A stretch of DNA of 64,000 nucleotides from positions 1 through 64,000 of the forward strand of contig JAUWYP010000002.1 in NCBI GenBank assembly GCA_030615765.1, in the 5' to 3' direction. The notes under the pieces are model-generated. The model did no database searches. It was not told the origin of the DNA and worked only from the letters and a program-made list of their open reading frames with translations. The stretch's first letter is position 1. Every line of letters begins with the position of its first letter. The DNA comes from Dehalococcoidia bacterium (lineage in GTDB: Bacteria > Chloroflexota > Dehalococcoidia > SM23-28-2). Both the position numbers and the translations under genes were made by a program. Positions 1 to 64,000 of this stretch are shown here, one piece after another.

Positions 1-1106
1 CAGTCGGGCTCACAGGCGTCGCCGATGCCGTCGAGGTCGTCGTCCTGCTGGTCGTCCTCGAGCTGGCCGTTAGGCACCAGGGGGCAGTTGTCCTGCCGGT
101 TCTGGTAGCCGTCCCCGTCGTGGTCCTGGACGCCGGTGTCCACGTTGGGGGTCGGGTCGCACTCGTTACCGATGCCGTCGAAGTCGTTGTCGAGGTCCCC
201 GGACACCCGCGGGTCGCCCTGATTGGCGCTGTGGACGGCGCAGGTATCCAGCTCGTTCTCATAACCGTCGCCGTCGGCGTCAGGCATTGACGCGGTGGTC
301 CAGGAGAAGGTGTAGCCTCCCTCTTTCTGACACGAGGGGTTGGTGCGGAGGGGGTAGCCGCCCTCGCTGAGGCCGAAGATGGTGGTGGTGCTGCCCAGGG
401 GCGTGCAGAAGTCGGTGATGGAGCTGGGGCCCAGGGTAGCCAGCGGGTCGTTGAGGACAGTGACCGACGCATAGCCGCGGCCGGCGGGAGCGCCCGGGAG
501 GTCGCCGGGCTCGAAGACGATGAACTGGATGACGATCTGGTTACCAGCGATATAGGCATGGCCCCAGGAACGAGACCTGGGCTCTATTGCCCCCAGGAGA
601 TCTATGACGAACTCGGGATACTCCACTATGCCCCTCTCCAGTCCGCCGATTAGGTCGTAGCCGGGAAAGTCTAGACTGGTGATGGGCTCGGTGGCGGGGT
701 CGTAGCTGAAGCTGTTCGTAATGTCGGTGGTGGCCTCATAGAGGTAGAAATCTACAGGAAACGGGGTGACACAAGGGTTGTTCAAAAGGCCCAGGGTGGA
801 GTCCTCGTGAAGGGTCCCCACCCTTTCGCCATCGGGGACGTCCTCATCGCTGGCCACGCCCCATTCAGCAGGCGTGAAGCTAGTGAGCTCGGCATAGTTG
901 GGATCAGGCGTGGGCAGGCCGAACCCGGTGGCCAGGTCAGCGTTGGCGCCGGCGGTGTCGTCGCTGATGTCAATACTAGCCCAGGGGTTGTACTCAGCCC
1001 TGGCGGCCCCCGACGATAAGATTCCTACAACAACGATAAGAGCCATCAGCGCCACGGCGCTAACGCCTCGTCCTCTCCACTTCCGTTGGCGGTCTCCTAA
1101 ACGCAT
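1..1106 (-). CDS. Secreted protein with thrombospondin type 3-like Ca-binding repeats (C-terminus runs off the window)
   Basis: Open minus frame from ATG at 1106 (MRLGDRQRKWRGRGVSAVALMALIVVVGILSSGAARAEYNPW, signal peptide) to the window edge; contains DxDxDGxxDxCD-type repeats (DDDLDGIGDACEPD, DFDGIGNECDPTPN). Missing from the ORF track because it is open at the edge. Confidence 0.85.
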   Translation of the reverse strand, partial: MRLGDRQRKWRGRGVSAVALMALIVVVGILSSGAARAEYNPWASIDISDDTAGANADLATGFGLPTPDPNYAELTSFTPAEWGVASDEDVPDGERVGTLHEDSTLGLLNNPCVTPFPVDFYLYEATTDITNSFSYDPATEPITSLDFPGYDLIGGLERGIVEYPEFVIDLLGAIEPRSRSWGHAYIAGNQIVIQFIVFEPGDLPGAPAGRGYASVTVLNDPLATLGPSSITDFCTPLGSTTTIFGLSEGGYPLRTNPSCQKEGGYTFSWTTASMPDADGDGYENELDTCAVHSANQGDPRVSGDLDNDFDGIGNECDPTPNVDTGVQDHDGDGYQNRQDNCPLVPNGQLEDDQQDDDLDGIGDACEPD

Positions 1107-1302
1107 GCCAGACCTCCCCGCCTATCTCCAGGCCGGCATTGAGGGGAATTTCCCCTAGCGAAAAGGACACAGCCATTCTGGATCGGACGGGATATTTTGT
1201 CAAGTTCACTAACCGTCGAGGATATGCTCACGAAGGCAGGTGGCAACGGCAGAGCACCCGCCGCAGTAGACCCCGGGGCAGCCCGAGGGATATGATCGGG
1301 GC

Positions 1303-2187
1303 ATGGCGAGGGGTCAGCCAGGAAATCGCACCGAATCGACAGCGACCGCCCGGGCCGCCACGGCGGCCATCCGCCCCCGCAAGAGCCTCGGCCAGCACTT
1401 CCTGACCGACCGAAGGGTCCTTCAGCGCATCCTGGCGGCGGCGTCGCTCTCCTCCGCAGACACCGTCATCGAGGTGGGCGCCGGCAAGGGAGTGCTCACC
1501 CGAGCCCTGGCCGCGGCGGCGGGCAAGGTCATCGCCGTGGAGATAGACGAGGGGCTATGCGAGCACCTTCGCCGTCGCCTGGCGGCCCGCCCCAACGTGG
1601 AGCCCGTCTGCGCCGACATCCTCTCCCTGCGGCCCGACGAGTTGCTGACCCGCGCCCAGGCCTCGCCGCCGTACGTGGTGGTGGCCAACCTCCCCTACTA
1701 CATCGCCTCCGCCGTTCTCCGCCACTTCCTGGAGAGCGCCCGGCCGCCCGCCAGGATGATCGTCATGGTGCAGGCGGAGGTAGCCCAAAGCATCGCCGCC
1801 CCGCCCGGCCGCATGAGCCTTCTGAGCGTCGGCGTCCAGTTCTACGCCCAGGCCAAGGTCCTCTTCTACGTGCCGCCGCGCGCCTTCCGTCCGCCGCCCA
1901 AGGTGCGCTCGGCCGTCATTCGCCTCGACGTGCGGCCGGAGCCGGCGGTAGCCGTGGACGACCGCCAGGCCTTCTTCCGCCTGGTGCAGGCCGGCTTCGC
2001 TGCGCCCCGCAAGCAGCTCCGCAACGCCCTCGCCCTGGGGCTGAGCATCGACCCCGCCGCCGCTCGGAGCCTTCTCGATACGGCGAACATCGACCCGACG
2101 CGCCGCGCCCAAACGCTCAGCCTCGACGAGTGGGGCTGCCTGTACCGCGCCTGGCGGGGGAACGCTCACCCCCCTGCACAGGAGTGA
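1303..2187 (+). CDS. rsmA: 16S rRNA (adenine1518-N6/adenine1519-N6)-dimethyltransferase
   Basis: RKSLGQHFLTDRRVLQRIL, EVGAGKGVLTRAL, VVANLPYYIAS motifs. Confidence 0.95.
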   Translation: MARGQPGNRTESTATARAATAAIRPRKSLGQHFLTDRRVLQRILAAASLSSADTVIEVGAGKGVLTRALAAAAGKVIAVEIDEGLCEHLRRRLAARPNVEPVCADILSLRPDELLTRAQASPPYVVVANLPYYIASAVLRHFLESARPPARMIVMVQAEVAQSIAAPPGRMSLLSVGVQFYAQAKVLFYVPPRAFRPPPKVRSAVIRLDVRPEPAVAVDDRQAFFRLVQAGFAAPRKQLRNALALGLSIDPAAARSLLDTANIDPTRRAQTLSLDEWGCLYRAWRGNAHPPAQE

Positions 2188-2193
2188 TGTAGC

Positions 2194-3081
2194 GTGCGCC
2201 TGCGACTGATGGCCCCCGCCAAGATCAACTGGACGCTGGAGGTGCTCGACCGGCGACCGGACGGCTTCCACAACGTGAAGACCGTCGTCCAGACCATCGA
2301 CCTCTTCGATAGCCTGGAGCTGGAGACGGCCGCCGAGCTGACCCTGGAGGCGACCGGCGAGGGCCTGCCGCCTTCTCAGGAGAACCTGACGATGAGAGCG
2401 GCCCGCCTTCTCCAGGAGAGGACGGGCTACAGCGGCGGCGCCAGGATGCGCTTGACCAAGACCATACCGGTCGCGGCCGGCCTGGGCGGCGGCAGCAGCG
2501 ACGCCGCCGCTGCCCTGCGCGGCCTCGATCGCCTCTGGGGCCTGACCCTGCCTCACGAACGACTGGCCGAGCTGGCGGCCGAGGTGGGGTCGGATGTCCC
2601 CTTCTTCCTGCGGGGCGGCACCGCCCTGGCCGAGGCGCGCGGCGAGCGAATAACCCCCCTGCCCGACGCTCCCAGAACAGCCATCCTTGTGGTCGTGCCT
2701 CCGCTGGCCATACCAGAGAAGACCCAACGCATGTACTCCCTGCTGAACCTCAAGGACTACAGCGATGGCGCCGCCAGCGACCGCTTCGCCAACGCCCTCA
2801 GACAGGGGAGGCCTCTCAGAGAGAGCGATCTGTACGATGTCTTCGGCTCCCTGGCCTTCCAGGCCTTCCCCGAGCTGCAGACCTGCCGCCAGGCCCTGAT
2901 ACAGGCCGGGGCAAGTGCCGTTCACCTGGCCGGCAGCGGTCCGGCCCTGTTCGTGCTGCTCAAGGACGAAGAGCAGAGAGAACGCCTCGCCAGGGCGGCC
3001 GCCAGCGCCGGGGCGAAGGCGTTCGCCGCTACGACCATCGTCTCCTCGCAAGCACTAGCCACGGAGCAACTCCCCGACTGA
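2194..3081 (+). CDS. ispE: 4-diphosphocytidyl-2-C-methyl-D-erythritol kinase
   Basis: APAKINWTLEVLDRRPDGFHNV, PVAAGLGGGSSDAAAALRGL GHMP kinase motifs; GTG start. Confidence 0.95.
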   Translation: MRLRLMAPAKINWTLEVLDRRPDGFHNVKTVVQTIDLFDSLELETAAELTLEATGEGLPPSQENLTMRAARLLQERTGYSGGARMRLTKTIPVAAGLGGGSSDAAAALRGLDRLWGLTLPHERLAELAAEVGSDVPFFLRGGTALAEARGERITPLPDAPRTAILVVVPPLAIPEKTQRMYSLLNLKDYSDGAASDRFANALRQGRPLRESDLYDVFGSLAFQAFPELQTCRQALIQAGASAVHLAGSGPALFVLLKDEEQRERLARAAASAGAKAFAATTIVSSQALATEQLPD

Positions 3082-3085
3082 CGCC

Positions 3086-3508
3086 ATGGAAGAGGTGTTC
3101 GCCGGTTTTGTCAGCGGCTACATCATGGCCCTCATCTTCACCGGCCTGGCAGCCCTCATGATCGTGCAGGCGCGCAGCCACGTTCCTTATCTGGTCAAAG
3201 CCATCGCCCCGAACATATCGGTCGTCGCCCTAGCCATCCCCATATCCCTGATCGCCTTCCTCGTGTGGACAGCTATCGGGATGCTCGTCGGTCTCCTCTA
3301 TCGGTACACCCTGGAGGAAGCCCCCGGCGGCGGCCTGGGCAGCCCCAACCTCCTGTACACGCTGCTGATCATCAGCTTCGCTGGCCTGAGCCTGGCCGCC
3401 GTAGTAACCGCCTTCCGACGCCTGCCCTGGCAGCTGGCGGTGATGGCCCTCTCGTTCATCGCCCTGTTCGGCTGGGTCCTGCCCCGTCTGGCCCAGGCCG
3501 CCGAATAG
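3086..3508 (+). CDS. Small multi-pass membrane protein of unknown function
   Basis: 140 aa ORF with several hydrophobic segments, immediately downstream of ispE. Confidence 0.7.
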   Translation: MEEVFAGFVSGYIMALIFTGLAALMIVQARSHVPYLVKAIAPNISVVALAIPISLIAFLVWTAIGMLVGLLYRYTLEEAPGGGLGSPNLLYTLLIISFAGLSLAAVVTAFRRLPWQLAVMALSFIALFGWVLPRLAQAAE

Positions 3509-3565
3509 CGAGGCGCTGTTCACCCCATCCGGCTGATCTCGGTCTTCCGCCGGCTTCTGTTGCCT

Positions 3566-3710
3566 CACGACTGGTTCATTCTCGATGGGTGAGAGACTTT
3601 CGGGCCAATCCGCGGGTTGAAACCCGCGTCTTCCTAGAATCGATACATAATGCTGCGGGATTCATCCCGCAGGGCTGGAAAGTTCAGCCACCAACGGCGA
3701 ACCGGTTTCT
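3566..3710. repeat. Dispersed intergenic repeat, copy 1 (no 30-bp insert)
   Basis: Shares order and sequence with 22423-22600: CACGACTGGTTCATTCT..., GCGGGTTGAAACCCGC hairpin, CTGCGGGAT-TC-ATCCCGCAG hairpin, ...AACCGGTT. Confidence 0.8.
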
Positions 3711-3793
3711 CTTGCCTCCTGCCCCTTCCGCTATCCTGCCTGGTGGGTGCTACAATAGGGAGTCAGCCCTTTCAATCGAAGCGGGGAGCGCTC

Positions 3794-6583
3794 TTGGCCA
3801 GTACCTACGTAGCCCTTGACCTGGAGACCACCGGCCTCGAGCCGAACACTGACGCCATCATCGAGGTGGGAGCGGTGAAGTTCGACCCAAAGGGCGTCGT
3901 TCAGGAGACGTTCTCCACCCTGGTGAACCCCGGCAGGCCCGTCCCCTACCGCATACAGATGCTCACCGGCATCGCGCCCGAGGAGGTGGCAGAAGCACCC
4001 CCCATGGATGCCGTAGCGCCCCGACTGCAGCAGTTCATCGCCGGCCAGCCCATCGTCGGGCAGAACGTCCTTGGCTTCGACCTTCGCTTCCTGGCAGCCG
4101 CTGGCCTCAGCCACGGCCCAGTGGTCTACGATACCCACGAGCTAGCCGTCCTCCTCCTGCCCCTGCTCGGGGAGTACGGCCTCTCAGCGCTGGCCCGCCA
4201 CTTCAACATCCCCATGCCTAGCCATCATCGGGCCCTGGCCGACGCCCAAGCTACGCGCGAGGTCTTCGTGGCCCTGCGAGCCCACGCCGCCAGCCTGCCA
4301 CCGCCCATTCTGGCCGAGGCCGCCAGCCTGGCCGCCGCCAGTCGCTGGCCCTGGCGCTCCTTCTTCGCCGAAGTGCTCAATGAGGCCGCGCCGGCCCCCG
4401 CCAGGACGCAGCGGCGGGCGGTGGAGCCTCTCGTGCCCTACGAGCGCCGCCAACCGGTGGAGCCGTCGGAGGTGCTGGGCCTCCTCCAATCGCTACGAGA
4501 GCGGCCGGACATCCTGCCTCAGTTCGAGGAGAGGCCGGAGCAGGGAGCGATGGCCCAGGCCGTGACTGAGGCCCTCAACGATGGCCAGCAGCTTATCGTC
4601 GAGGCGGGCACCGGCATCGGCAAATCACTGGCTTACCTCCTGCCCGCCGCCTGCTATGCTCTGCGCAACAGCGCCCGCGTAGTGATTTCCACTGCCACCA
4701 TCAACCTGCAGGAGCAACTCACCACCAAGGACATCCCCGCCGTCCAGCGCCTCTTGGAGGGTTGGCCTTCCGATGGCCGCCCTCTGGCGGCGACCCAGCT
4801 CAAGGGCAGGCGCAACTACCTCTGCCTGCGTCGCCACCTGGCAGCTCGCCAGTCGTCCTCCTTTTCCGATGAGGAGACCCGCTTCGTCCTCCGCCTTCTC
4901 CTCTGGCTACCCCAGACCGAGAGCGGCGACCGCGCCGAGCTGCGCCTCGGCTCGGGCGAGGAGATGCTCTGGTATCGCTTCTCGGCCCAGAACGAGAACT
5001 GCTTGAGCAGCTCTTGTCCCTTCGTCCTGGATGGAAGCTGCTTCCTAGTGCGTGCCCGTCAGCGGGCGGAAGCGGCCCACCTGGTGGTGGTGAACCACGC
5101 TCTCCTTCTCTCGGACGTAGCCGTGGGCGGGCGCGTCATCCCTCCCTACGACAATCTCATCGTGGACGAAGGGCAGCATCTGGAGGAGGAGGCCACCCGC
5201 CAGCTGGGCTTTGAGGCGCGAGAGGCCGACCTGTTGTCCTATTTGGACCGCCTCCACCGGCGAGAGGGCCGAGAGCGCGGTGCAGGCCTGGCCGCCGGCG
5301 TCCGCCAGAGCGTGCGGGGGCTGGCCATGCCCCTGGGGCCGGGCTCTCACCTCACCGGCCTGGCCGCGGCCATCGGCGAGGAGGTGGAGAGGACACGCCC
5401 CCGCCTGCGCCAGTTCAGCGAGGCGGCGCGAGTCTTCCTCCAGCAGCACGCCGAGGAGCGTGGCAACTACGAGCAGCGCCTCCTGCTGACCCGCTCCATA
5501 CGCGTCCAACCCGACTGGGTGACGGTAGAGGTGGCCTGGGAGAACCTGCGCCTGGCGCTTTCAGCCATCGAAAACGCGCTGGAGCGTCTGCATGTCGCCA
5601 TCAGCGACGCCGAAGGCCTGGGCCTCCTGAACTACGAGAGCCTGCTGGCCGAGGCGGCCGCCCTGCTGCAAACCGGCGAGCAGCTTCGCCAGGGCATCGC
5701 CGCCGTCATCGAGCGGGAGGACCTGCAGCGGATCCAGTGGCTGACGGAGGGAGGCCCAGCGGGCATCGTGGTAGCCTCGGCGCCGCTGGACGTAGCCCCC
5801 CTCCTCCAGGAGCACCTCTACGCCGAGAAGAACAGTGTCGTCCTCACCAGCGCCACCCTGGCCACCCAGAGCTCCTTCGACTACACTCGCCAGCGGCTGG
5901 GCCTGGAAGACGCCCGCGAGCTGCTGCTGGGCTCGCCCTTCGACTACCAACGAGCGGCCCTCATCCTCCTGCCCAGAGACATGCCCGAACCAGGGGTGCG
6001 CGACTACCAGGAGGTCACCCACCACGCCCTCTGCGAGCTCTGTCGGGCCAGTCAGGGGCGAGCGCTGGTGCTGTTCACCTCCCACGCCTCTCTGCGCTCG
6101 GCCCACGCCGCCATCCGCGGGCCTCTGGGCCAAGGAGGGATCGCTATACTGGGCCAGGGCATCGACGGCGCGCCCCAGCAGCTTCTAGACGCACTCAGGC
6201 GCAATCCCCGCTCCGTCATCCTGGGCACCACCAGCTTCTGGGAGGGAGTGGACGTGGTGGGCGAGGCGCTGTCGCTGCTGGTGATGGCTCGCCTGCCCTT
6301 CAGCGTGCCCAGCGAGCCCGTCTTCGCCGCCCGCTCCGCGCTGTTCGAGGAGCCCTTCACTCAGTACGCCCTGCCTCAGGCTGTGCTGCGTTTCAAGCAG
6401 GGCTTCGGCCGCCTCATCCGCACCAAGACCGACCGAGGGGTGGTGGTAGTGCTGGACCGCCGCATCAAGAGCAAGCGCTACGGGCAGGCCTTCCTGGACT
6501 CCCTACCATCCTGCCGGATCGAGGAGGCGCCCCTGGCCGAGCTGCCTGCCCTTGCCGCCGCCTGGCTGGAGGCGAAGCGCTAG
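3794..6583 (+). CDS. dinG: DEDDh exonuclease fused to DinG-family Fe-S helicase
   Basis: YVALDLETTGLEPNTDAIIEVGAV exonuclease domain, EAGTGIGKSLAYLLPA Walker A, VDEGQHLEE, ENCLSSSCPF cysteines; TTG start at 3794 with GGGGAG RBS. Confidence 0.9.
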   Translation: MASTYVALDLETTGLEPNTDAIIEVGAVKFDPKGVVQETFSTLVNPGRPVPYRIQMLTGIAPEEVAEAPPMDAVAPRLQQFIAGQPIVGQNVLGFDLRFLAAAGLSHGPVVYDTHELAVLLLPLLGEYGLSALARHFNIPMPSHHRALADAQATREVFVALRAHAASLPPPILAEAASLAAASRWPWRSFFAEVLNEAAPAPARTQRRAVEPLVPYERRQPVEPSEVLGLLQSLRERPDILPQFEERPEQGAMAQAVTEALNDGQQLIVEAGTGIGKSLAYLLPAACYALRNSARVVISTATINLQEQLTTKDIPAVQRLLEGWPSDGRPLAATQLKGRRNYLCLRRHLAARQSSSFSDEETRFVLRLLLWLPQTESGDRAELRLGSGEEMLWYRFSAQNENCLSSSCPFVLDGSCFLVRARQRAEAAHLVVVNHALLLSDVAVGGRVIPPYDNLIVDEGQHLEEEATRQLGFEAREADLLSYLDRLHRREGRERGAGLAAGVRQSVRGLAMPLGPGSHLTGLAAAIGEEVERTRPRLRQFSEAARVFLQQHAEERGNYEQRLLLTRSIRVQPDWVTVEVAWENLRLALSAIENALERLHVAISDAEGLGLLNYESLLAEAAALLQTGEQLRQGIAAVIEREDLQRIQWLTEGGPAGIVVASAPLDVAPLLQEHLYAEKNSVVLTSATLATQSSFDYTRQRLGLEDARELLLGSPFDYQRAALILLPRDMPEPGVRDYQEVTHHALCELCRASQGRALVLFTSHASLRSAHAAIRGPLGQGGIAILGQGIDGAPQQLLDALRRNPRSVILGTTSFWEGVDVVGEALSLLVMARLPFSVPSEPVFAARSALFEEPFTQYALPQAVLRFKQGFGRLIRTKTDRGVVVVLDRRIKSKRYGQAFLDSLPSCRIEEAPLAELPALAAAWLEAKR

Positions 6584-6593
6584 GAGGGAAGCG

Positions 6594-7952
6594 ATGGAGG
6601 ACGTGTTTCGTCACATCGAGGAGCACCAGCAGGAGGCCATCGACGACCTCATTCGCCTCTGCCGCCTGCCCAGCGTAAGCGCCGAGGGGAGAGCGATCGA
6701 GGAGACGGCGGAGCTGGTGAGCGAGATGCTGGAGAGCCTGGGCTTTCGCACCCGAATCATCCCCAAGGCCGGCGGCCATCCCGTGGTCTACGGCGAGCTT
6801 GCCGGCGCCTCAACGGAAAAGACCCTCCTCTTCTACAACCACTACGACGTCCAGCCAGCGGAGCCCCTCGACCTCTGGTCCTCTCCCCCCTTCGAGCCTG
6901 CCTTGCGGGACGATAAGCTTTACGCGCGTGGCGTCTGCGACAACAAGGGGAACATCGCCGCCCGCCTGGCGGTTATCCGCGCCTTCCAGGCAGTGCGGGG
7001 GCAGGTGCCCGTGTCGCTCAAGTTCTGCATCGAAGGCGACGAGGAGATCGGCAGCCCGGGCATCGAGCCCTTCGTGGAGGAGCGGCGTGAGCTTCTGGCC
7101 GCCGACGCCTGCCTGTGGGAAGGAGGCGGCGTCAACTGGCAGGACCAGCCCCAGATCGTCCTGGGAGGGAAGGGCCTGCTCTACCTTGAGCTGGAGGCCC
7201 GCGGGGCCAACCGCGATGCCCATTCGTCCTACGCGACCGTGCTGCCCAACCCCGCCTGGCGTCTCCTCTGGGCCCTGGCCACCCTTAAGGACCCGCAGGA
7301 GAACATCCTTATCGATGACTTCTACCAGCGAGTGCGACCACCCACGTCCCAGGAGAGGGGAGCAGTGGAGGCCATGCCCGCCGAAGAAACGTACAGGGCT
7401 CGCAGCCTGGGGATCGACGGCTTCCTGAAGGGCGTTCGCGGGCTGGACTACCGCCTGCGCCACCTGTTCGAGCCCACCTGCAACGTTGCCGGGCTTAACT
7501 CCGGCTACCAGGGCCCCGGAACCAAGACGGTGCTGCCATCGCGGGCCGTGGCCAAGCTTGACTTCCGCCTGGTGCCAGATCAGGAGCCCGAGGAAGTGCT
7601 GGAGAAGCTCCAGCGGCATCTCCATCAGAAGGGCTACGGCGATGTGGAGGTGCGCTGCTTGTCAGCCGAGCGGCCGGCCCGCACGCCCATCGACAACCCC
7701 TTCGTGGGCCTGGTGTGCGAGGCGGCTCGGCAGGTGTACGGCCGGGAGCCCGTCCTCATCCCCAGCATGGCCGGAACTGGACCCTTCTACCCCTTCGTCA
7801 AGACCCTCGGCCTGCCCACGGTCGATTGTGGCATCGGCTATCCAGAATCCCGAATGCACGCCCCCGACGAGAACATCCGCCTGCCCGATTTCGTCCGCAG
7901 CGTCAAACACACGGCTGCTGTGCTCGAGCGGTTCGCCATGCCACAAGCCTAA
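6594..7952 (+). CDS. M20 family metallopeptidase/dipeptidase
   Basis: FYNHYDVQPAEP, GDEEIGSPG, AGTGPFYPF motifs; AGGAGGG RBS before ATG at 6594. Confidence 0.9.
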   Translation: MEDVFRHIEEHQQEAIDDLIRLCRLPSVSAEGRAIEETAELVSEMLESLGFRTRIIPKAGGHPVVYGELAGASTEKTLLFYNHYDVQPAEPLDLWSSPPFEPALRDDKLYARGVCDNKGNIAARLAVIRAFQAVRGQVPVSLKFCIEGDEEIGSPGIEPFVEERRELLAADACLWEGGGVNWQDQPQIVLGGKGLLYLELEARGANRDAHSSYATVLPNPAWRLLWALATLKDPQENILIDDFYQRVRPPTSQERGAVEAMPAEETYRARSLGIDGFLKGVRGLDYRLRHLFEPTCNVAGLNSGYQGPGTKTVLPSRAVAKLDFRLVPDQEPEEVLEKLQRHLHQKGYGDVEVRCLSAERPARTPIDNPFVGLVCEAARQVYGREPVLIPSMAGTGPFYPFVKTLGLPTVDCGIGYPESRMHAPDENIRLPDFVRSVKHTAAVLERFAMPQA

Positions 7953-9247
7953 TCACTACTCTCCGCCCCTGGCAGCTCAACCTTTCCCGCCAGAACGCCC
8001 TGCACCAGCTCCACCTCATCCTGGCGACTCCTCGCCTCGCCATCCAGCCGCGCTGTCTTCAGCAACCGCAGGACGCCGCGCATGCCTGGCCCCCGCACCA
8101 CGCCCAAACGCTCGAGGGCTCTTCCATCCAGCGAGGGCTTTACATAATACCAGTTCTCCAAATAATGACGTAGCTTTTCTCTAGCGGTCGATCGAGAAGT
8201 CAGCAAGGCACAGGCATCGACAGCGGATAGGGGATAGGGCTCCAGGCGTTCGACCACCTGGCTGGGGCGGACATCAGGCCGCGATAGCCAGGGCAAGAGC
8301 TGCGCCAGCGCGGCTGCAGCTTCCAGCGCCTGCCGCTGCCTCTTGGACAGCGCTAGTCTGAGCGTTACTGCCTCGGCATCAGCAGGGGAGAGCCGGGTGC
8401 CCAGCAGGCCCAGGTAGAGCTCCGGCTGGGGCGAGGCCCGGCCAGCGCGGCGGGCTCGCCGGAAGGCCGTGGCCAGCTCATCGTCGAAGCGCAGAGCTCT
8501 GTGGATGGCCGCCAGTACCCCCAGCTCCTGACACCGCAGGAGGCCCTTCTCCGGCCTGTCCTCCGCCAGCAGACGCAGGAGCTCGTGTCGCACACGCGCG
8601 CCGCTGATGGTGTCCAGGTAGGCAAGGTCCCGCTTGAGCAGCGCCAGCGTTTCCTCCTCGATGCTAAAGGAGAAGCGCGTCTCGTAGCGAACGGCCCGCA
8701 GGATGCGGGTGGCGTCGTCGATGAAGCTGCGCTCGTGGAGGACGCGCACAACCCTGCGAGCGATGTCGCCCATGCCGTCGAAGGGATCGAGGAGCTGGCC
8801 GCTCTGACGACCACACAAGGCCAGGGCCATCGCGTTGATGGTGAAGTCGCGCCTGGCGAGGTCCTCGCCAATAGAGGCCGGTCTCACCTTTGGCAGGGCT
8901 CCCGGCTGTGCATACCTCTCGGCACGCGCCATCGCCAGGTCCAGACGAAAACCCTGCCCCTCTACCGTTACCGTCCCGAAAGCCCGGTGCTCCACCCAGC
9001 GCCCACCCAGCACCGCAGCCACCTTCTGCGCTAACGATAACACCTGCCCCTCGCCCACCACATCCACGTCTACCTGCCCTCGCCTCAGCGCCAGGTCTCG
9101 CACACCCCCACCGACCAGATACAGTGCGCGGCCCTCCTCCTCAGCCAGCCGCAGCACGACCTCCAGTGCCTCCGTGGCACCCGCCCCCAGGCCTCGCCGC
9201 AATCGAGGCAGGAGGTTTGTTGGTTTGGTTAGGTCTATTTCCCCCAT
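7949..9247 (-). CDS. CCA tRNA nucleotidyltransferase/poly(A) polymerase family protein
   Basis: LYLVGGGVRDLALRRGQVDVDVVGEG, RRDFTINAMALAL motifs. Confidence 0.92.
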   Translation of the reverse strand: MGEIDLTKPTNLLPRLRRGLGAGATEALEVVLRLAEEEGRALYLVGGGVRDLALRRGQVDVDVVGEGQVLSLAQKVAAVLGGRWVEHRAFGTVTVEGQGFRLDLAMARAERYAQPGALPKVRPASIGEDLARRDFTINAMALALCGRQSGQLLDPFDGMGDIARRVVRVLHERSFIDDATRILRAVRYETRFSFSIEEETLALLKRDLAYLDTISGARVRHELLRLLAEDRPEKGLLRCQELGVLAAIHRALRFDDELATAFRRARRAGRASPQPELYLGLLGTRLSPADAEAVTLRLALSKRQRQALEAAAALAQLLPWLSRPDVRPSQVVERLEPYPLSAVDACALLTSRSTAREKLRHYLENWYYVKPSLDGRALERLGVVRGPGMRGVLRLLKTARLDGEARSRQDEVELVQGVLAGKVELPGAESSD

Positions 9248-9289
9248 GTCTCGTCTACGCTCTTACCTTCCCATTATCGCCCTGGGCGC

Positions 9290-9318
9290 TTGACATTAGC
9301 CTTGTATCCCCCTATCAT
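9290..9318 (+). promoter_or_regulatory. Sigma70-type promoter for rnc-smc
   Basis: TTGACA (9290-9295), 17 nt, TATCAT (9313-9318). Confidence 0.65.
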
Positions 9319-9321
9319 TAC

Positions 9322-9407
9322 CTGCGTTTGCGGGGCTCTCCCCACACTAAGCCTCTATTCTCTCCCACCTAGCTAAGCGCCCAGGGGAGATGTCCCTCCG
9401 AACGCAG
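9322..9407 (+). promoter_or_regulatory. Long-range self-complementary 5' leader of rnc
   Basis: CTGCGTTTGCGG (9322-9333) against CCGAACGCAG (9398-9407), with inner CTCTCCCC/GGGGAGA pairing. Confidence 0.5.
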
Positions 9408-9442
9408 AACGGTGGCGAGTGAAGGTTCTTAAAAGCTAAAGT

Positions 9443-10204
9443 TTGGCATCTAAGACGGTGGCAGTGATAGAACAGGAAGCACCCCTATCACAGTTACAGA
9501 CGGCTCTCAGCCTGGAGTTCAAAGACCTCTCCTTGCTCCAACAGGCCTTGGTCCACCGGTCATATCTTAACGAGGCTCGCGTCCCAGGGCTAGAGTCCAA
9601 CGAGCGGCTGGAGTTTCTGGGCGACGCCGCTGTGGGACTCATCGTCTCGCAGAAACTGTGTGCCGACTTTCCCCACCTGAACGAGGGAGACCTCACCCAG
9701 CTCAAAGCCGCTCTCATCCGCTGGGAGACCCTGGCTCGCGCTGCTGAAAGGCTCTCCCTGGGCGATTATCTCCTCTTGGGCCGCGGCGAGAAACAGAGCG
9801 GCGGCCAGCAGAGACCCTCCAACCTGGCCTGCGCCTTTGAGGCGCTGGTGGGAGCGGTCTTACTGGACAGCGGCCTGCGCAAGACCAGGGCCCTGGTGCT
9901 GCGCTGCCTCAAACCAGAGCTTGCCCAGATAGCGACCGGAAAGGTAGCCCTGGACAGCAAGTCGCGGCTGCAACAGGTGGTGCAGACGCGCTGGCAGGCA
10001 ATGCCGTCCTACAAAACGGTAGCCGCTGAGGGACCAGACCACACCAAGGTGTTCACCGTGGAGGTGATGGTGGGCGATCGGGCTCTGGGTCGCGGCCGGG
10101 GGAGAAGCAAGAAGGAGGCAGAGAACAAGGCTGCCCAGCAAGCCCTAAAGGCTATCGACGCTGGCGGGCCCGCTCCCTGCCAGGCAAGTGAGCTATGTAC
10201 CTAA
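9443..10204 (+). CDS. rnc: Ribonuclease III
   Basis: ALVHRSYLNE, NERLEFLGDAAVGLIVS signature, C-terminal dsRBD. Confidence 0.95.
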   Translation: MASKTVAVIEQEAPLSQLQTALSLEFKDLSLLQQALVHRSYLNEARVPGLESNERLEFLGDAAVGLIVSQKLCADFPHLNEGDLTQLKAALIRWETLARAAERLSLGDYLLLGRGEKQSGGQQRPSNLACAFEALVGAVLLDSGLRKTRALVLRCLKPELAQIATGKVALDSKSRLQQVVQTRWQAMPSYKTVAAEGPDHTKVFTVEVMVGDRALGRGRGRSKKEAENKAAQQALKAIDAGGPAPCQASELCT

Positions 10205-13200
10205 AGCGACTAGAGATCCAGGGATTCAAGAGCTTCGCTACCCGAACTGCCTTTGAGCTCGGGCCGGGCACTACCACCATTGTCGGCCCCAACGGGGTCG
10301 GCAAGAGCAATGTGGCCGACGCCCTCCGCTGGGTCCTGGGCGAGACGAGCGGCCGCCTTCTCAGAGCTCGCAAGCTAGAAGACGTCATCTTCAGCGGCAG
10401 CTCCCGCCGCGGTGCCTCCAACGCGGCCGAGGTGACCATCACCCTTGACAACAGCGACGGCTGGCTTCCCCTCGATTTCACCGAGGTAGCGATCACCCGC
10501 CGAGGTCGCCGCTCCGGCGATAGCGACTACTTCATCAACCGCAAGCGGGTCCGCCTAAAGGACATCACCGACCTTCTCATGCGAGCCAGCGCCAGCCAGA
10601 GTAGCTACGCGATCATCGGCCAGGGCCTGGTAGAGACTATCCTCAACCTCCGCCCCGAGGAGCGCCGCTTCCTCCTGGAGGAGGCCGCCGACGTGCAGCG
10701 CTATCGCCTCAAGATCGAGGAGGCTCAGAATCGTCTGGCGGCCACCCGCGACAACATGGAGCGCGCGCAGTTCCTGGTCGACGAGATAGCGCCTCGCCTG
10801 TCCCAGCTCGAACGGCAAGCGCGACGAGCCTCCCGCCACGGGCAGCTATCGCAGGAGCTCACAGACGCCCTGGGAGCCTGGTACAGCCACCTCTGGCAGG
10901 AGGACCGGGAAGCACTGACAACGGCCCGACAGGCTCTCGACCGCTGCCAGCAGGACCAGGCCCGGGCCGAGGCGGAGATCAAGACCTGGGAGGAGCAGCT
11001 GGCGGCAGCAAGGGAAGAACTGGCCAGGAAGCGCTCGGCCATCGCCGACCGCGCCGTCCAGCACCAGCGCCTCAGCGAGCAGGTGAACCGCGTGCAGCAG
11101 CGCATCGCCGTCGCCCATCAGCAGCACAGCGGCGTGATCGGCCGGCGTCAGCAGCTCAAGCTAGAGCTGGAGGCCCTGGAAAAGGAGATGCTCAATCTGG
11201 CCCGAACCTCAGTGGAGAGCAGCCGCCGCAGGGCCGCCCTGGACGAGGAGCTGGAGGCAGGCCGCCGCGCCCTCAGCCAAGCACAGCAGGAGATGGAGAG
11301 CCTCGAACAGGAGGCCTCCGGCATGCAGCGGCAGGCAGCGACAGGTGAGGAGAAGGCCGCCCGCACCCGCGCCGGCGTAAGCGATGTCGAGGCGCAACTG
11401 CGCAACGTGGCTGACACCCGCTCGCACCTGGAGGAGGAGGGCTCCCAGCAGGAGGAACGCCGCCAGGCCCTCGTATCGCAGATGGCGGAGGCGGCGCGCA
11501 ACCTGAGCAGGTATCGGGCCGAGGAGAAACGCCAGAATGAAGGCATGGTGGCCGCTCTTCAGGAGCAGGATGCCCTGAAGAGCCGTCTGGAGAAGAGCCA
11601 GACCTCCCTCGTGGCTTTGCAGGAGAGCTGCCGCCTGCGCGATCTGGAGATAGAGCGCCTTGAGGCCCGCCTCGGCGTCCTCACCGACGCCCAGCAGGCC
11701 TGCGATGCCCAAACACGGGCCGGTGCCCCCGTCCTGGAGACCGTCGACTCTCAGTTGCACGGCCTCCTGGGAGTGGTGAGCAGCCTCATTCGCGTACCCA
11801 AGGGTCTGGAACGAGCCATCGAGGCCGCTCTGGCCGAGAACCTCCAGGCGATGTTGGTGGAGCGCCAGAAGGATGCCCTGGCCGTTGTGCAGGACCTGGC
11901 CAGGCAAGAGGCAGGACGGGTGGTCATCTTCCCTCTGGACAGCCTCAAAGAAGTCTACCCCCTCAACATCATGAAGGAACAGGGGGTCGTGGGCGTCGCC
12001 AGCCAGCTGGTGAAGTGCGACGGACGTTACCGCAAGGTGATCGATACCCTCCTGGGCCGCACCATCGTCGTGGAGGACCTGGATATCGCTCTACGTGTCC
12101 TGCGGCGAGGGATGGGCAGCGTGGTGACCCGCGACGGCATCCTCCTTCACCCTGTGGGTTCCATCAGCACCGGCCGTCCCACCAGCGAGGGCAATATCTT
12201 CGCCCGCCAGCAGGAGCTGAGCTCCATACCGAAAGCCATCGAGAGACTGGTCCGGTCCCGCCAGGCGGCCGAGGAGGAGATGGAACGGCTCCGCTCCCGC
12301 ATCGCCGAGGACGAGAGCGCCCTGCGAGAGGCAGCCCAAACCCTGGCCACCCTCCAGGAGCAGCGGATGCAGGCCCAGGATGCCATCGCCGAGGACCGCC
12401 CCCTGCTGGCCCAGCTGCGAGGCGAGCTGCGCTGGCTTATCACCAGCCAGCGGCGGTCGACTAAGCAAGCAGCATCTCTGGCCCAGCAAGACCAGCGCCT
12501 GCGGGAGGAGAGAGAACAACTGCTGGCCGAAGCCGCTGAGTCCCAAGAGGTGACCCAGTATCTGCGCTCGGCGGCCAGCCTGTTCGGCGAGCGCCGACAG
12601 ACCCTGTTGCAAAGGGTCACCGAGTGCAGCACCAAGGTGGCCTCCCTGGATGGCGAGCTGCGCTCCCTAAACACCCTGCAGGAAACGCGCCAGACTACCC
12701 TGACCAAGCTGGACGGCGAGATGAGCGCCAAGCAGGCCGAGCTGCGCGGGATCGAGATGGAAAGCACCTCCCTCACCGGAAACGTCGAGGCCGACTGGCG
12801 AGAGGTGGAGAATCTTACGCGGGAACTCAAGATCTACAGCGAGGAGGTAGAGCCCGCCCAGCGGGCCATTACCGCGCTGGAGAGCCAGGAGCGAGAGCAC
12901 CAAGCCAAGGAGACCTCCGCCCGCAGCCATCTGCTGGCTGCCGAACGCCAGCGCCTGGAAGCGGAGGCGGAGGTGCATCGCCGCCTGGACGACCTCGATA
13001 GCCTGCGCCAGCGCATCGAGGCCGACGGCCTGACGCTAACCGATGGGAGCGAGGTGGCACCAGCACCCATGCCCGCGCCTGAATCACCTGCCTTGCTGCC
13101 CAGCGGCGATGGCAATGGCGACGGCCAAACCAGCCGCCTGCCGCCGGTGGCCGGTGGGGCAATCATCGACCCCCAGCCTATGCAGGAGCGCATCCAGCGC

Positions 13201-13830
13201 CTGCGCTCCCAGCTACGATCGGTGGGCCCGGTCAACCCTGAGGCCGAGGCCGAGTACAATGAGCTGAAAGAGCGCCACACCTTCTTTACCTCTCAGCTCA
13301 CCGACCTGGCCGCAGGCGAGCGTTCCCTCTTTCAGGCTATCGACGAACTGGACGAGATCATTTGCGAGCGCTTCAAGGCCACCTTCCAAGACGTGGCCCA
13401 GCGGTTCAGCCGCTACTTCACCACCTTCTTCGGCGGCGGCAAGGCCAAGCTCGTCCTCACCACGCCGGAAGACTATCGCACCTCCGGCGTGGACATCGCC
13501 GCTCAGCCGCCCGGCAAGCGCCTGCAAAGCTTGAGTATGCTCTCGGGTGGCGAGAAGGCTCTCACGGCGGTGTCTCTCCTGTTCGCCCTGCTGCAGACGA
13601 ACCCCTCGCCCTTCTGCGTCCTGGACGAGGTAGACGCCATGCTGGACGAGGCCAATGTGGGCCGCTTCGTCGCCGCCCTCCAAGAGCTGGCCCAGCACAG
13701 CCAGTTCATCATCATCACCCACAATCGCCGCACCATCGAGACGGCCGACAGCATATACGGCGTCTCCATGGGTGACGACTGCATCTCTCGCGTCCTCTCC
13801 CTGCGCCTGAGCGACGTCCCCTCTAACTAG
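10195..13830 (+). CDS. smc: Chromosome segregation protein SMC
   Basis: MYLKRLEIQGFKSFATRT, GPNGVGKSNVADALRWVLGE, C-terminal LSGGEKALTAVSLLFAL and VLDEVDAMLDEANV; starts within the end of rnc. Confidence 0.97.
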   Translation: MYLKRLEIQGFKSFATRTAFELGPGTTTIVGPNGVGKSNVADALRWVLGETSGRLLRARKLEDVIFSGSSRRGASNAAEVTITLDNSDGWLPLDFTEVAITRRGRRSGDSDYFINRKRVRLKDITDLLMRASASQSSYAIIGQGLVETILNLRPEERRFLLEEAADVQRYRLKIEEAQNRLAATRDNMERAQFLVDEIAPRLSQLERQARRASRHGQLSQELTDALGAWYSHLWQEDREALTTARQALDRCQQDQARAEAEIKTWEEQLAAAREELARKRSAIADRAVQHQRLSEQVNRVQQRIAVAHQQHSGVIGRRQQLKLELEALEKEMLNLARTSVESSRRRAALDEELEAGRRALSQAQQEMESLEQEASGMQRQAATGEEKAARTRAGVSDVEAQLRNVADTRSHLEEEGSQQEERRQALVSQMAEAARNLSRYRAEEKRQNEGMVAALQEQDALKSRLEKSQTSLVALQESCRLRDLEIERLEARLGVLTDAQQACDAQTRAGAPVLETVDSQLHGLLGVVSSLIRVPKGLERAIEAALAENLQAMLVERQKDALAVVQDLARQEAGRVVIFPLDSLKEVYPLNIMKEQGVVGVASQLVKCDGRYRKVIDTLLGRTIVVEDLDIALRVLRRGMGSVVTRDGILLHPVGSISTGRPTSEGNIFARQQELSSIPKAIERLVRSRQAAEEEMERLRSRIAEDESALREAAQTLATLQEQRMQAQDAIAEDRPLLAQLRGELRWLITSQRRSTKQAASLAQQDQRLREEREQLLAEAAESQEVTQYLRSAASLFGERRQTLLQRVTECSTKVASLDGELRSLNTLQETRQTTLTKLDGEMSAKQAELRGIEMESTSLTGNVEADWREVENLTRELKIYSEEVEPAQRAITALESQEREHQAKETSARSHLLAAERQRLEAEAEVHRRLDDLDSLRQRIEADGLTLTDGSEVAPAPMPAPESPALLPSGDGNGDGQTSRLPPVAGGAIIDPQPMQERIQRLRSQLRSVGPVNPEAEAEYNELKERHTFFTSQLTDLAAGERSLFQAIDELDEIICERFKATFQDVAQRFSRYFTTFFGGGKAKLVLTTPEDYRTSGVDIAAQPPGKRLQSLSMLSGGEKALTAVSLLFALLQTNPSPFCVLDEVDAMLDEANVGRFVAALQELAQHSQFIIITHNRRTIETADSIYGVSMGDDCISRVLSLRLSDVPSN

Positions 13831-13928
13831 CGCCCTCATTTCTCACTCGGATGGCGACCTCTGCTTGATCGACTCCCCGGTCGATACTATGATCCAACAA
13901 GGCATCCCCTGGCCCCAGGAGGTAGCAT

Positions 13929-14882
13929 CTGTTCAAGCACTTCGGACGCTCTCCACAGGATGAAGAAAAGACCACCGCCGCCCTCGACCGCACCCGCCGC
14001 ACCTGGTTCCGCCGCGTAGCCGGACTCTTCGAGCGCTCCCGCATCGACGATGAGCTCTGGGAGGAGCTAGAGGAACTCCTTATCGCTGCCGATGTCGGTG
14101 TGGCCACCACCGCCAGGCTCATCGAACGCCTCCAGGCTCGGGCGAAGGACGAAGGGATGAAGCAGCCCGAGCAGGCTCGCCAGGGTCTCGAGGAGGAGCT
14201 GACAGCCATCCTGGCCGTGGAGGGCGGCGGCGGCCAGCTCTGGGGCAAGGACGCGGGAACTCTTGCCGCCAAGCCGGCCGTCATCCTGGTGGTAGGGGTG
14301 AACGGCAGCGGCAAGACCACGAGCATCGCCAAGCTGGCCTGGAGCCTGAAGAGCGAGGGCAAGCGGGTGATCCTGGCCGCCGCCGACACCTTCCGCGCCG
14401 CCGCCATCGATCAGCTATGCCAGTGGGGGGAGCGGGTGCAGGCGGAGGTGGTGGCCCACCAGCAAGGGGCCGACCCCGGTGCCGTGGTCTTCGACACCCT
14501 CACGGCCGCCCAACGCCGGGGCGCCGACGCAGTGATCATCGATACGGCCGGTCGCCTTCACACCAAGGTCAACCTGATGGAGGAGCTGCGCAAGGTCCAG
14601 CGGGTGATCCAGCGCAAGGACCCTTCGGGCCCCCATGAAGTTCTGCTGGTTCTGGACGCCACCACCGGCCAGAACGCCCTCCTCCAGGCCAGGCACTTCA
14701 CCGAGGCGGTGCAGGTGACGGGCCTTTTCCTGGCCAAGCTGGACGGCACGGGCAAGGGCGGCATTGTTTTCGCCATCTGCGACCAGCTGGGCATCCCCGT
14801 GCGATTCGTGGGCAGCGGCGAGCGGCCGGAGGACCTGGCCCCCTTTGTGGCCGAGGAGTTCGTGGAGGCCCTTTTCGCCTAG
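13929..14882 (+). CDS. ftsY: Signal recognition particle receptor FtsY, apparent CTG start
   Basis: LFKHFGRSPQDEEKTTAALDRTRRTWFRRVAGLFERSRIDDELWEELEELLIAADVG then NG GTPase; AGGAGGT at 13917-13923 and CTG at 13929; in-frame TAG at 13923-13925. Confidence 0.9.
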   Translation: MFKHFGRSPQDEEKTTAALDRTRRTWFRRVAGLFERSRIDDELWEELEELLIAADVGVATTARLIERLQARAKDEGMKQPEQARQGLEEELTAILAVEGGGGQLWGKDAGTLAAKPAVILVVGVNGSGKTTSIAKLAWSLKSEGKRVILAAADTFRAAAIDQLCQWGERVQAEVVAHQQGADPGAVVFDTLTAAQRRGADAVIIDTAGRLHTKVNLMEELRKVQRVIQRKDPSGPHEVLLVLDATTGQNALLQARHFTEAVQVTGLFLAKLDGTGKGGIVFAICDQLGIPVRFVGSGERPEDLAPFVAEEFVEALFA

Positions 14883-14900
14883 CGCGAAGTTAGCGATGCG

Positions 14901-17321
14901 ATGCTAGAAACGCTGACTTGGTGGGCGGCGGCCATGCTGGTGGGACTGATCGCCCTCCCCATAACCTTCGTTTTCTTCCATCGTCTGCCCGACCGCGGCT
15001 ACGCCTTCACCAAGGTTATCGGCCTGCTACTGGTAAGCTATTGTCTCTGGATTGGCGCCACCCTGGGCCTATTCCCCAACAGCCGCGGCTCCATCATCCT
15101 CATCCTGATCCTCTTAGCCCTCCCTTCGGCCGCCCTAGCCGCGCGCCACCGTCAGGAGCTGAGCGCCTTCCTCCGCGCTGGCTGGCCCTATCTCCTGCTG
15201 GTAGAGGGCCTTTTCCTCTCCGCCTTCGCCCTGGCCGTCTATCTGCGCTCCTTCGCCCCCGAGATCCAGTGGGGCGAGAAGCCCTTCGAGCTAGCCTTCG
15301 TCAACGCCATCAACCGCAGCGAGCTCTTCCCGCCTGACGACCCCTGGCTCTCCGGCTATTCCATCAGCTACTACTACTTCGGCTATCTCATCGCCTCCAC
15401 CCTGACCAAGCTGACCGGCCTGGGGGTCAACGTCACCTTCTACCTCACCCTGTCGCTGGTGGCGGCGCTGGCGGCTACCGCCGTCTTCGGAGTCGTCTAC
15501 AACCTGCTGGCCTCCGCTCGAAAGACCACGGAAAAGGCCCTGGCAGCGGCCCCGAAGCTGATGCCGCGAGTGGCCATCTTCGGTCTGGTGGCGGCCGGAC
15601 TGCTTCTTCTGGTGTCCAACCTGGAGGGCGTGTTCGAGATGCTGGCCGCCCACGGCATCGGCTCGTCCACCTTCTACGAATGGGTAGGGGTCTACAATCT
15701 GACCGGTCCCGAGTCCACCGACGAGTGGTACCCCACCAAGGACTGGTGGTGGTGGCGAGCGACCCGCATAGGCTCCGCCTGGGACATCCAGGAGTTCCCC
15801 TTCTTCAGCTTCCACTTTGGAGATCTCCACCCCCATGTCCTCGCCCTCCCCTTCACCATCACCGCTGTGGCCATCGCCTTCCAGCTATTCCGCTCCGGCG
15901 ACGGCCTGGACAGCCTCTGGATCATCCGTCATCCCTGGCGCTTCCTGTTCACGGCCCTGGCCATCGGCGCCCTGGGCTTCCTCAACCTGTGGGACCTGCC
16001 CACCTTCTTCTTCCTGGTGGTGGTGATCGCTCTCATGACCAACTGGCGGCGGGAGGGGCGTCTTAACCTTCGCGCTGTGTGGGATACAGCCTCCTTTGCC
16101 TCATCTCTGGCCATCGTGGCCGTCCTCCTCTACCTGCCCTTCTACCTTGCCTTCGACAGCAGCGCCGAAGGACCGGCGCTAGTGGAGACGGCCACCCGGC
16201 CGGGCCATGCGCCTATCAATTCCACCGTCACCCGTCCCGGCCACTTCCTCATGGTCTGGCTGCCCCTCGTGTGGCTGGGCTTGTCGCTGGTAGTGGCACG
16301 CATCCTTGTCCGGCCCTGGCCTCGCCTGCGCCCGTCCATGGTTGCCCTGTCTGTGCTCCCCTGGCTGGCCCCCCTGGCCATCTGGGCCTTCTTGATATTG
16401 GTAACGCGCGGCCCCGGCGGCTTCGCCGACGAACTGACCACCCGCGGCCCCAGTTGGGGAACCCTTCTTATGCTGGCCGCGTTCTTGGCGGCCGCTGGCT
16501 TCGCCCTGGCCCGCGAACTCTTCCGCGAACACGAGAATGAGGACGTGAGGCGAACTTACCTGTTCGCCCTGACCGTCGTAGGCCTGGGCCTTCTCCTCAT
16601 CCTGGGACCCGAACTGTACTGGATTCAAGACGTCTTCCACTTTCGAGTCAACACCGTCTTTAAGCTGTACTACCAGGCCTGGATGCTTCTGAGCATCGGC
16701 GGCGCCGTGGGCCTGTACTACCTCACCGTCCACTGGCGGCCGACGCGGCCGGCCATCGCCTTGGCCCGCCTTTGCTGGGCCAGCCTCACCGTCATCATCA
16801 TCGCCACCTCCCTGGTCTACACGGTGGCCGCCACCTTCGACCGAACCGGCGGCTTTACCAACGCCCAGCGTATGGACGGCTACGTTCACGTGCAGGTGTA
16901 CCACCCCGACGAGTACGAGGCCATCCGCTGGCTGAACGATAACGTGAGGGGCACCCCGGTCATCCTCGAGGCGGTGGGCGACGCCTACAGCGATTATGCC
17001 CGCATCTCCTCCCGCACTGGTCTGCCTACGGTGCTAGGCTGGCCTGGCCACGAACGCACATGGCGGGGCTCGGACGAACCACTCAATGGCCGTCAGGAAG
17101 ATGTTGCCCGAGCTTACACCACCAGCAGCCCACGGGAAGCAAGAGAGGTCTTGCAAAAGTACAACGTCGAGTACGTATACGTCGGTCATTTGGAGAAGGA
17201 GGCCTACGGCACGGCAGGACTGGCCAAGTTCGGCACCTTTATGGAGGTGGCCTTCCGCAACGAAACCGTCACCATCTATCGAATGCCTCGGGAGGTACAA
17301 ACCGTTGTCAGCGCCCCCTAG
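14901..17321 (+). CDS. DUF2298 (Chlor_Arch_YYY) large membrane protein
   Basis: 806 aa polytopic protein with the family's N-terminal topology and a C-terminal YHPDEYEAIRWLNDN region. Confidence 0.8.
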   Translation: MLETLTWWAAAMLVGLIALPITFVFFHRLPDRGYAFTKVIGLLLVSYCLWIGATLGLFPNSRGSIILILILLALPSAALAARHRQELSAFLRAGWPYLLLVEGLFLSAFALAVYLRSFAPEIQWGEKPFELAFVNAINRSELFPPDDPWLSGYSISYYYFGYLIASTLTKLTGLGVNVTFYLTLSLVAALAATAVFGVVYNLLASARKTTEKALAAAPKLMPRVAIFGLVAAGLLLLVSNLEGVFEMLAAHGIGSSTFYEWVGVYNLTGPESTDEWYPTKDWWWWRATRIGSAWDIQEFPFFSFHFGDLHPHVLALPFTITAVAIAFQLFRSGDGLDSLWIIRHPWRFLFTALAIGALGFLNLWDLPTFFFLVVVIALMTNWRREGRLNLRAVWDTASFASSLAIVAVLLYLPFYLAFDSSAEGPALVETATRPGHAPINSTVTRPGHFLMVWLPLVWLGLSLVVARILVRPWPRLRPSMVALSVLPWLAPLAIWAFLILVTRGPGGFADELTTRGPSWGTLLMLAAFLAAAGFALARELFREHENEDVRRTYLFALTVVGLGLLLILGPELYWIQDVFHFRVNTVFKLYYQAWMLLSIGGAVGLYYLTVHWRPTRPAIALARLCWASLTVIIIATSLVYTVAATFDRTGGFTNAQRMDGYVHVQVYHPDEYEAIRWLNDNVRGTPVILEAVGDAYSDYARISSRTGLPTVLGWPGHERTWRGSDEPLNGRQEDVARAYTTSSPREAREVLQKYNVEYVYVGHLEKEAYGTAGLAKFGTFMEVAFRNETVTIYRMPREVQTVVSAP

Positions 17322-17336
17322 GGTGGCAGCGAGGCG

Positions 17337-19094
17337 ATGGCGCTCATGAGCGAACGCCCCGATGACACCCTATCGACTGAGCCTTCGGGAACAATAGCTG
17401 GGGCATCACCAACAGCGCCCGCCCTGTCCATCAGCCTGGAGACGGTCATCTGGCTGACCGTTATCGGCTTGGCCGCCGCTCTGCGCTTGGCCCGCCTGGA
17501 TCACCTCCCGCTGGGCATCGACGAGAGCGTCCGCGCCTTCGCCGCCTGGCAGACCTCCCAGGGCGATACCCCCGCCAACTGGCCGGGGGACATGACCGCC
17601 TCTCTCACTGCCTACTTCTTCTCCATCTTCGGCTCCAGCGATCTTCTAGCCCGTCTGGTGCCGGCCCTGGCCGGGGCGGCCCTGGTCGCCCTGTTCTGGC
17701 CCCTATCACGATATGTGGGCGGTGCTGCCCTGGCGGCGGCGGGTCTAGTCACCTTCTCGCCCCTCCTCGTGCATGTCTCCCGTAGCGGCCTGCCTTACAG
17801 TGTCGGCAGTCTTCTCTCTCTGGGCATGGTCCTATCTCTCTTCGCCTACCTGCGGACACAGCGGCCTCTCTATCTCTTCGTGCTGGTCATCAGCCTGGGC
17901 CTGGCGCTGGGCAGCGACCCCGTTTCCACTTCTACGGGCCTCATCGTGGTGGCCTTCCTGATCTACGAGATGGGCTGGCGGCGAAGCCAGGACGTGCTCG
18001 CGGCCGTCGGGCCCATCAGGCAGAACCCAGTCCTGATCATCAGCGGTCTGCTCTTCTTCCTGGGAGCGTTGGAGCTGGGCGTCACCCACTTCGGCACCTC
18101 CGTCGATCGCCTTAGCCTGCCCGGCCTACGCCAGTGGGTGGACATGTTTGCCCTGCCGCGCGATGGCCTGCCCTGGCACTTCCATCCCGGCATACTGACG
18201 AGCTACGAAGCGCTGCTGTTTCTTCTGGGCGGGTCAGCCTACCTGTGGCTCCTGAGCCGCTGGATCGCCTCCAGAGGCGAGGATATCTCCCTCTTTCAGC
18301 GCTTTCTCTTCTTCTGGGCCAGCGGCGCCGCCGTTATCATCGCCATCACCACCCGTCGCGAGGCAGGGCAGCTCGTCCTCCTCGTCCTGCCCCTTGCTCT
18401 CCTGGCCGGTAGCTGGCTGGAGACGATAGCCGCCGAGACCGATCCCGCCTCCCTCCGCCGGGCGGCCCCTTACCTGGTGCCTGTGCTTGTCCTGGCCGCC
18501 TACATAGCGTTTGTCCTTAGTCAGTGGGCTCAGGCCGGCGAGGTGGGATCGGCAGGCGAGAGCATAAGGGTGATCCTTGCCCTAGCGGGCGCGATAGCCC
18601 TGATATGGATCACCTGGAATATGCTGGGCCGTCAGGCGACCGCCAGCTCGCTGGCCCTGGCGCTGGTGCTGCTGGCGGTCTTAGCGATCCACGGCTCCAC
18701 GTCTGTAATGTACGGCCGGGGCACCGAGTTTCTGGCCGACGAGCGAGTCGACCCCAGCGTCTTCCAGTTGCAGGAGCGGCTAGCCGCCTTTGAGGCGGAG
18801 ACGCCTGGGCCGATCGCTGTCCACGATTCGTTTCTTCCCTCGCTGGGGTGGTATCTACGGGATGTGAACGGCGTAGTCTTTGCGCCCTCACCGGCGGCGG
18901 ACGCCGTAGCTATTGTGACTCTGCCCGGCGAATCAGCCCCCTCCGGCTACCGCTGGCAGAGGACGTGGCCCATCGTCGAAGGCTGGCTGCCTCACTCCGT
19001 CGATCCCCTCGACTGGTGGCGATGGCTGGTTTACCGTCAGCCCTGGGGTGACTTATCATCCAGGGAAGCGGACCTACTGGTGAGGATCGAATGA
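17337..19094 (+). CDS. Glycosyltransferase family 39-like GT-C membrane protein
   Basis: LRLARLDHLPLGIDESVRAFAAW with multiple TM segments. Confidence 0.75.
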   Translation: MALMSERPDDTLSTEPSGTIAGASPTAPALSISLETVIWLTVIGLAAALRLARLDHLPLGIDESVRAFAAWQTSQGDTPANWPGDMTASLTAYFFSIFGSSDLLARLVPALAGAALVALFWPLSRYVGGAALAAAGLVTFSPLLVHVSRSGLPYSVGSLLSLGMVLSLFAYLRTQRPLYLFVLVISLGLALGSDPVSTSTGLIVVAFLIYEMGWRRSQDVLAAVGPIRQNPVLIISGLLFFLGALELGVTHFGTSVDRLSLPGLRQWVDMFALPRDGLPWHFHPGILTSYEALLFLLGGSAYLWLLSRWIASRGEDISLFQRFLFFWASGAAVIIAITTRREAGQLVLLVLPLALLAGSWLETIAAETDPASLRRAAPYLVPVLVLAAYIAFVLSQWAQAGEVGSAGESIRVILALAGAIALIWITWNMLGRQATASSLALALVLLAVLAIHGSTSVMYGRGTEFLADERVDPSVFQLQERLAAFEAETPGPIAVHDSFLPSLGWYLRDVNGVVFAPSPAADAVAIVTLPGESAPSGYRWQRTWPIVEGWLPHSVDPLDWWRWLVYRQPWGDLSSREADLLVRIE

Positions 19095-22000
19095 GCAGTC
19101 AAGAATCCCCTTCTCCCGTGCTGGCGCCCTCGGCCAGCCCATTCGAGCGCCTGGGCTCCCTGCGCCTGAGGCTGGACTGGGAGCTGGCCCTCTATGTCCT
19201 GTTCATTGCAGTTGGCGCAGCCCTCCGCTTCTGGGACCTGGGAGCGCGCGCCTTCCACCACGACGAGAGCCTGCACGCCCAGTATGCCTGGTACCTGTTC
19301 CGCGACGGCACGTACGATCATAACCCGATGATGCACGGCCCCTTCCAGTTCTTCGGCACCGCCTTCAACTTCCTCCTGTTCGGAGTAAGCGACTATACGG
19401 CCCGCATTCTGCCTGCCTTCGCAGGCACCGCCCTCATCGGCCTGCCCTTCTTCCTACGGCGCCACTTGGGCCGCTCGGGGGCGCTGATCGCTGCCGGGCT
19501 CATCGCCTTTTCTCCCACCCTCCTCTACTTCAGCCGCTTCGCCCGCAATGATATCTACATTGGCCTGTGGACCCTGGGGCTGGTGGTCTGCCTCTGGCGC
19601 TACATCGAGGAAGGCCGCCACCGCTACCTGTACATCGCCGCCGGGCTTCTGGCGCTCAGCTTCGCCACCAAAGAGGCCACCTTCCTGAACGCAGCCATCT
19701 TCATCGGCTTCCTCGACCTGTGGATAGCCCAGACGCTGGCCAACCGGATCAGGGAGCGCGAGAACCTCGATCCACTGGTCACTTCCTTCGTGTTCCTGGC
19801 CTTCGTGCCCTGTGCCTGGGCCATCGCCGCTCTCTGGCCTTTCATGACGGAGAAGACACGCTGGCGCATCGGGCTGGGGGAGAGACCCCGCGCTGCCGAC
19901 TTCCTGCTCATCCTGGGCACGCTAACCCTGCCCCAGTTCGCCGCGGCCATCCAGGTGCCGCTGGAAGCCCTCGGCATGCAGGCGGCCGACTGGTCTCGCC
20001 ACCTGTTCACCCTCAACCTGGGCCCGCTCAGCGGGGCTGAGAAGGTCACCCGCGAAGAGCTCACCGGCTTCCTCACCGTCTCCATTCTCGTGGTGTCCAC
20101 GGCCTTCATCGGCCTACGCTGGAACTGGCGCTCCTGGCTCATCGTGGGAGCCATCTTCTACGCCGTCTTCGGCCTGTTGTACTCCACCTTCCTCACCAAC
20201 CCGGACGGCTTTGGCTCCGGCATATGGAACTCCCTGGACTACTGGCTGGAGCAGCAGGGAGAGCGCCGCGGCGGTCAGCCCTTCTTCTACTACCTGGTGC
20301 TGCTACCCGCCTACGAGTTCCTGCCCCTGCTCTTCGCCTTCGCGACCGCGGCGGTGGCCCTGGCCAAGGCTGCCTTCGGCCCCGACACGCCCGACGGCCA
20401 CTTAGCCCGCATTCTATTCTTTGTGGCCGGCTTCCTAGCTATTCTGGCCCTGACCGCCAGCGCCGCCGGGAACTCAACGGTCGGCATGGTGCTGGGGCTA
20501 GTCGCCCTGGCCCTGCTGGTCTTCAGCCTGCGGGTCAACCCCTTCCTCCGCTTCCTGACCTTCTGGATGATAATGAGCCTCTTCGCCTACTCGATGGCCG
20601 GCGAGAAGATGCCCTGGCTCAACGTGCACCTGGCCCTGCCGGTGGTCATCCTGGCCGCCTACACCCTGGGCCAGGTCTGGAAGCTAGCCCAGACGGGAGA
20701 GTGGCGCTTCCGCCTGCCCAGCTACACCTGGCCTTTGCTGGCGGCCGCCGTGGGAGCGGGAGCGGTGGCCTTCGGTGTATTCGGCCCCAGCGGCGGCCTG
20801 GTAACTCGCATCCTGGTCGGCTTGGCAGCGGCCCTGGCCATCGCCGCCTTGACCAGCACCCTGCGGGGGCGAGCGATGGCGTTGGTGCCGCTGGCAGCGC
20901 TGATTGGCGTCCTCCTGCTGTTCAGTGGTCGGGCGGCCTGGATGGCCAGCTTCCAGGAAGGCGACGGCGCCGACGCCCGCGAGATGCTGGTCTACACCCA
21001 GACGACGCCCGACATCCCCAAGATCCTGGACCAGATCGAGCAGGTAGCGGAGGAGACCGGCCTGGGCAAAGACCTGCCCATAGTCGTGGACAGCCGCGAC
21101 GCCTTCTCCTGGCCCTGGGTCTGGTACCTGCGCAACTATCACAGCGACTCCTATCCCAATCTGGAGGGCGGCCAAGAACCGCCCGCCAACGCGATCCTCC
21201 TGGTCAACATCAGCAACGACGCCGACATGCAGCCCCACCTGGACGGCTACGGGCCGGGGCAACCCTACTCCCACCGCTGGTGGTTCCCCGAGACCTATCG
21301 GGGCCTCGAGCTCGAGGACGGGAAGCGGAAGAACCTGCTAACTATCTTCGCCGACTTTGTGGCAAGCCTGGGCGATGACGATACGTGGGACACTTGGTGG
21401 CGCTACTTCCGTGACCACGAGCCGCCGCAGCCCACGGGCTCGGCGAACGCGGTGGCCTATTTCCCCGAGGAGTTCGCGCCCGCGGACATCGTCGACGGGC
21501 AGGAACCGCTCGAGGCACCCAAGGCCGATAGCGAGGGCAGGTTCACCCTGGGCGAGCGCGGCACCGGCCCCGGTCGATTCATCAAGCCGGTCGGCCTGGC
21601 CGTGGACGGAGAGGGCAACCTCTATGTCGCCGATAGCGGCAACCATCGCATCCAGAAGTTCGACAGCGAGGGCGAATTCATAGCCGAGGTCGGTTCTCTG
21701 GGAGACGACGAGGGCGAGTTCAACGAGCCCTGGGGCGTGGCGGTGGACACTGAGGGTAACCTGTACGTGGCCGACACCTGGAACAACCGCATCCAGAAGT
21801 TCGACCGCGACCTCAACTTCCTGACCCAGTGGGGTCAGCCAGCCTCTGACCTCCTCAACCCCAAACCGTACGATTTCTGGGGCCCGCGGGACGTGGCGAC
21901 CGATGCCGAGGGCAACGTCTGGGTGGCCGACACCGGCAACGGCCGCGTCCTCAAGTTCGCCGGCGACGGCACCTTCCTGGCAAGCCTGGGCGAGCCCGGT

Positions 22001-22402
22001 TCGGAGACGAGGCAGCTCCGCGAGCCCGTCGGCATCGAGATCGCCCCCAACGGCGACATCCTCGTGGCCGATGCCTGGAATAGTCGCATCCAGCAGTTCG
22101 ACAGCCAGTTCAATCCAGTGGCCCAGTTCCCCATGCCGGGCTGGATCCCGGATGACCCGTCCACCAAGCCCTATCTGGTCCTGGCACCCGATGGCAGCAT
22201 CATCGCCAGCGAGACTTCCCGCCATCGCCTCCTGCGCATCGGCGCCGACGGCAGCATCCTATCCATCCTGGAGGGCCTGGAGGAGACGGCTCTGGTCAGC
22301 CCCACCAGCCTGGCCCTCGACGACCGAGGCTTCCTCTACATCTCCAGCAGCGGCGCCAATCAGATCCGCCGCGTCCTCCTGACCGATATGCCTGTGTCCT
22401 GA
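19091..22402 (+). CDS. TIGR03663-like (Agl23-associated) GT-C membrane protein fused to an NHL beta-propeller
   Basis: FHHDESLHAQYAWYLFRDGTYDHNPMMHGPFQFF; C-terminal repeated NLYVADSGNHRIQKF units; ATGA overlap with the upstream gene. Confidence 0.85.
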   Translation: MSSQESPSPVLAPSASPFERLGSLRLRLDWELALYVLFIAVGAALRFWDLGARAFHHDESLHAQYAWYLFRDGTYDHNPMMHGPFQFFGTAFNFLLFGVSDYTARILPAFAGTALIGLPFFLRRHLGRSGALIAAGLIAFSPTLLYFSRFARNDIYIGLWTLGLVVCLWRYIEEGRHRYLYIAAGLLALSFATKEATFLNAAIFIGFLDLWIAQTLANRIRERENLDPLVTSFVFLAFVPCAWAIAALWPFMTEKTRWRIGLGERPRAADFLLILGTLTLPQFAAAIQVPLEALGMQAADWSRHLFTLNLGPLSGAEKVTREELTGFLTVSILVVSTAFIGLRWNWRSWLIVGAIFYAVFGLLYSTFLTNPDGFGSGIWNSLDYWLEQQGERRGGQPFFYYLVLLPAYEFLPLLFAFATAAVALAKAAFGPDTPDGHLARILFFVAGFLAILALTASAAGNSTVGMVLGLVALALLVFSLRVNPFLRFLTFWMIMSLFAYSMAGEKMPWLNVHLALPVVILAAYTLGQVWKLAQTGEWRFRLPSYTWPLLAAAVGAGAVAFGVFGPSGGLVTRILVGLAAALAIAALTSTLRGRAMALVPLAALIGVLLLFSGRAAWMASFQEGDGADAREMLVYTQTTPDIPKILDQIEQVAEETGLGKDLPIVVDSRDAFSWPWVWYLRNYHSDSYPNLEGGQEPPANAILLVNISNDADMQPHLDGYGPGQPYSHRWWFPETYRGLELEDGKRKNLLTIFADFVASLGDDDTWDTWWRYFRDHEPPQPTGSANAVAYFPEEFAPADIVDGQEPLEAPKADSEGRFTLGERGTGPGRFIKPVGLAVDGEGNLYVADSGNHRIQKFDSEGEFIAEVGSLGDDEGEFNEPWGVAVDTEGNLYVADTWNNRIQKFDRDLNFLTQWGQPASDLLNPKPYDFWGPRDVATDAEGNVWVADTGNGRVLKFAGDGTFLASLGEPGSETRQLREPVGIEIAPNGDILVADAWNSRIQQFDSQFNPVAQFPMPGWIPDDPSTKPYLVLAPDGSIIASETSRHRLLRIGADGSILSILEGLEETALVSPTSLALDDRGFLYISSSGANQIRRVLLTDMPVS

Positions 22403-22422
22403 CCCTCGCCCCTCCCTGCGAC

Positions 22423-22600
22423 CGTGACTGCTTCATTCTTGGTGGGTAGCGGTTTTCGGACCATCCCGCGGGTTTCCGCCGAAGGCGGATCCGCCTCTGG
22501 CGGAGAAACCCGCAGCTTCCCAGAATCGAAGATTTGGTGCTGCGGGATTTATCCCGCAGGGTTAGGGAGTTCACCCACCGGTGCTGAACCAGTTACCTAC
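22423..22600. repeat. Dispersed intergenic repeat, copy 2 (carries the 30-bp palindromic insert)
   Basis: Same order as 3566-3710, interrupted at 22475-22504. Confidence 0.8.
22475..22504. repeat. 30-bp double-palindrome element, intergenic copy
   Basis: TCCGCCGAAGGCGGATCCGCCTCTGGCGGA between GCGGGTT and GAAACCCGC. Confidence 0.85.
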
Positions 22601-22686
22601 GACGGCCCGCGTTGCTTGACCAACTGCCCCCACCCTATAATGATGCGTGCCCTCTCCAGGCGGGAGGAAAAGGCGGGCCAAACATC

Positions 22687-23712
22687 TTGCTGCGCAACCG
22701 TCAGCTTTGGATTGGCATACTGGGGACGGCCCTCTTCCTGGGTTTGTTCTTCTGGCGTACCGATCTGGGCGACATGGCCGACAAGCTGACCGAGGCTAAC
22801 TACTGGTGGTTCGCTCCCGCCATCGCCGTCTGGTTCCTCTCGGCCTGGTTCCGCTCCTTGCGCTGGCACTACCTGCTGCGCCCCATCGGCAATCTCTCCA
22901 CCCGGACCCTCTACCCCGTCGTGATCATCGGCTACATGGCCAACAACCTCCTGCCGGCGCGGACCGGGGAGCTGGTGCGGGCCTACATCATGGACAAGAG
23001 GCACGGTCTGAGCATCATGGCCACCCTGGGCACGATTGCGGTGGAGCGCCTGTTCGACGGGCTGGTGCTGGTCGTCTTCTTGATAGCCGTGGGGGCCTTC
23101 GTGGGCCTCAGCCAGGAGCTGGGCATCCTGGCCGCCGCCATGTCCGCCACCTTCGTCGCCGTTCTGGCCCTCTTCCTGTTCGCCGCCTCCTCCCAGGAGC
23201 GAACCGAACGCTGGCTGGCAAGGCTTCTGCGTTTCCTGCCGGCGCGAGCCCAGGAGAAGGGCAGTAAGTGGGCTGGCTCGTTCGTAGCGGGGCTAGGCGC
23301 CTTGCAGAGCCCCTGGCACATCGCCGCCGTGCTGATCACCTCGGTGGTGGCCTGGGCCCTGGAGGCCACCATGTACTTCATGGTGGGCGTCTCCTTCGAC
23401 CTGGGCGAGGCCTTCCCCATCTTCATGATGGTGGCGGCTGCCGCCAACCTGGCGATAACCCTTCCTTCCACCTCGGGCGGCATCGGGCCCTTCGAGTTCT
23501 TCGCCAAGGAGACGCTGGACTTCGTCGGGGTGAGCCGGGGGACGGCCGGTGCCTACGCCGTTGCCCTGCACGCCCTGCTCCTGCTGCCGGTGGTGGCGGC
23601 CGGCCTTGTCTTCCTGTGGGTCATCAACCTCTCGCTGGGCGAGGCCCTGCGCCGTCCGGCCCAGCCCAAGCTGGCCCCCGACGCGGGCCTGGAAGGGGAG
23701 GGTAGCGAATGA
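22687..23712 (+). CDS. Lysylphosphatidylglycerol synthase TM region/flippase-like protein
   Basis: GYMANNLLPARTGELVRAYIM, GTIAVERLFDGLVLVVF, SGGIGPFEFF motifs; start uncertain (TTG 22687 or upstream). Confidence 0.8.
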   Translation: MLRNRQLWIGILGTALFLGLFFWRTDLGDMADKLTEANYWWFAPAIAVWFLSAWFRSLRWHYLLRPIGNLSTRTLYPVVIIGYMANNLLPARTGELVRAYIMDKRHGLSIMATLGTIAVERLFDGLVLVVFLIAVGAFVGLSQELGILAAAMSATFVAVLALFLFAASSQERTERWLARLLRFLPARAQEKGSKWAGSFVAGLGALQSPWHIAAVLITSVVAWALEATMYFMVGVSFDLGEAFPIFMMVAAAANLAITLPSTSGGIGPFEFFAKETLDFVGVSRGTAGAYAVALHALLLLPVVAAGLVFLWVINLSLGEALRRPAQPKLAPDAGLEGEGSE

Positions 23713-25025
23713 AGGTGGGGATCATCGGCGGGGGACTGACCGGCCTGACCGCCGCCTATCGACTCTGCCAGCGAGGCTTCCAGGTCCACCTGCTGGAAGG
23801 AGGGCCCAACCTGGGAGGCCTGGTGGGCACGTTCGAGATCGGCGGCGGCCGCATCGAGCAGTTCTATCACCACATCTTCTCCAACGATACCGCCATCATG
23901 GCCCTGCTCGACGAGCTGGGCCTGGCCGACCGCCTGCTCTGGCGGCAATCGAAGGTAGGCATCTTCTACGATGGCCGAGTGTACGACTTCGTCACCCCCC
24001 TCGACCTGCTGCGCTTCACCCCCATCTCCCTCGTGAACCGTCTGCGATTGGGGCTGGTGGGCCTCTGGCTGCGACGGCAGAAGAACTGGCAGCCCTACGA
24101 GGCCATCACCGCCAAGGAATGGATCATCAAGCACGCCGGCCAGCGCAACTACGACGTCGTCTGGGGGCCGCTGTTGCGGGGCAAGTTCGGCCAGCGGGCG
24201 GACGATGTCAGCATGGCCTGGTTCTGGAGCAAGATCCACCTGCGCTTCGCCTCCCGCAAGGGAGGGGCCGGCCAGAAGGAGCAACTGGGCTATCTGCTGG
24301 GCAGCTTCGGCCTGCTGGTCGGCACCCTGGCCGAGCGCATCCGCCAGATGGGAGGCGTGGTGGAGACGGGACGGCCGGTGCAGCGGATGCTCGTGGAGGA
24401 TGGGCGGGCCGTCGCTCTGGAGGCGGGTGGAGAGAAAGGGGAAAGAATACCCTGCGACGCCGTCCTCGCCACCGTCCCCAACCAGAGCTTCCTCGACCTG
24501 GTGCCGGAGCTCCCCGAGGACTACGCGACCAAGCTGGGGACTGTGCAGCATCAATGGGCTCTCTGCCTGGTGCTGGCCCTCAAGCAGTCGCTATCGCCTA
24601 TCTACTGGATGAACATCAGCGACCGCTCCATCCCCTTCCTAGCCCTCATCGAGCACACCAACTTCATCGAGCGCTCCCACTACGACGGCCTGCACGTGGC
24701 CTATCTCTCGAACTACCTGGAGGAAGCCTCGCCCCTGCTCCAGATGGGGGTCGATGAGCTGTGCGAGCTCTACTTCCCCCACCTGCAGCGCATCAACCCG
24801 GCGTTTTCGCCAGACTGGGTGGTCGACCGCTGGCTCTTTCGAGGGCCCTTCGCCCAGCCGATCATCGCCACCCACTACTCGCGCTCCATGCCCGAGCATC
24901 GTACGCCTATCGAGGGGCTGTATCTGGCCAACATGAGCCAGATCTACCCCGAGGATCGCGGCCAGAACTACAGCATCCGCCTGGCGGAGAAGGTGGCAGC
25001 CATGCTCGCCGCCGACCTTGAATGA
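23709..25025 (+). CDS. NAD(P)/FAD-dependent oxidoreductase (amine oxidase/protoporphyrinogen oxidase-like)
   Basis: KVGIIGGGLTGLTAAYRLCQRGFQVHLLEGG Rossmann motif. Confidence 0.85.
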   Translation: MKVGIIGGGLTGLTAAYRLCQRGFQVHLLEGGPNLGGLVGTFEIGGGRIEQFYHHIFSNDTAIMALLDELGLADRLLWRQSKVGIFYDGRVYDFVTPLDLLRFTPISLVNRLRLGLVGLWLRRQKNWQPYEAITAKEWIIKHAGQRNYDVVWGPLLRGKFGQRADDVSMAWFWSKIHLRFASRKGGAGQKEQLGYLLGSFGLLVGTLAERIRQMGGVVETGRPVQRMLVEDGRAVALEAGGEKGERIPCDAVLATVPNQSFLDLVPELPEDYATKLGTVQHQWALCLVLALKQSLSPIYWMNISDRSIPFLALIEHTNFIERSHYDGLHVAYLSNYLEEASPLLQMGVDELCELYFPHLQRINPAFSPDWVVDRWLFRGPFAQPIIATHYSRSMPEHRTPIEGLYLANMSQIYPEDRGQNYSIRLAEKVAAMLAADLE

Positions 25026-25092
25026 GCGCGGGCAGCAGTCTATGATCGGTGAAGCAATCTGCAATCGTCCATAGGTTAGAAAGGCTTGCCCT

Positions 25093-25572
25093 TTGACCGA
25101 CACGACCAAGAGCCCGCCAGGGCTGGAGCAGCTCCTGGCCGACCTCAAGCCCGACAACGCTGACCTGCTAGCCACCTTTCATCGCATCCAAGACGCCTAC
25201 GGCTACGTGCCGCGCCAGGCCATGCCGCTCCTGGCCGAAAAGCTGCACACAACCCCCGCCATGATCTACGGCGCCATCACCTTCTACTCCGAGATCCGCC
25301 GGGAGCCGCCCGCCCGCACGATCATCTCCTGGTGCAGCGGGCCGGCCTGTCGCCTCAAGGGCTCGGAGAACATCCGGCGGGCGCTGGAGGCTGTGCTGGG
25401 CATCGGCCTGGGGGAGAGCACCGCCGACAAGGCCGTCGGCCTGCACCTGGTCCAGTGCGACGGCACCTGTGCGCTGGCGCCCTTGGTTCGCCTCAACGGG
25501 CGCCCCAAGGGTCCCCTGACCGTCAGCGAGGCTATCAAGCTGGCCCGCGAGCTGAAGGAAAAGGGAGGCTAG
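25093..25572 (+). CDS. nuoE: NuoE-like 2Fe-2S (thioredoxin-fold) subunit
   Basis: ATFHRIQDAYGYVPRQAM, SGPACRLKGSENI, VQCDGTCALAPLV. Confidence 0.85.
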   Translation: MTDTTKSPPGLEQLLADLKPDNADLLATFHRIQDAYGYVPRQAMPLLAEKLHTTPAMIYGAITFYSEIRREPPARTIISWCSGPACRLKGSENIRRALEAVLGIGLGESTADKAVGLHLVQCDGTCALAPLVRLNGRPKGPLTVSEAIKLARELKEKGG

Positions 25573-25574
25573 CC

Positions 25575-26015
25575 CTGACGCCCTACGAGATACGGCCCGC
25601 CAGCCCAGGGGACATGCCCTTCATCCACGAATGCGTCCGCCGCTTTCGTCTGGACAATGAGTCTCTGGATACCGAGCAATTCATGACCGTTCGGCAGGGC
25701 GGAGAGATCATTGCCTTCGGCCGGATCAAGCCCTACGGCGACGACGTGTACGAGCTGGGCTGCGTGGGCGTCGTCGAAGAGCAGCGCGGCCGGGGCCTGG
25801 GCCGACTGGTGGTGCAGGAGCTGATCGAGCGCTTCCCAACGGACGCCGTGTACGTCACCACCGACCTGACCGAGTATTTCGACAAGCTCGGCTTCACCCG
25901 AACGGACAGCCTGCCGCGCCCCCTGACCGAGAAGATCGAGAACGTTTGCGACAAGCTACGCTCCGGCGTGGTGGGCATGGTCTACCAGCGCCAGAGGAGC
26001 GGAATAGCGAGATGA
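25575..26015 (+). CDS. GNAT family N-acetyltransferase, apparent CTG start
   Basis: LTPYEIRPASPGDMPFIHECVRRF, VEEQRGRGLGRLVVQELI; no ATG/GTG/TTG near the N-terminus; GGGAGG-N6-CTG. Confidence 0.85.
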   Translation: MTPYEIRPASPGDMPFIHECVRRFRLDNESLDTEQFMTVRQGGEIIAFGRIKPYGDDVYELGCVGVVEEQRGRGLGRLVVQELIERFPTDAVYVTTDLTEYFDKLGFTRTDSLPRPLTEKIENVCDKLRSGVVGMVYQRQRSGIAR

Positions 26016-27928
26016 GAACCTACCGGGAGCTGCGCCAGCAGGCGAAGGAAGCCTGGCGAGCGGTGGAGAGCCCCTCGCGGCCGCGCATAGCGGTCGGCGT
26101 CACTACCTGCAGCCGGGCCGTCGGCGCCGACGAGACGCTGGAGGCCATCCGCCAGGAGGTGTCGCGCCGCGGCCTGGAGGTGGACGTGGCCGTCACTGGC
26201 TGCTGGGGCCTCTGCTACGCCGAGCCGATGGTGGAGGTCGCCAAGCCCAACGGCTCTCGCATCCTCTATCAGAAGGTGACCGCCGAGCGGGTGCCCCAGC
26301 TTGTCGAGGAGGCGCTGGCATCCACAGACGGCATCTGCCAGGAACTGGCCCTCGCTACACTTTCGTCCCAGCCCGTGGATGGCGTGCCGCCGCTGTCATC
26401 TCTCGACTTCATGGCCGTGCAAGAAGAGCGCTATCTCATGGCCAACTGCGGCGTTATCGAGCCCGAGAACATCGACCACTACATCGCCCGCAGCGGCTAC
26501 GAGGGCCTGACCAAAGCCCTGGGCATGTCCGACGAGGACGTCATGTGGGAGATCTCCGATGCCGGGCTGTGGGGACGGGGCGGTGCCGCCTTCTCCACCG
26601 GTCGCAAGTGGGAGTTCCTGCGAGACGCTAAGAGCAAGCCCAAGTACATGATCGGCAACGCCGACGAGGGCGACCCCGGCTCATTCGTCAACCGCACCCT
26701 CATGGAGAGCGACCCCCACTGCATCATCGAGGGGATGATCATCGGTGCCTACGCCACCGGCGCCAGCTACGGCTACATCTACATCCGCGATGAGTACCCC
26801 CTGTGTGTGGAGCGCATGGAGCTGGCCCTGCGTCAGGCGCGCGAGCGGGACCTCCTGGGCCAGAGCGTCCTGGGCAGCGGCTTCTCCTATGACATGGAGA
26901 TCGTGCGCGGGGCTGGCAGCTACGTCTGCGGCGAGGAGACAGGCCTCATCGCCTCCATCGAGGACGCTCGCGGCATGCCCAAGATCCGCCCACCCTTCCC
27001 CGCTCAGGCGGGCGTGTTTGGCAAGCCCACCAACGTCAACAACGTGGAGACCTATGCCAATGTGCCCCTCATTCTGCGCCGCGGGGCCACCTGGTACGCC
27101 TCGGTGGGCACTGAGAAGAACAAGGGCACCGCAATCTTCAGCCTCTCGGGGCACATCCGGCGGGCGGGAGTGCTGGAGGTGCCCTTCGGCACGCCGCTGC
27201 GGCGGCTGGTCTACGAGGCCGGCGGCGGCCCACCCGAGGGGCGCTCCCTCAAGGCCATCCAGCCGGGCGGGCCCTTGGGAGGCGTCCTCCATCCCAGGGA
27301 CGTGGACCTGCCGCTGGAGCCCGAGCCCTTCCGGGAGAAGGGCGCACTCCTGGGCAGCGGCGGTCTTGTCATCGTCGACGACTCCGCCTGCATCGTCGAT
27401 ATGTGCCTGTACTTCGAGTGGTTCGCCGAGGACGAGTCCTGCGGGCGCTGCAGCACCTGCCGCGGCGGCACCCAGCGGATGGTGGAGATCCTGCGGCGCA
27501 TCGCCGATGGCGGCGGCCGCCCCTCGGACATCGGCCTCCTGCGCCTCCTGGCCGACGCCATGCGCTACGCCAACTGCGCCCACGGCCAGGCCGCGCCCAC
27601 CGCCGTGATGAACACCATCGAGGCCTTCCTGGACGAGTACCAGGAGCACATCGAGAGGAAGCGCTGCCCGGCGAAGGTCTGCCGCGGCCTCATCCGCTAC
27701 GAGATCGCGGGCAAGAGCCCCAGCCTGCCCGAGGCGGCGGCCATCTGCCCCACGGCGGCCATCGTTCAGCGAGACGCCGCCGCAGGCGAGTCCGCCTCTG
27801 GCGGAGCGCGCTACGCCATCGACCAGGGGCTGTGCATCAAGTGCGACGCCTGCCGCGAGCTGGCGCCGGCGGCGGTGCGGGTGGTGGATGCCTTCCAGCG
27901 CGACGCCGCCGGCAGCCAGTCGATCTGA
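26012..27928 (+). CDS. nuoF: NuoF-like NADH-binding flavoprotein subunit with N-terminal thioredoxin-fold and C-terminal ferredoxin domains
   Basis: GRGGAAFSTGRKWEF, NADEGDPGSFVNRTLME, ESCGRCSTCRGGTQRM; ATGA overlap with the GNAT gene. Confidence 0.9.
   Translation: MRTYRELRQQAKEAWRAVESPSRPRIAVGVTTCSRAVGADETLEAIRQEVSRRGLEVDVAVTGCWGLCYAEPMVEVAKPNGSRILYQKVTAERVPQLVEEALASTDGICQELALATLSSQPVDGVPPLSSLDFMAVQEERYLMANCGVIEPENIDHYIARSGYEGLTKALGMSDEDVMWEISDAGLWGRGGAAFSTGRKWEFLRDAKSKPKYMIGNADEGDPGSFVNRTLMESDPHCIIEGMIIGAYATGASYGYIYIRDEYPLCVERMELALRQARERDLLGQSVLGSGFSYDMEIVRGAGSYVCGEETGLIASIEDARGMPKIRPPFPAQAGVFGKPTNVNNVETYANVPLILRRGATWYASVGTEKNKGTAIFSLSGHIRRAGVLEVPFGTPLRRLVYEAGGGPPEGRSLKAIQPGGPLGGVLHPRDVDLPLEPEPFREKGALLGSGGLVIVDDSACIVDMCLYFEWFAEDESCGRCSTCRGGTQRMVEILRRIADGGGRPSDIGLLRLLADAMRYANCAHGQAAPTAVMNTIEAFLDEYQEHIERKRCPAKVCRGLIRYEIAGKSPSLPEAAAICPTAAIVQRDAAAGESASGGARYAIDQGLCIKCDACRELAPAAVRVVDAFQRDAAGSQSI
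27776..27805. repeat. 30-bp double-palindrome element, degenerate copy inside nuoF
   Basis: GCCGCCGCAGGCGAGTCCGCCTCTGGCGGA; right half identical to the other copies; encodes AAAGESASGG. Confidence 0.7.
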
Positions 27929-28063
27929 GTCCCTAACCCCTCGTCAGACAAGCCCCCTTCTGCTCCACCCCTGTCCATCACGCGACGTGCTGGTGCGGTG
28001 CGCCCCCTTCGTCCCTAACAACGCTCCCTCCGAAAAAAGCGACAAAATACCCACCCTACACGC

Positions 28064-28091
28064 TTGACATTTTCCGAAAGTTGACTATAAT
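28064..28091 (+). promoter_or_regulatory. Strong sigma70-type promoter
   Basis: TTGACA (28064-28069), 16 nt, TATAAT (28086-28091). Confidence 0.75.
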
Positions 28092-28097
28092 GCAGGG

Positions 28098-28192
28098 CAC
28101 CAAGGGGGGGGTGCGGCATAGTGGCGCGTTTGTGCTTTCGTTTGGTTTGCGACGCCGGGCCTACCGCGTGCAGGTGGGGCCCGGCGTTTTGC
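28098..28192 (+). ncRNA. Candidate small structured RNA or attenuated leader
   Basis: Consensus promoter, GCACC/GGTGC hairpin, then CGCCGGGCC...GGCCCGGCG-TTTT at 28153-28190. Confidence 0.45.
28153..28190 (+). terminator. Intrinsic terminator-like hairpin
   Basis: CGCCGGGCC(28153-28161)/GGCCCGGCG(28178-28186) followed by TTTT. Confidence 0.55.
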
Positions 28193-28371
28193 GTGCTGGA
28201 GGAGCGATTAGCGGCCAGGTAGGGACGTAGAGAGAGGCCCCGGTGGCAGCCACCACCAGGGCCAGAGCTAAGGAATGCGGGCGCACAGCCTAGCCTTTTA
28301 CATTGTAGCGGGAAGAGCGCCCGAATAACAAGGGGTGGAGGGGCAAGAAGTAGTTAGAAAGGGGTTCGGCG

Positions 28372-29427
28372 GTGCGAAAGGTAGCGATAGTTCTCGCAGC
28401 GATGGGCCTGCTCGGCCTGAGCATCCTGGGTGGGACTGGCCCGCCGGCAGCGCCACCCGTTGAGGGTAGTGTGCCCACAGCCGACATTTATGACCCAACG
28501 ATCGTGTCCTTCTCGGCGGCACCTCAGGCGGTGATTGTGGCTGTTGGAGGAAAGGCGACGGTCTCGGTGCAAGCGACGATCCGCAACGCAGGCAACGTGA
28601 CGCTCACCAATGTCCAGGTGGAGCACAAGACATCCAATGTTTCCTGCAAGAAAGACGCCGGGCACGAGAACGACCCGGCCACGACGCAGTGGTTCTGTGT
28701 GGTTACCAACGACACCGGGAAGCGGCCCAACGACCTGCATCTCGTGTTTGCAGGTAAGGTGAGACGTGTCAAGGAATTGCACCATAGCGAGCGCTGGCCG
28801 AACTCGAATGACTGGAAGTGGAGGATAAGGGGCACAGATCAGGACAATGAAGCCAGCGATTGTCTGAAGGATGAAAACAACAAGGTAGACATGGCAGGGG
28901 ACAACCTGATTGGCCCCGGCCAGGAGGTCTGGCTCGTAGTCGAGATGTGCGATGTCAAGGGCCTGCAACGCGAAGTGGCACCAAAGAAGATATGGACGCT
29001 CCGTGGGCAAGAGCTCGGAGCGGTGACCACCAGTAGGTGGGTACCAGAAGGTACGCAAGTCACCGTTAGAGATACGGGCTCTCTCAACCCGGGGCACGAC
29101 GTGGCCGTCACCAACACGCTGGAGATCGGGTGCCTCCACGCAGGCACGTCTGGCGTACAGCTGACCAGCGAGGTCGTGGCCTTTACCCCTACAGGGACCG
29201 ACGCCGATCCTGCGGACAACCTGGCCGTCTTCGCAGTGGACGTGCAGTGCGGGCCGGTTGGCGGCATCGGCGAAGTCTTGGTGGAGGGCTGGGATGCCCC
29301 TGGCAGCGCCGCCGAGTCTTCTGACTCATCGTCTCCCCCCTACGCCGCCCTCGCCGGCGCCGCGGCGGCGGTGGTGGCCGCCCTTGCGGCGGGCGGCTGG
29401 TACGCCCGGAGGCGCTGGCTGCGGTAG
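28372..29427 (+). CDS. Secreted surface protein with C-terminal TM plus WYARRRWLR tail
   Basis: Signal peptide, NAGNVTLTNVQVEH (DUF11/CARDB-like) region, C-terminal YAALAGAAAAVVAALAAGGWYARRRWLR; GTG start with AGAAAGGGG upstream. Confidence 0.75.
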   Translation: MRKVAIVLAAMGLLGLSILGGTGPPAAPPVEGSVPTADIYDPTIVSFSAAPQAVIVAVGGKATVSVQATIRNAGNVTLTNVQVEHKTSNVSCKKDAGHENDPATTQWFCVVTNDTGKRPNDLHLVFAGKVRRVKELHHSERWPNSNDWKWRIRGTDQDNEASDCLKDENNKVDMAGDNLIGPGQEVWLVVEMCDVKGLQREVAPKKIWTLRGQELGAVTTSRWVPEGTQVTVRDTGSLNPGHDVAVTNTLEIGCLHAGTSGVQLTSEVVAFTPTGTDADPADNLAVFAVDVQCGPVGGIGEVLVEGWDAPGSAAESSDSSSPPYAALAGAAAAVVAALAAGGWYARRRWLR

Positions 29428-29455
29428 GGGCATTTCATTCTAGCTGGCGTGTGAT

Positions 29456-30277
29456 ATGGGTCGGCGTGCCAGGGCAAAGCGCCTCAAGCGCGGCCGGCGC
29501 CTACGTAGGCTGGCGGCGGTCGTCCTCGTCAGCGTAGCCCTTCTCTCCACCTCGCTCGCCGCCGGTCTGCTGCTCAGCGGCCTGATCGGCAGCGACCCTC
29601 CCGCCGGGCCCAGGACGGCGGCCATCGTCGACCAGCTCAGCCTCACGCAGGCGAACCCCACCTTCGTGGAGAGAGCCACCGACACGCTAGAGCAGGCCGG
29701 ATATGCTGTGGACTACTACGTGGGTGAAGAAGTCACGGTCGAGTTTTACAGGAACCTCCCCACGCATGGTTATGAACTGATTATCTTGAGAGTTCACTCG
29801 ACGCTCCTCGTTGAGGTAGACACCACAACAGGCAGCGCGACACCAACAGAGTACGTGGGTCTTTTCACCTCAGAGCCATACACCCGGACAAGGTATCCTG
29901 ATGAGATACGGGCTCGGCGTCTGAGTGCGGTCTTCTACTATGAAGGCGCCCCGAAATACTTCGGAACAGGGTCCGGCTTCGTCGAATCCAGCATGAAGGG
30001 CAAGTTCGACGATACGCTGATCATCATGATGGGCTGTGAGGGCCTGCGGGCCCAACGGACTGCTCGCGCCTTGCTGGACAGGGGCGCAAGAGCCTTTGTG
30101 GGCTGGAGTGGACCGGTGTCAGCCGCCCACACGGACGCCGCGACCGAACGTCTACTCCGACATCTACTGATCGACGGACTTACCATAGAACAGGCAGTCG
30201 CAAGAACCATGGCCGAAGTTGGCCCGGACCCCTCCTACGGCGCCGAGCTCCGCATCCTCACCGACGGCGGCGGGTAG
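29456..30277 (+). CDS. Membrane-anchored caspase/CHAT-like (clan CD-like) protein
   Basis: N-terminal TM anchor; YELIILRVHSTL (His block) and DTLIIMMGCEGLRAQRTARALLDRGARAFVGWSGPV (Cys block). Confidence 0.6.
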   Translation: MGRRARAKRLKRGRRLRRLAAVVLVSVALLSTSLAAGLLLSGLIGSDPPAGPRTAAIVDQLSLTQANPTFVERATDTLEQAGYAVDYYVGEEVTVEFYRNLPTHGYELIILRVHSTLLVEVDTTTGSATPTEYVGLFTSEPYTRTRYPDEIRARRLSAVFYYEGAPKYFGTGSGFVESSMKGKFDDTLIIMMGCEGLRAQRTARALLDRGARAFVGWSGPVSAAHTDAATERLLRHLLIDGLTIEQAVARTMAEVGPDPSYGAELRILTDGGG

Positions 30278-30354
30278 CGCGCCCTCCATCCCCCGACGCG
30301 CTATAATATCCCTCGAACAGCTTGCGCTCGAGCCTTGGGAGGAGCCGCCGGCCC

Positions 30355-32982
30355 ATGACCACACCCCTGCGCCGTCAGTACCTGGAGATAAAGCGCCGCT
30401 TCCCCCAGGCCATCGTCTTCTTCCGCCTGGGCGACTTCTACGAGACCTTCGACCAGGACGCCGAGCTCGTCTCCCGCGAGCTGGACATCGTCCTCACCTC
30501 GCGCCCCATCGGCAAGGGACAGCGGATACCCCTGGCGGGCATTCCCCACCACGCCCTCGATGGCTACCTGGCTAAACTAATCGCTAAAGGACACAAGGTA
30601 GCTATCTGCGAGCAGGTGAGCGATGCCGCCAAGGAGCCTGCTCCGAGCGGAGGGAAGGGCCGCACCCTGATGGAGCGCCAGGTGGTGCGCGTGGTAACCC
30701 CCGGCACAGTCGTGGAGGGTAATCTCCTCGACCAGCGGGCCAACAACTACCTGGCGTCTCTGGCGGTCGAAGGGGAGCGAGCCGGCATCGCCTACGTGGA
30801 CGTGAGCACGGGCGAGTTCGCAGTCGCCCAGATGGACGCCGACCTGCTGCCCGCCGAGCTCGACCGCCTGCGGCCCGCCGAGCTGGTGCTCCCCGAAGGC
30901 CAGGACCCGCCCGAGGGCCTCCAGGCGGCCGTCAGCCACCTAGAGGTCCATCGCTTCGACCCCGAGGCGGCCGGCGAGCTCCTTCTCGCCCATTTCGGTG
31001 CCGCCTCCCTGGATGCCTTCGGCTGCGCCGACCAGCCCCTGGCGGTGGCCGCCGCCGGCGCCGTCCTCGCCTACCTCCAGGAGAACCAGCGAGGCGCCCT
31101 CGGCCACATCACCCGACTCTCCACCTACAACGCCAGCGCCTTCATGACTCTCGACAGCCAGACCCGCCGCAACCTTGAGCTTTTCGCCAGCGTCCGCCAG
31201 GGCCCACGCAGCGCCTCTCTCCTGTCCGCCATCGATCTCACTAAGAGCTCTATGGGGGCTCGTCTCCTCCGCCGCTGGCTAGGGCAGCCTTTACTCGACA
31301 TAAAAGAACTAGCCCAACGACAGGCCAGGGTGCAGTTCTTCTTCCAGAGCGCCGTCCGCCGCGGCCAGGTGGGCTCCCTGCTGGCCAAGATGCCCGACGT
31401 AGAGCGCCTGCTGGGGCGCATCAGCGCTGGCCTGGCCTTGCCGCGAGAGGTGGTGAGCCTGCGGCGTGGCCTCGAGCTGGTGCCGTCGCTGCGTCAGGCC
31501 ATCGCCGCCGATGGGGAGGAGGCGGCAGAAGCGAGCGAGCTGTTGGCCCGCCTTCACCCCTGCCAGGAGACAGCCGCCCTCATCGAGCAGGCCATCGACG
31601 ACGAGCCCGCCGCCTCCGCCGTAGGCGGATCCGCCTCTGGCGGAAGCTTCGAGGAGGGCGAGGTAATTCGGGCCGGCTTCTCGCCGGAGCTGGACAGCCT
31701 GCGCAGCGTGGCCCGCGACGCCCGCCAGTACCTGGCCGACCTGGAGCAACGGGAGCGCCAGCAGACGGGCATCAAGTCCCTGAAGGTGCGCTACAACAAG
31801 GTCTTCGGATACTACATCGAGGTGAGCAAGGCCAACCTGAGGCTGGTGCCCGCTCACTACCAGCGGCGGCAGACCCTGGTGGGCGGCGAGCGCTTCACCA
31901 CCCCTGAGCTGAAGGAGCGCGAGTTCCAGATCCTCCACGCCCGCGAGCGCCAGGAGGAGCTGGAGGCGACCCTCTTCCGTCAGGTGTGCGCCCAGGTGGC
32001 CGCCGAGGGCAAGCGCATCCTGGAGCTAGCGGCCGCCATCGCCGAGACCGACGTCTTCTGCGCCCTGGCCGAGGTGGCCGCCCGCTACGGCTACGTGCGG
32101 CCGGAGGTGACCCAGGACGACGAGATCGCCATCCGCGACGGCCGCCATCCGGTGGTGGAGCGCATGCTGCCTTCGGCAGCGTTCGTCCCCAACGATACCC
32201 ACCTCTCCAACCAGGACGCCCAGATCATCGTCCTCACCGGGCCCAACATGGCGGGCAAGTCCACTTACATCCGCCAGGTGGCCCTCATCGTGCTGCTGGC
32301 CCAGATGGGCAGCTTCGTACCCGCCGCCTCGGCCCGCATCGGCATCGTTGACCGCATCTTCACCCGCGTGGGCGCCCTGGACGACATCGCCGCCGGCCAG
32401 TCGACCTTCCTGGTGGAGATGCTGGAGACGGCTAATATCCTCCACAACGCCACGCCCAGGTCCCTCCTCCTGTTCGACGAGATCGGCCGCGGCACCAGCA
32501 CCTACGACGGCATGGCCATCGCCCGCGCCGTGGTGGAGTTCATCCACCACCGGCCGGAGGTGGCCGCCAAGACCCTCTTCGCCACCCACTACCACGAACT
32601 GGTCGACCTGGCCGCCTTCCTGCCGCGGGTGAAGAACTACAACGTGGCCGTGAGCGAAGAGGAGGGGCGAGTAGTCTTCCTCCACCGCATCCTTCCCGGC
32701 GGCGCCGACAAGAGCTACGGCGTGCACGTCGCCCAGCTTGCCGGCATGCCCCGACCGGTCATCCAGCGGGCGCAGGAGGTGCTGAGCGAGCTGGAGGACA
32801 AGGGCGACCGCCTGCCCCGCCGACGCCGCCCCCGCCAGGCCGCCGTGCAGCTATCCTTCCTGGGCGCCAGCGACGCCGTCCTGGAGGAGCTGGCCTCCCT
32901 GGACGTGGACGGCCTCACCCCTCTGCAGGCCATCACCAAGCTCTACGAGCTGCGAGAGAGGGCGCGGGGGCCTAACCCCTAG
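30355..32982 (+). CDS. mutS: DNA mismatch repair protein MutS
   Basis: TPLRRQYLEIKRRFPQAIVFFRLGDFYETF, TGPNMAGKSTYIRQVALI, DEIGRGTSTYDGMAIA. Confidence 0.97.
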   Translation: MTTPLRRQYLEIKRRFPQAIVFFRLGDFYETFDQDAELVSRELDIVLTSRPIGKGQRIPLAGIPHHALDGYLAKLIAKGHKVAICEQVSDAAKEPAPSGGKGRTLMERQVVRVVTPGTVVEGNLLDQRANNYLASLAVEGERAGIAYVDVSTGEFAVAQMDADLLPAELDRLRPAELVLPEGQDPPEGLQAAVSHLEVHRFDPEAAGELLLAHFGAASLDAFGCADQPLAVAAAGAVLAYLQENQRGALGHITRLSTYNASAFMTLDSQTRRNLELFASVRQGPRSASLLSAIDLTKSSMGARLLRRWLGQPLLDIKELAQRQARVQFFFQSAVRRGQVGSLLAKMPDVERLLGRISAGLALPREVVSLRRGLELVPSLRQAIAADGEEAAEASELLARLHPCQETAALIEQAIDDEPAASAVGGSASGGSFEEGEVIRAGFSPELDSLRSVARDARQYLADLEQRERQQTGIKSLKVRYNKVFGYYIEVSKANLRLVPAHYQRRQTLVGGERFTTPELKEREFQILHARERQEELEATLFRQVCAQVAAEGKRILELAAAIAETDVFCALAEVAARYGYVRPEVTQDDEIAIRDGRHPVVERMLPSAAFVPNDTHLSNQDAQIIVLTGPNMAGKSTYIRQVALIVLLAQMGSFVPAASARIGIVDRIFTRVGALDDIAAGQSTFLVEMLETANILHNATPRSLLLFDEIGRGTSTYDGMAIARAVVEFIHHRPEVAAKTLFATHYHELVDLAAFLPRVKNYNVAVSEEEGRVVFLHRILPGGADKSYGVHVAQLAGMPRPVIQRAQEVLSELEDKGDRLPRRRRPRQAAVQLSFLGASDAVLEELASLDVDGLTPLQAITKLYELRERARGPNP
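31615..31644. repeat. 30-bp double-palindrome element inside mutS
   Basis: TCCGCCGTAGGCGGATCCGCCTCTGGCGGA; in-frame SAVGGSASGG; 29/30 identical to 22475-22504. Confidence 0.85.
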
Positions 32983-32989
32983 CCCACAG

Positions 32990-34340
32990 CTAGTCCTTCA
33001 CAACCCCCGGCACCACGGAGCGGTAGGCGTGGGTGTTCAGCGTCTCGCCCATGTTCAGGCGGCCCCAGCCGTCCCAGTTAGGCGTGTCGCCGTTGGGCAG
33101 GTCATCGCTGGAGATGCGCAGAAGGGCGCGGATGTCGGCGTCGCCGCGGGACGAATCCTGAGATAGAAGCAACGCCACCAGCCCTGATACGAAGGCGGTA
33201 GCAAAGGACGTTCCCTCGCCCGTAGCGTAGCCGCCGTCGAGGTGAGTGCTGAACACGTCCACCCCCGGCGCCGCCACGTTCACCTCCGGGCCCCAGTTGC
33301 TGAAGGAAGCGCGGCTGTTGGGGTCGGAGTGGTCGAAGGCAGACACGGCGATGACCCCCGAGTAGGCCGCCGGGTAGCCCACCCCCTCCTGGCCCTCGTT
33401 CCCTGAAGCCCCCACAAGGATGGCACCGAAGACATCGTGGGCCTCCTTCACCGCCTCCTCCAGAGCGCGGCTGGGCGACGGTCGAGCCATGCTCAGGTTG
33501 ATTATCTGGGCGCCGCTCTTGGCAGCATAGATGATACCCTGGGCCACGTCGGAGGCCGTGCCGGCACCCGTCGGATCGAGCACCTTCACCGGCAGCAGGG
33601 TCGGCCCCCAGGCCGTTCCCGCCACGCCCAGGCCGTTGTTGCTCCTGGCCCCCACAATGCCGGCCACCATCGTGCCGTGGCCGTGGTCATCGCTGGGGTC
33701 GCTGGAGGGCGGCAGGACCACGAAGTTGCAGCCGTTGACATCATCTATGCACCCGTTCTTGTCGTCGTCGATGTCGTTGCCCAGCACCTCGCGGGCGTTG
33801 ATCCAGATCTTGGCCTCCAGATCGGGGTGATCCAGGTCCACCCCCGTGTCCAGCACTGCCACGATGATAGCCGACCTCCCCCTCTCGATATCCCAACCAG
33901 CGGGGGCGTTGATGATATCGTAGTACCAAGCCTGCTTCTGCGAGTAGAGGGGATCATCGGGCACTATCGCCGCCCGAACAATGTAGTTGGGCTCCGCATA
34001 CTCCACCCAGGGCAATGCGTTATAGAGAGTGGAGGCCTGTTGCACATCGATCCCTTCAGGCAGGCGAAGCCGATACAGCCGCAGGGTGGCATCGTGCTCT
34101 ATCACCACCCCTCCTGCCAGCCTCAGGACAGCGGCCACAGCGGTGGGCGGCAGGGGCAGGCTGGCCTTTACCAGCAGCTCGCCGGGGGCAAACTCCGCGG
34201 CGTCAACTGGGTGAGCCGCCACAGGGGCAACGTGAGGGGCCAAGACCTGCGAGGAGGCCGACGGGTAGGGAACGTTGTTAGCCAACACGAAGGCAGCCGC
34301 CAGCAGGGGCAGCGACCACAGCCAGCGAAAAGCCCTCATG
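32990..34340 (-). CDS. Secreted S8 (subtilisin-like) serine protease
   Basis: VAVLDTGVDLDHPDL, DDHGHGTMVAGIVGA, GEGTSFATAFVSG catalytic blocks; N-terminal signal peptide. Confidence 0.93.
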
Positions 34341-34466
34341 CCGATATTCTCCCCCCATCTCCCGCTCAGTGGCGCTAGTATAGCAATGGACAATGAATCG
34401 AGCAATCAGGCTTCGAGGGAGCGTAAGGGCAGTCCGCTGCCGATAAAATTCACTGGGTGGTAAGAT

Positions 34467-36215
34467 ATGCGGATGGAGGGTGAGCTTCAAGCGTTGACCA
34501 TTCGCATTCTTCCGCCCGAAGTGTCCGTCCTTATCGCCGCCGGCGAGGTGGTGGAGCGCCCAGCCTCGGTGGTGAAGGAGTTGATCGAGAACAGCCTTGA
34601 TGCCGGTGCCAGTCAGGTGTCCATCGAGGTGAGGCAGGGCGGGCTTGGCCTCATCCGGGTGACCGACAACGGTAAGGGCATCCCTTCCGACATGCTGGCC
34701 CTGGCCTTTCATCGCTACGCTACCAGCAAGGTGACCCTGGCGCGAGACCTGACCCGCATCACCACCCTGGGCTTCAGAGGAGAGGCCCTGCCCAGCATCG
34801 CCGCCGTCGCCGAGGTGGAGATGCTCTCCCGCCCCGCCGATGCAGTCGCCGGAGCCTACCTGCGCCTGGTGGACGGAACTCCGGTCGAGCAAGGCACGCG
34901 GGGCGCGCCCGTAGGCACCACCGTCACCGTCCTCCATCTCTTCGCCAAGCAGCCCGCCCGGCGCAAGTTCATGCGCCCGCCTCCTGCCGAAAATCAGCAG
35001 ATCGCCAGCCTGGTCAGTCAGTACGCCCTGGCCTACCCCGAGGTGCGCTTCTCTCTGCGTCTGGACGCTCGTCAAGCCCTCCTCACCAGCGGCAGTGGCG
35101 AACTGACCGATGCGGTGGCCAGCGTCTACGGCGCCGAGGTAGCGGCCGCCATGCTGCCCATGCGCTGGCCTCTGGATGGCGAACGGACGACGATCAGGGT
35201 GAGCGGACTGGCCAGCCCTCCCCACATCTCGCGGGCCAGCCGAGGCTACGTCAGCCTATTCATCAATCGCCGCTGGGTGCTAAACCGACGGCTGACCTTC
35301 GCTGTAGAGGAAGCCTATTCCGGCCTGATGCCGGCGGGTCGCCACCCCATCGCCGTAGTCGACCTCCGCCTCCCTTGCGAGGAGGTAGACGTGAACGTGC
35401 ACCCCACCAAGGCCGAGGTGCGCTTCCGCCAGGAGAACGATGCGTTCGCCGCCGTACAGCGAGCGGTGCGACAGGCCCTGCTGGAGCAAGCGCCCGTTCC
35501 TTCCGTCCCGTCGACCACTGGTGCCGCCGTGACCCAGCCAGCCACCCCTGAGGAGATGACCCCTCCACCTCTGTGGCAGCGGGCTGTGGAAGCGGAAGGC
35601 CAGCCTCAGACGGCAGCAGGCACCGTGGCACCGCCACCCAAGGTTTCCCTGCCCATGCTGCGGGTGGTGGGGCAGATCGGCAGTACGTACATTGTGGCTG
35701 AAGGGCCCGAGGGAATGTACCTTATCGACCAGCACGCCGCCCACGAGCGGGTCCTCTTCGAAGAGATCTGCGCCGCGCGCCAGAGACGAGCCGTGGACGC
35801 GCAAGGACTGCTGGAGCCAGCCATAGTGGAGGTATCGCCTCAGCAGAAGGAGGTCATCCTCGCCTACTATGAGGCGCTCTCGGAGCACGGCTTCCAGTTG
35901 GAGCCCTTCGGCGAGCGCACCTACCTGGTGAGAGCCATCCCCGCCGTCCTGGCGGAGAAAGACCTATCGCGGGCCTTCGCCGAGTTGCTGGACACCCTGA
36001 GCGAAGAGGCCGCGGTCGATCAGCAGGACCGGGTGGCGTTCAGCCTGGCCTGCCACGCTGCGGTGAGGGCGGGCCAATCCCTCGCCTTGGAGGAGATGCG
36101 CGAGCTGATCCGGCGACTGGAGCAGGCTGAGGTGCCCCACACCTGCCCCCACGGCCGCCCCACCATGATCCACATGAGCACTGCTCTCCTGGAGAAGGAG
36201 TTCCGTCGCCGCTAG
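34467..36215 (+). CDS. mutL: DNA mismatch repair protein MutL
   Basis: IAAGEVVERPASVVKELIENSLDAGAS, GFRGEALPSIA, C-terminal QHAAHERVLFE and CPHGRPT. Confidence 0.95.
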   Translation: MRMEGELQALTIRILPPEVSVLIAAGEVVERPASVVKELIENSLDAGASQVSIEVRQGGLGLIRVTDNGKGIPSDMLALAFHRYATSKVTLARDLTRITTLGFRGEALPSIAAVAEVEMLSRPADAVAGAYLRLVDGTPVEQGTRGAPVGTTVTVLHLFAKQPARRKFMRPPPAENQQIASLVSQYALAYPEVRFSLRLDARQALLTSGSGELTDAVASVYGAEVAAAMLPMRWPLDGERTTIRVSGLASPPHISRASRGYVSLFINRRWVLNRRLTFAVEEAYSGLMPAGRHPIAVVDLRLPCEEVDVNVHPTKAEVRFRQENDAFAAVQRAVRQALLEQAPVPSVPSTTGAAVTQPATPEEMTPPPLWQRAVEAEGQPQTAAGTVAPPPKVSLPMLRVVGQIGSTYIVAEGPEGMYLIDQHAAHERVLFEEICAARQRRAVDAQGLLEPAIVEVSPQQKEVILAYYEALSEHGFQLEPFGERTYLVRAIPAVLAEKDLSRAFAELLDTLSEEAAVDQQDRVAFSLACHAAVRAGQSLALEEMRELIRRLEQAEVPHTCPHGRPTMIHMSTALLEKEFRRR

Positions 36216-36243
36216 CCCCGGCCCGACAGCGATCTGCCAGCGT

Positions 36244-37749
36244 CTAGCGCGGCGAGTCCTCTCGCATCTCTCGCCAGGCGACCATCCTGGCAATAGCCTT
36301 GGCCGCCCGCGGGATGCTGGGAAAGACGGGAAAGCCCCGCCGCCAGCAGCGCTCCAGAAAGCGCAGCGAGTAGTCCGTGGCCTCCAGCAGCGGGGGCGTG
36401 GCCACCACCAGAACGATGGGCTTCTTCGCTGCTTCCCGCGCCCGCGCCAGGACATCGACCACCGCCTCCATCAGCCCGTCCAAGTCGAGGCCCATGGCCG
36501 TGGCTACCCGCCCCGGGCCCCAACCGAAGCCGGTATGGGCCAGCAGCACGTCCACCGCCTCGTCAGAGGCCACAAGGCACAGAGTGTCAGTCAGCTTGGT
36601 CGGCTCCATGATGGCCAGGGTGTCCACGGGATTGCGCACGCTGCTGCCGGCCACAGGGGTGAAACGACGCAACTCCTCCTGAACGCGCTGAGAGAGAAGG
36701 GGCGCCTTCAGCCCGGCTTCGTCCACCTCATCGGCGGCAAAGACGCTGAAGCCGCCACCACCACCCACGATACCCACGCCCCGTCCCGCCGGCGGCTGCT
36801 CTAGGAACCGGAAGACGAGCAGCATGTCCACCAGTTCGTCCATGCTGTCCACCTCCACGGCACCCACCTGACGGACAAGGGCCTTAAACACCGCCAGCGA
36901 GCCAGCCAGGCTAGCGGTATGAGAGAAGACGGCCCGGCCCCCAGACTCAGTGCGACCACCTTTGAGCACGATGACCGGTTTGCGGGCCGATGCCCTACGC
37001 ATCGCCCGAAAGAAGCGTCGCCCGTCCCTTACCCCTTCGACGTAGGCAGCGATGATCTCCGTATCGGGGTCCTCGGTCAGGTACTCCAGGAAATCGCCCT
37101 CGTTCAGGTCGGCGGCGTTACCGTAGCTGATTATCTTGCTGAAGCGAATGCCCCGCGGCGCCGCCGACGTCAGCAGGTCGGCGGCATTGCCGCCGCTCTG
37201 GGACATAAAGGCCACCGGCCCGGGTGCTCGCGGCGTGCCAGGCCCGAAGGAGATCTTGGCCGCCGGGCAGTATATCCCTATGCAGTTGGGGCCAATGACG
37301 CGGATGCCTCCCTGGCGAGCCCGTTGCACCACCTGACGCTCCAGCTCGGCCCCCTCCTCCTCGCCCGTCTCGCTGAAGCCAGCGGTGAAGAAGTGCATGC
37401 TCTTGACACCCTTGGCCACGCAGTCGTCAACGACGTCGAGAACCGCACGGACGGGGATGCTGAAGATGACATGGTCTACCGGTCCGGGGATGTCCAGCAG
37501 GCTGGGATAGCACTTGAGGCCCAGGAGATTCTCGTACGTGGGGTTCACCGGATAGAGGCCGCCCTCGAAGCCCATGTACTGGATGGCGATCACAAAGCTG
37601 GTGCCCATGGCACCGAAGCCGAACTGGGGCGAAGGCCCCACCACCGCCACCGAGCGGGGATGGAAGATGTAATCGATAGCTAGGGGGTCACCCTCTTGGG
37701 CCGGATGCCGCTCGCCGACCTCTTTCTTCTCACCTTCGCTCACTGCCAA
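36244..37749 (-). CDS. CoA-binding acetate-CoA ligase (ADP-forming) alpha-subunit-like protein
   Basis: FHPRSVAVVGPSPQFG, VIGPNCIGIYCP, MSQSGGNAADLL motifs. Confidence 0.85.
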   Translation of the reverse strand: MAVSEGEKKEVGERHPAQEGDPLAIDYIFHPRSVAVVGPSPQFGFGAMGTSFVIAIQYMGFEGGLYPVNPTYENLLGLKCYPSLLDIPGPVDHVIFSIPVRAVLDVVDDCVAKGVKSMHFFTAGFSETGEEEGAELERQVVQRARQGGIRVIGPNCIGIYCPAAKISFGPGTPRAPGPVAFMSQSGGNAADLLTSAAPRGIRFSKIISYGNAADLNEGDFLEYLTEDPDTEIIAAYVEGVRDGRRFFRAMRRASARKPVIVLKGGRTESGGRAVFSHTASLAGSLAVFKALVRQVGAVEVDSMDELVDMLLVFRFLEQPPAGRGVGIVGGGGGFSVFAADEVDEAGLKAPLLSQRVQEELRRFTPVAGSSVRNPVDTLAIMEPTKLTDTLCLVASDEAVDVLLAHTGFGWGPGRVATAMGLDLDGLMEAVVDVLARAREAAKKPIVLVVATPPLLEATDYSLRFLERCWRRGFPVFPSIPRAAKAIARMVAWREMREDSPR

Positions 37750-37761
37750 GCCTCCATCCTA

Positions 37762-38742
37762 CTAGCCGTCGATACCCAGCTCGCGCCTGACCTCACGCAC
37801 CGCCTGCACCATCACCCGCAGCTTGGCCGCCGCCTCCTCCCAGGTGCGCGTCTTGAGGCCGCAGTCGGGGTCGATGTACAGCCGCTGGGGCGGTAGCACC
37901 TCCAGGCCCCTGCGGATGCCCTCCTTGACCTCCTCCACCGTCTCCACCCTGTGGTTGTGCACGTCCACAACGCCCATGGCTACTTCTTTATCGAAGCGAT
38001 GGCGCCGGAATAGCTCCAGCAGATCGTAGTCGCTGTTGGCCGTCTCGATATCGAGCTGGTCCACGGGCAGCCGGACGATCTGCTCGAAGACACTGGCGAA
38101 GTCGCCGTAGCACATATGGGTGATGGTCTTGGCCTTGAGCCCATCGGTGACCACGGCTAGGCCCTGCGCGACAAGCTCCATCTCCTCGGGGCGAGTGGAG
38201 GCCGCCGGCTCGTCGATCTGGATGTACTTCGCCCCAGCCTTAACCAGCGCCTCCACCTCCTCGCGCAGCAGCCGCGCCATGTCTAGCACCGCCTCTCGCC
38301 GCGACGGGTAATACTCATCGAACGACCACTCCACCATGGTGTAGGGGCCGGTGAGCATCCCCTTGACCGGCTTGTCGGTGAGGCCCTGGGCGTAGCGCCA
38401 CATCTCCACCGTCATCGACCCCTGCCAGTGGAGCTTGCCGGTGATGATGGGCTTACGGTAGTAGCGGTTGCCGTAGGAGCGCACCAGCCCACCGATGGCC
38501 ATGCTCTCGCTGAGCAGTTCGGCGAAGAAGGCCACCATATCCCCCCGCTCCATCTCTCCATGCACCAGGATGTCCAGGCCGATCTCCTCCTGGAGGCGAA
38601 TCACCTCCTCCGTCGCCTGGCGCTCCAGGGCGGCGAGCTCCTGGCGACCGATCTTGCCCAGAGAGAACTGGTTGCGGGCCCCCGTCAGGTAGTCGGGCTT
38701 GGGGAAGCTGCCAACAGTGGTAGTGAGCAGTCCCTTGCTCAC
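37762..38742 (-). CDS. MetE C-terminal-domain-like (core MetE) methionine synthase
   Basis: LLTTTVGSFPKP, THMCYGDF and DPDCGLKTR putative Zn-ligand motifs. Confidence 0.85.
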   Translation of the reverse strand: MSKGLLTTTVGSFPKPDYLTGARNQFSLGKIGRQELAALERQATEEVIRLQEEIGLDILVHGEMERGDMVAFFAELLSESMAIGGLVRSYGNRYYRKPIITGKLHWQGSMTVEMWRYAQGLTDKPVKGMLTGPYTMVEWSFDEYYPSRREAVLDMARLLREEVEALVKAGAKYIQIDEPAASTRPEEMELVAQGLAVVTDGLKAKTITHMCYGDFASVFEQIVRLPVDQLDIETANSDYDLLELFRRHRFDKEVAMGVVDVHNHRVETVEEVKEGIRRGLEVLPPQRLYIDPDCGLKTRTWEEAAAKLRVMVQAVREVRRELGIDG

Positions 38743-39713
38743 GCCAGCACCTCCTGGGCGCGCCGAACGCCCTCCACCATGCGCGCTAGCTTCGCTTCAG
38801 CCGTCTCCCGCGGCAGGTACTCCAGGCCGCAGCTCGGATTGACATAAAGAGGCTCCAGGGGTACAACGTCGCTTACCCGCCGGATGCCGTCCACGATCTG
38901 CTCCACCGTCTCCAGCTTCGTGTTGCGAGCATCGACGATGCCCAGGCCCAGCTTCTTAGCAAAAGGCACTCTGCTTATGATCTCGTAGTTGGCCGGCCCC
39001 ATCACAAAGTCCAGCCCGATGGCAGAGAAGGGGAGCTCCAGGATCTGGGGGAAGAGGCCCTCGATATCGCCGAACCAGGTGTAGAGATGGGCCTCGGCCG
39101 TCACCCCCTCCATCATCTGCTCCAGGGCCTGTTGAAAGAGAGGGAAGTCCTCCTTCCGCTTGAGGATGGCCGGCTCGTTGACCTGGATGATAGGCGCCCC
39201 TGCCTTCTCCAGGGCCAGCACCTCCTGCCGCAGCTCTCCTGCCAGGGCCAGCACCAGCTCGCCGAAGCTGCCGTAGTGCTCGTTGGCCGAGAGGGCGGCC
39301 AGGGTGTAGGGGCCCGTGACCAGGGCCTTCACCGGCTGCGGGCTGTGGGCGGCGGCGAAGCGATAATCTTCGGCTGTGATCGGCTCCCGCCACTGGACAG
39401 CGTCCGTAACTACCGGCTGGCGATAGTAGGTGTTGGTATCAAAGTAGCGAATGAGGCCATTGATTGTGAAGCCGCCCATCCGGCGGGCGAAATACGTTTG
39501 GCCGTCCTCCCAGCGGATCTGACCGTCGGTGACGATGTCGATGCCAGCCTCCACCTGCTCCTGGATCACCTCGATGGTCACCTCATCCTCCACCCGTCGC
39601 AGCTCGTCCTGACCTATCTCCCCCCGCTCGAAGCGAGCGATGGCAGCCCGCAGCCTGGCCGGTCGGGGTCGATTAGGTATCTTGGGGTAGTTGCCGACGA
39701 CGGTAGTGAGCAT
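38739..39713 (-). CDS. MetE-like paralog lacking the HxC motif
   Basis: LTTVVGNYPK, VNEPAILKR, NPSCGLEYL; LYTWFGD where the neighbour has HMCYGD. Confidence 0.8.
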   Translation of the reverse strand: MLTTVVGNYPKIPNRPRPARLRAAIARFERGEIGQDELRRVEDEVTIEVIQEQVEAGIDIVTDGQIRWEDGQTYFARRMGGFTINGLIRYFDTNTYYRQPVVTDAVQWREPITAEDYRFAAAHSPQPVKALVTGPYTLAALSANEHYGSFGELVLALAGELRQEVLALEKAGAPIIQVNEPAILKRKEDFPLFQQALEQMMEGVTAEAHLYTWFGDIEGLFPQILELPFSAIGLDFVMGPANYEIISRVPFAKKLGLGIVDARNTKLETVEQIVDGIRRVSDVVPLEPLYVNPSCGLEYLPRETAEAKLARMVEGVRRAQEVLA

Positions 39714-39844
39714 AGGCCAGTTAATCTCCTTGCTGACCGCCGTGAACGCAGAACGAGGGCCGAAGGATACGACCCTCGCCCGTCCAGCTTAGCAGCAACC
39801 GTGTTGCCGGCTAGTATTCTAGCATCCGATAGGGAGGCGGTCAA
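39714..39844 (-). promoter_or_regulatory. Promoter and structured leader of the MetE-like pair
   Basis: Minus-strand TTGACC (39839-39844), 17 nt, TAGAAT (39816-39821); leader hairpin CGAGGG/CCCTCG (39754-39778). Confidence 0.5.
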
Positions 39845-39970
39845 TCCAGTCTGCTAGAGGAACCCTCTGCTCACCTGGCCTTGCGAACCTGTTAACATAA
39901 CTGGCACAACCGCGTCTATTTAGTGGTAGGGCTGTAACTGCTGCCAGCGCTCCAGTGGGGGTGAACGAAG

Positions 39971-40411
39971 GTGGACCTACAGAAGAAAGAAAGCGCGGAA
40001 GCTGTCGAAGGGAAGCAGGACCTGACAGCCCAGGTGCTGGACTGGGCTCGGGACAGAACAGAGGCCCTGGAAGGTAATGGCGCACGAAGCGAGGAGAAGC
40101 CTTCCGAAGAGGCAAAGTCTTCCCAAGAGGCGAAGCCTTCGCAAGAGGGGAAACGATCCCAAGAGACGAAGACGAAGGCACCGCCAAGGGTAGTCGTGAT
40201 TGCTCTCGACGAAAGTTCAGACAACCGCGGCGAAGCCCACCTGTTTGAGGACCTTGAGTCTGCCGGGCGCTTTGTCGAGACCCTGGTAGAAGACGGGCTC
40301 AATGAGCACCGTCTCGCCGTCCTCAACTGCACTCAGGTAAACGTTCGCCTAACCTACCGTGCGGTAGTCCACCTGCGGGAGAGCGAAACGCAAGAAGACC
40401 CAGACGCCTAG
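39971..40411 (+). CDS. Hypothetical protein, paralog of 40551-40952, with Glu/Lys-rich repeat linker
   Basis: GTG start; shared core FVETLVEDGLxxxR...TQxxVxxxYxxVVxL. Confidence 0.65.
   Translation: MDLQKKESAEAVEGKQDLTAQVLDWARDRTEALEGNGARSEEKPSEEAKSSQEAKPSQEGKRSQETKTKAPPRVVVIALDESSDNRGEAHLFEDLESAGRFVETLVEDGLNEHRLAVLNCTQVNVRLTYRAVVHLRESETQEDPDA
40091..40172 (+). repeat. Degenerate 18-bp in-frame tandem repeat (about 4.5 units)
   Basis: Encodes EEKPS-EEAKSS-QEAKPS-QEGKRS-QETK. Confidence 0.7.
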
Positions 40412-40550
40412 GCGAACCCCTGAGCACCACCGGCGAGAGCGGCGACTGTCGGCCCAGCGCGGGCCGCTTCTGGGTCGATCTCCCGCGAGACTAGGGCGTC
40501 GAGGTAGTCAGTCAGCCAGGCGGTAGTCTACGACAGGGAGGGGAACAACC

Positions 40551-40952
40551 TTGACCGGCGGCCGAACAGTGCGCGGAAGCCACAGCTCTGAGGATGTCCG
40601 GGAGGAGCAGAGCTCTACGACGCTGCTGCCGGAGTGGGCGCGCGAGCGAGCAGATGGCCAATGGTACGGGCCACTAGCCGCAGGCCGATCTTCCCAGCAG
40701 GCGAAGCCCGAGGCAGCGACTAACTTGATCGTCGTGGTCCCCGACGAAGGCGATGACGACTGGGTCAAAGCACGTGTCTTCGACAACCCAGGGCAAGCGA
40801 TGGCACTGGTGGAGACGCTAGTAGAGGATGGCCTTGCCCCGGAGCGCGTGAGCATATTCAGCGCCACGCAGCTGGGCGTAGACGTGGCCTACAAACCTGT
40901 GGTCAAGCTCACGGAAGGACGAAAGCAAAAGAAATCGCCAGGTACAGCGTAG
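40551..40952 (+). CDS. Hypothetical protein, paralog of 39971-40411
   Basis: TTG start with AGGGAGGGG; core VVVPDEG...VETLVEDGLAPERVSIFSATQLGVDVAYKPVVKL. Confidence 0.65.
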   Translation: MTGGRTVRGSHSSEDVREEQSSTTLLPEWARERADGQWYGPLAAGRSSQQAKPEAATNLIVVVPDEGDDDWVKARVFDNPGQAMALVETLVEDGLAPERVSIFSATQLGVDVAYKPVVKLTEGRKQKKSPGTA

Positions 40953-40956
40953 CACC

Positions 40957-41049
40957 CTACGTGCACGTCTCCCCGATCCTGCCGCTGTACATCAGCACGT
41001 CGCCCGTCACGCTAATGTCGCCGCTCATGTCGAGATCCAGGCGCTGGCA
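40957..41049 (-). pseudogene. Orphan dockerin-like C-terminal fragment
   Basis: CQRLDLDMSGDISVTGDVLMYSGRIGETCT* with an in-frame stop directly upstream at 41050-41052. Confidence 0.45.
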
Positions 41050-41061
41050 CTAGTACGAGCC

Positions 41062-41090
41062 AAGGCCCGCCCTCTACCGGGCGGGCCTTT
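41062..41090 (+). terminator. Intrinsic terminator (possibly bidirectional)
   Basis: AAGGCCCGCCC-TCTACC-GGGCGGGCCTT, 11-bp perfect stem, followed by TCTT. Confidence 0.75.
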
Positions 41091-41252
41091 CTTCGCATCG
41101 ACGGGATTCAAAGGGGGTGCGGCCCTTGTCTTCCCATATACTATTACGTCGGAGAGAGGAAAAAGGTTCTGTCTTCTGCCGTTAATTTGCGGCTAAAATG
41201 CAACGAAATCGCTCGCCCCGTATCGAGTCGCCAGAGGCTCTCACAGAAAGCC

Positions 41253-41338
41253 TTACCCCAGCCGCCGCCTCCGGGCGTACCATGCGCCCGTCGTGAGAGC
41301 GACGAGCGCCGCAGCAGCCAGTCCGGTCAGCCCAGGAG
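41253..41338 (-). pseudogene. Remnant of a surface-protein C-terminal anchor
   Basis: Minus-strand [28 protein letters not shown]; no matching gene body. Confidence 0.45.
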
Positions 41339-41765
41339 CTACTTGATGGCCAGCAGTTCCACTTCGAAGGTGAGCTCCGCGTTGGGAGGAATGACGGGCG
41401 GGGAACCGCGCTCACCATAGGCCAACTCCGGCGGAATGATGAGCCGCCGCTTGCCGCCGACTTTCATCGAGGCGACGCCCTCGTCCCAACCTTGGATGAC
41501 CTGGCCTACGCCAAGCACGAAGCTGAACGGCTGGCCCCGGTCGAGGGAGCTGTCGAACTTCGTCCCGTCGGCGAGCCAGCCGGTGTAATGGACCTCGGCC
41601 GTCTGGCCAGGCTGAGGCGAATCGCCCGTGCCAACCTCGATGTCGATGATCTGAAGACCGCTCGCGGTGACCGTACCCGTATCTTCGCCATCGCCGCAGG
41701 CGGCCAGTGGCACCGTCAGGCCGATGCCAAGGAGAAGGGCCAAGCCCAGGGTCATCCTCTTCATT
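41339..41765 (-). CDS. FKBP-type peptidyl-prolyl isomerase lipoprotein
   Basis: Lipobox [50 protein letters not shown]. Confidence 0.92.
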
Positions 41766-41877
41766 GCGCTGCCTCCATATGCGGTATCCGCGCTCAACTC
41801 ACGGCGCTCCCCACATCCTACCCGCAGATGCGACGGTGCGCAAGGCGATGGAGAGGGATGTGCAACCCGCCCCCTCC

Positions 41878-41892
41878 TCTGCCGTAGGCGGA
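41878..41892. repeat. Possible half copy of the 30-bp palindromic element
   Basis: TCTGCCGTAGGCGGA, one mismatch to TCCGCCGTAGGCGGA. Confidence 0.35.
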
Positions 41893-41917
41893 GCGGGCAG
41901 CGCCAGGGGAAATCGAA

Positions 41918-41937
41918 GGGGAGCCCGAAGGCTCCCC
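41918..41937 (-). terminator. ssrA terminator hairpin with UUCG tetraloop
   Basis: Minus strand GGGGAGCC-TTCG-GGCTCCCC about 13 nt after the tmRNA 3' CCA. Confidence 0.6.
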
Positions 41938-41950
41938 GCAATGTACGATC

Positions 41951-42307
41951 TGGTGGAGACGGGGGAGAATCGAACTCCCCGTCCAGAAGAAGGCCACCCT
42001 GGATATCCTACAGGCTTAGTCGGCGTTTTGGTCTCGCCCGCCGTACCTCCACCGACGGAGTGTCGCCGGGCCAGCCGATGTTTCTTTGACAGCCCTTATC
42101 GGCGTCGGAGCTGCCGCACCTCGACATTATGACGCCGATCCCCAACCCATCGAGGAGAGGTCAGGGTCGACGTGGCCCGCCTAAATTAGGCGGCCAGAGC
42201 GAACTGAGATTCGCCAGTTACTGTTTGCCACCTGTTTTACGAGGGCGATGGCTACCTCGGCCTGCAATCCAGATTCAACCTTCCCTGTCGAACCCTTTCG
42301 TCCCCAC
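41951..42307 (-). ncRNA. ssrA: tmRNA
   Basis: Minus strand GTGGGGACGAAAGGGTTCGACAGGG ... GGACGGGGAGTTCGATTCTCCCCCGTCTCCACCA; tag reading frame GGC GAA TCT CAG TTC GCT CTG GCC GCC TAA. Confidence 0.93.
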
Positions 42308-42352
42308 AGGGATCTGACGAACTCACCTTATTATACCACAGCGTTGTCAACC

Positions 42353-42396
42353 CCTAGCCGCGACGCCGCAGGGCCCGCCGCATCTCGCGGTCCGCC
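42353..42396 (-). repeat. Duplicate of the smpB 3' end (direct repeat of 43188-43231)
   Basis: 41/44 identity; encodes ADREMRRALRRRG* against SmpB AEREMQRALRRRG*. Confidence 0.85.
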
Positions 42397-42422
42397 ACTG
42401 TCAAGGGGTCCATATCGTGTGG

Positions 42423-43166
42423 TCACTGCGTTCTGCGTTTCGCGGTGTTTCTCGGCTGAGGATGACTGCCCTGCCCCCCTGGACGCCCCTCGGGGCAAAC
42501 GGCGATGCAGATGCCGCACACCGGATAATTCACGCCCACCCGTTCGCTGAGCTGGCGACTAGCTTCGACGAAGCAGGCGTGAGCATCGAACAGCTCCTCC
42601 CGCGGCCGCTCCGGCCACCACTCCTTACCCCGGACGGCCCCGCCGGGGCAGGCACGCACGCAAACGATGCAATCCCCACATTCGCTCACCGTGACCGGGG
42701 CTGCCACCTCCAGCGGCATGTCGGTGAACACCGTGACCAATCGCACTCGTGGGCCGTGCTCGTAGGAGATGAACAAGGCCGACTTGCCCACCCAGCCCAG
42801 ACCAGCCCGTGCGGCAGCAGTCTTGTGCTGGAAGGCTGCGCGAAGATTACGCACGTCTAGGTCCTGGCCTCCAACCGTAGCGGGGAAGGGCTCCGCCCGG
42901 TAGCCCAGAGTGTGGATCAATGTGGCCGTCTGGGCGGCGATCTCGTTCAGCCGCTCATTGAATTCATTGTAGGCGTGGTAGTACTCCGGAGTAGGCCCCT
43001 TGGCGACGCGTCGAATCACCTCGTCGGGGAAGGCCAGGGCGATGGAGATGGCCCGTGGCCAGTGGGCAAACTCCCCCTCCAGCACGCCCTGCATGTCGGC
43101 GAAGCCCACCAGCGTGGCGCCCAATGTCAGGATCTGCCGCTGCAACCCAGATGTGGTCTCGTTCAT
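42423..43166 (-). CDS. 4Fe-4S double-cluster protein (epoxyqueuosine reductase-like)
   Basis: MNETTSGLQRQILTLGATLVGFADMQG; CGDCIVCVRACPGGAV and CGICIAVCPEGRPG. Confidence 0.8.
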   Translation of the reverse strand: MNETTSGLQRQILTLGATLVGFADMQGVLEGEFAHWPRAISIALAFPDEVIRRVAKGPTPEYYHAYNEFNERLNEIAAQTATLIHTLGYRAEPFPATVGGQDLDVRNLRAAFQHKTAAARAGLGWVGKSALFISYEHGPRVRLVTVFTDMPLEVAAPVTVSECGDCIVCVRACPGGAVRGKEWWPERPREELFDAHACFVEASRQLSERVGVNYPVCGICIAVCPEGRPGGQGSHPQPRNTAKRRTQ

Positions 43167-43188
43167 ACGACAACCGATGTCCAAACGC

Positions 43189-43644
43189 CTAGCCGCGACG
43201 CCGCAGGGCTCGCTGCATCTCGCGCTCCGCCTCGCGGCGGGCGATCGTCTGGCGGCGGTCGTAATAGCGGCGGCCACGAGCCAGGGCCAGCTCCACCTTG
43301 GCCCGTCCGCTCTTGAGATAGAGGCGCAGGGGCACAAGCGTCAGGCCTTTCTCCTCCACCTCTCGCGCCAGCTCAAGGATCTGCTTTCGGTGGAGGAGAA
43401 GCTTACGACGACGGCGGGGCTCGTGTTGGTTGAGGCGGCCGGCAGCAAGGTAGGGCCCTATGTGAGCGCCTACCAGCCACATCTCGCCCCGCTCCGGGCG
43501 GGCGTAGGCATCCCGCAGGTTCACCCGCCCATCGCGAATGGCCTTGATCTCCGTACCGGTAAGGGCGATCCCGGCCTCCACCCTCTCCAGAATGTGGTAG
43601 TCGTGCTGGGCCTTGCGGTTAACAGTAATCGTCTTTTCGGCCAT
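43189..43644 (-). CDS. smpB: SsrA-binding protein
   Basis: ITVNRKAQHDYHILERVEAGIALTGTEIKAIRDGRVNLRDAYA. Confidence 0.96.
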   Translation of the reverse strand: MAEKTITVNRKAQHDYHILERVEAGIALTGTEIKAIRDGRVNLRDAYARPERGEMWLVGAHIGPYLAAGRLNQHEPRRRRKLLLHRKQILELAREVEEKGLTLVPLRLYLKSGRAKVELALARGRRYYDRRQTIARREAEREMQRALRRRG

Positions 43645-43663
43645 GGCTCACTCACCGCCATCT

Positions 43664-44920
43664 TCAGGGGACCGCCGCCTGAATGGACTCCCTCAGATAG
43701 TCGATGGCTGCGAAGAGTTGGACGTCGCGGCGCAGTTCGATGTCCTCCTCGGTGGGCACCACCTCGATGTCTGGCGCCAGACCGATCGCCTCGATCTGCT
43801 CCCCGTTGGGCGTGAGCCAGCGGGCAATGGTGATGTAGAGGGCGCCGCCGTCAGAGAGCTCACGCAGGTGGTTCACCGATCCCTTGCCGAATGTGGTGGT
43901 GCCGATGAGAACAGCGCGGCCGTTATCTCGCAAGGCAGCGGCCAGGACCTCAGCACCGCTGGCGCTGCCCCTGCCAATCAGTAGCACCAACGGGATCTCC
44001 TCGCCCCAATCGCCGCCGTCCGCCCGCTCGACCGCCTCGTTCCCTTCCTTGTCCACCTGGATGAGGATGATCCCGCTGTCCAGGAACAGGTCGGCTACCT
44101 CTATCGTGGCGCTCAGGCCCCCGCCGGGGTTGCGCCGCAGGTCCAGGATCAGCCCCCTGTAGCCCTTCTCCTCGATGTCCCCAATAGCTTCGCTCAGATT
44201 GCCAACCGTCTCCTCAGTGATCTGCTGCAACTCGACATAAGCTATATCATTGGCGGGATTGCCATCGGCATCCTCAACCTCATGGGTGAAGACGGTAGGG
44301 ATGGCGATGACGGCACGGGTGATGGTGATGTCCTCGGTCTCACCGTTGTCGTGGCGCACGCCCAGGGTCACCTCGCTGCCCTTTGGCCCCCGAATACGAC
44401 GGACCGCCTGGCCCACTGACCAGCCAGCCGTCGATTCGCCATCTACCGTCAGGATGACGTCGCCAGTGCGGATGCCTGCCTTATCGGCGGGAGAATCGCG
44501 GAAGGGGGCGACGATCACTACCTCGCCACTGACCGGGTCCTGCTCCACACGAGCGCCAATTCCCTCGAACTGGCCAGTGACGATATCGATGCCCAGAGAG
44601 TAGGTCTCCGGATCGATATATATCGTGTGCGGGTCGCCCAGAGTGGACAGGGCTCCGTCTACCGCCCCCTGGAGCAAAAGCTCCGGATCCACGCTATCCT
44701 GGGCGACGAAGTCTTCCCGAACGATGTCGTAGATCTCGTCCAGGATGCCGAAGTCCGCCTCGTCCTGCGCAGGGGACGTAGTGCCGCCGCCGTCTTCGCC
44801 ACCACCGCCGATGGCAAAGCCAACCACCCCGGACATGACCGACAGCAGGACCACCAGCAGGCCAAACATGGCCCAGCGCAGGACCCTCAGTATCAGCCAC
44901 TCACTTCTTCCACTCGTCAT
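43664..44920 (-). CDS. S41 family C-terminal processing peptidase
   Basis: TM anchor, PDZ domain, LILDLRRNPGGGLSATIEVADLFLDSG, GRGSASGAEVLAAALRDNGRAVLIGTTTFGKG. Confidence 0.93.
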   Translation of the reverse strand: MTSGRSEWLILRVLRWAMFGLLVVLLSVMSGVVGFAIGGGGEDGGGTTSPAQDEADFGILDEIYDIVREDFVAQDSVDPELLLQGAVDGALSTLGDPHTIYIDPETYSLGIDIVTGQFEGIGARVEQDPVSGEVVIVAPFRDSPADKAGIRTGDVILTVDGESTAGWSVGQAVRRIRGPKGSEVTLGVRHDNGETEDITITRAVIAIPTVFTHEVEDADGNPANDIAYVELQQITEETVGNLSEAIGDIEEKGYRGLILDLRRNPGGGLSATIEVADLFLDSGIILIQVDKEGNEAVERADGGDWGEEIPLVLLIGRGSASGAEVLAAALRDNGRAVLIGTTTFGKGSVNHLRELSDGGALYITIARWLTPNGEQIEAIGLAPDIEVVPTEEDIELRRDVQLFAAIDYLRESIQAAVP

Positions 44921-44991
44921 CGGCCACCATTCCCTTACTAGACGATTCCTCAGGAGCTAGTCACCACCAACTCCCACCACGATGCGGCTGT

Positions 44992-45020
44992 AGTGTAACA
45001 TCGGCCCCAGGGCTTTGCAA
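44992..45020 (-). promoter_or_regulatory. Putative promoter of the S41 peptidase
   Basis: Minus strand TTGCAA, 17 nt, TACACT. Confidence 0.4.
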
Positions 45021-45183
45021 TTTGACCGCTGCTGCCGCGGTGTTATGTCGAACGCCGCCCGGGTTAGAGTTTACGTAAGAATTATAGTGCGATCATAGCC
45101 CCTGGAACGATCCCCCTCCCCCACCACCTTCTTGTGCCAGCTCCCCGTCCCCGCTATCATGGCCTCACCAACGAGCCGCCACC

Positions 45184-45666
45184 ATGAAGTACAAGATCAG
45201 CGTCGAGAGGAATACGCTGCGCTTTGCCGCTGCCCACCTCACCACCTTTCAGGGCCAGGCCGAGGCTTTGCACGGCCACAACTACGCCCTGCTGCTGAAG
45301 GCAGAAGGCGATCTCAGCGAGGACGCCTGGGTACTGGACTTCGGCGAGCTGAAGAGGATCGGCGAGGCCCTGTGCCAGCAGCTCGATCACCACTTCCTAC
45401 TGCCACGTGACAACCCGGCTCTCGAAGTGAGCGAACTGGATGATGCCTGGCAGATCACCTCTGCTGATCGACGTTATGTCATCCCCAAGAGCGACGTGTG
45501 TGTGCTGCCCCTGGACAACTCCACCGCCGAGCGCCTGGCCGAATGGTTCTGCCAGCGCCTGGCCGAGGCACTGGCCGGGCGAGGCAATATCACCTCCATC
45601 AGCGTGGGCGTGGAGGAGGCGCCCGGTCAGACCGGCTGGTGCACCCTTAGCCTAAGCAACCGTTGA
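45184..45666 (+). CDS. 6-pyruvoyl tetrahydropterin synthase/QueD family protein
   Basis: FAAAHLTTFQGQAEALHGHNYALLLKAEG, LDHHFLLP, SVGVEEAPGQTGWC. Confidence 0.88.
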   Translation: MKYKISVERNTLRFAAAHLTTFQGQAEALHGHNYALLLKAEGDLSEDAWVLDFGELKRIGEALCQQLDHHFLLPRDNPALEVSELDDAWQITSADRRYVIPKSDVCVLPLDNSTAERLAEWFCQRLAEALAGRGNITSISVGVEEAPGQTGWCTLSLSNR

Positions 45667-45723
45667 CACGGCGGCCAGAGGGATTATGATCAGGATGGAA
45701 AACGACCAAGAAAGGTCTTTCTC

Positions 45724-46269
45724 ATGCAAATAGACTGGCGAAAGGCCATCGACGAGATCCTCTCCACCGAGATCTGCTGCCCCCGTTGCGGCGCCCTGGT
45801 CCCGGAGGTGATGGTGGGCAGCTCCCGCGCCCCCTCGGCCAGCCAGTTCGCTCCCCTCTGCCAGGGGTGCAACCCTCGCGAGGAGTGCGACGCCCGCAAG
45901 CTGGTGCTGTTGTGCGAACCCTGCGCCCGTGAGACGCGCCTCCGCGGCCGTAAAGTGAACCAGGAGGGGATGATAGCCGCCCTCCTGGAGGAGTGCCAGC
46001 GCAACCTGGAGGAGAGCCTCGACTACCTGGCTGAATACTGGCGGGAAGACCTGGACATCGACCCCGACGACATGGACAAGCGGCTGGAACAGGTCGATCC
46101 CCAGGTCTTCGCCCATGAGAGCGACTGGCGCCGCCACCTGGAGGAGCAGTACCTAAAGTTCCACCGTTGGTTCCGCGAGCGTGGCCTGCGCATCCCCAAT
46201 GCCGCCTGGCGCTCCGAGTACGTGGAAGAGATCATCGCTCTGAACTACGAGACCCTCCTGGGCGACTAG
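45724..46269 (+). CDS. Hypothetical Cys-rich (zinc-ribbon-like) protein
   Basis: CCPRCGALV...CQGCNPREECDARKLVLLCEPCARET. Confidence 0.6.
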   Translation: MQIDWRKAIDEILSTEICCPRCGALVPEVMVGSSRAPSASQFAPLCQGCNPREECDARKLVLLCEPCARETRLRGRKVNQEGMIAALLEECQRNLEESLDYLAEYWREDLDIDPDDMDKRLEQVDPQVFAHESDWRRHLEEQYLKFHRWFRERGLRIPNAAWRSEYVEEIIALNYETLLGD

Positions 46270-46333
46270 CATGGCCCTGCCTGTGGAAAGAGTCCAGCCC
46301 CGGCTCTGAAAGCCCTGCACTGTGTGTGCTGCG

Positions 46334-46876
46334 ATGAAGGTTCTCCTCCTGTTTGACAGCCGTGGTGGCCTCACCGAGCAGCTGGCCCAGGCGATCGCCG
46401 AGGGCGTGCGCAGCGTCCCCGGCGCTGAACTGGTCTACCGCCGCCTGGACGACGCCCGCCAGCACGAGCTAAAGGAGGCCGACGCCCTCATCATCGGCTC
46501 ACCCAACTGGGGCGGCATCACCGGCAAGCTCAAAGACTGGTTCGATCACAGCGGCGACCTCTGGCAGACGGGAGAGCTGGCGGGCAAGGTGGGCGCCGCC
46601 TTCACCGCTGGTTGGTCCCGCTCTGCTGGCACCGAGGCCACCCTCCTCCAGCTCCTCCACCTGCTGCTGTCCCACGGGATGATTATCGTCGGCCTCCCCT
46701 GGAGCGACCGCATGCGCCTCTCCGGCTCCTACTACGGAGCCACCGCTCACGGCGAGGTCACAGAGGACGACCGCCACCAGGCACGAGAGCTGGGCCGGAG
46801 AGTTGCCGAGATAGCCCAGCGGTTGCAGAGTGGGCTAACCTTATCGGAAAGCCTCGGCCATCTGGGCGGCGGCTAA
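46334..46876 (+). CDS. Flavodoxin/WrbA-like NAD(P)H oxidoreductase
   Basis: MKVLLLFDSRGGLTEQLAQAIAEG, IIGSPNWGGITGKLKDWFD. Confidence 0.8.
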   Translation: MKVLLLFDSRGGLTEQLAQAIAEGVRSVPGAELVYRRLDDARQHELKEADALIIGSPNWGGITGKLKDWFDHSGDLWQTGELAGKVGAAFTAGWSRSAGTEATLLQLLHLLLSHGMIIVGLPWSDRMRLSGSYYGATAHGEVTEDDRHQARELGRRVAEIAQRLQSGLTLSESLGHLGGG

Positions 46877-46886
46877 ACGCACGAGA

Positions 46887-47753
46887 CTAGCCGCAACATC
46901 CCGACGCGCTGAGACGCGGCTTCCGGGCCCGAACGAAGGCGCTCACAAAGCTGGGGAGGGCTTGCCTTTCTTCAGACGTGAGGCAGTCAACAGCCTCTGC
47001 GAGCTCGCTCCCCTGAAGGTCCTCTGCCTTCCAGACTCGGGTGACCTCGACGCCAATGTCCTGGAAGCCGGCGGTCGTCAGCTTGCCAACGTACTCCTCT
47101 TCCTTCAAAGCCCCTGCCAGGCAGCCAGCCCATATCTCCAGGTTGCGCCGCAATTCCTCCGGCATGCCGCCCCTGTAGACGATGTCGGAGACGGCGAGGC
47201 GCCCGCCGGGCTTGAGCACGCGATAGGCCTCGCGGAACACGCGGTCCTTGTCGGGCGATAGGTTCACCACACAGTTGCTGATAATCACATCGACCGAGTT
47301 GTCAGGCAGAGGGACGTCCTCCATCTCCCCCTTGAGGAACTCCACGTTCTCGATGCCCGCCTTCTGCTGGTTCTGGCGGGCCAGCTCCAGCATCTCGTCC
47401 ACCATGTCCAGGCCGTAGGCCTTGCCCGTGGGGCCCACTCGACGAGCGGAGAGGAGAACGTCGATGCCGCCGCCGCTGCCCAGGTCCAGAACCACCTCCC
47501 CCGGGTGCAGCTCGGCCAGGGCCACTGGGTTGCCGCAGCCCGCGGAGGCCAGCGTCGCCTCCAGAGGAACCCCCTTCAGGTCCTCGGGCGCGTAGATCTG
47601 GGCGCTTATGGGGTTGGCAATCTCAGCCTCGGCCGGCCCGCAACAGCTCGGCTCGGGCGAGCAGCAACTAGCGGCACCCCGCTCTGCGGCTTGGCGAGCG
47701 AGCTCGGCGTAGCGCTCGCCCACTCTCTCCTTGATCTCCTTCTCCCTGCTCAT
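46887..47753 (-). CDS. arsM: Arsenite S-adenosylmethionine methyltransferase
   Basis: [30 protein letters not shown]; conserved Cys contexts [24 protein letters not shown]-terminal [10 protein letters not shown]. Confidence 0.92.
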
Positions 47754-47802
47754 CGGCTACCTCCTTACATTCAAACTGCCGATACAGTTCTTTTTCCAGA
47801 GA

Positions 47803-48165
47803 CTATCGGCCCAGACCACTCAGGGCAGCGCCCATCTGAGCCAGGACGTCCTTGCGCAGGCGGTAGAAGCACCATAGCCCGTGCTTCTCAACGTCGAGCA
47901 AGCCCGCCTCCGTGAGCATCTTGATGTGATAGGAGATGGTTGGCTGACTCAGGGGCGTGCAGTCAACGATGTTGCACTCGCACACGCCGCCTGGATTCCT
48001 TGCCACCAGGCTGAGGATCTGCAGGCGGGTGGGGTCAGAAAGAGCCTTGAAGATGGCCGCCCAGCGTTTGGCCTCCCTCTCGGCGGCGTAGGGCACCTTC
48101 CCCGCCAAGCCCGGGCAGCAGCCCTCGAGTATGGACGTGCGCGGCATCTGCTTTACTTGAGCCAT
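47803..48165 (-). CDS. arsR: ArsR family transcriptional repressor
   Basis: ALSDPTRLQILSLVARNPGGVCECNIVDCTPLSQPTISYHIKMLTEAGLL. Confidence 0.92.
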   Translation of the reverse strand: MAQVKQMPRTSILEGCCPGLAGKVPYAAEREAKRWAAIFKALSDPTRLQILSLVARNPGGVCECNIVDCTPLSQPTISYHIKMLTEAGLLDVEKHGLWCFYRLRKDVLAQMGAALSGLGR

Positions 48166-48174
48166 GACACCAAT

Positions 48175-48206
48175 AGCATAAGGCTTATATCGAAGTTTGT
48201 CAATAT
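48175..48206 (-). promoter_or_regulatory. arsR promoter with overlapping ArsR operator
   Basis: Minus strand TTGACA-17-TATGCT; inverted repeat ATATTGA-N6-TCGATAT at 48187-48206. Confidence 0.65.
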
Positions 48207-48246
48207 AGTCCGGCCAGAAAACCGAAGGTTTTTTCCGCTGGCTTCC

Positions 48247-49449
48247 CTAGCTCGCCGGCCGCACGCGATAGCCCCAGGAGGCGGCCTCGCTCTCCTCCTC
48301 GAGGCCCAGGGCGGCTTCGATATGGCCCAGGAGGTCCGTCAGGCCCCAGCCCTTGACCGCCGATACCAGCACTGCATCCGGCCGCCAGTATCGGAGGGAG
48401 GCCCGCACGTCGCCCAGGCTTTCCAGCCCCTCGATGGGCAACCCGTCCGGTCCGCAGATGAGGTCGGCCTTGTTGAGAACGGTAATGTAGGGCTTGTCGG
48501 CCAGGCCCAGATCGGCCAGGGTATCCTCCACCGTCTGAGCTTGCTCGGCGGCATCGGGATGGGTTATGTCCACCACATGAAGCAGAAGGCTAGCCTCGGA
48601 CAGCTCCTCTAGCGTAGCGCGGAAGGCAGCCACCAGTTGGGTGGGCAGGTTCTGAATGAAGCCGACGGTGTCCGTGAGGAGGAAGGCGCCGCCGTGCGGG
48701 AGGGCCACTCGCCGGGTGACGGGGTCGAGGGTGGCGAACAGCTTGTCCTCCACCAGCACGTCTGCCCCCGATAGGGCCCGCATGAGGGTACTCTTGCCGG
48801 CGTTGGTGTAGCCCACCAGGGAGATAACGGACACGCGCTGGCGCGCTCGCCGCCGCCGGTAGAGGGCGCGCTGCCGCCGCACCTCCTCGAGCTGGCGCTT
48901 CAGGTGCTGAATCTTGCGCCGGATCAGACGGCGGTCGGTCTCCAGCTGGGTCTCGCCGGGGCCGCGGGTGCCGATGGCCCCCTCCAGCCGCTCCAGGTGA
49001 GTCCACTGACCGGCCAGGCGAGGCAGCAGGTATTCGTGCTGGGCCAGCTCCACCTGGAGGGCCCCCTCGCGGGTGCGGGCGTGCTGAGCGAATATGTCGA
49101 GGATGAGAGCAGTGCGGTCGAGGACTTTGACCTCGAGAGCGTCTTCCAGGTTCCGCTGCTGGGAGGGCGAGAGCTCCTCGTCGAAGATTATCGTGCTGTA
49201 GCCCAGGCGATGACGCAGAGAGGCCAGCTCTTGCACCTTGCCGCGGCCAACGTAGTAGGCGGACGTCGGTCGCCCCAGCCGCTGGACGCACCTGCCGACG
49301 ACATTGGCGCCGGCGGTCAGAGCTAGCTGGGCCAGCTCCTCCAGCGACCTCTCGCTGGTCCAGCGACTATTGCCTCGCCCCTTCATCTCCACCGCCACCA
49401 GATAGGCCCTCTCCTTGGGCTCGGCGGTGACGTAGCCGGTCTTAGCTAT
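48247..49449 (-). CDS. hflX: GTPase HflX (start uncertain: ATA at 49449 or GTG at 49398)
   Basis: GPGETQLETDRRLIRRKI, GYTNAGKSTLMRAL, DTVGFIQNLPTQLVAAFRATLEE. Confidence 0.9.
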   Translation of the reverse strand: MAKTGYVTAEPKERAYLVAVEMKGRGNSRWTSERSLEELAQLALTAGANVVGRCVQRLGRPTSAYYVGRGKVQELASLRHRLGYSTIIFDEELSPSQQRNLEDALEVKVLDRTALILDIFAQHARTREGALQVELAQHEYLLPRLAGQWTHLERLEGAIGTRGPGETQLETDRRLIRRKIQHLKRQLEEVRRQRALYRRRRARQRVSVISLVGYTNAGKSTLMRALSGADVLVEDKLFATLDPVTRRVALPHGGAFLLTDTVGFIQNLPTQLVAAFRATLEELSEASLLLHVVDITHPDAAEQAQTVEDTLADLGLADKPYITVLNKADLICGPDGLPIEGLESLGDVRASLRYWRPDAVLVSAVKGWGLTDLLGHIEAALGLEEESEAASWGYRVRPAS

Positions 49450-49529
49450 GCTGTCAGCCCTCCTTGACAGAATGCACTTTCCCTACAAGTATACCGCAAA
49501 AGGGAGGAGCCTGCTCCGACGGAGGCGGC

Positions 49530-50009
49530 CTATCGGCCAGCTTCGGGCTGGATTGCGACCACCCGCATCTGCGCAGCCGCCGCCCGCACTTCCTCCTCGG
49601 TGGTCATCCTCAGCCCGACCAGGCTAAACGCGAATCGCGAATAGGCCCGGTGCCGGCGCCAGAAGTCAAGGACGATACGCTCGCCCTCCTCCTTGGGCAA
49701 GGCGGTTGCCCGAGCGGCAAACTTGCGCCGGCGGACCTGCACCCGCACGCTTGGGTTGGCCTGCAGGTTGCGATACCAGTCCGAGTGGGCGCCGTAGGCC
49801 GAGGCCACATAGTACGTGTCCGTAGCTGCATCGTGGCGCAGCACGTCCACAACGGCCTGCCGCGGCCGGCCGCTCTTGCGCCCGACGGTGGTGAGCTGCA
49901 ACTGCATGGGCATCAGCCCGCCCAGGCCAATGCGGTAGAGGACGACCGGCGCGCGCAAGAACCAGCGCAGCAGAAGCCCGGGCCGTCGCGGCTTGTCTTG
50001 CTTGCTCAT
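49530..50009 (-). CDS. Deazaflavin (F420)-dependent nitroreductase family protein
   Basis: LQLTTVGRKSGRPRQAVVDVLR, YVASAYGAHSDWYRNLQANPSVRVQV. Confidence 0.85.
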   Translation of the reverse strand: MSKQDKPRRPGLLLRWFLRAPVVLYRIGLGGLMPMQLQLTTVGRKSGRPRQAVVDVLRHDAATDTYYVASAYGAHSDWYRNLQANPSVRVQVRRRKFAARATALPKEEGERIVLDFWRRHRAYSRFAFSLVGLRMTTEEEVRAAAAQMRVVAIQPEAGR

Positions 50010-50040
50010 TCAGATCCCTCCTGAACAGTTGCCGTGGGCT

Positions 50041-51201
50041 CTAGAGCTTCCACCCCGCCAGCCGCCGCAGGCCTTCTTCCAGCCGCTCGTCGGGGATGGT
50101 GAGCGACAGGCGGACGTAGCCCTCGCCGTGCGGCCCGTAGCCAATGCCCGGCGTCACCACCACGCCGATGTCGTCCAGGAGGCGGCCGGCGAACTCCAGG
50201 GAGGAGTAACCCTCGGGCAGGCGCGCCCAGATGTAAAGGCTGGCCTTGGGCGGACGCACCCCCAGCCCCATCCCGGCCAGCGCCTTCACCAGGCGGTCTC
50301 GCCGCCGCTGGTAGATGGCGTTGTGCTCGCCGATGCAGTCCTGCGGCCCCTCGAAGGCGGCGATGGCCATGCGCTGGATGGCCTGGGGGATGCCCGAATC
50401 GAGGTTCGACTTCACCCGCATGAGGGCGTCCACCATGGTGGCGTTGCCCACCACCATGCCGATCCGCCAGCCAGTCATGTTGTAGCTCTTGGAGAAGGAG
50501 TGGAACTCCAACCCCACCTCCCTGGCGCCCGCCGCCTGGAGGAAGCTCACCGGCCGGTAGCCGTCGAAGGCCACCTCGGTGTACGGTCCGTCGTGGCAGA
50601 CGGCGATGTCGTGCTTCTGGGCGAAGCGCACTACCCGCTCGAAGAACTCGATCTCAGCCACCGCGCCCGTGGGATTGTTGGGGTAGTTGATCCACATGAG
50701 CCTCGCCTGACGGGCCACCGCTTCGGGGATGGCCTCCAGGTCGGGCAGGAAGTCGTTCTCCTCGGTAAGAGGCATGAAGTGACAGTCGCCGCCGGCGAAC
50801 ATGGTGCCCACGGAGTAGACGGGGTAGCCGGGATCGGGCACCAGGGCCAGGTCCCCGGGGTCGATGAAGCAGAGGGCGATGTGGCCGATGCCCTCCTTGG
50901 AGCCGATGAGGGGCAGCACTTCCCTATCGGGGTCCAGGGAGATGTCGAACCGCTTCTCGTACCAGCGGGCGATGGCCCGTCGCAGATCGGGCAGGCCGTC
51001 GGTCTCGGGGTAGCGATGGTTGGCGGGCTCGCGAGCGGCCTGACAGAGGGCGTCGATAACGTGGGAGGGCGTGGGGATATCGGGGTCGCCGATGGCGAAG
51101 CTGACGACGTCCACCCCCTGGGCCCGCTTCTCGGCGATCTTACGGCTGATCTCGGCGAAGAGATAGGGCGGCAGCTTCTGGATGCGCTTGGCTAGTTGCA
51201 T
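50041..51201 (-). CDS. dapL: LL-diaminopimelate aminotransferase-like class I/II aminotransferase
   Basis: FAIGDPDIPTPSHVIDAL, YPETDGLPDLR, NYPNNPTGAV, SFSKSYNMTGWRIG. Confidence 0.88.
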   Translation of the reverse strand: MQLAKRIQKLPPYLFAEISRKIAEKRAQGVDVVSFAIGDPDIPTPSHVIDALCQAAREPANHRYPETDGLPDLRRAIARWYEKRFDISLDPDREVLPLIGSKEGIGHIALCFIDPGDLALVPDPGYPVYSVGTMFAGGDCHFMPLTEENDFLPDLEAIPEAVARQARLMWINYPNNPTGAVAEIEFFERVVRFAQKHDIAVCHDGPYTEVAFDGYRPVSFLQAAGAREVGLEFHSFSKSYNMTGWRIGMVVGNATMVDALMRVKSNLDSGIPQAIQRMAIAAFEGPQDCIGEHNAIYQRRRDRLVKALAGMGLGVRPPKASLYIWARLPEGYSSLEFAGRLLDDIGVVVTPGIGYGPHGEGYVRLSLTIPDERLEEGLRRLAGWKL

Positions 51202-52553
51202 TACGCCGATTCCCGCCAGCGAACCTCGTACAGGCGCACGGGATCCTCGAACCCCCGCAGGGCCACCTCGCCCTGGTCCGAGAACAGGAACCCCTTGCCC
51301 GCCGCAAGCTCCCGCACCACGTTGGCGGCGAGTATCTCCCCACCCGCTGCTTTCGCCGCGATGCGGGCCGCCAGGATCACCGTCATCCCGAACAAATCCT
51401 TCTCCTCCGCGATCGGCTCCCCAGCATTGAGGCCGATGCGCACCCGCAACGGCTCCTCCGCCGACTCGTTGTGCTCAGCGAACGCCCGCTGCATGGCGAT
51501 GGCGCACTCCAGCGCCCGCGTCCCCGAGGAGAAGGAGGCCATGAACCCGTCGCCCAGCGCCTTCACCTCCGAGCCACCGTGTGCCCGCAGCGCCTCCCGC
51601 ACGATGCGCTCGTGCGCCCGCAGCACCTCCCGCGCCTTGGCGTCGCCGAGCCGCTGGGTTAGCGCCGTCGACCCCTCCACGTCCGTGAACAGGATGGTGT
51701 GAACAGCGCCCGGTGCGAGCGGCTCGGCCCACACTGCGGCCTCCTCACCCCCGCCCATGAACTCGTTGATGGCTCTCAGCACCGCCCTGGTGTCGCCCAG
51801 GAAGGCCGCCCCGGATTCCCCTTCCAGGAGAGCCAGGCGGGCGTTCGGTATTCGAGAGACAAGGCCGCGAGCGACATCCACGCTAAGCCAAGAGAGCTGC
51901 CGACGGTGAAGCACCAGGGTCGGCGCCTTCACCTGCGGCAGGAGGTCCGCAACGTCAAACGCCCCGATCGCGCCAAGGGCCGCCTTCATCGCCTCCTGCG
52001 CGATGCATTCGCGCATTAGTACGGCATAGCGATGCGCCGGCTCACCTTGCGACCACCCCAGCAGGGTATGCGCCACCGTCTCGCTGTACACATGCCAATC
52101 CGTATCTCTCAGTTGGGCTAATGCCCGAAGCTGCGGCGATACTGCGTCGCGCGTCACTGCCCAGGAGTGCCACAATATGAGGTGCGAGACCTGGTCCGGG
52201 TGGCGAGCCGCGTAGGTAATTGCCACCGGCCCCGAATGAATGGGCGCAAAGAGAGCAAACCTCTCGAGGCCCAGGCGGTCCACCACCGCCTCCAGGTCCA
52301 GCACCTGGGCGTCCAGCGAGAAGTCGCTCACGTCCCGATCCGAGAGCCCGGCCCCTCTGCAGTCGTACCGCACCACCATTCTTGTTCGCGCTAGCGGCTC
52401 ATACCAGCGGCGCCACTCAGGTATCTGCCACTCCATCTGGATATGGCTGACCGGAATCGTTGGCATCTCCACGAAGGGCGTGCCTTCCCCCAGCGTCCAG
52501 AAGGCGATGTTCACCCCGTCGGCCGTCGTCGCGTACTGAATGCGCGGCTCCAT
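51201..52553 (-). CDS. Alpha/beta-hydrolase-like domain fused to class III nucleotide cyclase, paralog A
   Basis: N-terminal MEPRIQYATTADGVNIAFWTLGEG; C-terminal ILFTDVEGSTALTQRLGD, EVKALGDGFMASF. Confidence 0.85.
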   Translation of the reverse strand: MEPRIQYATTADGVNIAFWTLGEGTPFVEMPTIPVSHIQMEWQIPEWRRWYEPLARTRMVVRYDCRGAGLSDRDVSDFSLDAQVLDLEAVVDRLGLERFALFAPIHSGPVAITYAARHPDQVSHLILWHSWAVTRDAVSPQLRALAQLRDTDWHVYSETVAHTLLGWSQGEPAHRYAVLMRECIAQEAMKAALGAIGAFDVADLLPQVKAPTLVLHRRQLSWLSVDVARGLVSRIPNARLALLEGESGAAFLGDTRAVLRAINEFMGGGEEAAVWAEPLAPGAVHTILFTDVEGSTALTQRLGDAKAREVLRAHERIVREALRAHGGSEVKALGDGFMASFSSGTRALECAIAMQRAFAEHNESAEEPLRVRIGLNAGEPIAEEKDLFGMTVILAARIAAKAAGGEILAANVVRELAAGKGFLFSDQGEVALRGFEDPVRLYEVRWRESA

Positions 52554-52558
52554 AGTGG

Positions 52559-53179
52559 CTATCCCCGAGGCTCTCTTTTCATCGTCCAGAAGTGAGGCCC
52601 GCCGTTGGGCAGGTCATCCTCCACCACTACCTCGAAGCCATGCCTCCGATAGAAGGGTAGGTTCCTCTCCTTCTCCGTTTCCACATAGCAGAGCAGGCCT
52701 TCAGCGTCCGCCCGTGCCAGAACCGGCTGTATCAGAGCGCCGCCGATGCCCTGGCCCTGACACGGCGGGTCGACGCCTAGAGTAGGAAGATACCAGTGGC
52801 GCGACGGGACGTCGCGCTTGTGCAACTGCGTCTCGTAGTTCACGCCGCTCATCAACCGACCGAACGCCGCCCGGCCGAACTTCAGGGGCACTAGCATCAT
52901 GCCCGCCAGGATCAGCCGCACAACGCTCGGCGGGTACTTCCCGGGCGGAATCCACAGCGCGGCGCCTTCGACCTTGCCCGTAGTAGTGTGCACTTCGCCG
53001 TACTTGTGGCAGTACCTCGCCCAGATTTCCATGAACCAGCGCAGGACCTGCGCCCGCCTGGACTCGTCGGGGAAGAGCCACGACCAGTGGGGGTCGTCAT
53101 GGAACGCCCTGGCGAGTACCTCCGCCACCTCACGCACTTGGCTCGGCGCGAGCGCGACAGGTTCCGCCGCTGCAATCAT
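52559..53179 (-). CDS. GNAT family N-acetyltransferase
   Basis: WYLPTLGVDPPCQGQGIGGALIQPVLARAD, FYRRHGFEVV. Confidence 0.85.
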   Translation of the reverse strand: MIAAAEPVALAPSQVREVAEVLARAFHDDPHWSWLFPDESRRAQVLRWFMEIWARYCHKYGEVHTTTGKVEGAALWIPPGKYPPSVVRLILAGMMLVPLKFGRAAFGRLMSGVNYETQLHKRDVPSRHWYLPTLGVDPPCQGQGIGGALIQPVLARADAEGLLCYVETEKERNLPFYRRHGFEVVVEDDLPNGGPHFWTMKREPRG

Positions 53180-53195
53180 GGTCGGAGATGCTCCA

Positions 53196-54551
53196 TCAGC
53201 CGTCCTCCCGCCAGCGCACGTCGTACAGGCGCACGGGGTCCTCGAAGCCGCGAAGGGCTACGTCCCCTCGGTCTGAGAACAGGAAGCCCTTGCCCGCCAC
53301 CAGCTGCCGCACCACGTCCGAGGCCACGATCTCCCCGCCCTCAGCCTTCGCCGCCACGCGCGCCGCCAGGATAACCGCCGTCCCGAACAGGTCCTCCTCC
53401 TCCGCTATCGGCTCCCCCGCGTTCAGGCCGATGCGCACCCGCAACGGCTCCTCCGCCGACTCGTTGTGCTCAGCGAACGCCCGCTGCATGGCGATGGCGC
53501 ACTCCAGGGCCCGCGTCGCCGAGGAAAACGAGGCCATAAAGCCGTCCCCCATCGTCTTCACCTCCGAGCCGCCGTGGGCCTTCAGGGCCTCCCGCACGAT
53601 GCGCTCGTGGGCCCGCAGCAGCTCCCGCGCTTTGGCGTCACCGAGGCGCTGGGTCAGCGCCGTCGAACCCTCAACGTCCGTGAACAGGACGGTGCGGAAG
53701 GCGCCCGCTGCCGGGGCCTCTGCCCCCGCTGCGGCTTCCTCACCTTCGCCCAGGAACTCGTCGATGGCCCCCAGCACCGCCTCCATGTCGCCAAGGTACG
53801 GTGCCGCCGACGCTCCCTCCAGGAGGGCCAGGCGGGCGTCCGGTATGCGGGAGGCAAGAGTCCTTACCAGCTCAATCGAAGGGAAAACTAGTTCGCGACG
53901 GTGCAACACCAACGTTGGCGCCTTTATCCGTGGCAGGAGGGTAGCCACGTCAAACTGGCGAAATACCGGCAACATCAATTGCAAAGCCTCCTGGCTCACA
54001 CTTTCCCGCATCAGTGCGGCAAACCGGTCAGCAGGCTCGCCTGCCGACCATCCAAAGGCCGCGTGCGCCACCGTCTCGGAAAACAGCTCCCAGTCCCGAT
54101 CCAAGAGGGCGAGCAATGATGCGACTCGCGGTAACCCGTAGTAATCCGAGGCCCGGGCATAGGAGCACCAGAGTATGAGGTGCGATACGCGCGCAGGGTT
54201 GCGTACTGTGTAGTTCACCGCCACCAGCCCTGACAACTGAGAACCGAACAGTGCGAACTCCTTCAAGTTCAGGCGATCGACGACAGCGTCCAAGTCCAGC
54301 ACATGGGCGTCGAGGGAGAAATCGGTGACATTGCGCTCCGACAGTCCGCTGCCTCTGCCGTCGTAGTGGATCAACTGGCGCTTCTCGGCCAGGCGCTCAT
54401 ACCAGCGGCGGCACTCAGGTGTCCGCCACCCCAGTTGGATATGGCTCCAGGGAATGATCGGCGTGTACACAAGGGGCATGCCTTCCCCCAGCGTCCAGAA
54501 GGCGATGCTCACCCCGTCGGCCGTCGTCGCGTACTGGATGCGCGGCTCCAT
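53196..54551 (-). CDS. Alpha/beta-hydrolase-like domain fused to class III nucleotide cyclase, paralog B
   Basis: MEPRIQYATTADGVSIAFWTLGEGMPL start at 54551, TGATG overlap with paralog C; VLFTDVEGSTALTQRLGD, EVKTMGDGFMASF. Confidence 0.85.
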   Translation of the reverse strand: MEPRIQYATTADGVSIAFWTLGEGMPLVYTPIIPWSHIQLGWRTPECRRWYERLAEKRQLIHYDGRGSGLSERNVTDFSLDAHVLDLDAVVDRLNLKEFALFGSQLSGLVAVNYTVRNPARVSHLILWCSYARASDYYGLPRVASLLALLDRDWELFSETVAHAAFGWSAGEPADRFAALMRESVSQEALQLMLPVFRQFDVATLLPRIKAPTLVLHRRELVFPSIELVRTLASRIPDARLALLEGASAAPYLGDMEAVLGAIDEFLGEGEEAAAGAEAPAAGAFRTVLFTDVEGSTALTQRLGDAKARELLRAHERIVREALKAHGGSEVKTMGDGFMASFSSATRALECAIAMQRAFAEHNESAEEPLRVRIGLNAGEPIAEEEDLFGTAVILAARVAAKAEGGEIVASDVVRQLVAGKGFLFSDRGDVALRGFEDPVRLYDVRWREDG

Positions 54552-55903
54552 CAGCCGCCCTCCCGCCAGCGCACGTCGCACAGGCGCACGGGGTCTTCGA
54601 AGCCGCGCAGCGCTACATCGCCACGGTCGGAGAACAGGAATCCCTTGCCCGCCACCAGCTGCCGCACCACGTCCGAGGCCAGGATCTCGCCGCCTTCCGC
54701 CTTCGCCGCGATGCGAGCCGCCAGGATCACCGCCGTCCCGAACAGGTCCTCCTCCTCCGCTATCGGCTCCCCGGCGTTCAGGCCGATGCGCACCCTTATC
54801 GGCTCCTCCGCCACCTCGTTGTGCGCGGCAAAGGCCCGCTGCATGGCGATGGCGCACTCCAGGGCTCGCGTGGCCGAGGAGAAAGACGCCATGAACCCGT
54901 CGCCCATCGTCTTCACCTCGGAGCCGCCGTGGGCTTTCAGCGCGTCCCGCACGATGCGCTCGTGCGCCCGCAGCACCTCACGTGCTTTCGCGTCGCCGAG
55001 CCGCTGGGTCAGCGCCGTCGAACCCTCCACGTCCGTGAACAGGATGGTGCGGAAGGCACCCGCTGCCGGCCCGGCCCCCGCTGCGGCTTCCTCACCCTCG
55101 CCCAGGAACTCGTCGATGGCGCTCAGAACAGCCTCCACGTCGCCCACCCACGGCATTGCCGACGTCCCCTCCAGGACGGCCAGGCGGGCGTCCGGAATGC
55201 GGGAGGCAAGACCCCTCGCGACATCGACCTGGGGGAACGCGACCTGGCGGCGGTGCAGCACCAACGTGGGCATCCTCACCTGGGGCAGGAGAGGCGCAAC
55301 GTCAAAGTGCTGGCTGGCTTCACGGGCTGCCCGCATGGCCTCCGGTGCGGCGCATTCCCGCATGAACGCAGCGAAGCGGCGCGCCTCCTCCCCTGCCGAC
55401 CACCCAAACACGACATGCGCCACCGTCTCCGTATATATCTCCCAGTCTTTGTCTCTAAGTGCGCGTAGTGATTCAACTTGTGGCAAGCGGTAGTAGTCAG
55501 AGGCCCGCGTGTAGGAGCACCACAGGATGAGTTGCGACACTCGCTCCGGGCGGCGGGCCGCGTAGGCGATGGCCACAGGCCCCGAGTGATAAGGCGCGAG
55601 CAGAGCGAACTTTTGCAGCCCCAGACGGTCTACTATGGCCTCTAGATCCGTTACGTGGGCCTCCAGGGAGAAGTCGGTCACGTCGCGGTCGGACAGCCCA
55701 GACCCTCTGCTGTCATATCGGACAAGCATCCTCTTCTCCGCCAGACGCTCATACCAGTTGCGGTACCCCGGGAATTGCCACTCCAATTGGATATGGCTCA
55801 ATGGAGGCGTCGGCATCTGCACAAGGGGCATGCCCTCCCCCAGGGTCCAGAAGGCGATGCTCACCCCGTCGGCGGTCTGCGCGTACTGGATGCGCGGCTC
55901 CAT
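54551..55903 (-). CDS. Alpha/beta-hydrolase-like domain fused to class III nucleotide cyclase, paralog C
   Basis: MEPRIQYAQTADGVSIAFWTLGEGMPL; ILFTDVEGSTALTQRLGD, EVKTMGDGFMASF. Confidence 0.85.
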   Translation of the reverse strand: MEPRIQYAQTADGVSIAFWTLGEGMPLVQMPTPPLSHIQLEWQFPGYRNWYERLAEKRMLVRYDSRGSGLSDRDVTDFSLEAHVTDLEAIVDRLGLQKFALLAPYHSGPVAIAYAARRPERVSQLILWCSYTRASDYYRLPQVESLRALRDKDWEIYTETVAHVVFGWSAGEEARRFAAFMRECAAPEAMRAAREASQHFDVAPLLPQVRMPTLVLHRRQVAFPQVDVARGLASRIPDARLAVLEGTSAMPWVGDVEAVLSAIDEFLGEGEEAAAGAGPAAGAFRTILFTDVEGSTALTQRLGDAKAREVLRAHERIVRDALKAHGGSEVKTMGDGFMASFSSATRALECAIAMQRAFAAHNEVAEEPIRVRIGLNAGEPIAEEEDLFGTAVILAARIAAKAEGGEILASDVVRQLVAGKGFLFSDRGDVALRGFEDPVRLCDVRWREGG

Positions 55904-55970
55904 AGCGCCACTATCCTACACTAAGGGCATCTCCCCTGCATAGATAGTCCGCCTCCGCCCTCCACTACCA

Positions 55971-56810
55971 CTACTTCCTCCACTCGCCCACAAAGACCAG
56001 CTCCGCCGGGCCTGTCAGGTAGCACTCCCCTACCCCATCCCACTCCACCACCAACGTCCCGCCTGGAAGTGTTATGTCGACTCTTTCCCCTGCCAGGCCA
56101 TGAACATGGGCGGCCACCACCGCCGCGCAGGCACCACTGCCGCAGGCCAGCGTCGCGCCCGCCCCTCGCTCCCACACCCGCGCCTCCATGCGCTCGCGGC
56201 CGATCACCCGCGCCACCTCGAAGTTCACCCGCTGGGGAAACAGGGGGTGGTGCTCCACCTTCGGCCCGATGCTCTCCAGCGGGAACTCCGCGACGGGCCG
56301 CTCGACGAAGTGCACGGCGTGCGGATTGCCCATCGAGACGCAGGTCACCGCCAGGCGCTGCCCCTCGATGTCCAGGGCCAGGTCCTTCACCGGCGGCTCG
56401 GCCTCCACCAGCACGGGGATCTCCTGGGGAGCAAAGCGAGGCACGCCCATGCTTACCCGCACCCGCTCCACTGCTCCCTTCTCACCGAAGACCTGGGCCG
56501 AGAGCACGCCCACCGCCGTCTCCACGCCGATCCGGCCGTCGCGAGGCCGCGCCAGGCCTTCGTCCACGGCGTACTTGACGACGCAGCGAAGGCCGTTGCC
56601 GCACATCTCCGCCTCCGAGCCGTCGGGGTTGAACATGCGCATCCCCACATCGGCGCGAGACGACGGCAGCACGAGAATCAGGCCGTCGGCGCCGATGCCG
56701 TAGTGGCGGTCGCACATGGCCTGGGCCAGGCGCGACCAGTCCTGCTCGTCCCCCTGCGCCCTCAGGAGGACGAAGTCGTTGCCGATACCGTGCATCTTGA
56801 CGAATCGCAT
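55971..56810 (-). CDS. dapF: Diaminopimelate epimerase
   Basis: MRFVKMHGIGNDFVLL, NPDGSEAEMCGNGLRC, ERGAGATLACGSGACA. Confidence 0.95.
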   Translation of the reverse strand: MRFVKMHGIGNDFVLLRAQGDEQDWSRLAQAMCDRHYGIGADGLILVLPSSRADVGMRMFNPDGSEAEMCGNGLRCVVKYAVDEGLARPRDGRIGVETAVGVLSAQVFGEKGAVERVRVSMGVPRFAPQEIPVLVEAEPPVKDLALDIEGQRLAVTCVSMGNPHAVHFVERPVAEFPLESIGPKVEHHPLFPQRVNFEVARVIGRERMEARVWERGAGATLACGSGACAAVVAAHVHGLAGERVDITLPGGTLVVEWDGVGECYLTGPAELVFVGEWRK

Positions 56811-56819
56811 GGCCAACCC

Positions 56820-57758
56820 CTACCTAGCCGCCGTATGAGCGCTCTTCTCCAGAAAGCGCTCGGCCAGTGCTCTGGCCTCGTCCACAGCGGCAGCGCCCTC
56901 CAGCCAGCGGATGCGGCGGTCGTCCAGGCGAAACCACGTGTACTGCTGGCGAGCCAGGCGATGGGTGGCCGTCTTGATGCGGGCCACCGCCGTCGCCAGG
57001 CTCAGCTCGCCCGCCAGGTGCTGGCAAACCTGCGAATAGCCGATGCCGGACAGAGAGGGAAGCGAGGGCTCGTAGCCCATCGCCAGGAGACGCCTCACCT
57101 CGTCCGCCAACCCCGCTTCGATCATTGCATCCACGCGCGCATCGATGCGCCGGTAGAGCTCCTGTCGCGGGCAGGTCAGGCCCAGGATGAGGGTCTGCCA
57201 GGGCGGCGGGCCTTTCTCCTGCCAGCAGGATATGGGGCGGCCGGTCGCTTTGTGTACCTCCAGCGCCCGGATGACCCGCCGCACGTTGCGGGGATCGATG
57301 CGGGCCGCCGCCTTGGGGTCCACCTTGGCCAGCTCCCTGTGCAGCGCTTCCGGTCCGTGACGAGCCGCTCGCTCCTCGAGCTCTCGCCGCAGTTCCCGCT
57401 GGGGCGGCAGTCGCGGTACCCTCCATCCCTCCAGGAGGGCCCAGACGTACTGACCGCTGCCCCCCACCAGCAGCGGCTGCTTGCCCCGCGACCACACGCC
57501 CTCCAGGGCGACAACGGCCAGCTCGAGGTACTGCGCCAGGCTGAACTCCTCGTCGGGGTCGTTCACGTCGATGAGATGATGGCGTGCCAGGGAGCGCTCC
57601 TCCGGCGTGGGCTTGGCAGTGCCGATGTCCATATGGCGGTAGACCTGGCGCGAGTCGGCGCCCACGATCTCGCCGCCCAGAGACCGAGCGAGAGCGATTC
57701 CAAGAGCCGTCTTCCCTGCGGCCGTGGGGCCGACGACGGCGATGAGCTTTCGCGTCAC
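56820..57758 (-). CDS. miaA: tRNA dimethylallyltransferase
   Basis: VVGPTAAGKTALGIALA, GADSRQVYRHMDIGTAKP, RLARQQYTWFR. Confidence 0.96.
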   Translation of the reverse strand: MTRKLIAVVGPTAAGKTALGIALARSLGGEIVGADSRQVYRHMDIGTAKPTPEERSLARHHLIDVNDPDEEFSLAQYLELAVVALEGVWSRGKQPLLVGGSGQYVWALLEGWRVPRLPPQRELRRELEERAARHGPEALHRELAKVDPKAAARIDPRNVRRVIRALEVHKATGRPISCWQEKGPPPWQTLILGLTCPRQELYRRIDARVDAMIEAGLADEVRRLLAMGYEPSLPSLSGIGYSQVCQHLAGELSLATAVARIKTATHRLARQQYTWFRLDDRRIRWLEGAAAVDEARALAERFLEKSAHTAAR

Positions 57759-58531
57759 GCCCCGGGCGCCCCCTTGACCTGCACCGCCTGCTCGACGATA
57801 GAGGCGAAGGCGTCGGCCTTGAGGCTGGCCCCGCCCACCAGGGCACCGTCGATCTGAGGCTCGCTCATGAACTCACCGATGTTGTCGGGCGTGACGCTGC
57901 CGCCGTACTGAATGCGAGCCGCCTCCGCCAACTCGCGGCCATAGAGGGAGGCCACCTCCTGGCGGATGAGGCCGACGGCCTCGTTGGCGATCACTCCCGT
58001 GGCAGGAACGCCCGTGCCGATGGCCCACACCGGCTCATAGGCGAGCACGAAGCTTATGGGCATATCCACGCCCGCCAGGCCTCCCCGCACCTGCCGCAGC
58101 AGCACCTCCTCCGTGCGGCCGGCCTCGCGCTCCTCCAGCGTCTCGCCCACGCACATGATCGTCCGCAGGCCGTGGGCCATGGCCGCCTTTAGGCGACGGT
58201 TCACCGTCTCGTCGGTCTCGCCGAAGTACTTGCGCCGCTCGGAGTGGCCGATGATCACGTACTCGCACAGGTCAGCCAGCATGGGAGGGCTCACCTCGCC
58301 CGTGTAGGCGCCCTCCTCCTCCCAGTAGACGTTCTGCGCTCCCACCTTGATGGACGAGCCCGCCAGCTCTCGCTCCGCGAGCGCCAGGAAGACGAAGGGA
58401 GGGCATACCACCTTCTCCACCCCCGCCAGGCCATCGATCCGCTCCCTCAGCAAGCGGCAGAGCTCTGCGGCGGCGCCAGCGGTGGTATACATCTTCCAGT
58501 TGCCGGCGATGATCGGCATGCGTCCGCTCAT
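57755..58531 (-). CDS. tpiA: Triosephosphate isomerase
   Basis: IIAGNWKMY, IIGHSERRKYFGE, AYEPVWAIGTG. Confidence 0.97.
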   Translation of the reverse strand: MSGRMPIIAGNWKMYTTAGAAAELCRLLRERIDGLAGVEKVVCPPFVFLALAERELAGSSIKVGAQNVYWEEEGAYTGEVSPPMLADLCEYVIIGHSERRKYFGETDETVNRRLKAAMAHGLRTIMCVGETLEEREAGRTEEVLLRQVRGGLAGVDMPISFVLAYEPVWAIGTGVPATGVIANEAVGLIRQEVASLYGRELAEAARIQYGGSVTPDNIGEFMSEPQIDGALVGGASLKADAFASIVEQAVQVKGAPGA

Positions 58532-58534
58532 AGA

Positions 58535-59737
58535 TCACGCTCCATACTTGGTGAACCGATCGGCGTGGGCCATGGCCAGCGGCATTATCTCCGTGGCCGC
58601 AAAGAGGCCCAGCGACCCCTTCTGGCAGTCCCGCTCGTTGAATGCCTCCGCCCGGTCGGGCTGACACCAGCGCGAGCGCAACACGAACGGCACCGGGTGC
58701 CAGGAGTGGGCACGATAGGTGGAAGGCGTCGAGTGGTCACCGGTGACCATGATCACGTCCGGGTTTAGGGTAAGCAGTTCGGGGATGACGGCGTCCACCT
58801 CCTCCAGCCTGGCCACCTTGCCCTGGAAGTTGCCATCCTCCCCTGTCGAGTCCGTAGCCTTGTAGTGCACGAAGAAGAAGTCGAATTGCCCCCAGTGCTC
58901 CCGCAGGGCCGCCAGCGAATCGCTCAGGGAAGGGCCCGTGGATAGAGCCGTCATCCCCACGAGCTTGGCGAGGCCGCGGTACATGGGGTAGAAGGCGATG
59001 GCCGCCGCCCGCAGCCCGAACACCTCAGGGAAGGACGGCAGGTCCGGCCAGCGCGCGAACCCGCGCAGGAGCACCATATTGGCCGGATGATGGTCGCGCA
59101 GCCTATCGCGAGCCTCGGCCACGAAGGCACTCACCAGCCCGGCCGTGGCCTGCGCCTCGGGAGCGCGAGCCGCCACCTCGACGGGCGGCACGCCCACCTT
59201 CTGGGGATCGGTCTCGTTCAGGGCGTCGGAGAGGCCGTCGCCTCTGAGCACCAATAGGAAGCGATGTTCCTTCACCGGCTCCACAAATAGCTCAGCGCCC
59301 GGCAGCTCGATGGTACGCAGCTCAGCGCAGAGGCGGGCGCAAGTATCCGTGTCGATGCGGCCGGCGCGGCGGTCGACAACGAGGCCGCCGTCGTCCACGG
59401 TGCAGAAGTTGCCGCGAGCCGCCACGTCCTGAGGCCTCAGGTCGAAGTCAATGCCCACCGCCTCCAGGGCCCCTCGGCCGATGCGATAGCGCAGGGGGTC
59501 GTAGCCGAAGAGGGACAGATGGCCGGGCCCGCTGCCGGGGGTAATCCCGAAGCCCACGTGATAGACCATGCCGCAGATGCCCTCCTGGGCCAGACGGTCC
59601 AGGTTGGCGATGCGGGCCGTCTCCATCTCCGTGCGGCCGGTCCGGGGATCAGGCAGGCCACCCAGGCCGTCCATCACCAGCAGGACGATCTTGGTCTCAG
59701 CAGGGATTACGACTTCGCGGATGAGGTCGAAGTCCAT
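58535..59737 (-). CDS. apgM: Cofactor-independent phosphoglycerate mutase, archaeal-type
   Basis: KIVLLVMDGLGGLPDP, GPGHLSLFGYDPL, VMVTGDHSTP. Confidence 0.9.
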   Translation of the reverse strand: MDFDLIREVVIPAETKIVLLVMDGLGGLPDPRTGRTEMETARIANLDRLAQEGICGMVYHVGFGITPGSGPGHLSLFGYDPLRYRIGRGALEAVGIDFDLRPQDVAARGNFCTVDDGGLVVDRRAGRIDTDTCARLCAELRTIELPGAELFVEPVKEHRFLLVLRGDGLSDALNETDPQKVGVPPVEVAARAPEAQATAGLVSAFVAEARDRLRDHHPANMVLLRGFARWPDLPSFPEVFGLRAAAIAFYPMYRGLAKLVGMTALSTGPSLSDSLAALREHWGQFDFFFVHYKATDSTGEDGNFQGKVARLEEVDAVIPELLTLNPDVIMVTGDHSTPSTYRAHSWHPVPFVLRSRWCQPDRAEAFNERDCQKGSLGLFAATEIMPLAMAHADRFTKYGA

Positions 59738-59748
59738 GTCCTACCGCC

Positions 59749-60933
59749 TCAATCCTTGTCTTCCAGCGCCGCCACGCCCGGCAGCTCGCGGCCCTCCAGG
59801 AACTCCAACGCCGCGCCGCCGCCGGTGGACACATGGCTGAACTTGTCCTCCAAGCCCAGCCGCTCCACCACCGCCACCGTCTCGCCGCCGCCCACAATGG
59901 TGGTGGCATCCAGGCCAGCGATGGCCTCCGCCAGGCGATGGGAGCCCCGAGAGAAGGGCTCGAACTCGATAACCCCCACCGGGCCGTTCCACAAGACCGT
60001 TTTGCAATCGCGCAGGGCGTGCACGAACGCCTCCGCCGTCTTCTCACCAATGTCCATGATCTGCCAGTCGAGAGGGATCTCCTTCGCCGACACCTGCTGG
60101 CGGCGGGCGTCGGCCTCGAAGCGGTCGCCGACGATTACGTCCGAGGGCAGGAGGAGCGTCAGCCCCCGCTGGGACGCCCGCTCCATGATCTGGCGGGCCG
60201 TTTCCACATGCCCCTCCTCCAGCAGCGACTGGCCCACCTCAAAGCCCTCGGCCTTGAGGAAAGTGCAGGCCATCCCGCCGCCGATGAGCAGACGGTCTAC
60301 CTTCTGCAGCAGGTTCTCCAGCACGCCCATCTTGGTGCTGATCTTGGCCCCGCCGATGACCGCCGCGAAGGGTCTATCAGGGCTGGCCAGGGCCTTGCCC
60401 AAGAAGGTCAGCTCCTTCTCCATGAGGAAGCCGGCCACCGCCGGCAGGTAGGCGGCCACCCCCGCGGTGGAGGCATGGGCGCGATGGGCAGTGCCGAAGG
60501 CGTCGTTGACGTAGACCTCGGCCAGGGAGGCCAGGACCCAGGCGAAATCGGGGTCGTTGGCCTGTTCCTCAGAATAAAACCGCAGGTTCTCCAGAAGGAG
60601 AACATCGCCGGAGCCGAGGTCCTGCGCCGCCTCCTCCACCTCCGGCCCCACGCAGCCGTCGCTCGTCTTCACCGGCGAGCCCAGCAGCTCGCTCAGCCGG
60701 CGGGCCACCGGCGCCAGGCGCAAGGAGTCGTCGACGCCCTTGGGCCGCCCCAGGTGGGAGCAGAGGATGAGCCTGGCACCACGCTCCCGCAGATACTCGA
60801 TGGTGGGCAGGGCCGCCCGAATGCGGGTATCGTCCAAGACGCGGCCGCTATCCCGATCGAGGGGCACGTTGAAGTCCACCCGCAGGAGAATCCTCTTGCC
60901 CCGAACGTCGATATCGGCAATCGTCTTCTTCAT
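59749..60933 (-). CDS. pgk: Phosphoglycerate kinase
   Basis: MKKTIADIDVRGKRILLRVDFNVPLD, CSHLGRPKGV, GPVGVIEFEPFSRGS; the ORF-track start at 61413 overlaps the upstream gene and is not used. Confidence 0.96.
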   Translation of the reverse strand: MKKTIADIDVRGKRILLRVDFNVPLDRDSGRVLDDTRIRAALPTIEYLRERGARLILCSHLGRPKGVDDSLRLAPVARRLSELLGSPVKTSDGCVGPEVEEAAQDLGSGDVLLLENLRFYSEEQANDPDFAWVLASLAEVYVNDAFGTAHRAHASTAGVAAYLPAVAGFLMEKELTFLGKALASPDRPFAAVIGGAKISTKMGVLENLLQKVDRLLIGGGMACTFLKAEGFEVGQSLLEEGHVETARQIMERASQRGLTLLLPSDVIVGDRFEADARRQQVSAKEIPLDWQIMDIGEKTAEAFVHALRDCKTVLWNGPVGVIEFEPFSRGSHRLAEAIAGLDATTIVGGGETVAVVERLGLEDKFSHVSTGGGAALEFLEGRELPGVAALEDKD

Positions 60934-60944
60934 GGCCTCGCCCT

Positions 60945-63335
60945 CTATCCCGGCATCAGCATCAGCTTGCCCACTGCCTGCCGCTCGATCTCTCCCCGGT
61001 CGAAGGGCAACGGGTGGTACTCCAGCCGCCGCCAGGCGTCGATCATATCGCTGTAGTGGGGGCTGGCGGGGTGACCCGACTGGCCGCCGGGCAGGATGGC
61101 CACACTGCGGTTGAAGTCGCTCAGGTCGATGATCTGGCGGTAGGAGACAGCGAAGCTTGAGACCGCATAGGGCCGGCTGCCGACGTAGCTCGCCTGGGCG
61201 ACGGTGTTCGTGTCGCCGCCCACCGGCACCGGGCCGCGGTTGAACACGCGCCGCAGGGCGCGCACCCTTCCCAGCACATGCTCGAAGGGGGCGTAGTGAA
61301 CGCGGCCCCACGTCCAGCGGGACATGTCCTCTCCCAGCGACCGCCGCAGGGCAGCGACGGCCTCCTCCAGGCTCTGCTCCATCACCTCCCGCCAGCTTCG
61401 GCCAGCGAACCAATCGGCCGGAGCCTCCTTCATCAGGGCCAAGAGCCAGGAAGCAGAGCGATAGAGGTAGAAGCTATCGGGAACGGCGGGGTGTACCTCC
61501 TTGCCCACGAAGTAGTCGGTGAGGGGGCCCAGCTTAGCAGCCACTGTGTTGCGGAGCATCTGAAGGAAGAAGGCCTCCACGATGGTGGCCGCCACGCTGT
61601 CCGGCGAGAGCTGGCAGTCCCAGACTCGCAGGAAGTTGAAGGCCCGCTTGGCGTCCGCACTGGCGGGCTCAAGGCTGAGGAGGTGCTGGGCCAGCTCCCG
61701 GCCGGGGATGGAGTAGATGTCGCCCTGTATGGAGCGAAAGTCCTCCAGGGAGTGCTTCTCCCTGGCCTCCAGCAGCTCGACGATGCGTTGGGCGCGGTAG
61801 CCATCCATGTACTCAGCGCTCAGGAAGTACGGATAATCGTCATCCACGATCTTGTTGTTGGCCGTGGCCACGTAATGCGTGGGGGGATTAAGGACGGAGG
61901 GCAGTTCGTCGAAGGGGATGAAGCCCTTCCAGTCGTACTCCCCCATCCAGCCAGGCGAGGGCACCAGCCCCTGGCCCTTGACCCGAATCGGCACGAGGCC
62001 AGCCATCTGATAGCCGATGTTGCCTTCCACATCGGCGTAGACAAAGTTCTGAGCGGGCGCTGGCCACTGGCGCAGGGCCTCGCGGAACCCTTCCCAGCTG
62101 CCGGCCCGGCCCAGAAGGAGAAGGGCATGGGCCTGCTGGCTCGGCTCGGCCACTATCGTGCGTAGGGCGAGGGCCCGGTCCTCGCCGGGGATGCTGGGGC
62201 TGATTATCGGCCCGTGGCCGGTCACCAGAACCTCCTCCACCACCGGCTCCCGGCGACCGCGCACGCGGATCTCCTCCCGCACGAGGTCGCCGTCCACCCA
62301 CTTGCCCCCATATTCGTACTGGCGAGGGTTGGCGGGGTTGATCCGCTCTACGAACAGGTCGTCGCCGTCGGTCATGGTATTGGTGATACCCCAGGCGATG
62401 CGATCGTTGTGACCGATGACAACCCCCGGCACGCCGGGCAGAGAGGCACCGGTAACATTCAGGCCGCCGCCATTCAGATGCACCTCGTACCAGATGCAGG
62501 GCATCTGCAGGGGCAAGTGGGGATCGTTGGCCAGCAGCGGCTTGCCGGTGGCCGACTTGTGGCCGTCCACCGCCCAGTTGTTGCTGCCGCCCCCTCTGGC
62601 ACCGACCAACTCCTGCACCTTGCGCAGTTCCTCCAGCAGCGGCACTCCCAGGCCGCGGCACTCAGCCCCGGGCGGCACGATAAGCGGTGCCCCTAGTGGA
62701 TAGCCTGGCTCCATACGAGCGGCCTCCTCAGGGCCCAGCCGCTCCACTATCCAGGAGCGCACGATCTCCGTGTCCCAGTTGCCGGAGAGACTCCAACCGA
62801 CGAACTTGCCGATGGCCAAGCTGTCCACGGGGGTCCAGGACCCCGGCCGGAAGCGCAGGACAAGGAACTCCGGCGGCAGACGATTCCTGTTCCCCTCTAT
62901 GAAGGCGTTGACCCCCGCCGCATAGGCATCCAGGTTCTCACGCACCGCCTCGGCCAACTGCTCCGCCTCGGCCTCAGCGGCCCGACGCAGCCCCACTCGT
63001 CGCAGCAGGCGGTCGGCATCCAAGGCCACCGACCCGAATACTTCAGCCAGACTGCCCGAGGCGGCCCGCCGGGCCAACTCTATATGCCACAGGCGGTCCT
63101 GGGCATGAACGTATCCCTGGGCGAACAGAGCGTCCCTGACACTGCCAGCGTAGATATGAGGCACGCCCCAGCGGTCGCGGATGACCTCGACGGGTGAATC
63201 CAAGCCCTTGAGCCGAACGGAGCCCTTGCTGGAGGGGACGCTACGCCGCAGAAGGGAGTAGACGACCGCTCCCCCCACGGCCGCGCCCAGGGCCAGCCCA
63301 AGTACGAGATAGCGAACAGCCCTCCCTATGGCCAA
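60945..63335 (-). CDS. Penicillin acylase family (Ntn-hydrolase) protein
   Basis: DRWGVPHIYAGSVRDALFAQGYVHAQDRLWHIELARR; GGSNNWAVDGHKSATGKPLLANDPHLPLQMP. Confidence 0.93.
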   Translation of the reverse strand: MAIGRAVRYLVLGLALGAAVGGAVVYSLLRRSVPSSKGSVRLKGLDSPVEVIRDRWGVPHIYAGSVRDALFAQGYVHAQDRLWHIELARRAASGSLAEVFGSVALDADRLLRRVGLRRAAEAEAEQLAEAVRENLDAYAAGVNAFIEGNRNRLPPEFLVLRFRPGSWTPVDSLAIGKFVGWSLSGNWDTEIVRSWIVERLGPEEAARMEPGYPLGAPLIVPPGAECRGLGVPLLEELRKVQELVGARGGGSNNWAVDGHKSATGKPLLANDPHLPLQMPCIWYEVHLNGGGLNVTGASLPGVPGVVIGHNDRIAWGITNTMTDGDDLFVERINPANPRQYEYGGKWVDGDLVREEIRVRGRREPVVEEVLVTGHGPIISPSIPGEDRALALRTIVAEPSQQAHALLLLGRAGSWEGFREALRQWPAPAQNFVYADVEGNIGYQMAGLVPIRVKGQGLVPSPGWMGEYDWKGFIPFDELPSVLNPPTHYVATANNKIVDDDYPYFLSAEYMDGYRAQRIVELLEAREKHSLEDFRSIQGDIYSIPGRELAQHLLSLEPASADAKRAFNFLRVWDCQLSPDSVAATIVEAFFLQMLRNTVAAKLGPLTDYFVGKEVHPAVPDSFYLYRSASWLLALMKEAPADWFAGRSWREVMEQSLEEAVAALRRSLGEDMSRWTWGRVHYAPFEHVLGRVRALRRVFNRGPVPVGGDTNTVAQASYVGSRPYAVSSFAVSYRQIIDLSDFNRSVAILPGGQSGHPASPHYSDMIDAWRRLEYHPLPFDRGEIERQAVGKLMLMPG

Positions 63336-63345
63336 GGCGCACCTC

Positions 63346-63783
63346 CTATGACTCCATAGCCCTCATCTTCTCCAGGCGGCGGGCGTGGCGCCCGCCCTCA
63401 AAGTCCTCGCCCAGGAAGGTTCTCACTATCTCCTCAGCCAGGCCGCGACCGATGCACCAGGCGCCCAGGCAGAGGACGTTGACGTCGTTGTGTCGGCGAG
63501 CCAGGCGAGCCGTGAAGCTGTTCTGGCACAGGGCGGCGCGAACACCCTTCACCTTGTTGGCGGCGATGCTCATGCCGACGCCGTTGCCGCAGATGAGGAT
63601 GCCCCGCTGGTACTCCCCCGCCGCCACCGCCTCTCCCAGCGGCCTGGCGATGTCCGGATAGTCCACCGGATCCTCACCGTGACAGCCGAAGTCCATCCAC
63701 TCGTGCCCCAGCTCGCCCAGCAGTTCCTTGACGACTTCCTTCAGGCCGAACCCGCGGTGGTCGCTGCCGATAGCGATGCGCAT
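63346..63783 (-). CDS. rpiB: Ribose-5-phosphate isomerase B
   Basis: MRIAIGSDHRGFGLKEVVKELL, GILICGNGVGMSIAANKVKGVRAALC. Confidence 0.95.
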   Translation of the reverse strand: MRIAIGSDHRGFGLKEVVKELLGELGHEWMDFGCHGEDPVDYPDIARPLGEAVAAGEYQRGILICGNGVGMSIAANKVKGVRAALCQNSFTARLARRHNDVNVLCLGAWCIGRGLAEEIVRTFLGEDFEGGRHARRLEKMRAMES

Positions 63784-63793
63784 TATCCCCCTC

Positions 63794-64000
63794 TTATGGC
63801 TGAGCCGGAATGGGCAGCAGCGCCTCGGCCAGAGGGACGAGCGCCTCGTTGTCGTTCAAAGGGTTTATCTCCTGTCCCTCCTCGGACATGGGGATGGGGT
63901 AAAGCTCGATGGTCGTATCGCCCAGGGTGAGCACTAGCCAGTGGTAGGTCACCTCGTAGGTAGGCGAGAGGCGGTCGGTCTTGAAGTAAAGGGTGGCCGG
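63794..64000 (-). CDS. Unknown protein, C-terminal fragment only (runs off the window)
   Basis: Open minus frame ending ...YHWLVLTLGDTTIELYPIPMSEEGQEINPLNDNEALVPLAEALLPIPAQP*. Confidence 0.5.
   Translation of the reverse strand, partial: PATLYFKTDRLSPTYEVTYHWLVLTLGDTTIELYPIPMSEEGQEINPLNDNEALVPLAEALLPIPAQP

Follow-up and report, generated by a model that had tools for sequence, protein, structure and literature searches.

The double-hairpin elements (DHEs) of Allomyces mitochondria are noncoding pairs of adjacent hairpins that occur in genes, rRNA, and spacers, are not removed from transcripts, and vary in frequency between close relatives; an RNA route of movement has been suggested for them because target duplications are absent (PMC2800124). 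The Rickettsia palindromic elements (RPEs) are palindromic and non-autonomous, lie in frame within protein genes that are unrelated to each other, and remain translated (PMC10969869). REP, REPIN, and BIME sequences are palindromes of 20 to 40 bp, often arranged as doublets, with compensatory stem changes, some intragenic copies, and presumed mobilization in trans (PMC3733652, PMC3116915). The rRNA genes of CPR bacteria carry short insertions that lack ORFs, mostly at the tip or the base of an rRNA stem-loop (PMC11270868).

In the window (the whole stretch of 64,000 nucleotides analyzed here), an intergenic repeat contains the 30-bp block TCCGCCGAAGGCGGATCCGCCTCTGGCGGA, bounded by GCGGGTT (positions 22468 to 22474) on the left and GAAACCCGC on the right (Table 1). 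A second copy of the repeat reads GCGGGTT followed directly by GAAACCCGC (3612 to 3627), and the difference is exactly 30 bp, with zero duplicated target bases. A sequence-only reading of the window had described this block as two back-to-back 15-bp hairpins, clean relative to the repeat copy at 3566 to 3710 and with no obvious target duplication; this description holds, and the two hairpins are perfect, with 6-bp stems and 3-nt loops. With up to 3 mismatches allowed, the 30-mer gave 2 matches in the window compared to 0 in 100 shuffles. An Rfam scan of positions 22300 to 22700 returned only a chance match to mir-3199, which scored 20 bits where the cut-off is 100. The earlier reading was correct but understated: it missed the copy in mutS, the copy in a NuoF-like ORF, and the mobile-looking nature of the host repeat, and it did not foresee the cross-phylum distribution, stem covariation, and tRNA targets described below.

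Table 1. Positions of the 30-bp element, its copies, and its host repeat in the window.
Feature	Position	Strand	Basis or content
30-bp double-hairpin element, canonical TCCGCCGAAGGCGGA + TCCGCCTCTGGCGGA	22475..22504	+	exact pattern match
Hairpin 1, triloop GAA (NNA type)	22475..22489	+	fold and NNA loop rule
Hairpin 2, triloop TCT (TNN type)	22490..22504	+	fold and TNN loop rule
Full copy in mutS, 1 mismatch (loop 1), in frame	31615..31644	+	pattern match, SAVGGSASGG
mutS ORF	about 30346 to 32982		contains element copy 31615-31644
Decayed copy GCCGCCGCAGGCGAG + TCCGCCTCTGGCGGA, in frame, AAAGESASGG	27776..27805	+	NuoF-like ORF 25946-27928
Host repeat of about 149 bp, MITE-like, with nested 30-bp element (179 bp)	22417..22595	.	
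Second host-repeat copy without 30-mer; empty site between 3618 and 3619	3566..3710	.	

The host repeat has terminal inverted repeats (ACTGGTTCA..GGTGGGT and ACCCACC..TGAACCAGT) and internal hairpins (GCGGGTT.AACCCGC and GCGGGATTTATCCCGC). About 7 copies of this repeat of roughly 150 bp are present in the genome, some of them empty at the element site, including a copy on contig C5 (G000:C5, L025; E 3e-32) that is also an empty paralogue of the site at 22475. The orthologous spacer of sister genome G001 lacks the whole 179-bp block, as does G002. These alignments are most simply explained if the host repeat entered this genome first and the 30-mer is nested inside it. The repeat (22417-22595, 3566-3710; L024 to L029) is an intergenic MITE-like family in its own right, and its GCGGGTT.AACCCGC hairpins are REP-like. 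Elsewhere in the window, a repeat finder identified three long direct repeats at 51211 to 55903 (blocks of about 300 nt, 60 to 87% identical, with spacings of 1995 and 1352), which are probably tandemly duplicated genes.

The 30-bp element consists of two abutting 15-nt hairpins with 6-bp stems, the first with an NNA triloop and the second with a TNN triloop. The stems are variable, and it is the architecture that defines the family. When 0.93 Mb was scanned for perfect 6-bp/3-nt hairpin pairs at spacings of 0 to 12, 95 canonical and 10 noncanonical pairs were found at spacing 0, and each other spacing yielded 0 to 3 noncanonical pairs. The noncanonical pairs mostly obey the loop rule (loop 1 ends in A, loop 2 starts with T), with divergent stems such as TCCGGC, TCAGGC/CCAGGC, and TCTCGC/TCCCGC; TCACCC/CCAACC was also seen. 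Mismatch-tolerant pattern searches provided 113 distinct noncanonical 30-mers for covariation analysis. Exactly two stem changes were present in 71 of the 113, and pairing was restored in 56 of these 71 (chance, 1/69 or 1.4%; p about 1e-88). Such covariation could in part reflect self-correction of palindromes during replication and not recognition. The predicted DNA fold of the 30-mer (−12.5 kcal/mol, z −3.9) consists of two hairpins, both paired to the last base. As RNA, the canonical form folds into one long and very stable hairpin, and a variant folds as two. A larger-loop form, TCCGCC-N9/10-GGCGGA followed by TCCGCCTCTGGCGGA and measuring 36 to 37 bp instead of 30, occurs in Elusimicrobia and Omnitrophota (L078, L079, L103, L107, L114, and L134).

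About ten pattern matches were found in the window's genome (2.08 Mb, 56 contigs), located in the host repeat, in several genes in frame, and in tRNA-Val pieces on contig C36, and the reversed control pattern gave none. Within the genus, two relatives have 0 and 0 copies, whereas the nearest sequenced other genus (G003) has about 84. Of the checks that the sequence-only reading had proposed, copy number proved not to be trivial, with about 10 here and about 84 in G003, and presence proved not to be identical at orthologous loci. These genome-wide counts come from pattern searches, which undercount noncanonical stems; reverse-read control patterns gave 0 matches in every genome with full-length copies. 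At least 119 stretches contain the exact 21-mer GGCGGATCCGCCTCTGGCGGA; they come from Patescibacteria, Elusimicrobia, Omnitrophota, Lentisphaerae, Kiritimatiellae, Ignavibacteria, Chloroflexota, Deltaproteobacteria, Bacteroidota, and others; in some of these, chiefly from Elusimicrobia and Omnitrophota, the loop of the first hairpin is 9 to 10 nt. Near-identical copies occur in many phyla, above all in Patescibacteria, where 66 of the 145 genomes of one evenly sampled class carry the element. Among 50 carrier genomes counted, copy number ranged from 1 to 75, with 68 and 75 in genomes of Kiritimatiellae and Lentisphaerae. The carriers include many uncultured bacteria from unrelated phyla, and nearly all are metagenome-assembled genomes. 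Plasmid and phage collections contained essentially no copies, and two viral contigs held one copy each, one of these imperfect.

Many copies lie in frame within genes, which bears out the tolerance in coding DNA proposed from sequence alone. The phase that encodes SAxGGSAxGG was used by 62 of the 70 copies with a clearly dominant long frame, on either strand. Because the TTYRAA target alone favors this phase, we took the TTYRAA-corrected value of 55% as the fair expectation, and the excess over it is significant (p 2e-9). In G003, phase 0 was found in 4 of 8 frame-assigned insertions, and frame calling there is unreliable; the phase statement therefore rests on the other hosts. Copies in genes are very probably translated as a flexible decapeptide, SAxGGSAxGG, and the natural reading of the phase bias would be that out-of-phase insertions are removed by selection.

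The flanks of 178 non-redundant copies showed a signal only within 3 bp on both sides, with background beyond. In the symmetrized logo, T reaches 75% at −2, and T (55%) and C (27%) predominate at −1, with the mirror image across the junction (A 75% at +2). The target is thus dyad-symmetric YY^RR, mostly TTY^RAA, and insertion is flush, with neither duplication nor deletion. The corresponding positions in the GC-rich G003 read GCY^RGC, so the rule shared by both is YY^RR. Also in G003, elements at L337, L340, L345, L350, and L351 share the flanks TGAGCC and TGTCGA and the reverse, indicating that the element there belongs to a larger dispersed repeat. A general preference for the tips of inverted repeats was rejected, since the mean stem score equaled the null; a small excess of long-stem targets was seen (5 of 178 at stem 8 or more versus 0.5%).

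The T loops of tRNAs (TTC^RA) match or nearly match YY^RR, as do their D loops, and degenerate tRNA copies, several of them beside GIY-YIG nuclease genes, are repeated targets. The same D-loop site is targeted in L016, L165, L230, and L234 by elements whose stems differ, and one copy lies within an RNase P RNA-like sequence (L102). With ARAGORN, zero intact tRNAs were detected spanning an element junction. On contig C36 of the window's genome, two degenerate 5′ pieces of tRNA-Val flank a GIY-YIG ORF and adjoin an intact tRNA-Val. Each piece holds two 30-bp double hairpins, which lie apart and differ in their stems, in the order GGGCGATT, element, AGCTCAGTT, element, GGTTAGAGCGC, compared to GGGCGATTAGCTCAGTTGGCTAGAGCGC in the intact tRNA-Val. 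Small stand-alone GIY-YIG cassettes beside or between duplicated tRNA fragments, next to an intact tRNA, were observed at L016/L019 (G000:C36:107-690), L087, L165, L198, L233, and L239. From one genome to another, similar GIY-YIG proteins accompany the same type of tRNA, which looks like tRNA-targeted homing of GIY-YIG genes.

Comparison of orthologous and paralogous sites yielded empty counterparts of many copies. In sister genome G001 (MutS 91% identical), the mutS site lacks exactly these 30 nt, and no other base is duplicated or lost. Across 18 aligned MutS orthologues, four independent 10-residue insertions of the family lie at four positions in three genomes (one in G000, the window's genome; two in G003; one in G019). 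Each is missing from the rest of the alignment, and that of the window is not present in the 17 other MutS proteins. When a script joined the flanks of each copy and searched the DNA examined, 50 of the 178 copies proved to have an empty relative that aligned without gaps; the script demanded an ungapped junction, so exactness was not itself tested, and some weak matches were spurious (L016_579, for example, matches another element). The strong pairs (among them L001/L025, L250/L270, L196/L099, and L220/L138, with the tRNA pairs at L087, L198, and L234) are convincing. An intact neighboring tRNA provides the empty site for L087, L198, L234, and L016. At all exact empty sites examined the unit is exactly 30 bp long, and no target duplication was found at mutS, host-repeat, or tRNA empty sites. 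The empty orthologous sites, the empty paralogous sites, and the presence/absence differences between relatives show that a discrete 30-bp unit inserts, in agreement with the sequence-only reading, which had taken the filled and empty pair as a sign of insertion (or precise loss) and not of gradual drift. Three orthologues (L106, L151, and L172) share one insertion, with flanks 72 to 75% identical and elements identical at 28 to 30 of 30 positions. The element has therefore diverged less quickly than the DNA around it, which might be due to recent re-insertion, to transfer, or to correction of the palindromes. At L113, a variant element occurs twice, 162 bp apart (L113:1573 and L113:1735), with the same flanks, and was apparently duplicated along with its surroundings.

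At any single paralogous pair, the filled state could be ancestral and the empty site the product of a precise deletion. For the MutS pattern of four positions in 3 of 18 genomes, that account would call for exact losses in parallel, dozens of them; we give it hardly any credence and reject it on the alignment of the 18 orthologues. Still less credible is an artifact, whether adapter or linker sequence or misassembly. The element core does include a BamHI site (GGATCC), and the carriers are mostly metagenome assemblies, but stem variants are compensated, the reading phase is biased, and one site is common to three orthologues with flanks only 72 to 75% identical. The assemblies are moreover independent and come from many studies, one being deposited as a chromosome (CP070837.1).

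On comparative evidence, we consider it likely, with good confidence, that the 30-mer is a mobile double-hairpin element that is non-autonomous and is moved in trans, probably via a single-stranded hairpin intermediate. The enzymes discussed below are candidates only, and two of them, Y1 (HUH) transposases and GIY-YIG nucleases, are the ones with any statistical support. Because the element has no gene, we infer a trans-acting enzyme; this enzyme would recognize folded hairpins more than sequence, and such recognition would imply a single-stranded DNA (or RNA) intermediate. Horizontal transfer would spread the element between phyla, since nothing more than a 30-nt substrate and an enzyme of wide distribution would be needed. 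Persistence would probably range from neutral to mildly deleterious, and insertions that are out of phase or in intact tRNAs would be cleared by selection. No autonomous version, with hairpins flanking a gene, was recognized among the single hairpins in the loci examined.

Three sources of this activity were weighed, ranked as Y1 type, then RNA mediated, then GIY-YIG type. The element might be REP-like or a minimal IS200/IS605-type element mobilized as single-stranded DNA in trans by Y1 (HUH) transposases or RAYTs, a possibility worth considering that we nonetheless doubt. Hairpin recognition, absence of target duplication, and in-frame intragenic copies are typical there (PMC6006769, PMC3733652). 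A Y1 gene is present in 7 of 7 carriers versus 19 of 54 non-carriers in the Chloroflexota panel (hypergeometric p about 0.0015, uncorrected for phylogeny) and in 49 of 66 carriers versus 40 of 79 non-carriers in Patescibacteria (p 0.004). However, the unpaired GTAG/CGTC tag and the guide tetranucleotide of these systems are absent: the hairpins are terminal, reaching both ends of the element, and the 178-copy flank logo contains only TTY/RAA, a two-sided, dyad-symmetric target signal rather than a one-sided tetranucleotide. No RAYT gene flanked by 30-mer copies was found in the loci examined, where only one element/Y1 pair lies within 250 bp, its Y1 gene flanked by a different REP. Moreover, 17 of the 66 Patescibacteria carriers have no detectable Y1, one of them with 16 copies. 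Y1 and element numbers correlate weakly across the 145 Patescibacteria genomes (rho 0.28, below the value for GIY-YIG), and with many carriers lacking Y1, it was rejected as sole mobilizer. Separately, a RAYT-like Y1 gene at L051:1757-2236 (G007) is flanked by its own REP, GGCGGGTCAGGCTTCAGCCTGACTC, which is unrelated to the 30-mer.

Movement through an RNA intermediate, in which transcribed hairpins are copied back into DNA, seems unlikely to us. Anatomy and the lack of duplications are as in the Allomyces elements (PMC2800124), the RNA fold is very stable, and the recurrent sites are tRNA derived, with one copy in the RNase P RNA-like sequence; against this, interrupted intact tRNAs were not found, and the canonical RNA forms one long hairpin, whereas the architecture maintained is two. 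We judge improbable a GIY-YIG homing-type nuclease that cleaves within tRNA loops or at comparable YY^RR sites, the element being copied into the break. GIY-YIG was the only recurrent family in an unbiased clustering of neighboring ORFs (7 loci plus L016, L233, and L239), the two lie within 250 bp of each other in 14 of 20 element/GIY-YIG pairs, and copy numbers correlate across the 145 Patescibacteria genomes (rho 0.45, p 1e-8); the D-loop site taken in four loci by elements with different stems points the same way. In most close pairs, the GIY-YIG cassette lies beside or between duplicated tRNA pieces, with the element in the loop of a degenerate piece, yet this proximity may merely reflect cassettes duplicating tRNA pieces that serve as neutral targets. 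The majority of elements are not near a GIY-YIG gene, Chloroflexota genome G007 has 7 copies with UvrC as its only GIY-YIG protein, and G031 has 19 GIY-YIG matches and zero elements. Known GIY-YIG cuts are staggered, and staggered cuts would not yield a flush insertion. Strong in Patescibacteria, the association failed in the Chloroflexota panel, and GIY-YIG was likewise rejected as sole mobilizer. Since the GIY-YIG link fails in Chloroflexota and Y1 is missing in some carriers, neither is established as the mobilizer.

Our search covered the open-access literature, with most subscription journals and preprints outside it, and found no description of the element; its cross-phylum range, fixed 30-bp size, and definition by structure only were not found described there, and a text search with the core 12-mer returned only papers on unrelated subjects. 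It is conceivable, and we put this forward tentatively, that the element represents a class of ultrashort mobile DNA that has so far gone undescribed and is defined by its structure and not its sequence. It would cross phyla by means of an enzyme, whether dedicated or co-opted, for which this role is not yet known, and would place decapeptide linkers in essential proteins. If so, a gene-free 30 bp would suffice for a mobile element that crosses phyla; to our knowledge, a 30-bp element, if mobile, would be among the smallest mobile DNAs. Seeding of ten-residue flexible linkers in core proteins such as MutS, DnaJ, and PheT would then be a natural source of protein indels, and bacteria would offer a system for testing how mitochondrial double-hairpin elements move. 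For genome annotation, the element explains SAxGGSASGG insertions that are lineage-specific, as well as the interrupted copies of tRNAs found in Patescibacteria and other bacteria of groundwater.

Compared with the known systems, the 30-mer shares with the CPR rRNA insertions the host group and short length; the published text on those insertions mentions neither hairpins nor palindromes (PMC11270868). MITEs are similarly non-autonomous, trans-mobilized, and dispersed, but the 30-mer is 30 bp long and has no target duplication and no identified parent transposon; at 22417 to 22595 it is the host repeat, not the 30-mer, that is the MITE-like part. REP, REPIN, and BIME sequences resemble it in their short paired palindromes, compensatory stems, and presumed movement in trans. 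In contrast to them, the 30-mer has no GTAG/CGTC tag or spacer between its hairpins, and its copies are common within genes instead of mostly extragenic. The comparison with RPEs made in the sequence-only reading stands as a working analogy, since both are palindromic in-frame insertions in unrelated protein genes (here 62 of 70 copies and the four MutS insertions), but not as membership: RPEs are about 150 bp long and are reported from one genus (PMC10969869), whereas the 30-mer forms two separate hairpins, crosses phyla, and at the empty sites examined measures exactly 30 bp, outside the RPE length range of about 100 to 150 bp. On anatomical grounds, the closest match is the class of mitochondrial double-hairpin elements (Allomyces, and the repetitive hairpin-forming elements of sponges), which likewise comprise two adjacent hairpins, are noncoding, and lack target duplications. 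The match is one of anatomy, as 30-bp sequences whose stems vary freely hold little phylogenetic signal. Those elements are organellar and lineage restricted, whereas the 30-mer is bacterial, fixed at 30 bp, and found in many phyla; its target, YY^RR, is defined, and it encodes a decapeptide in phase.
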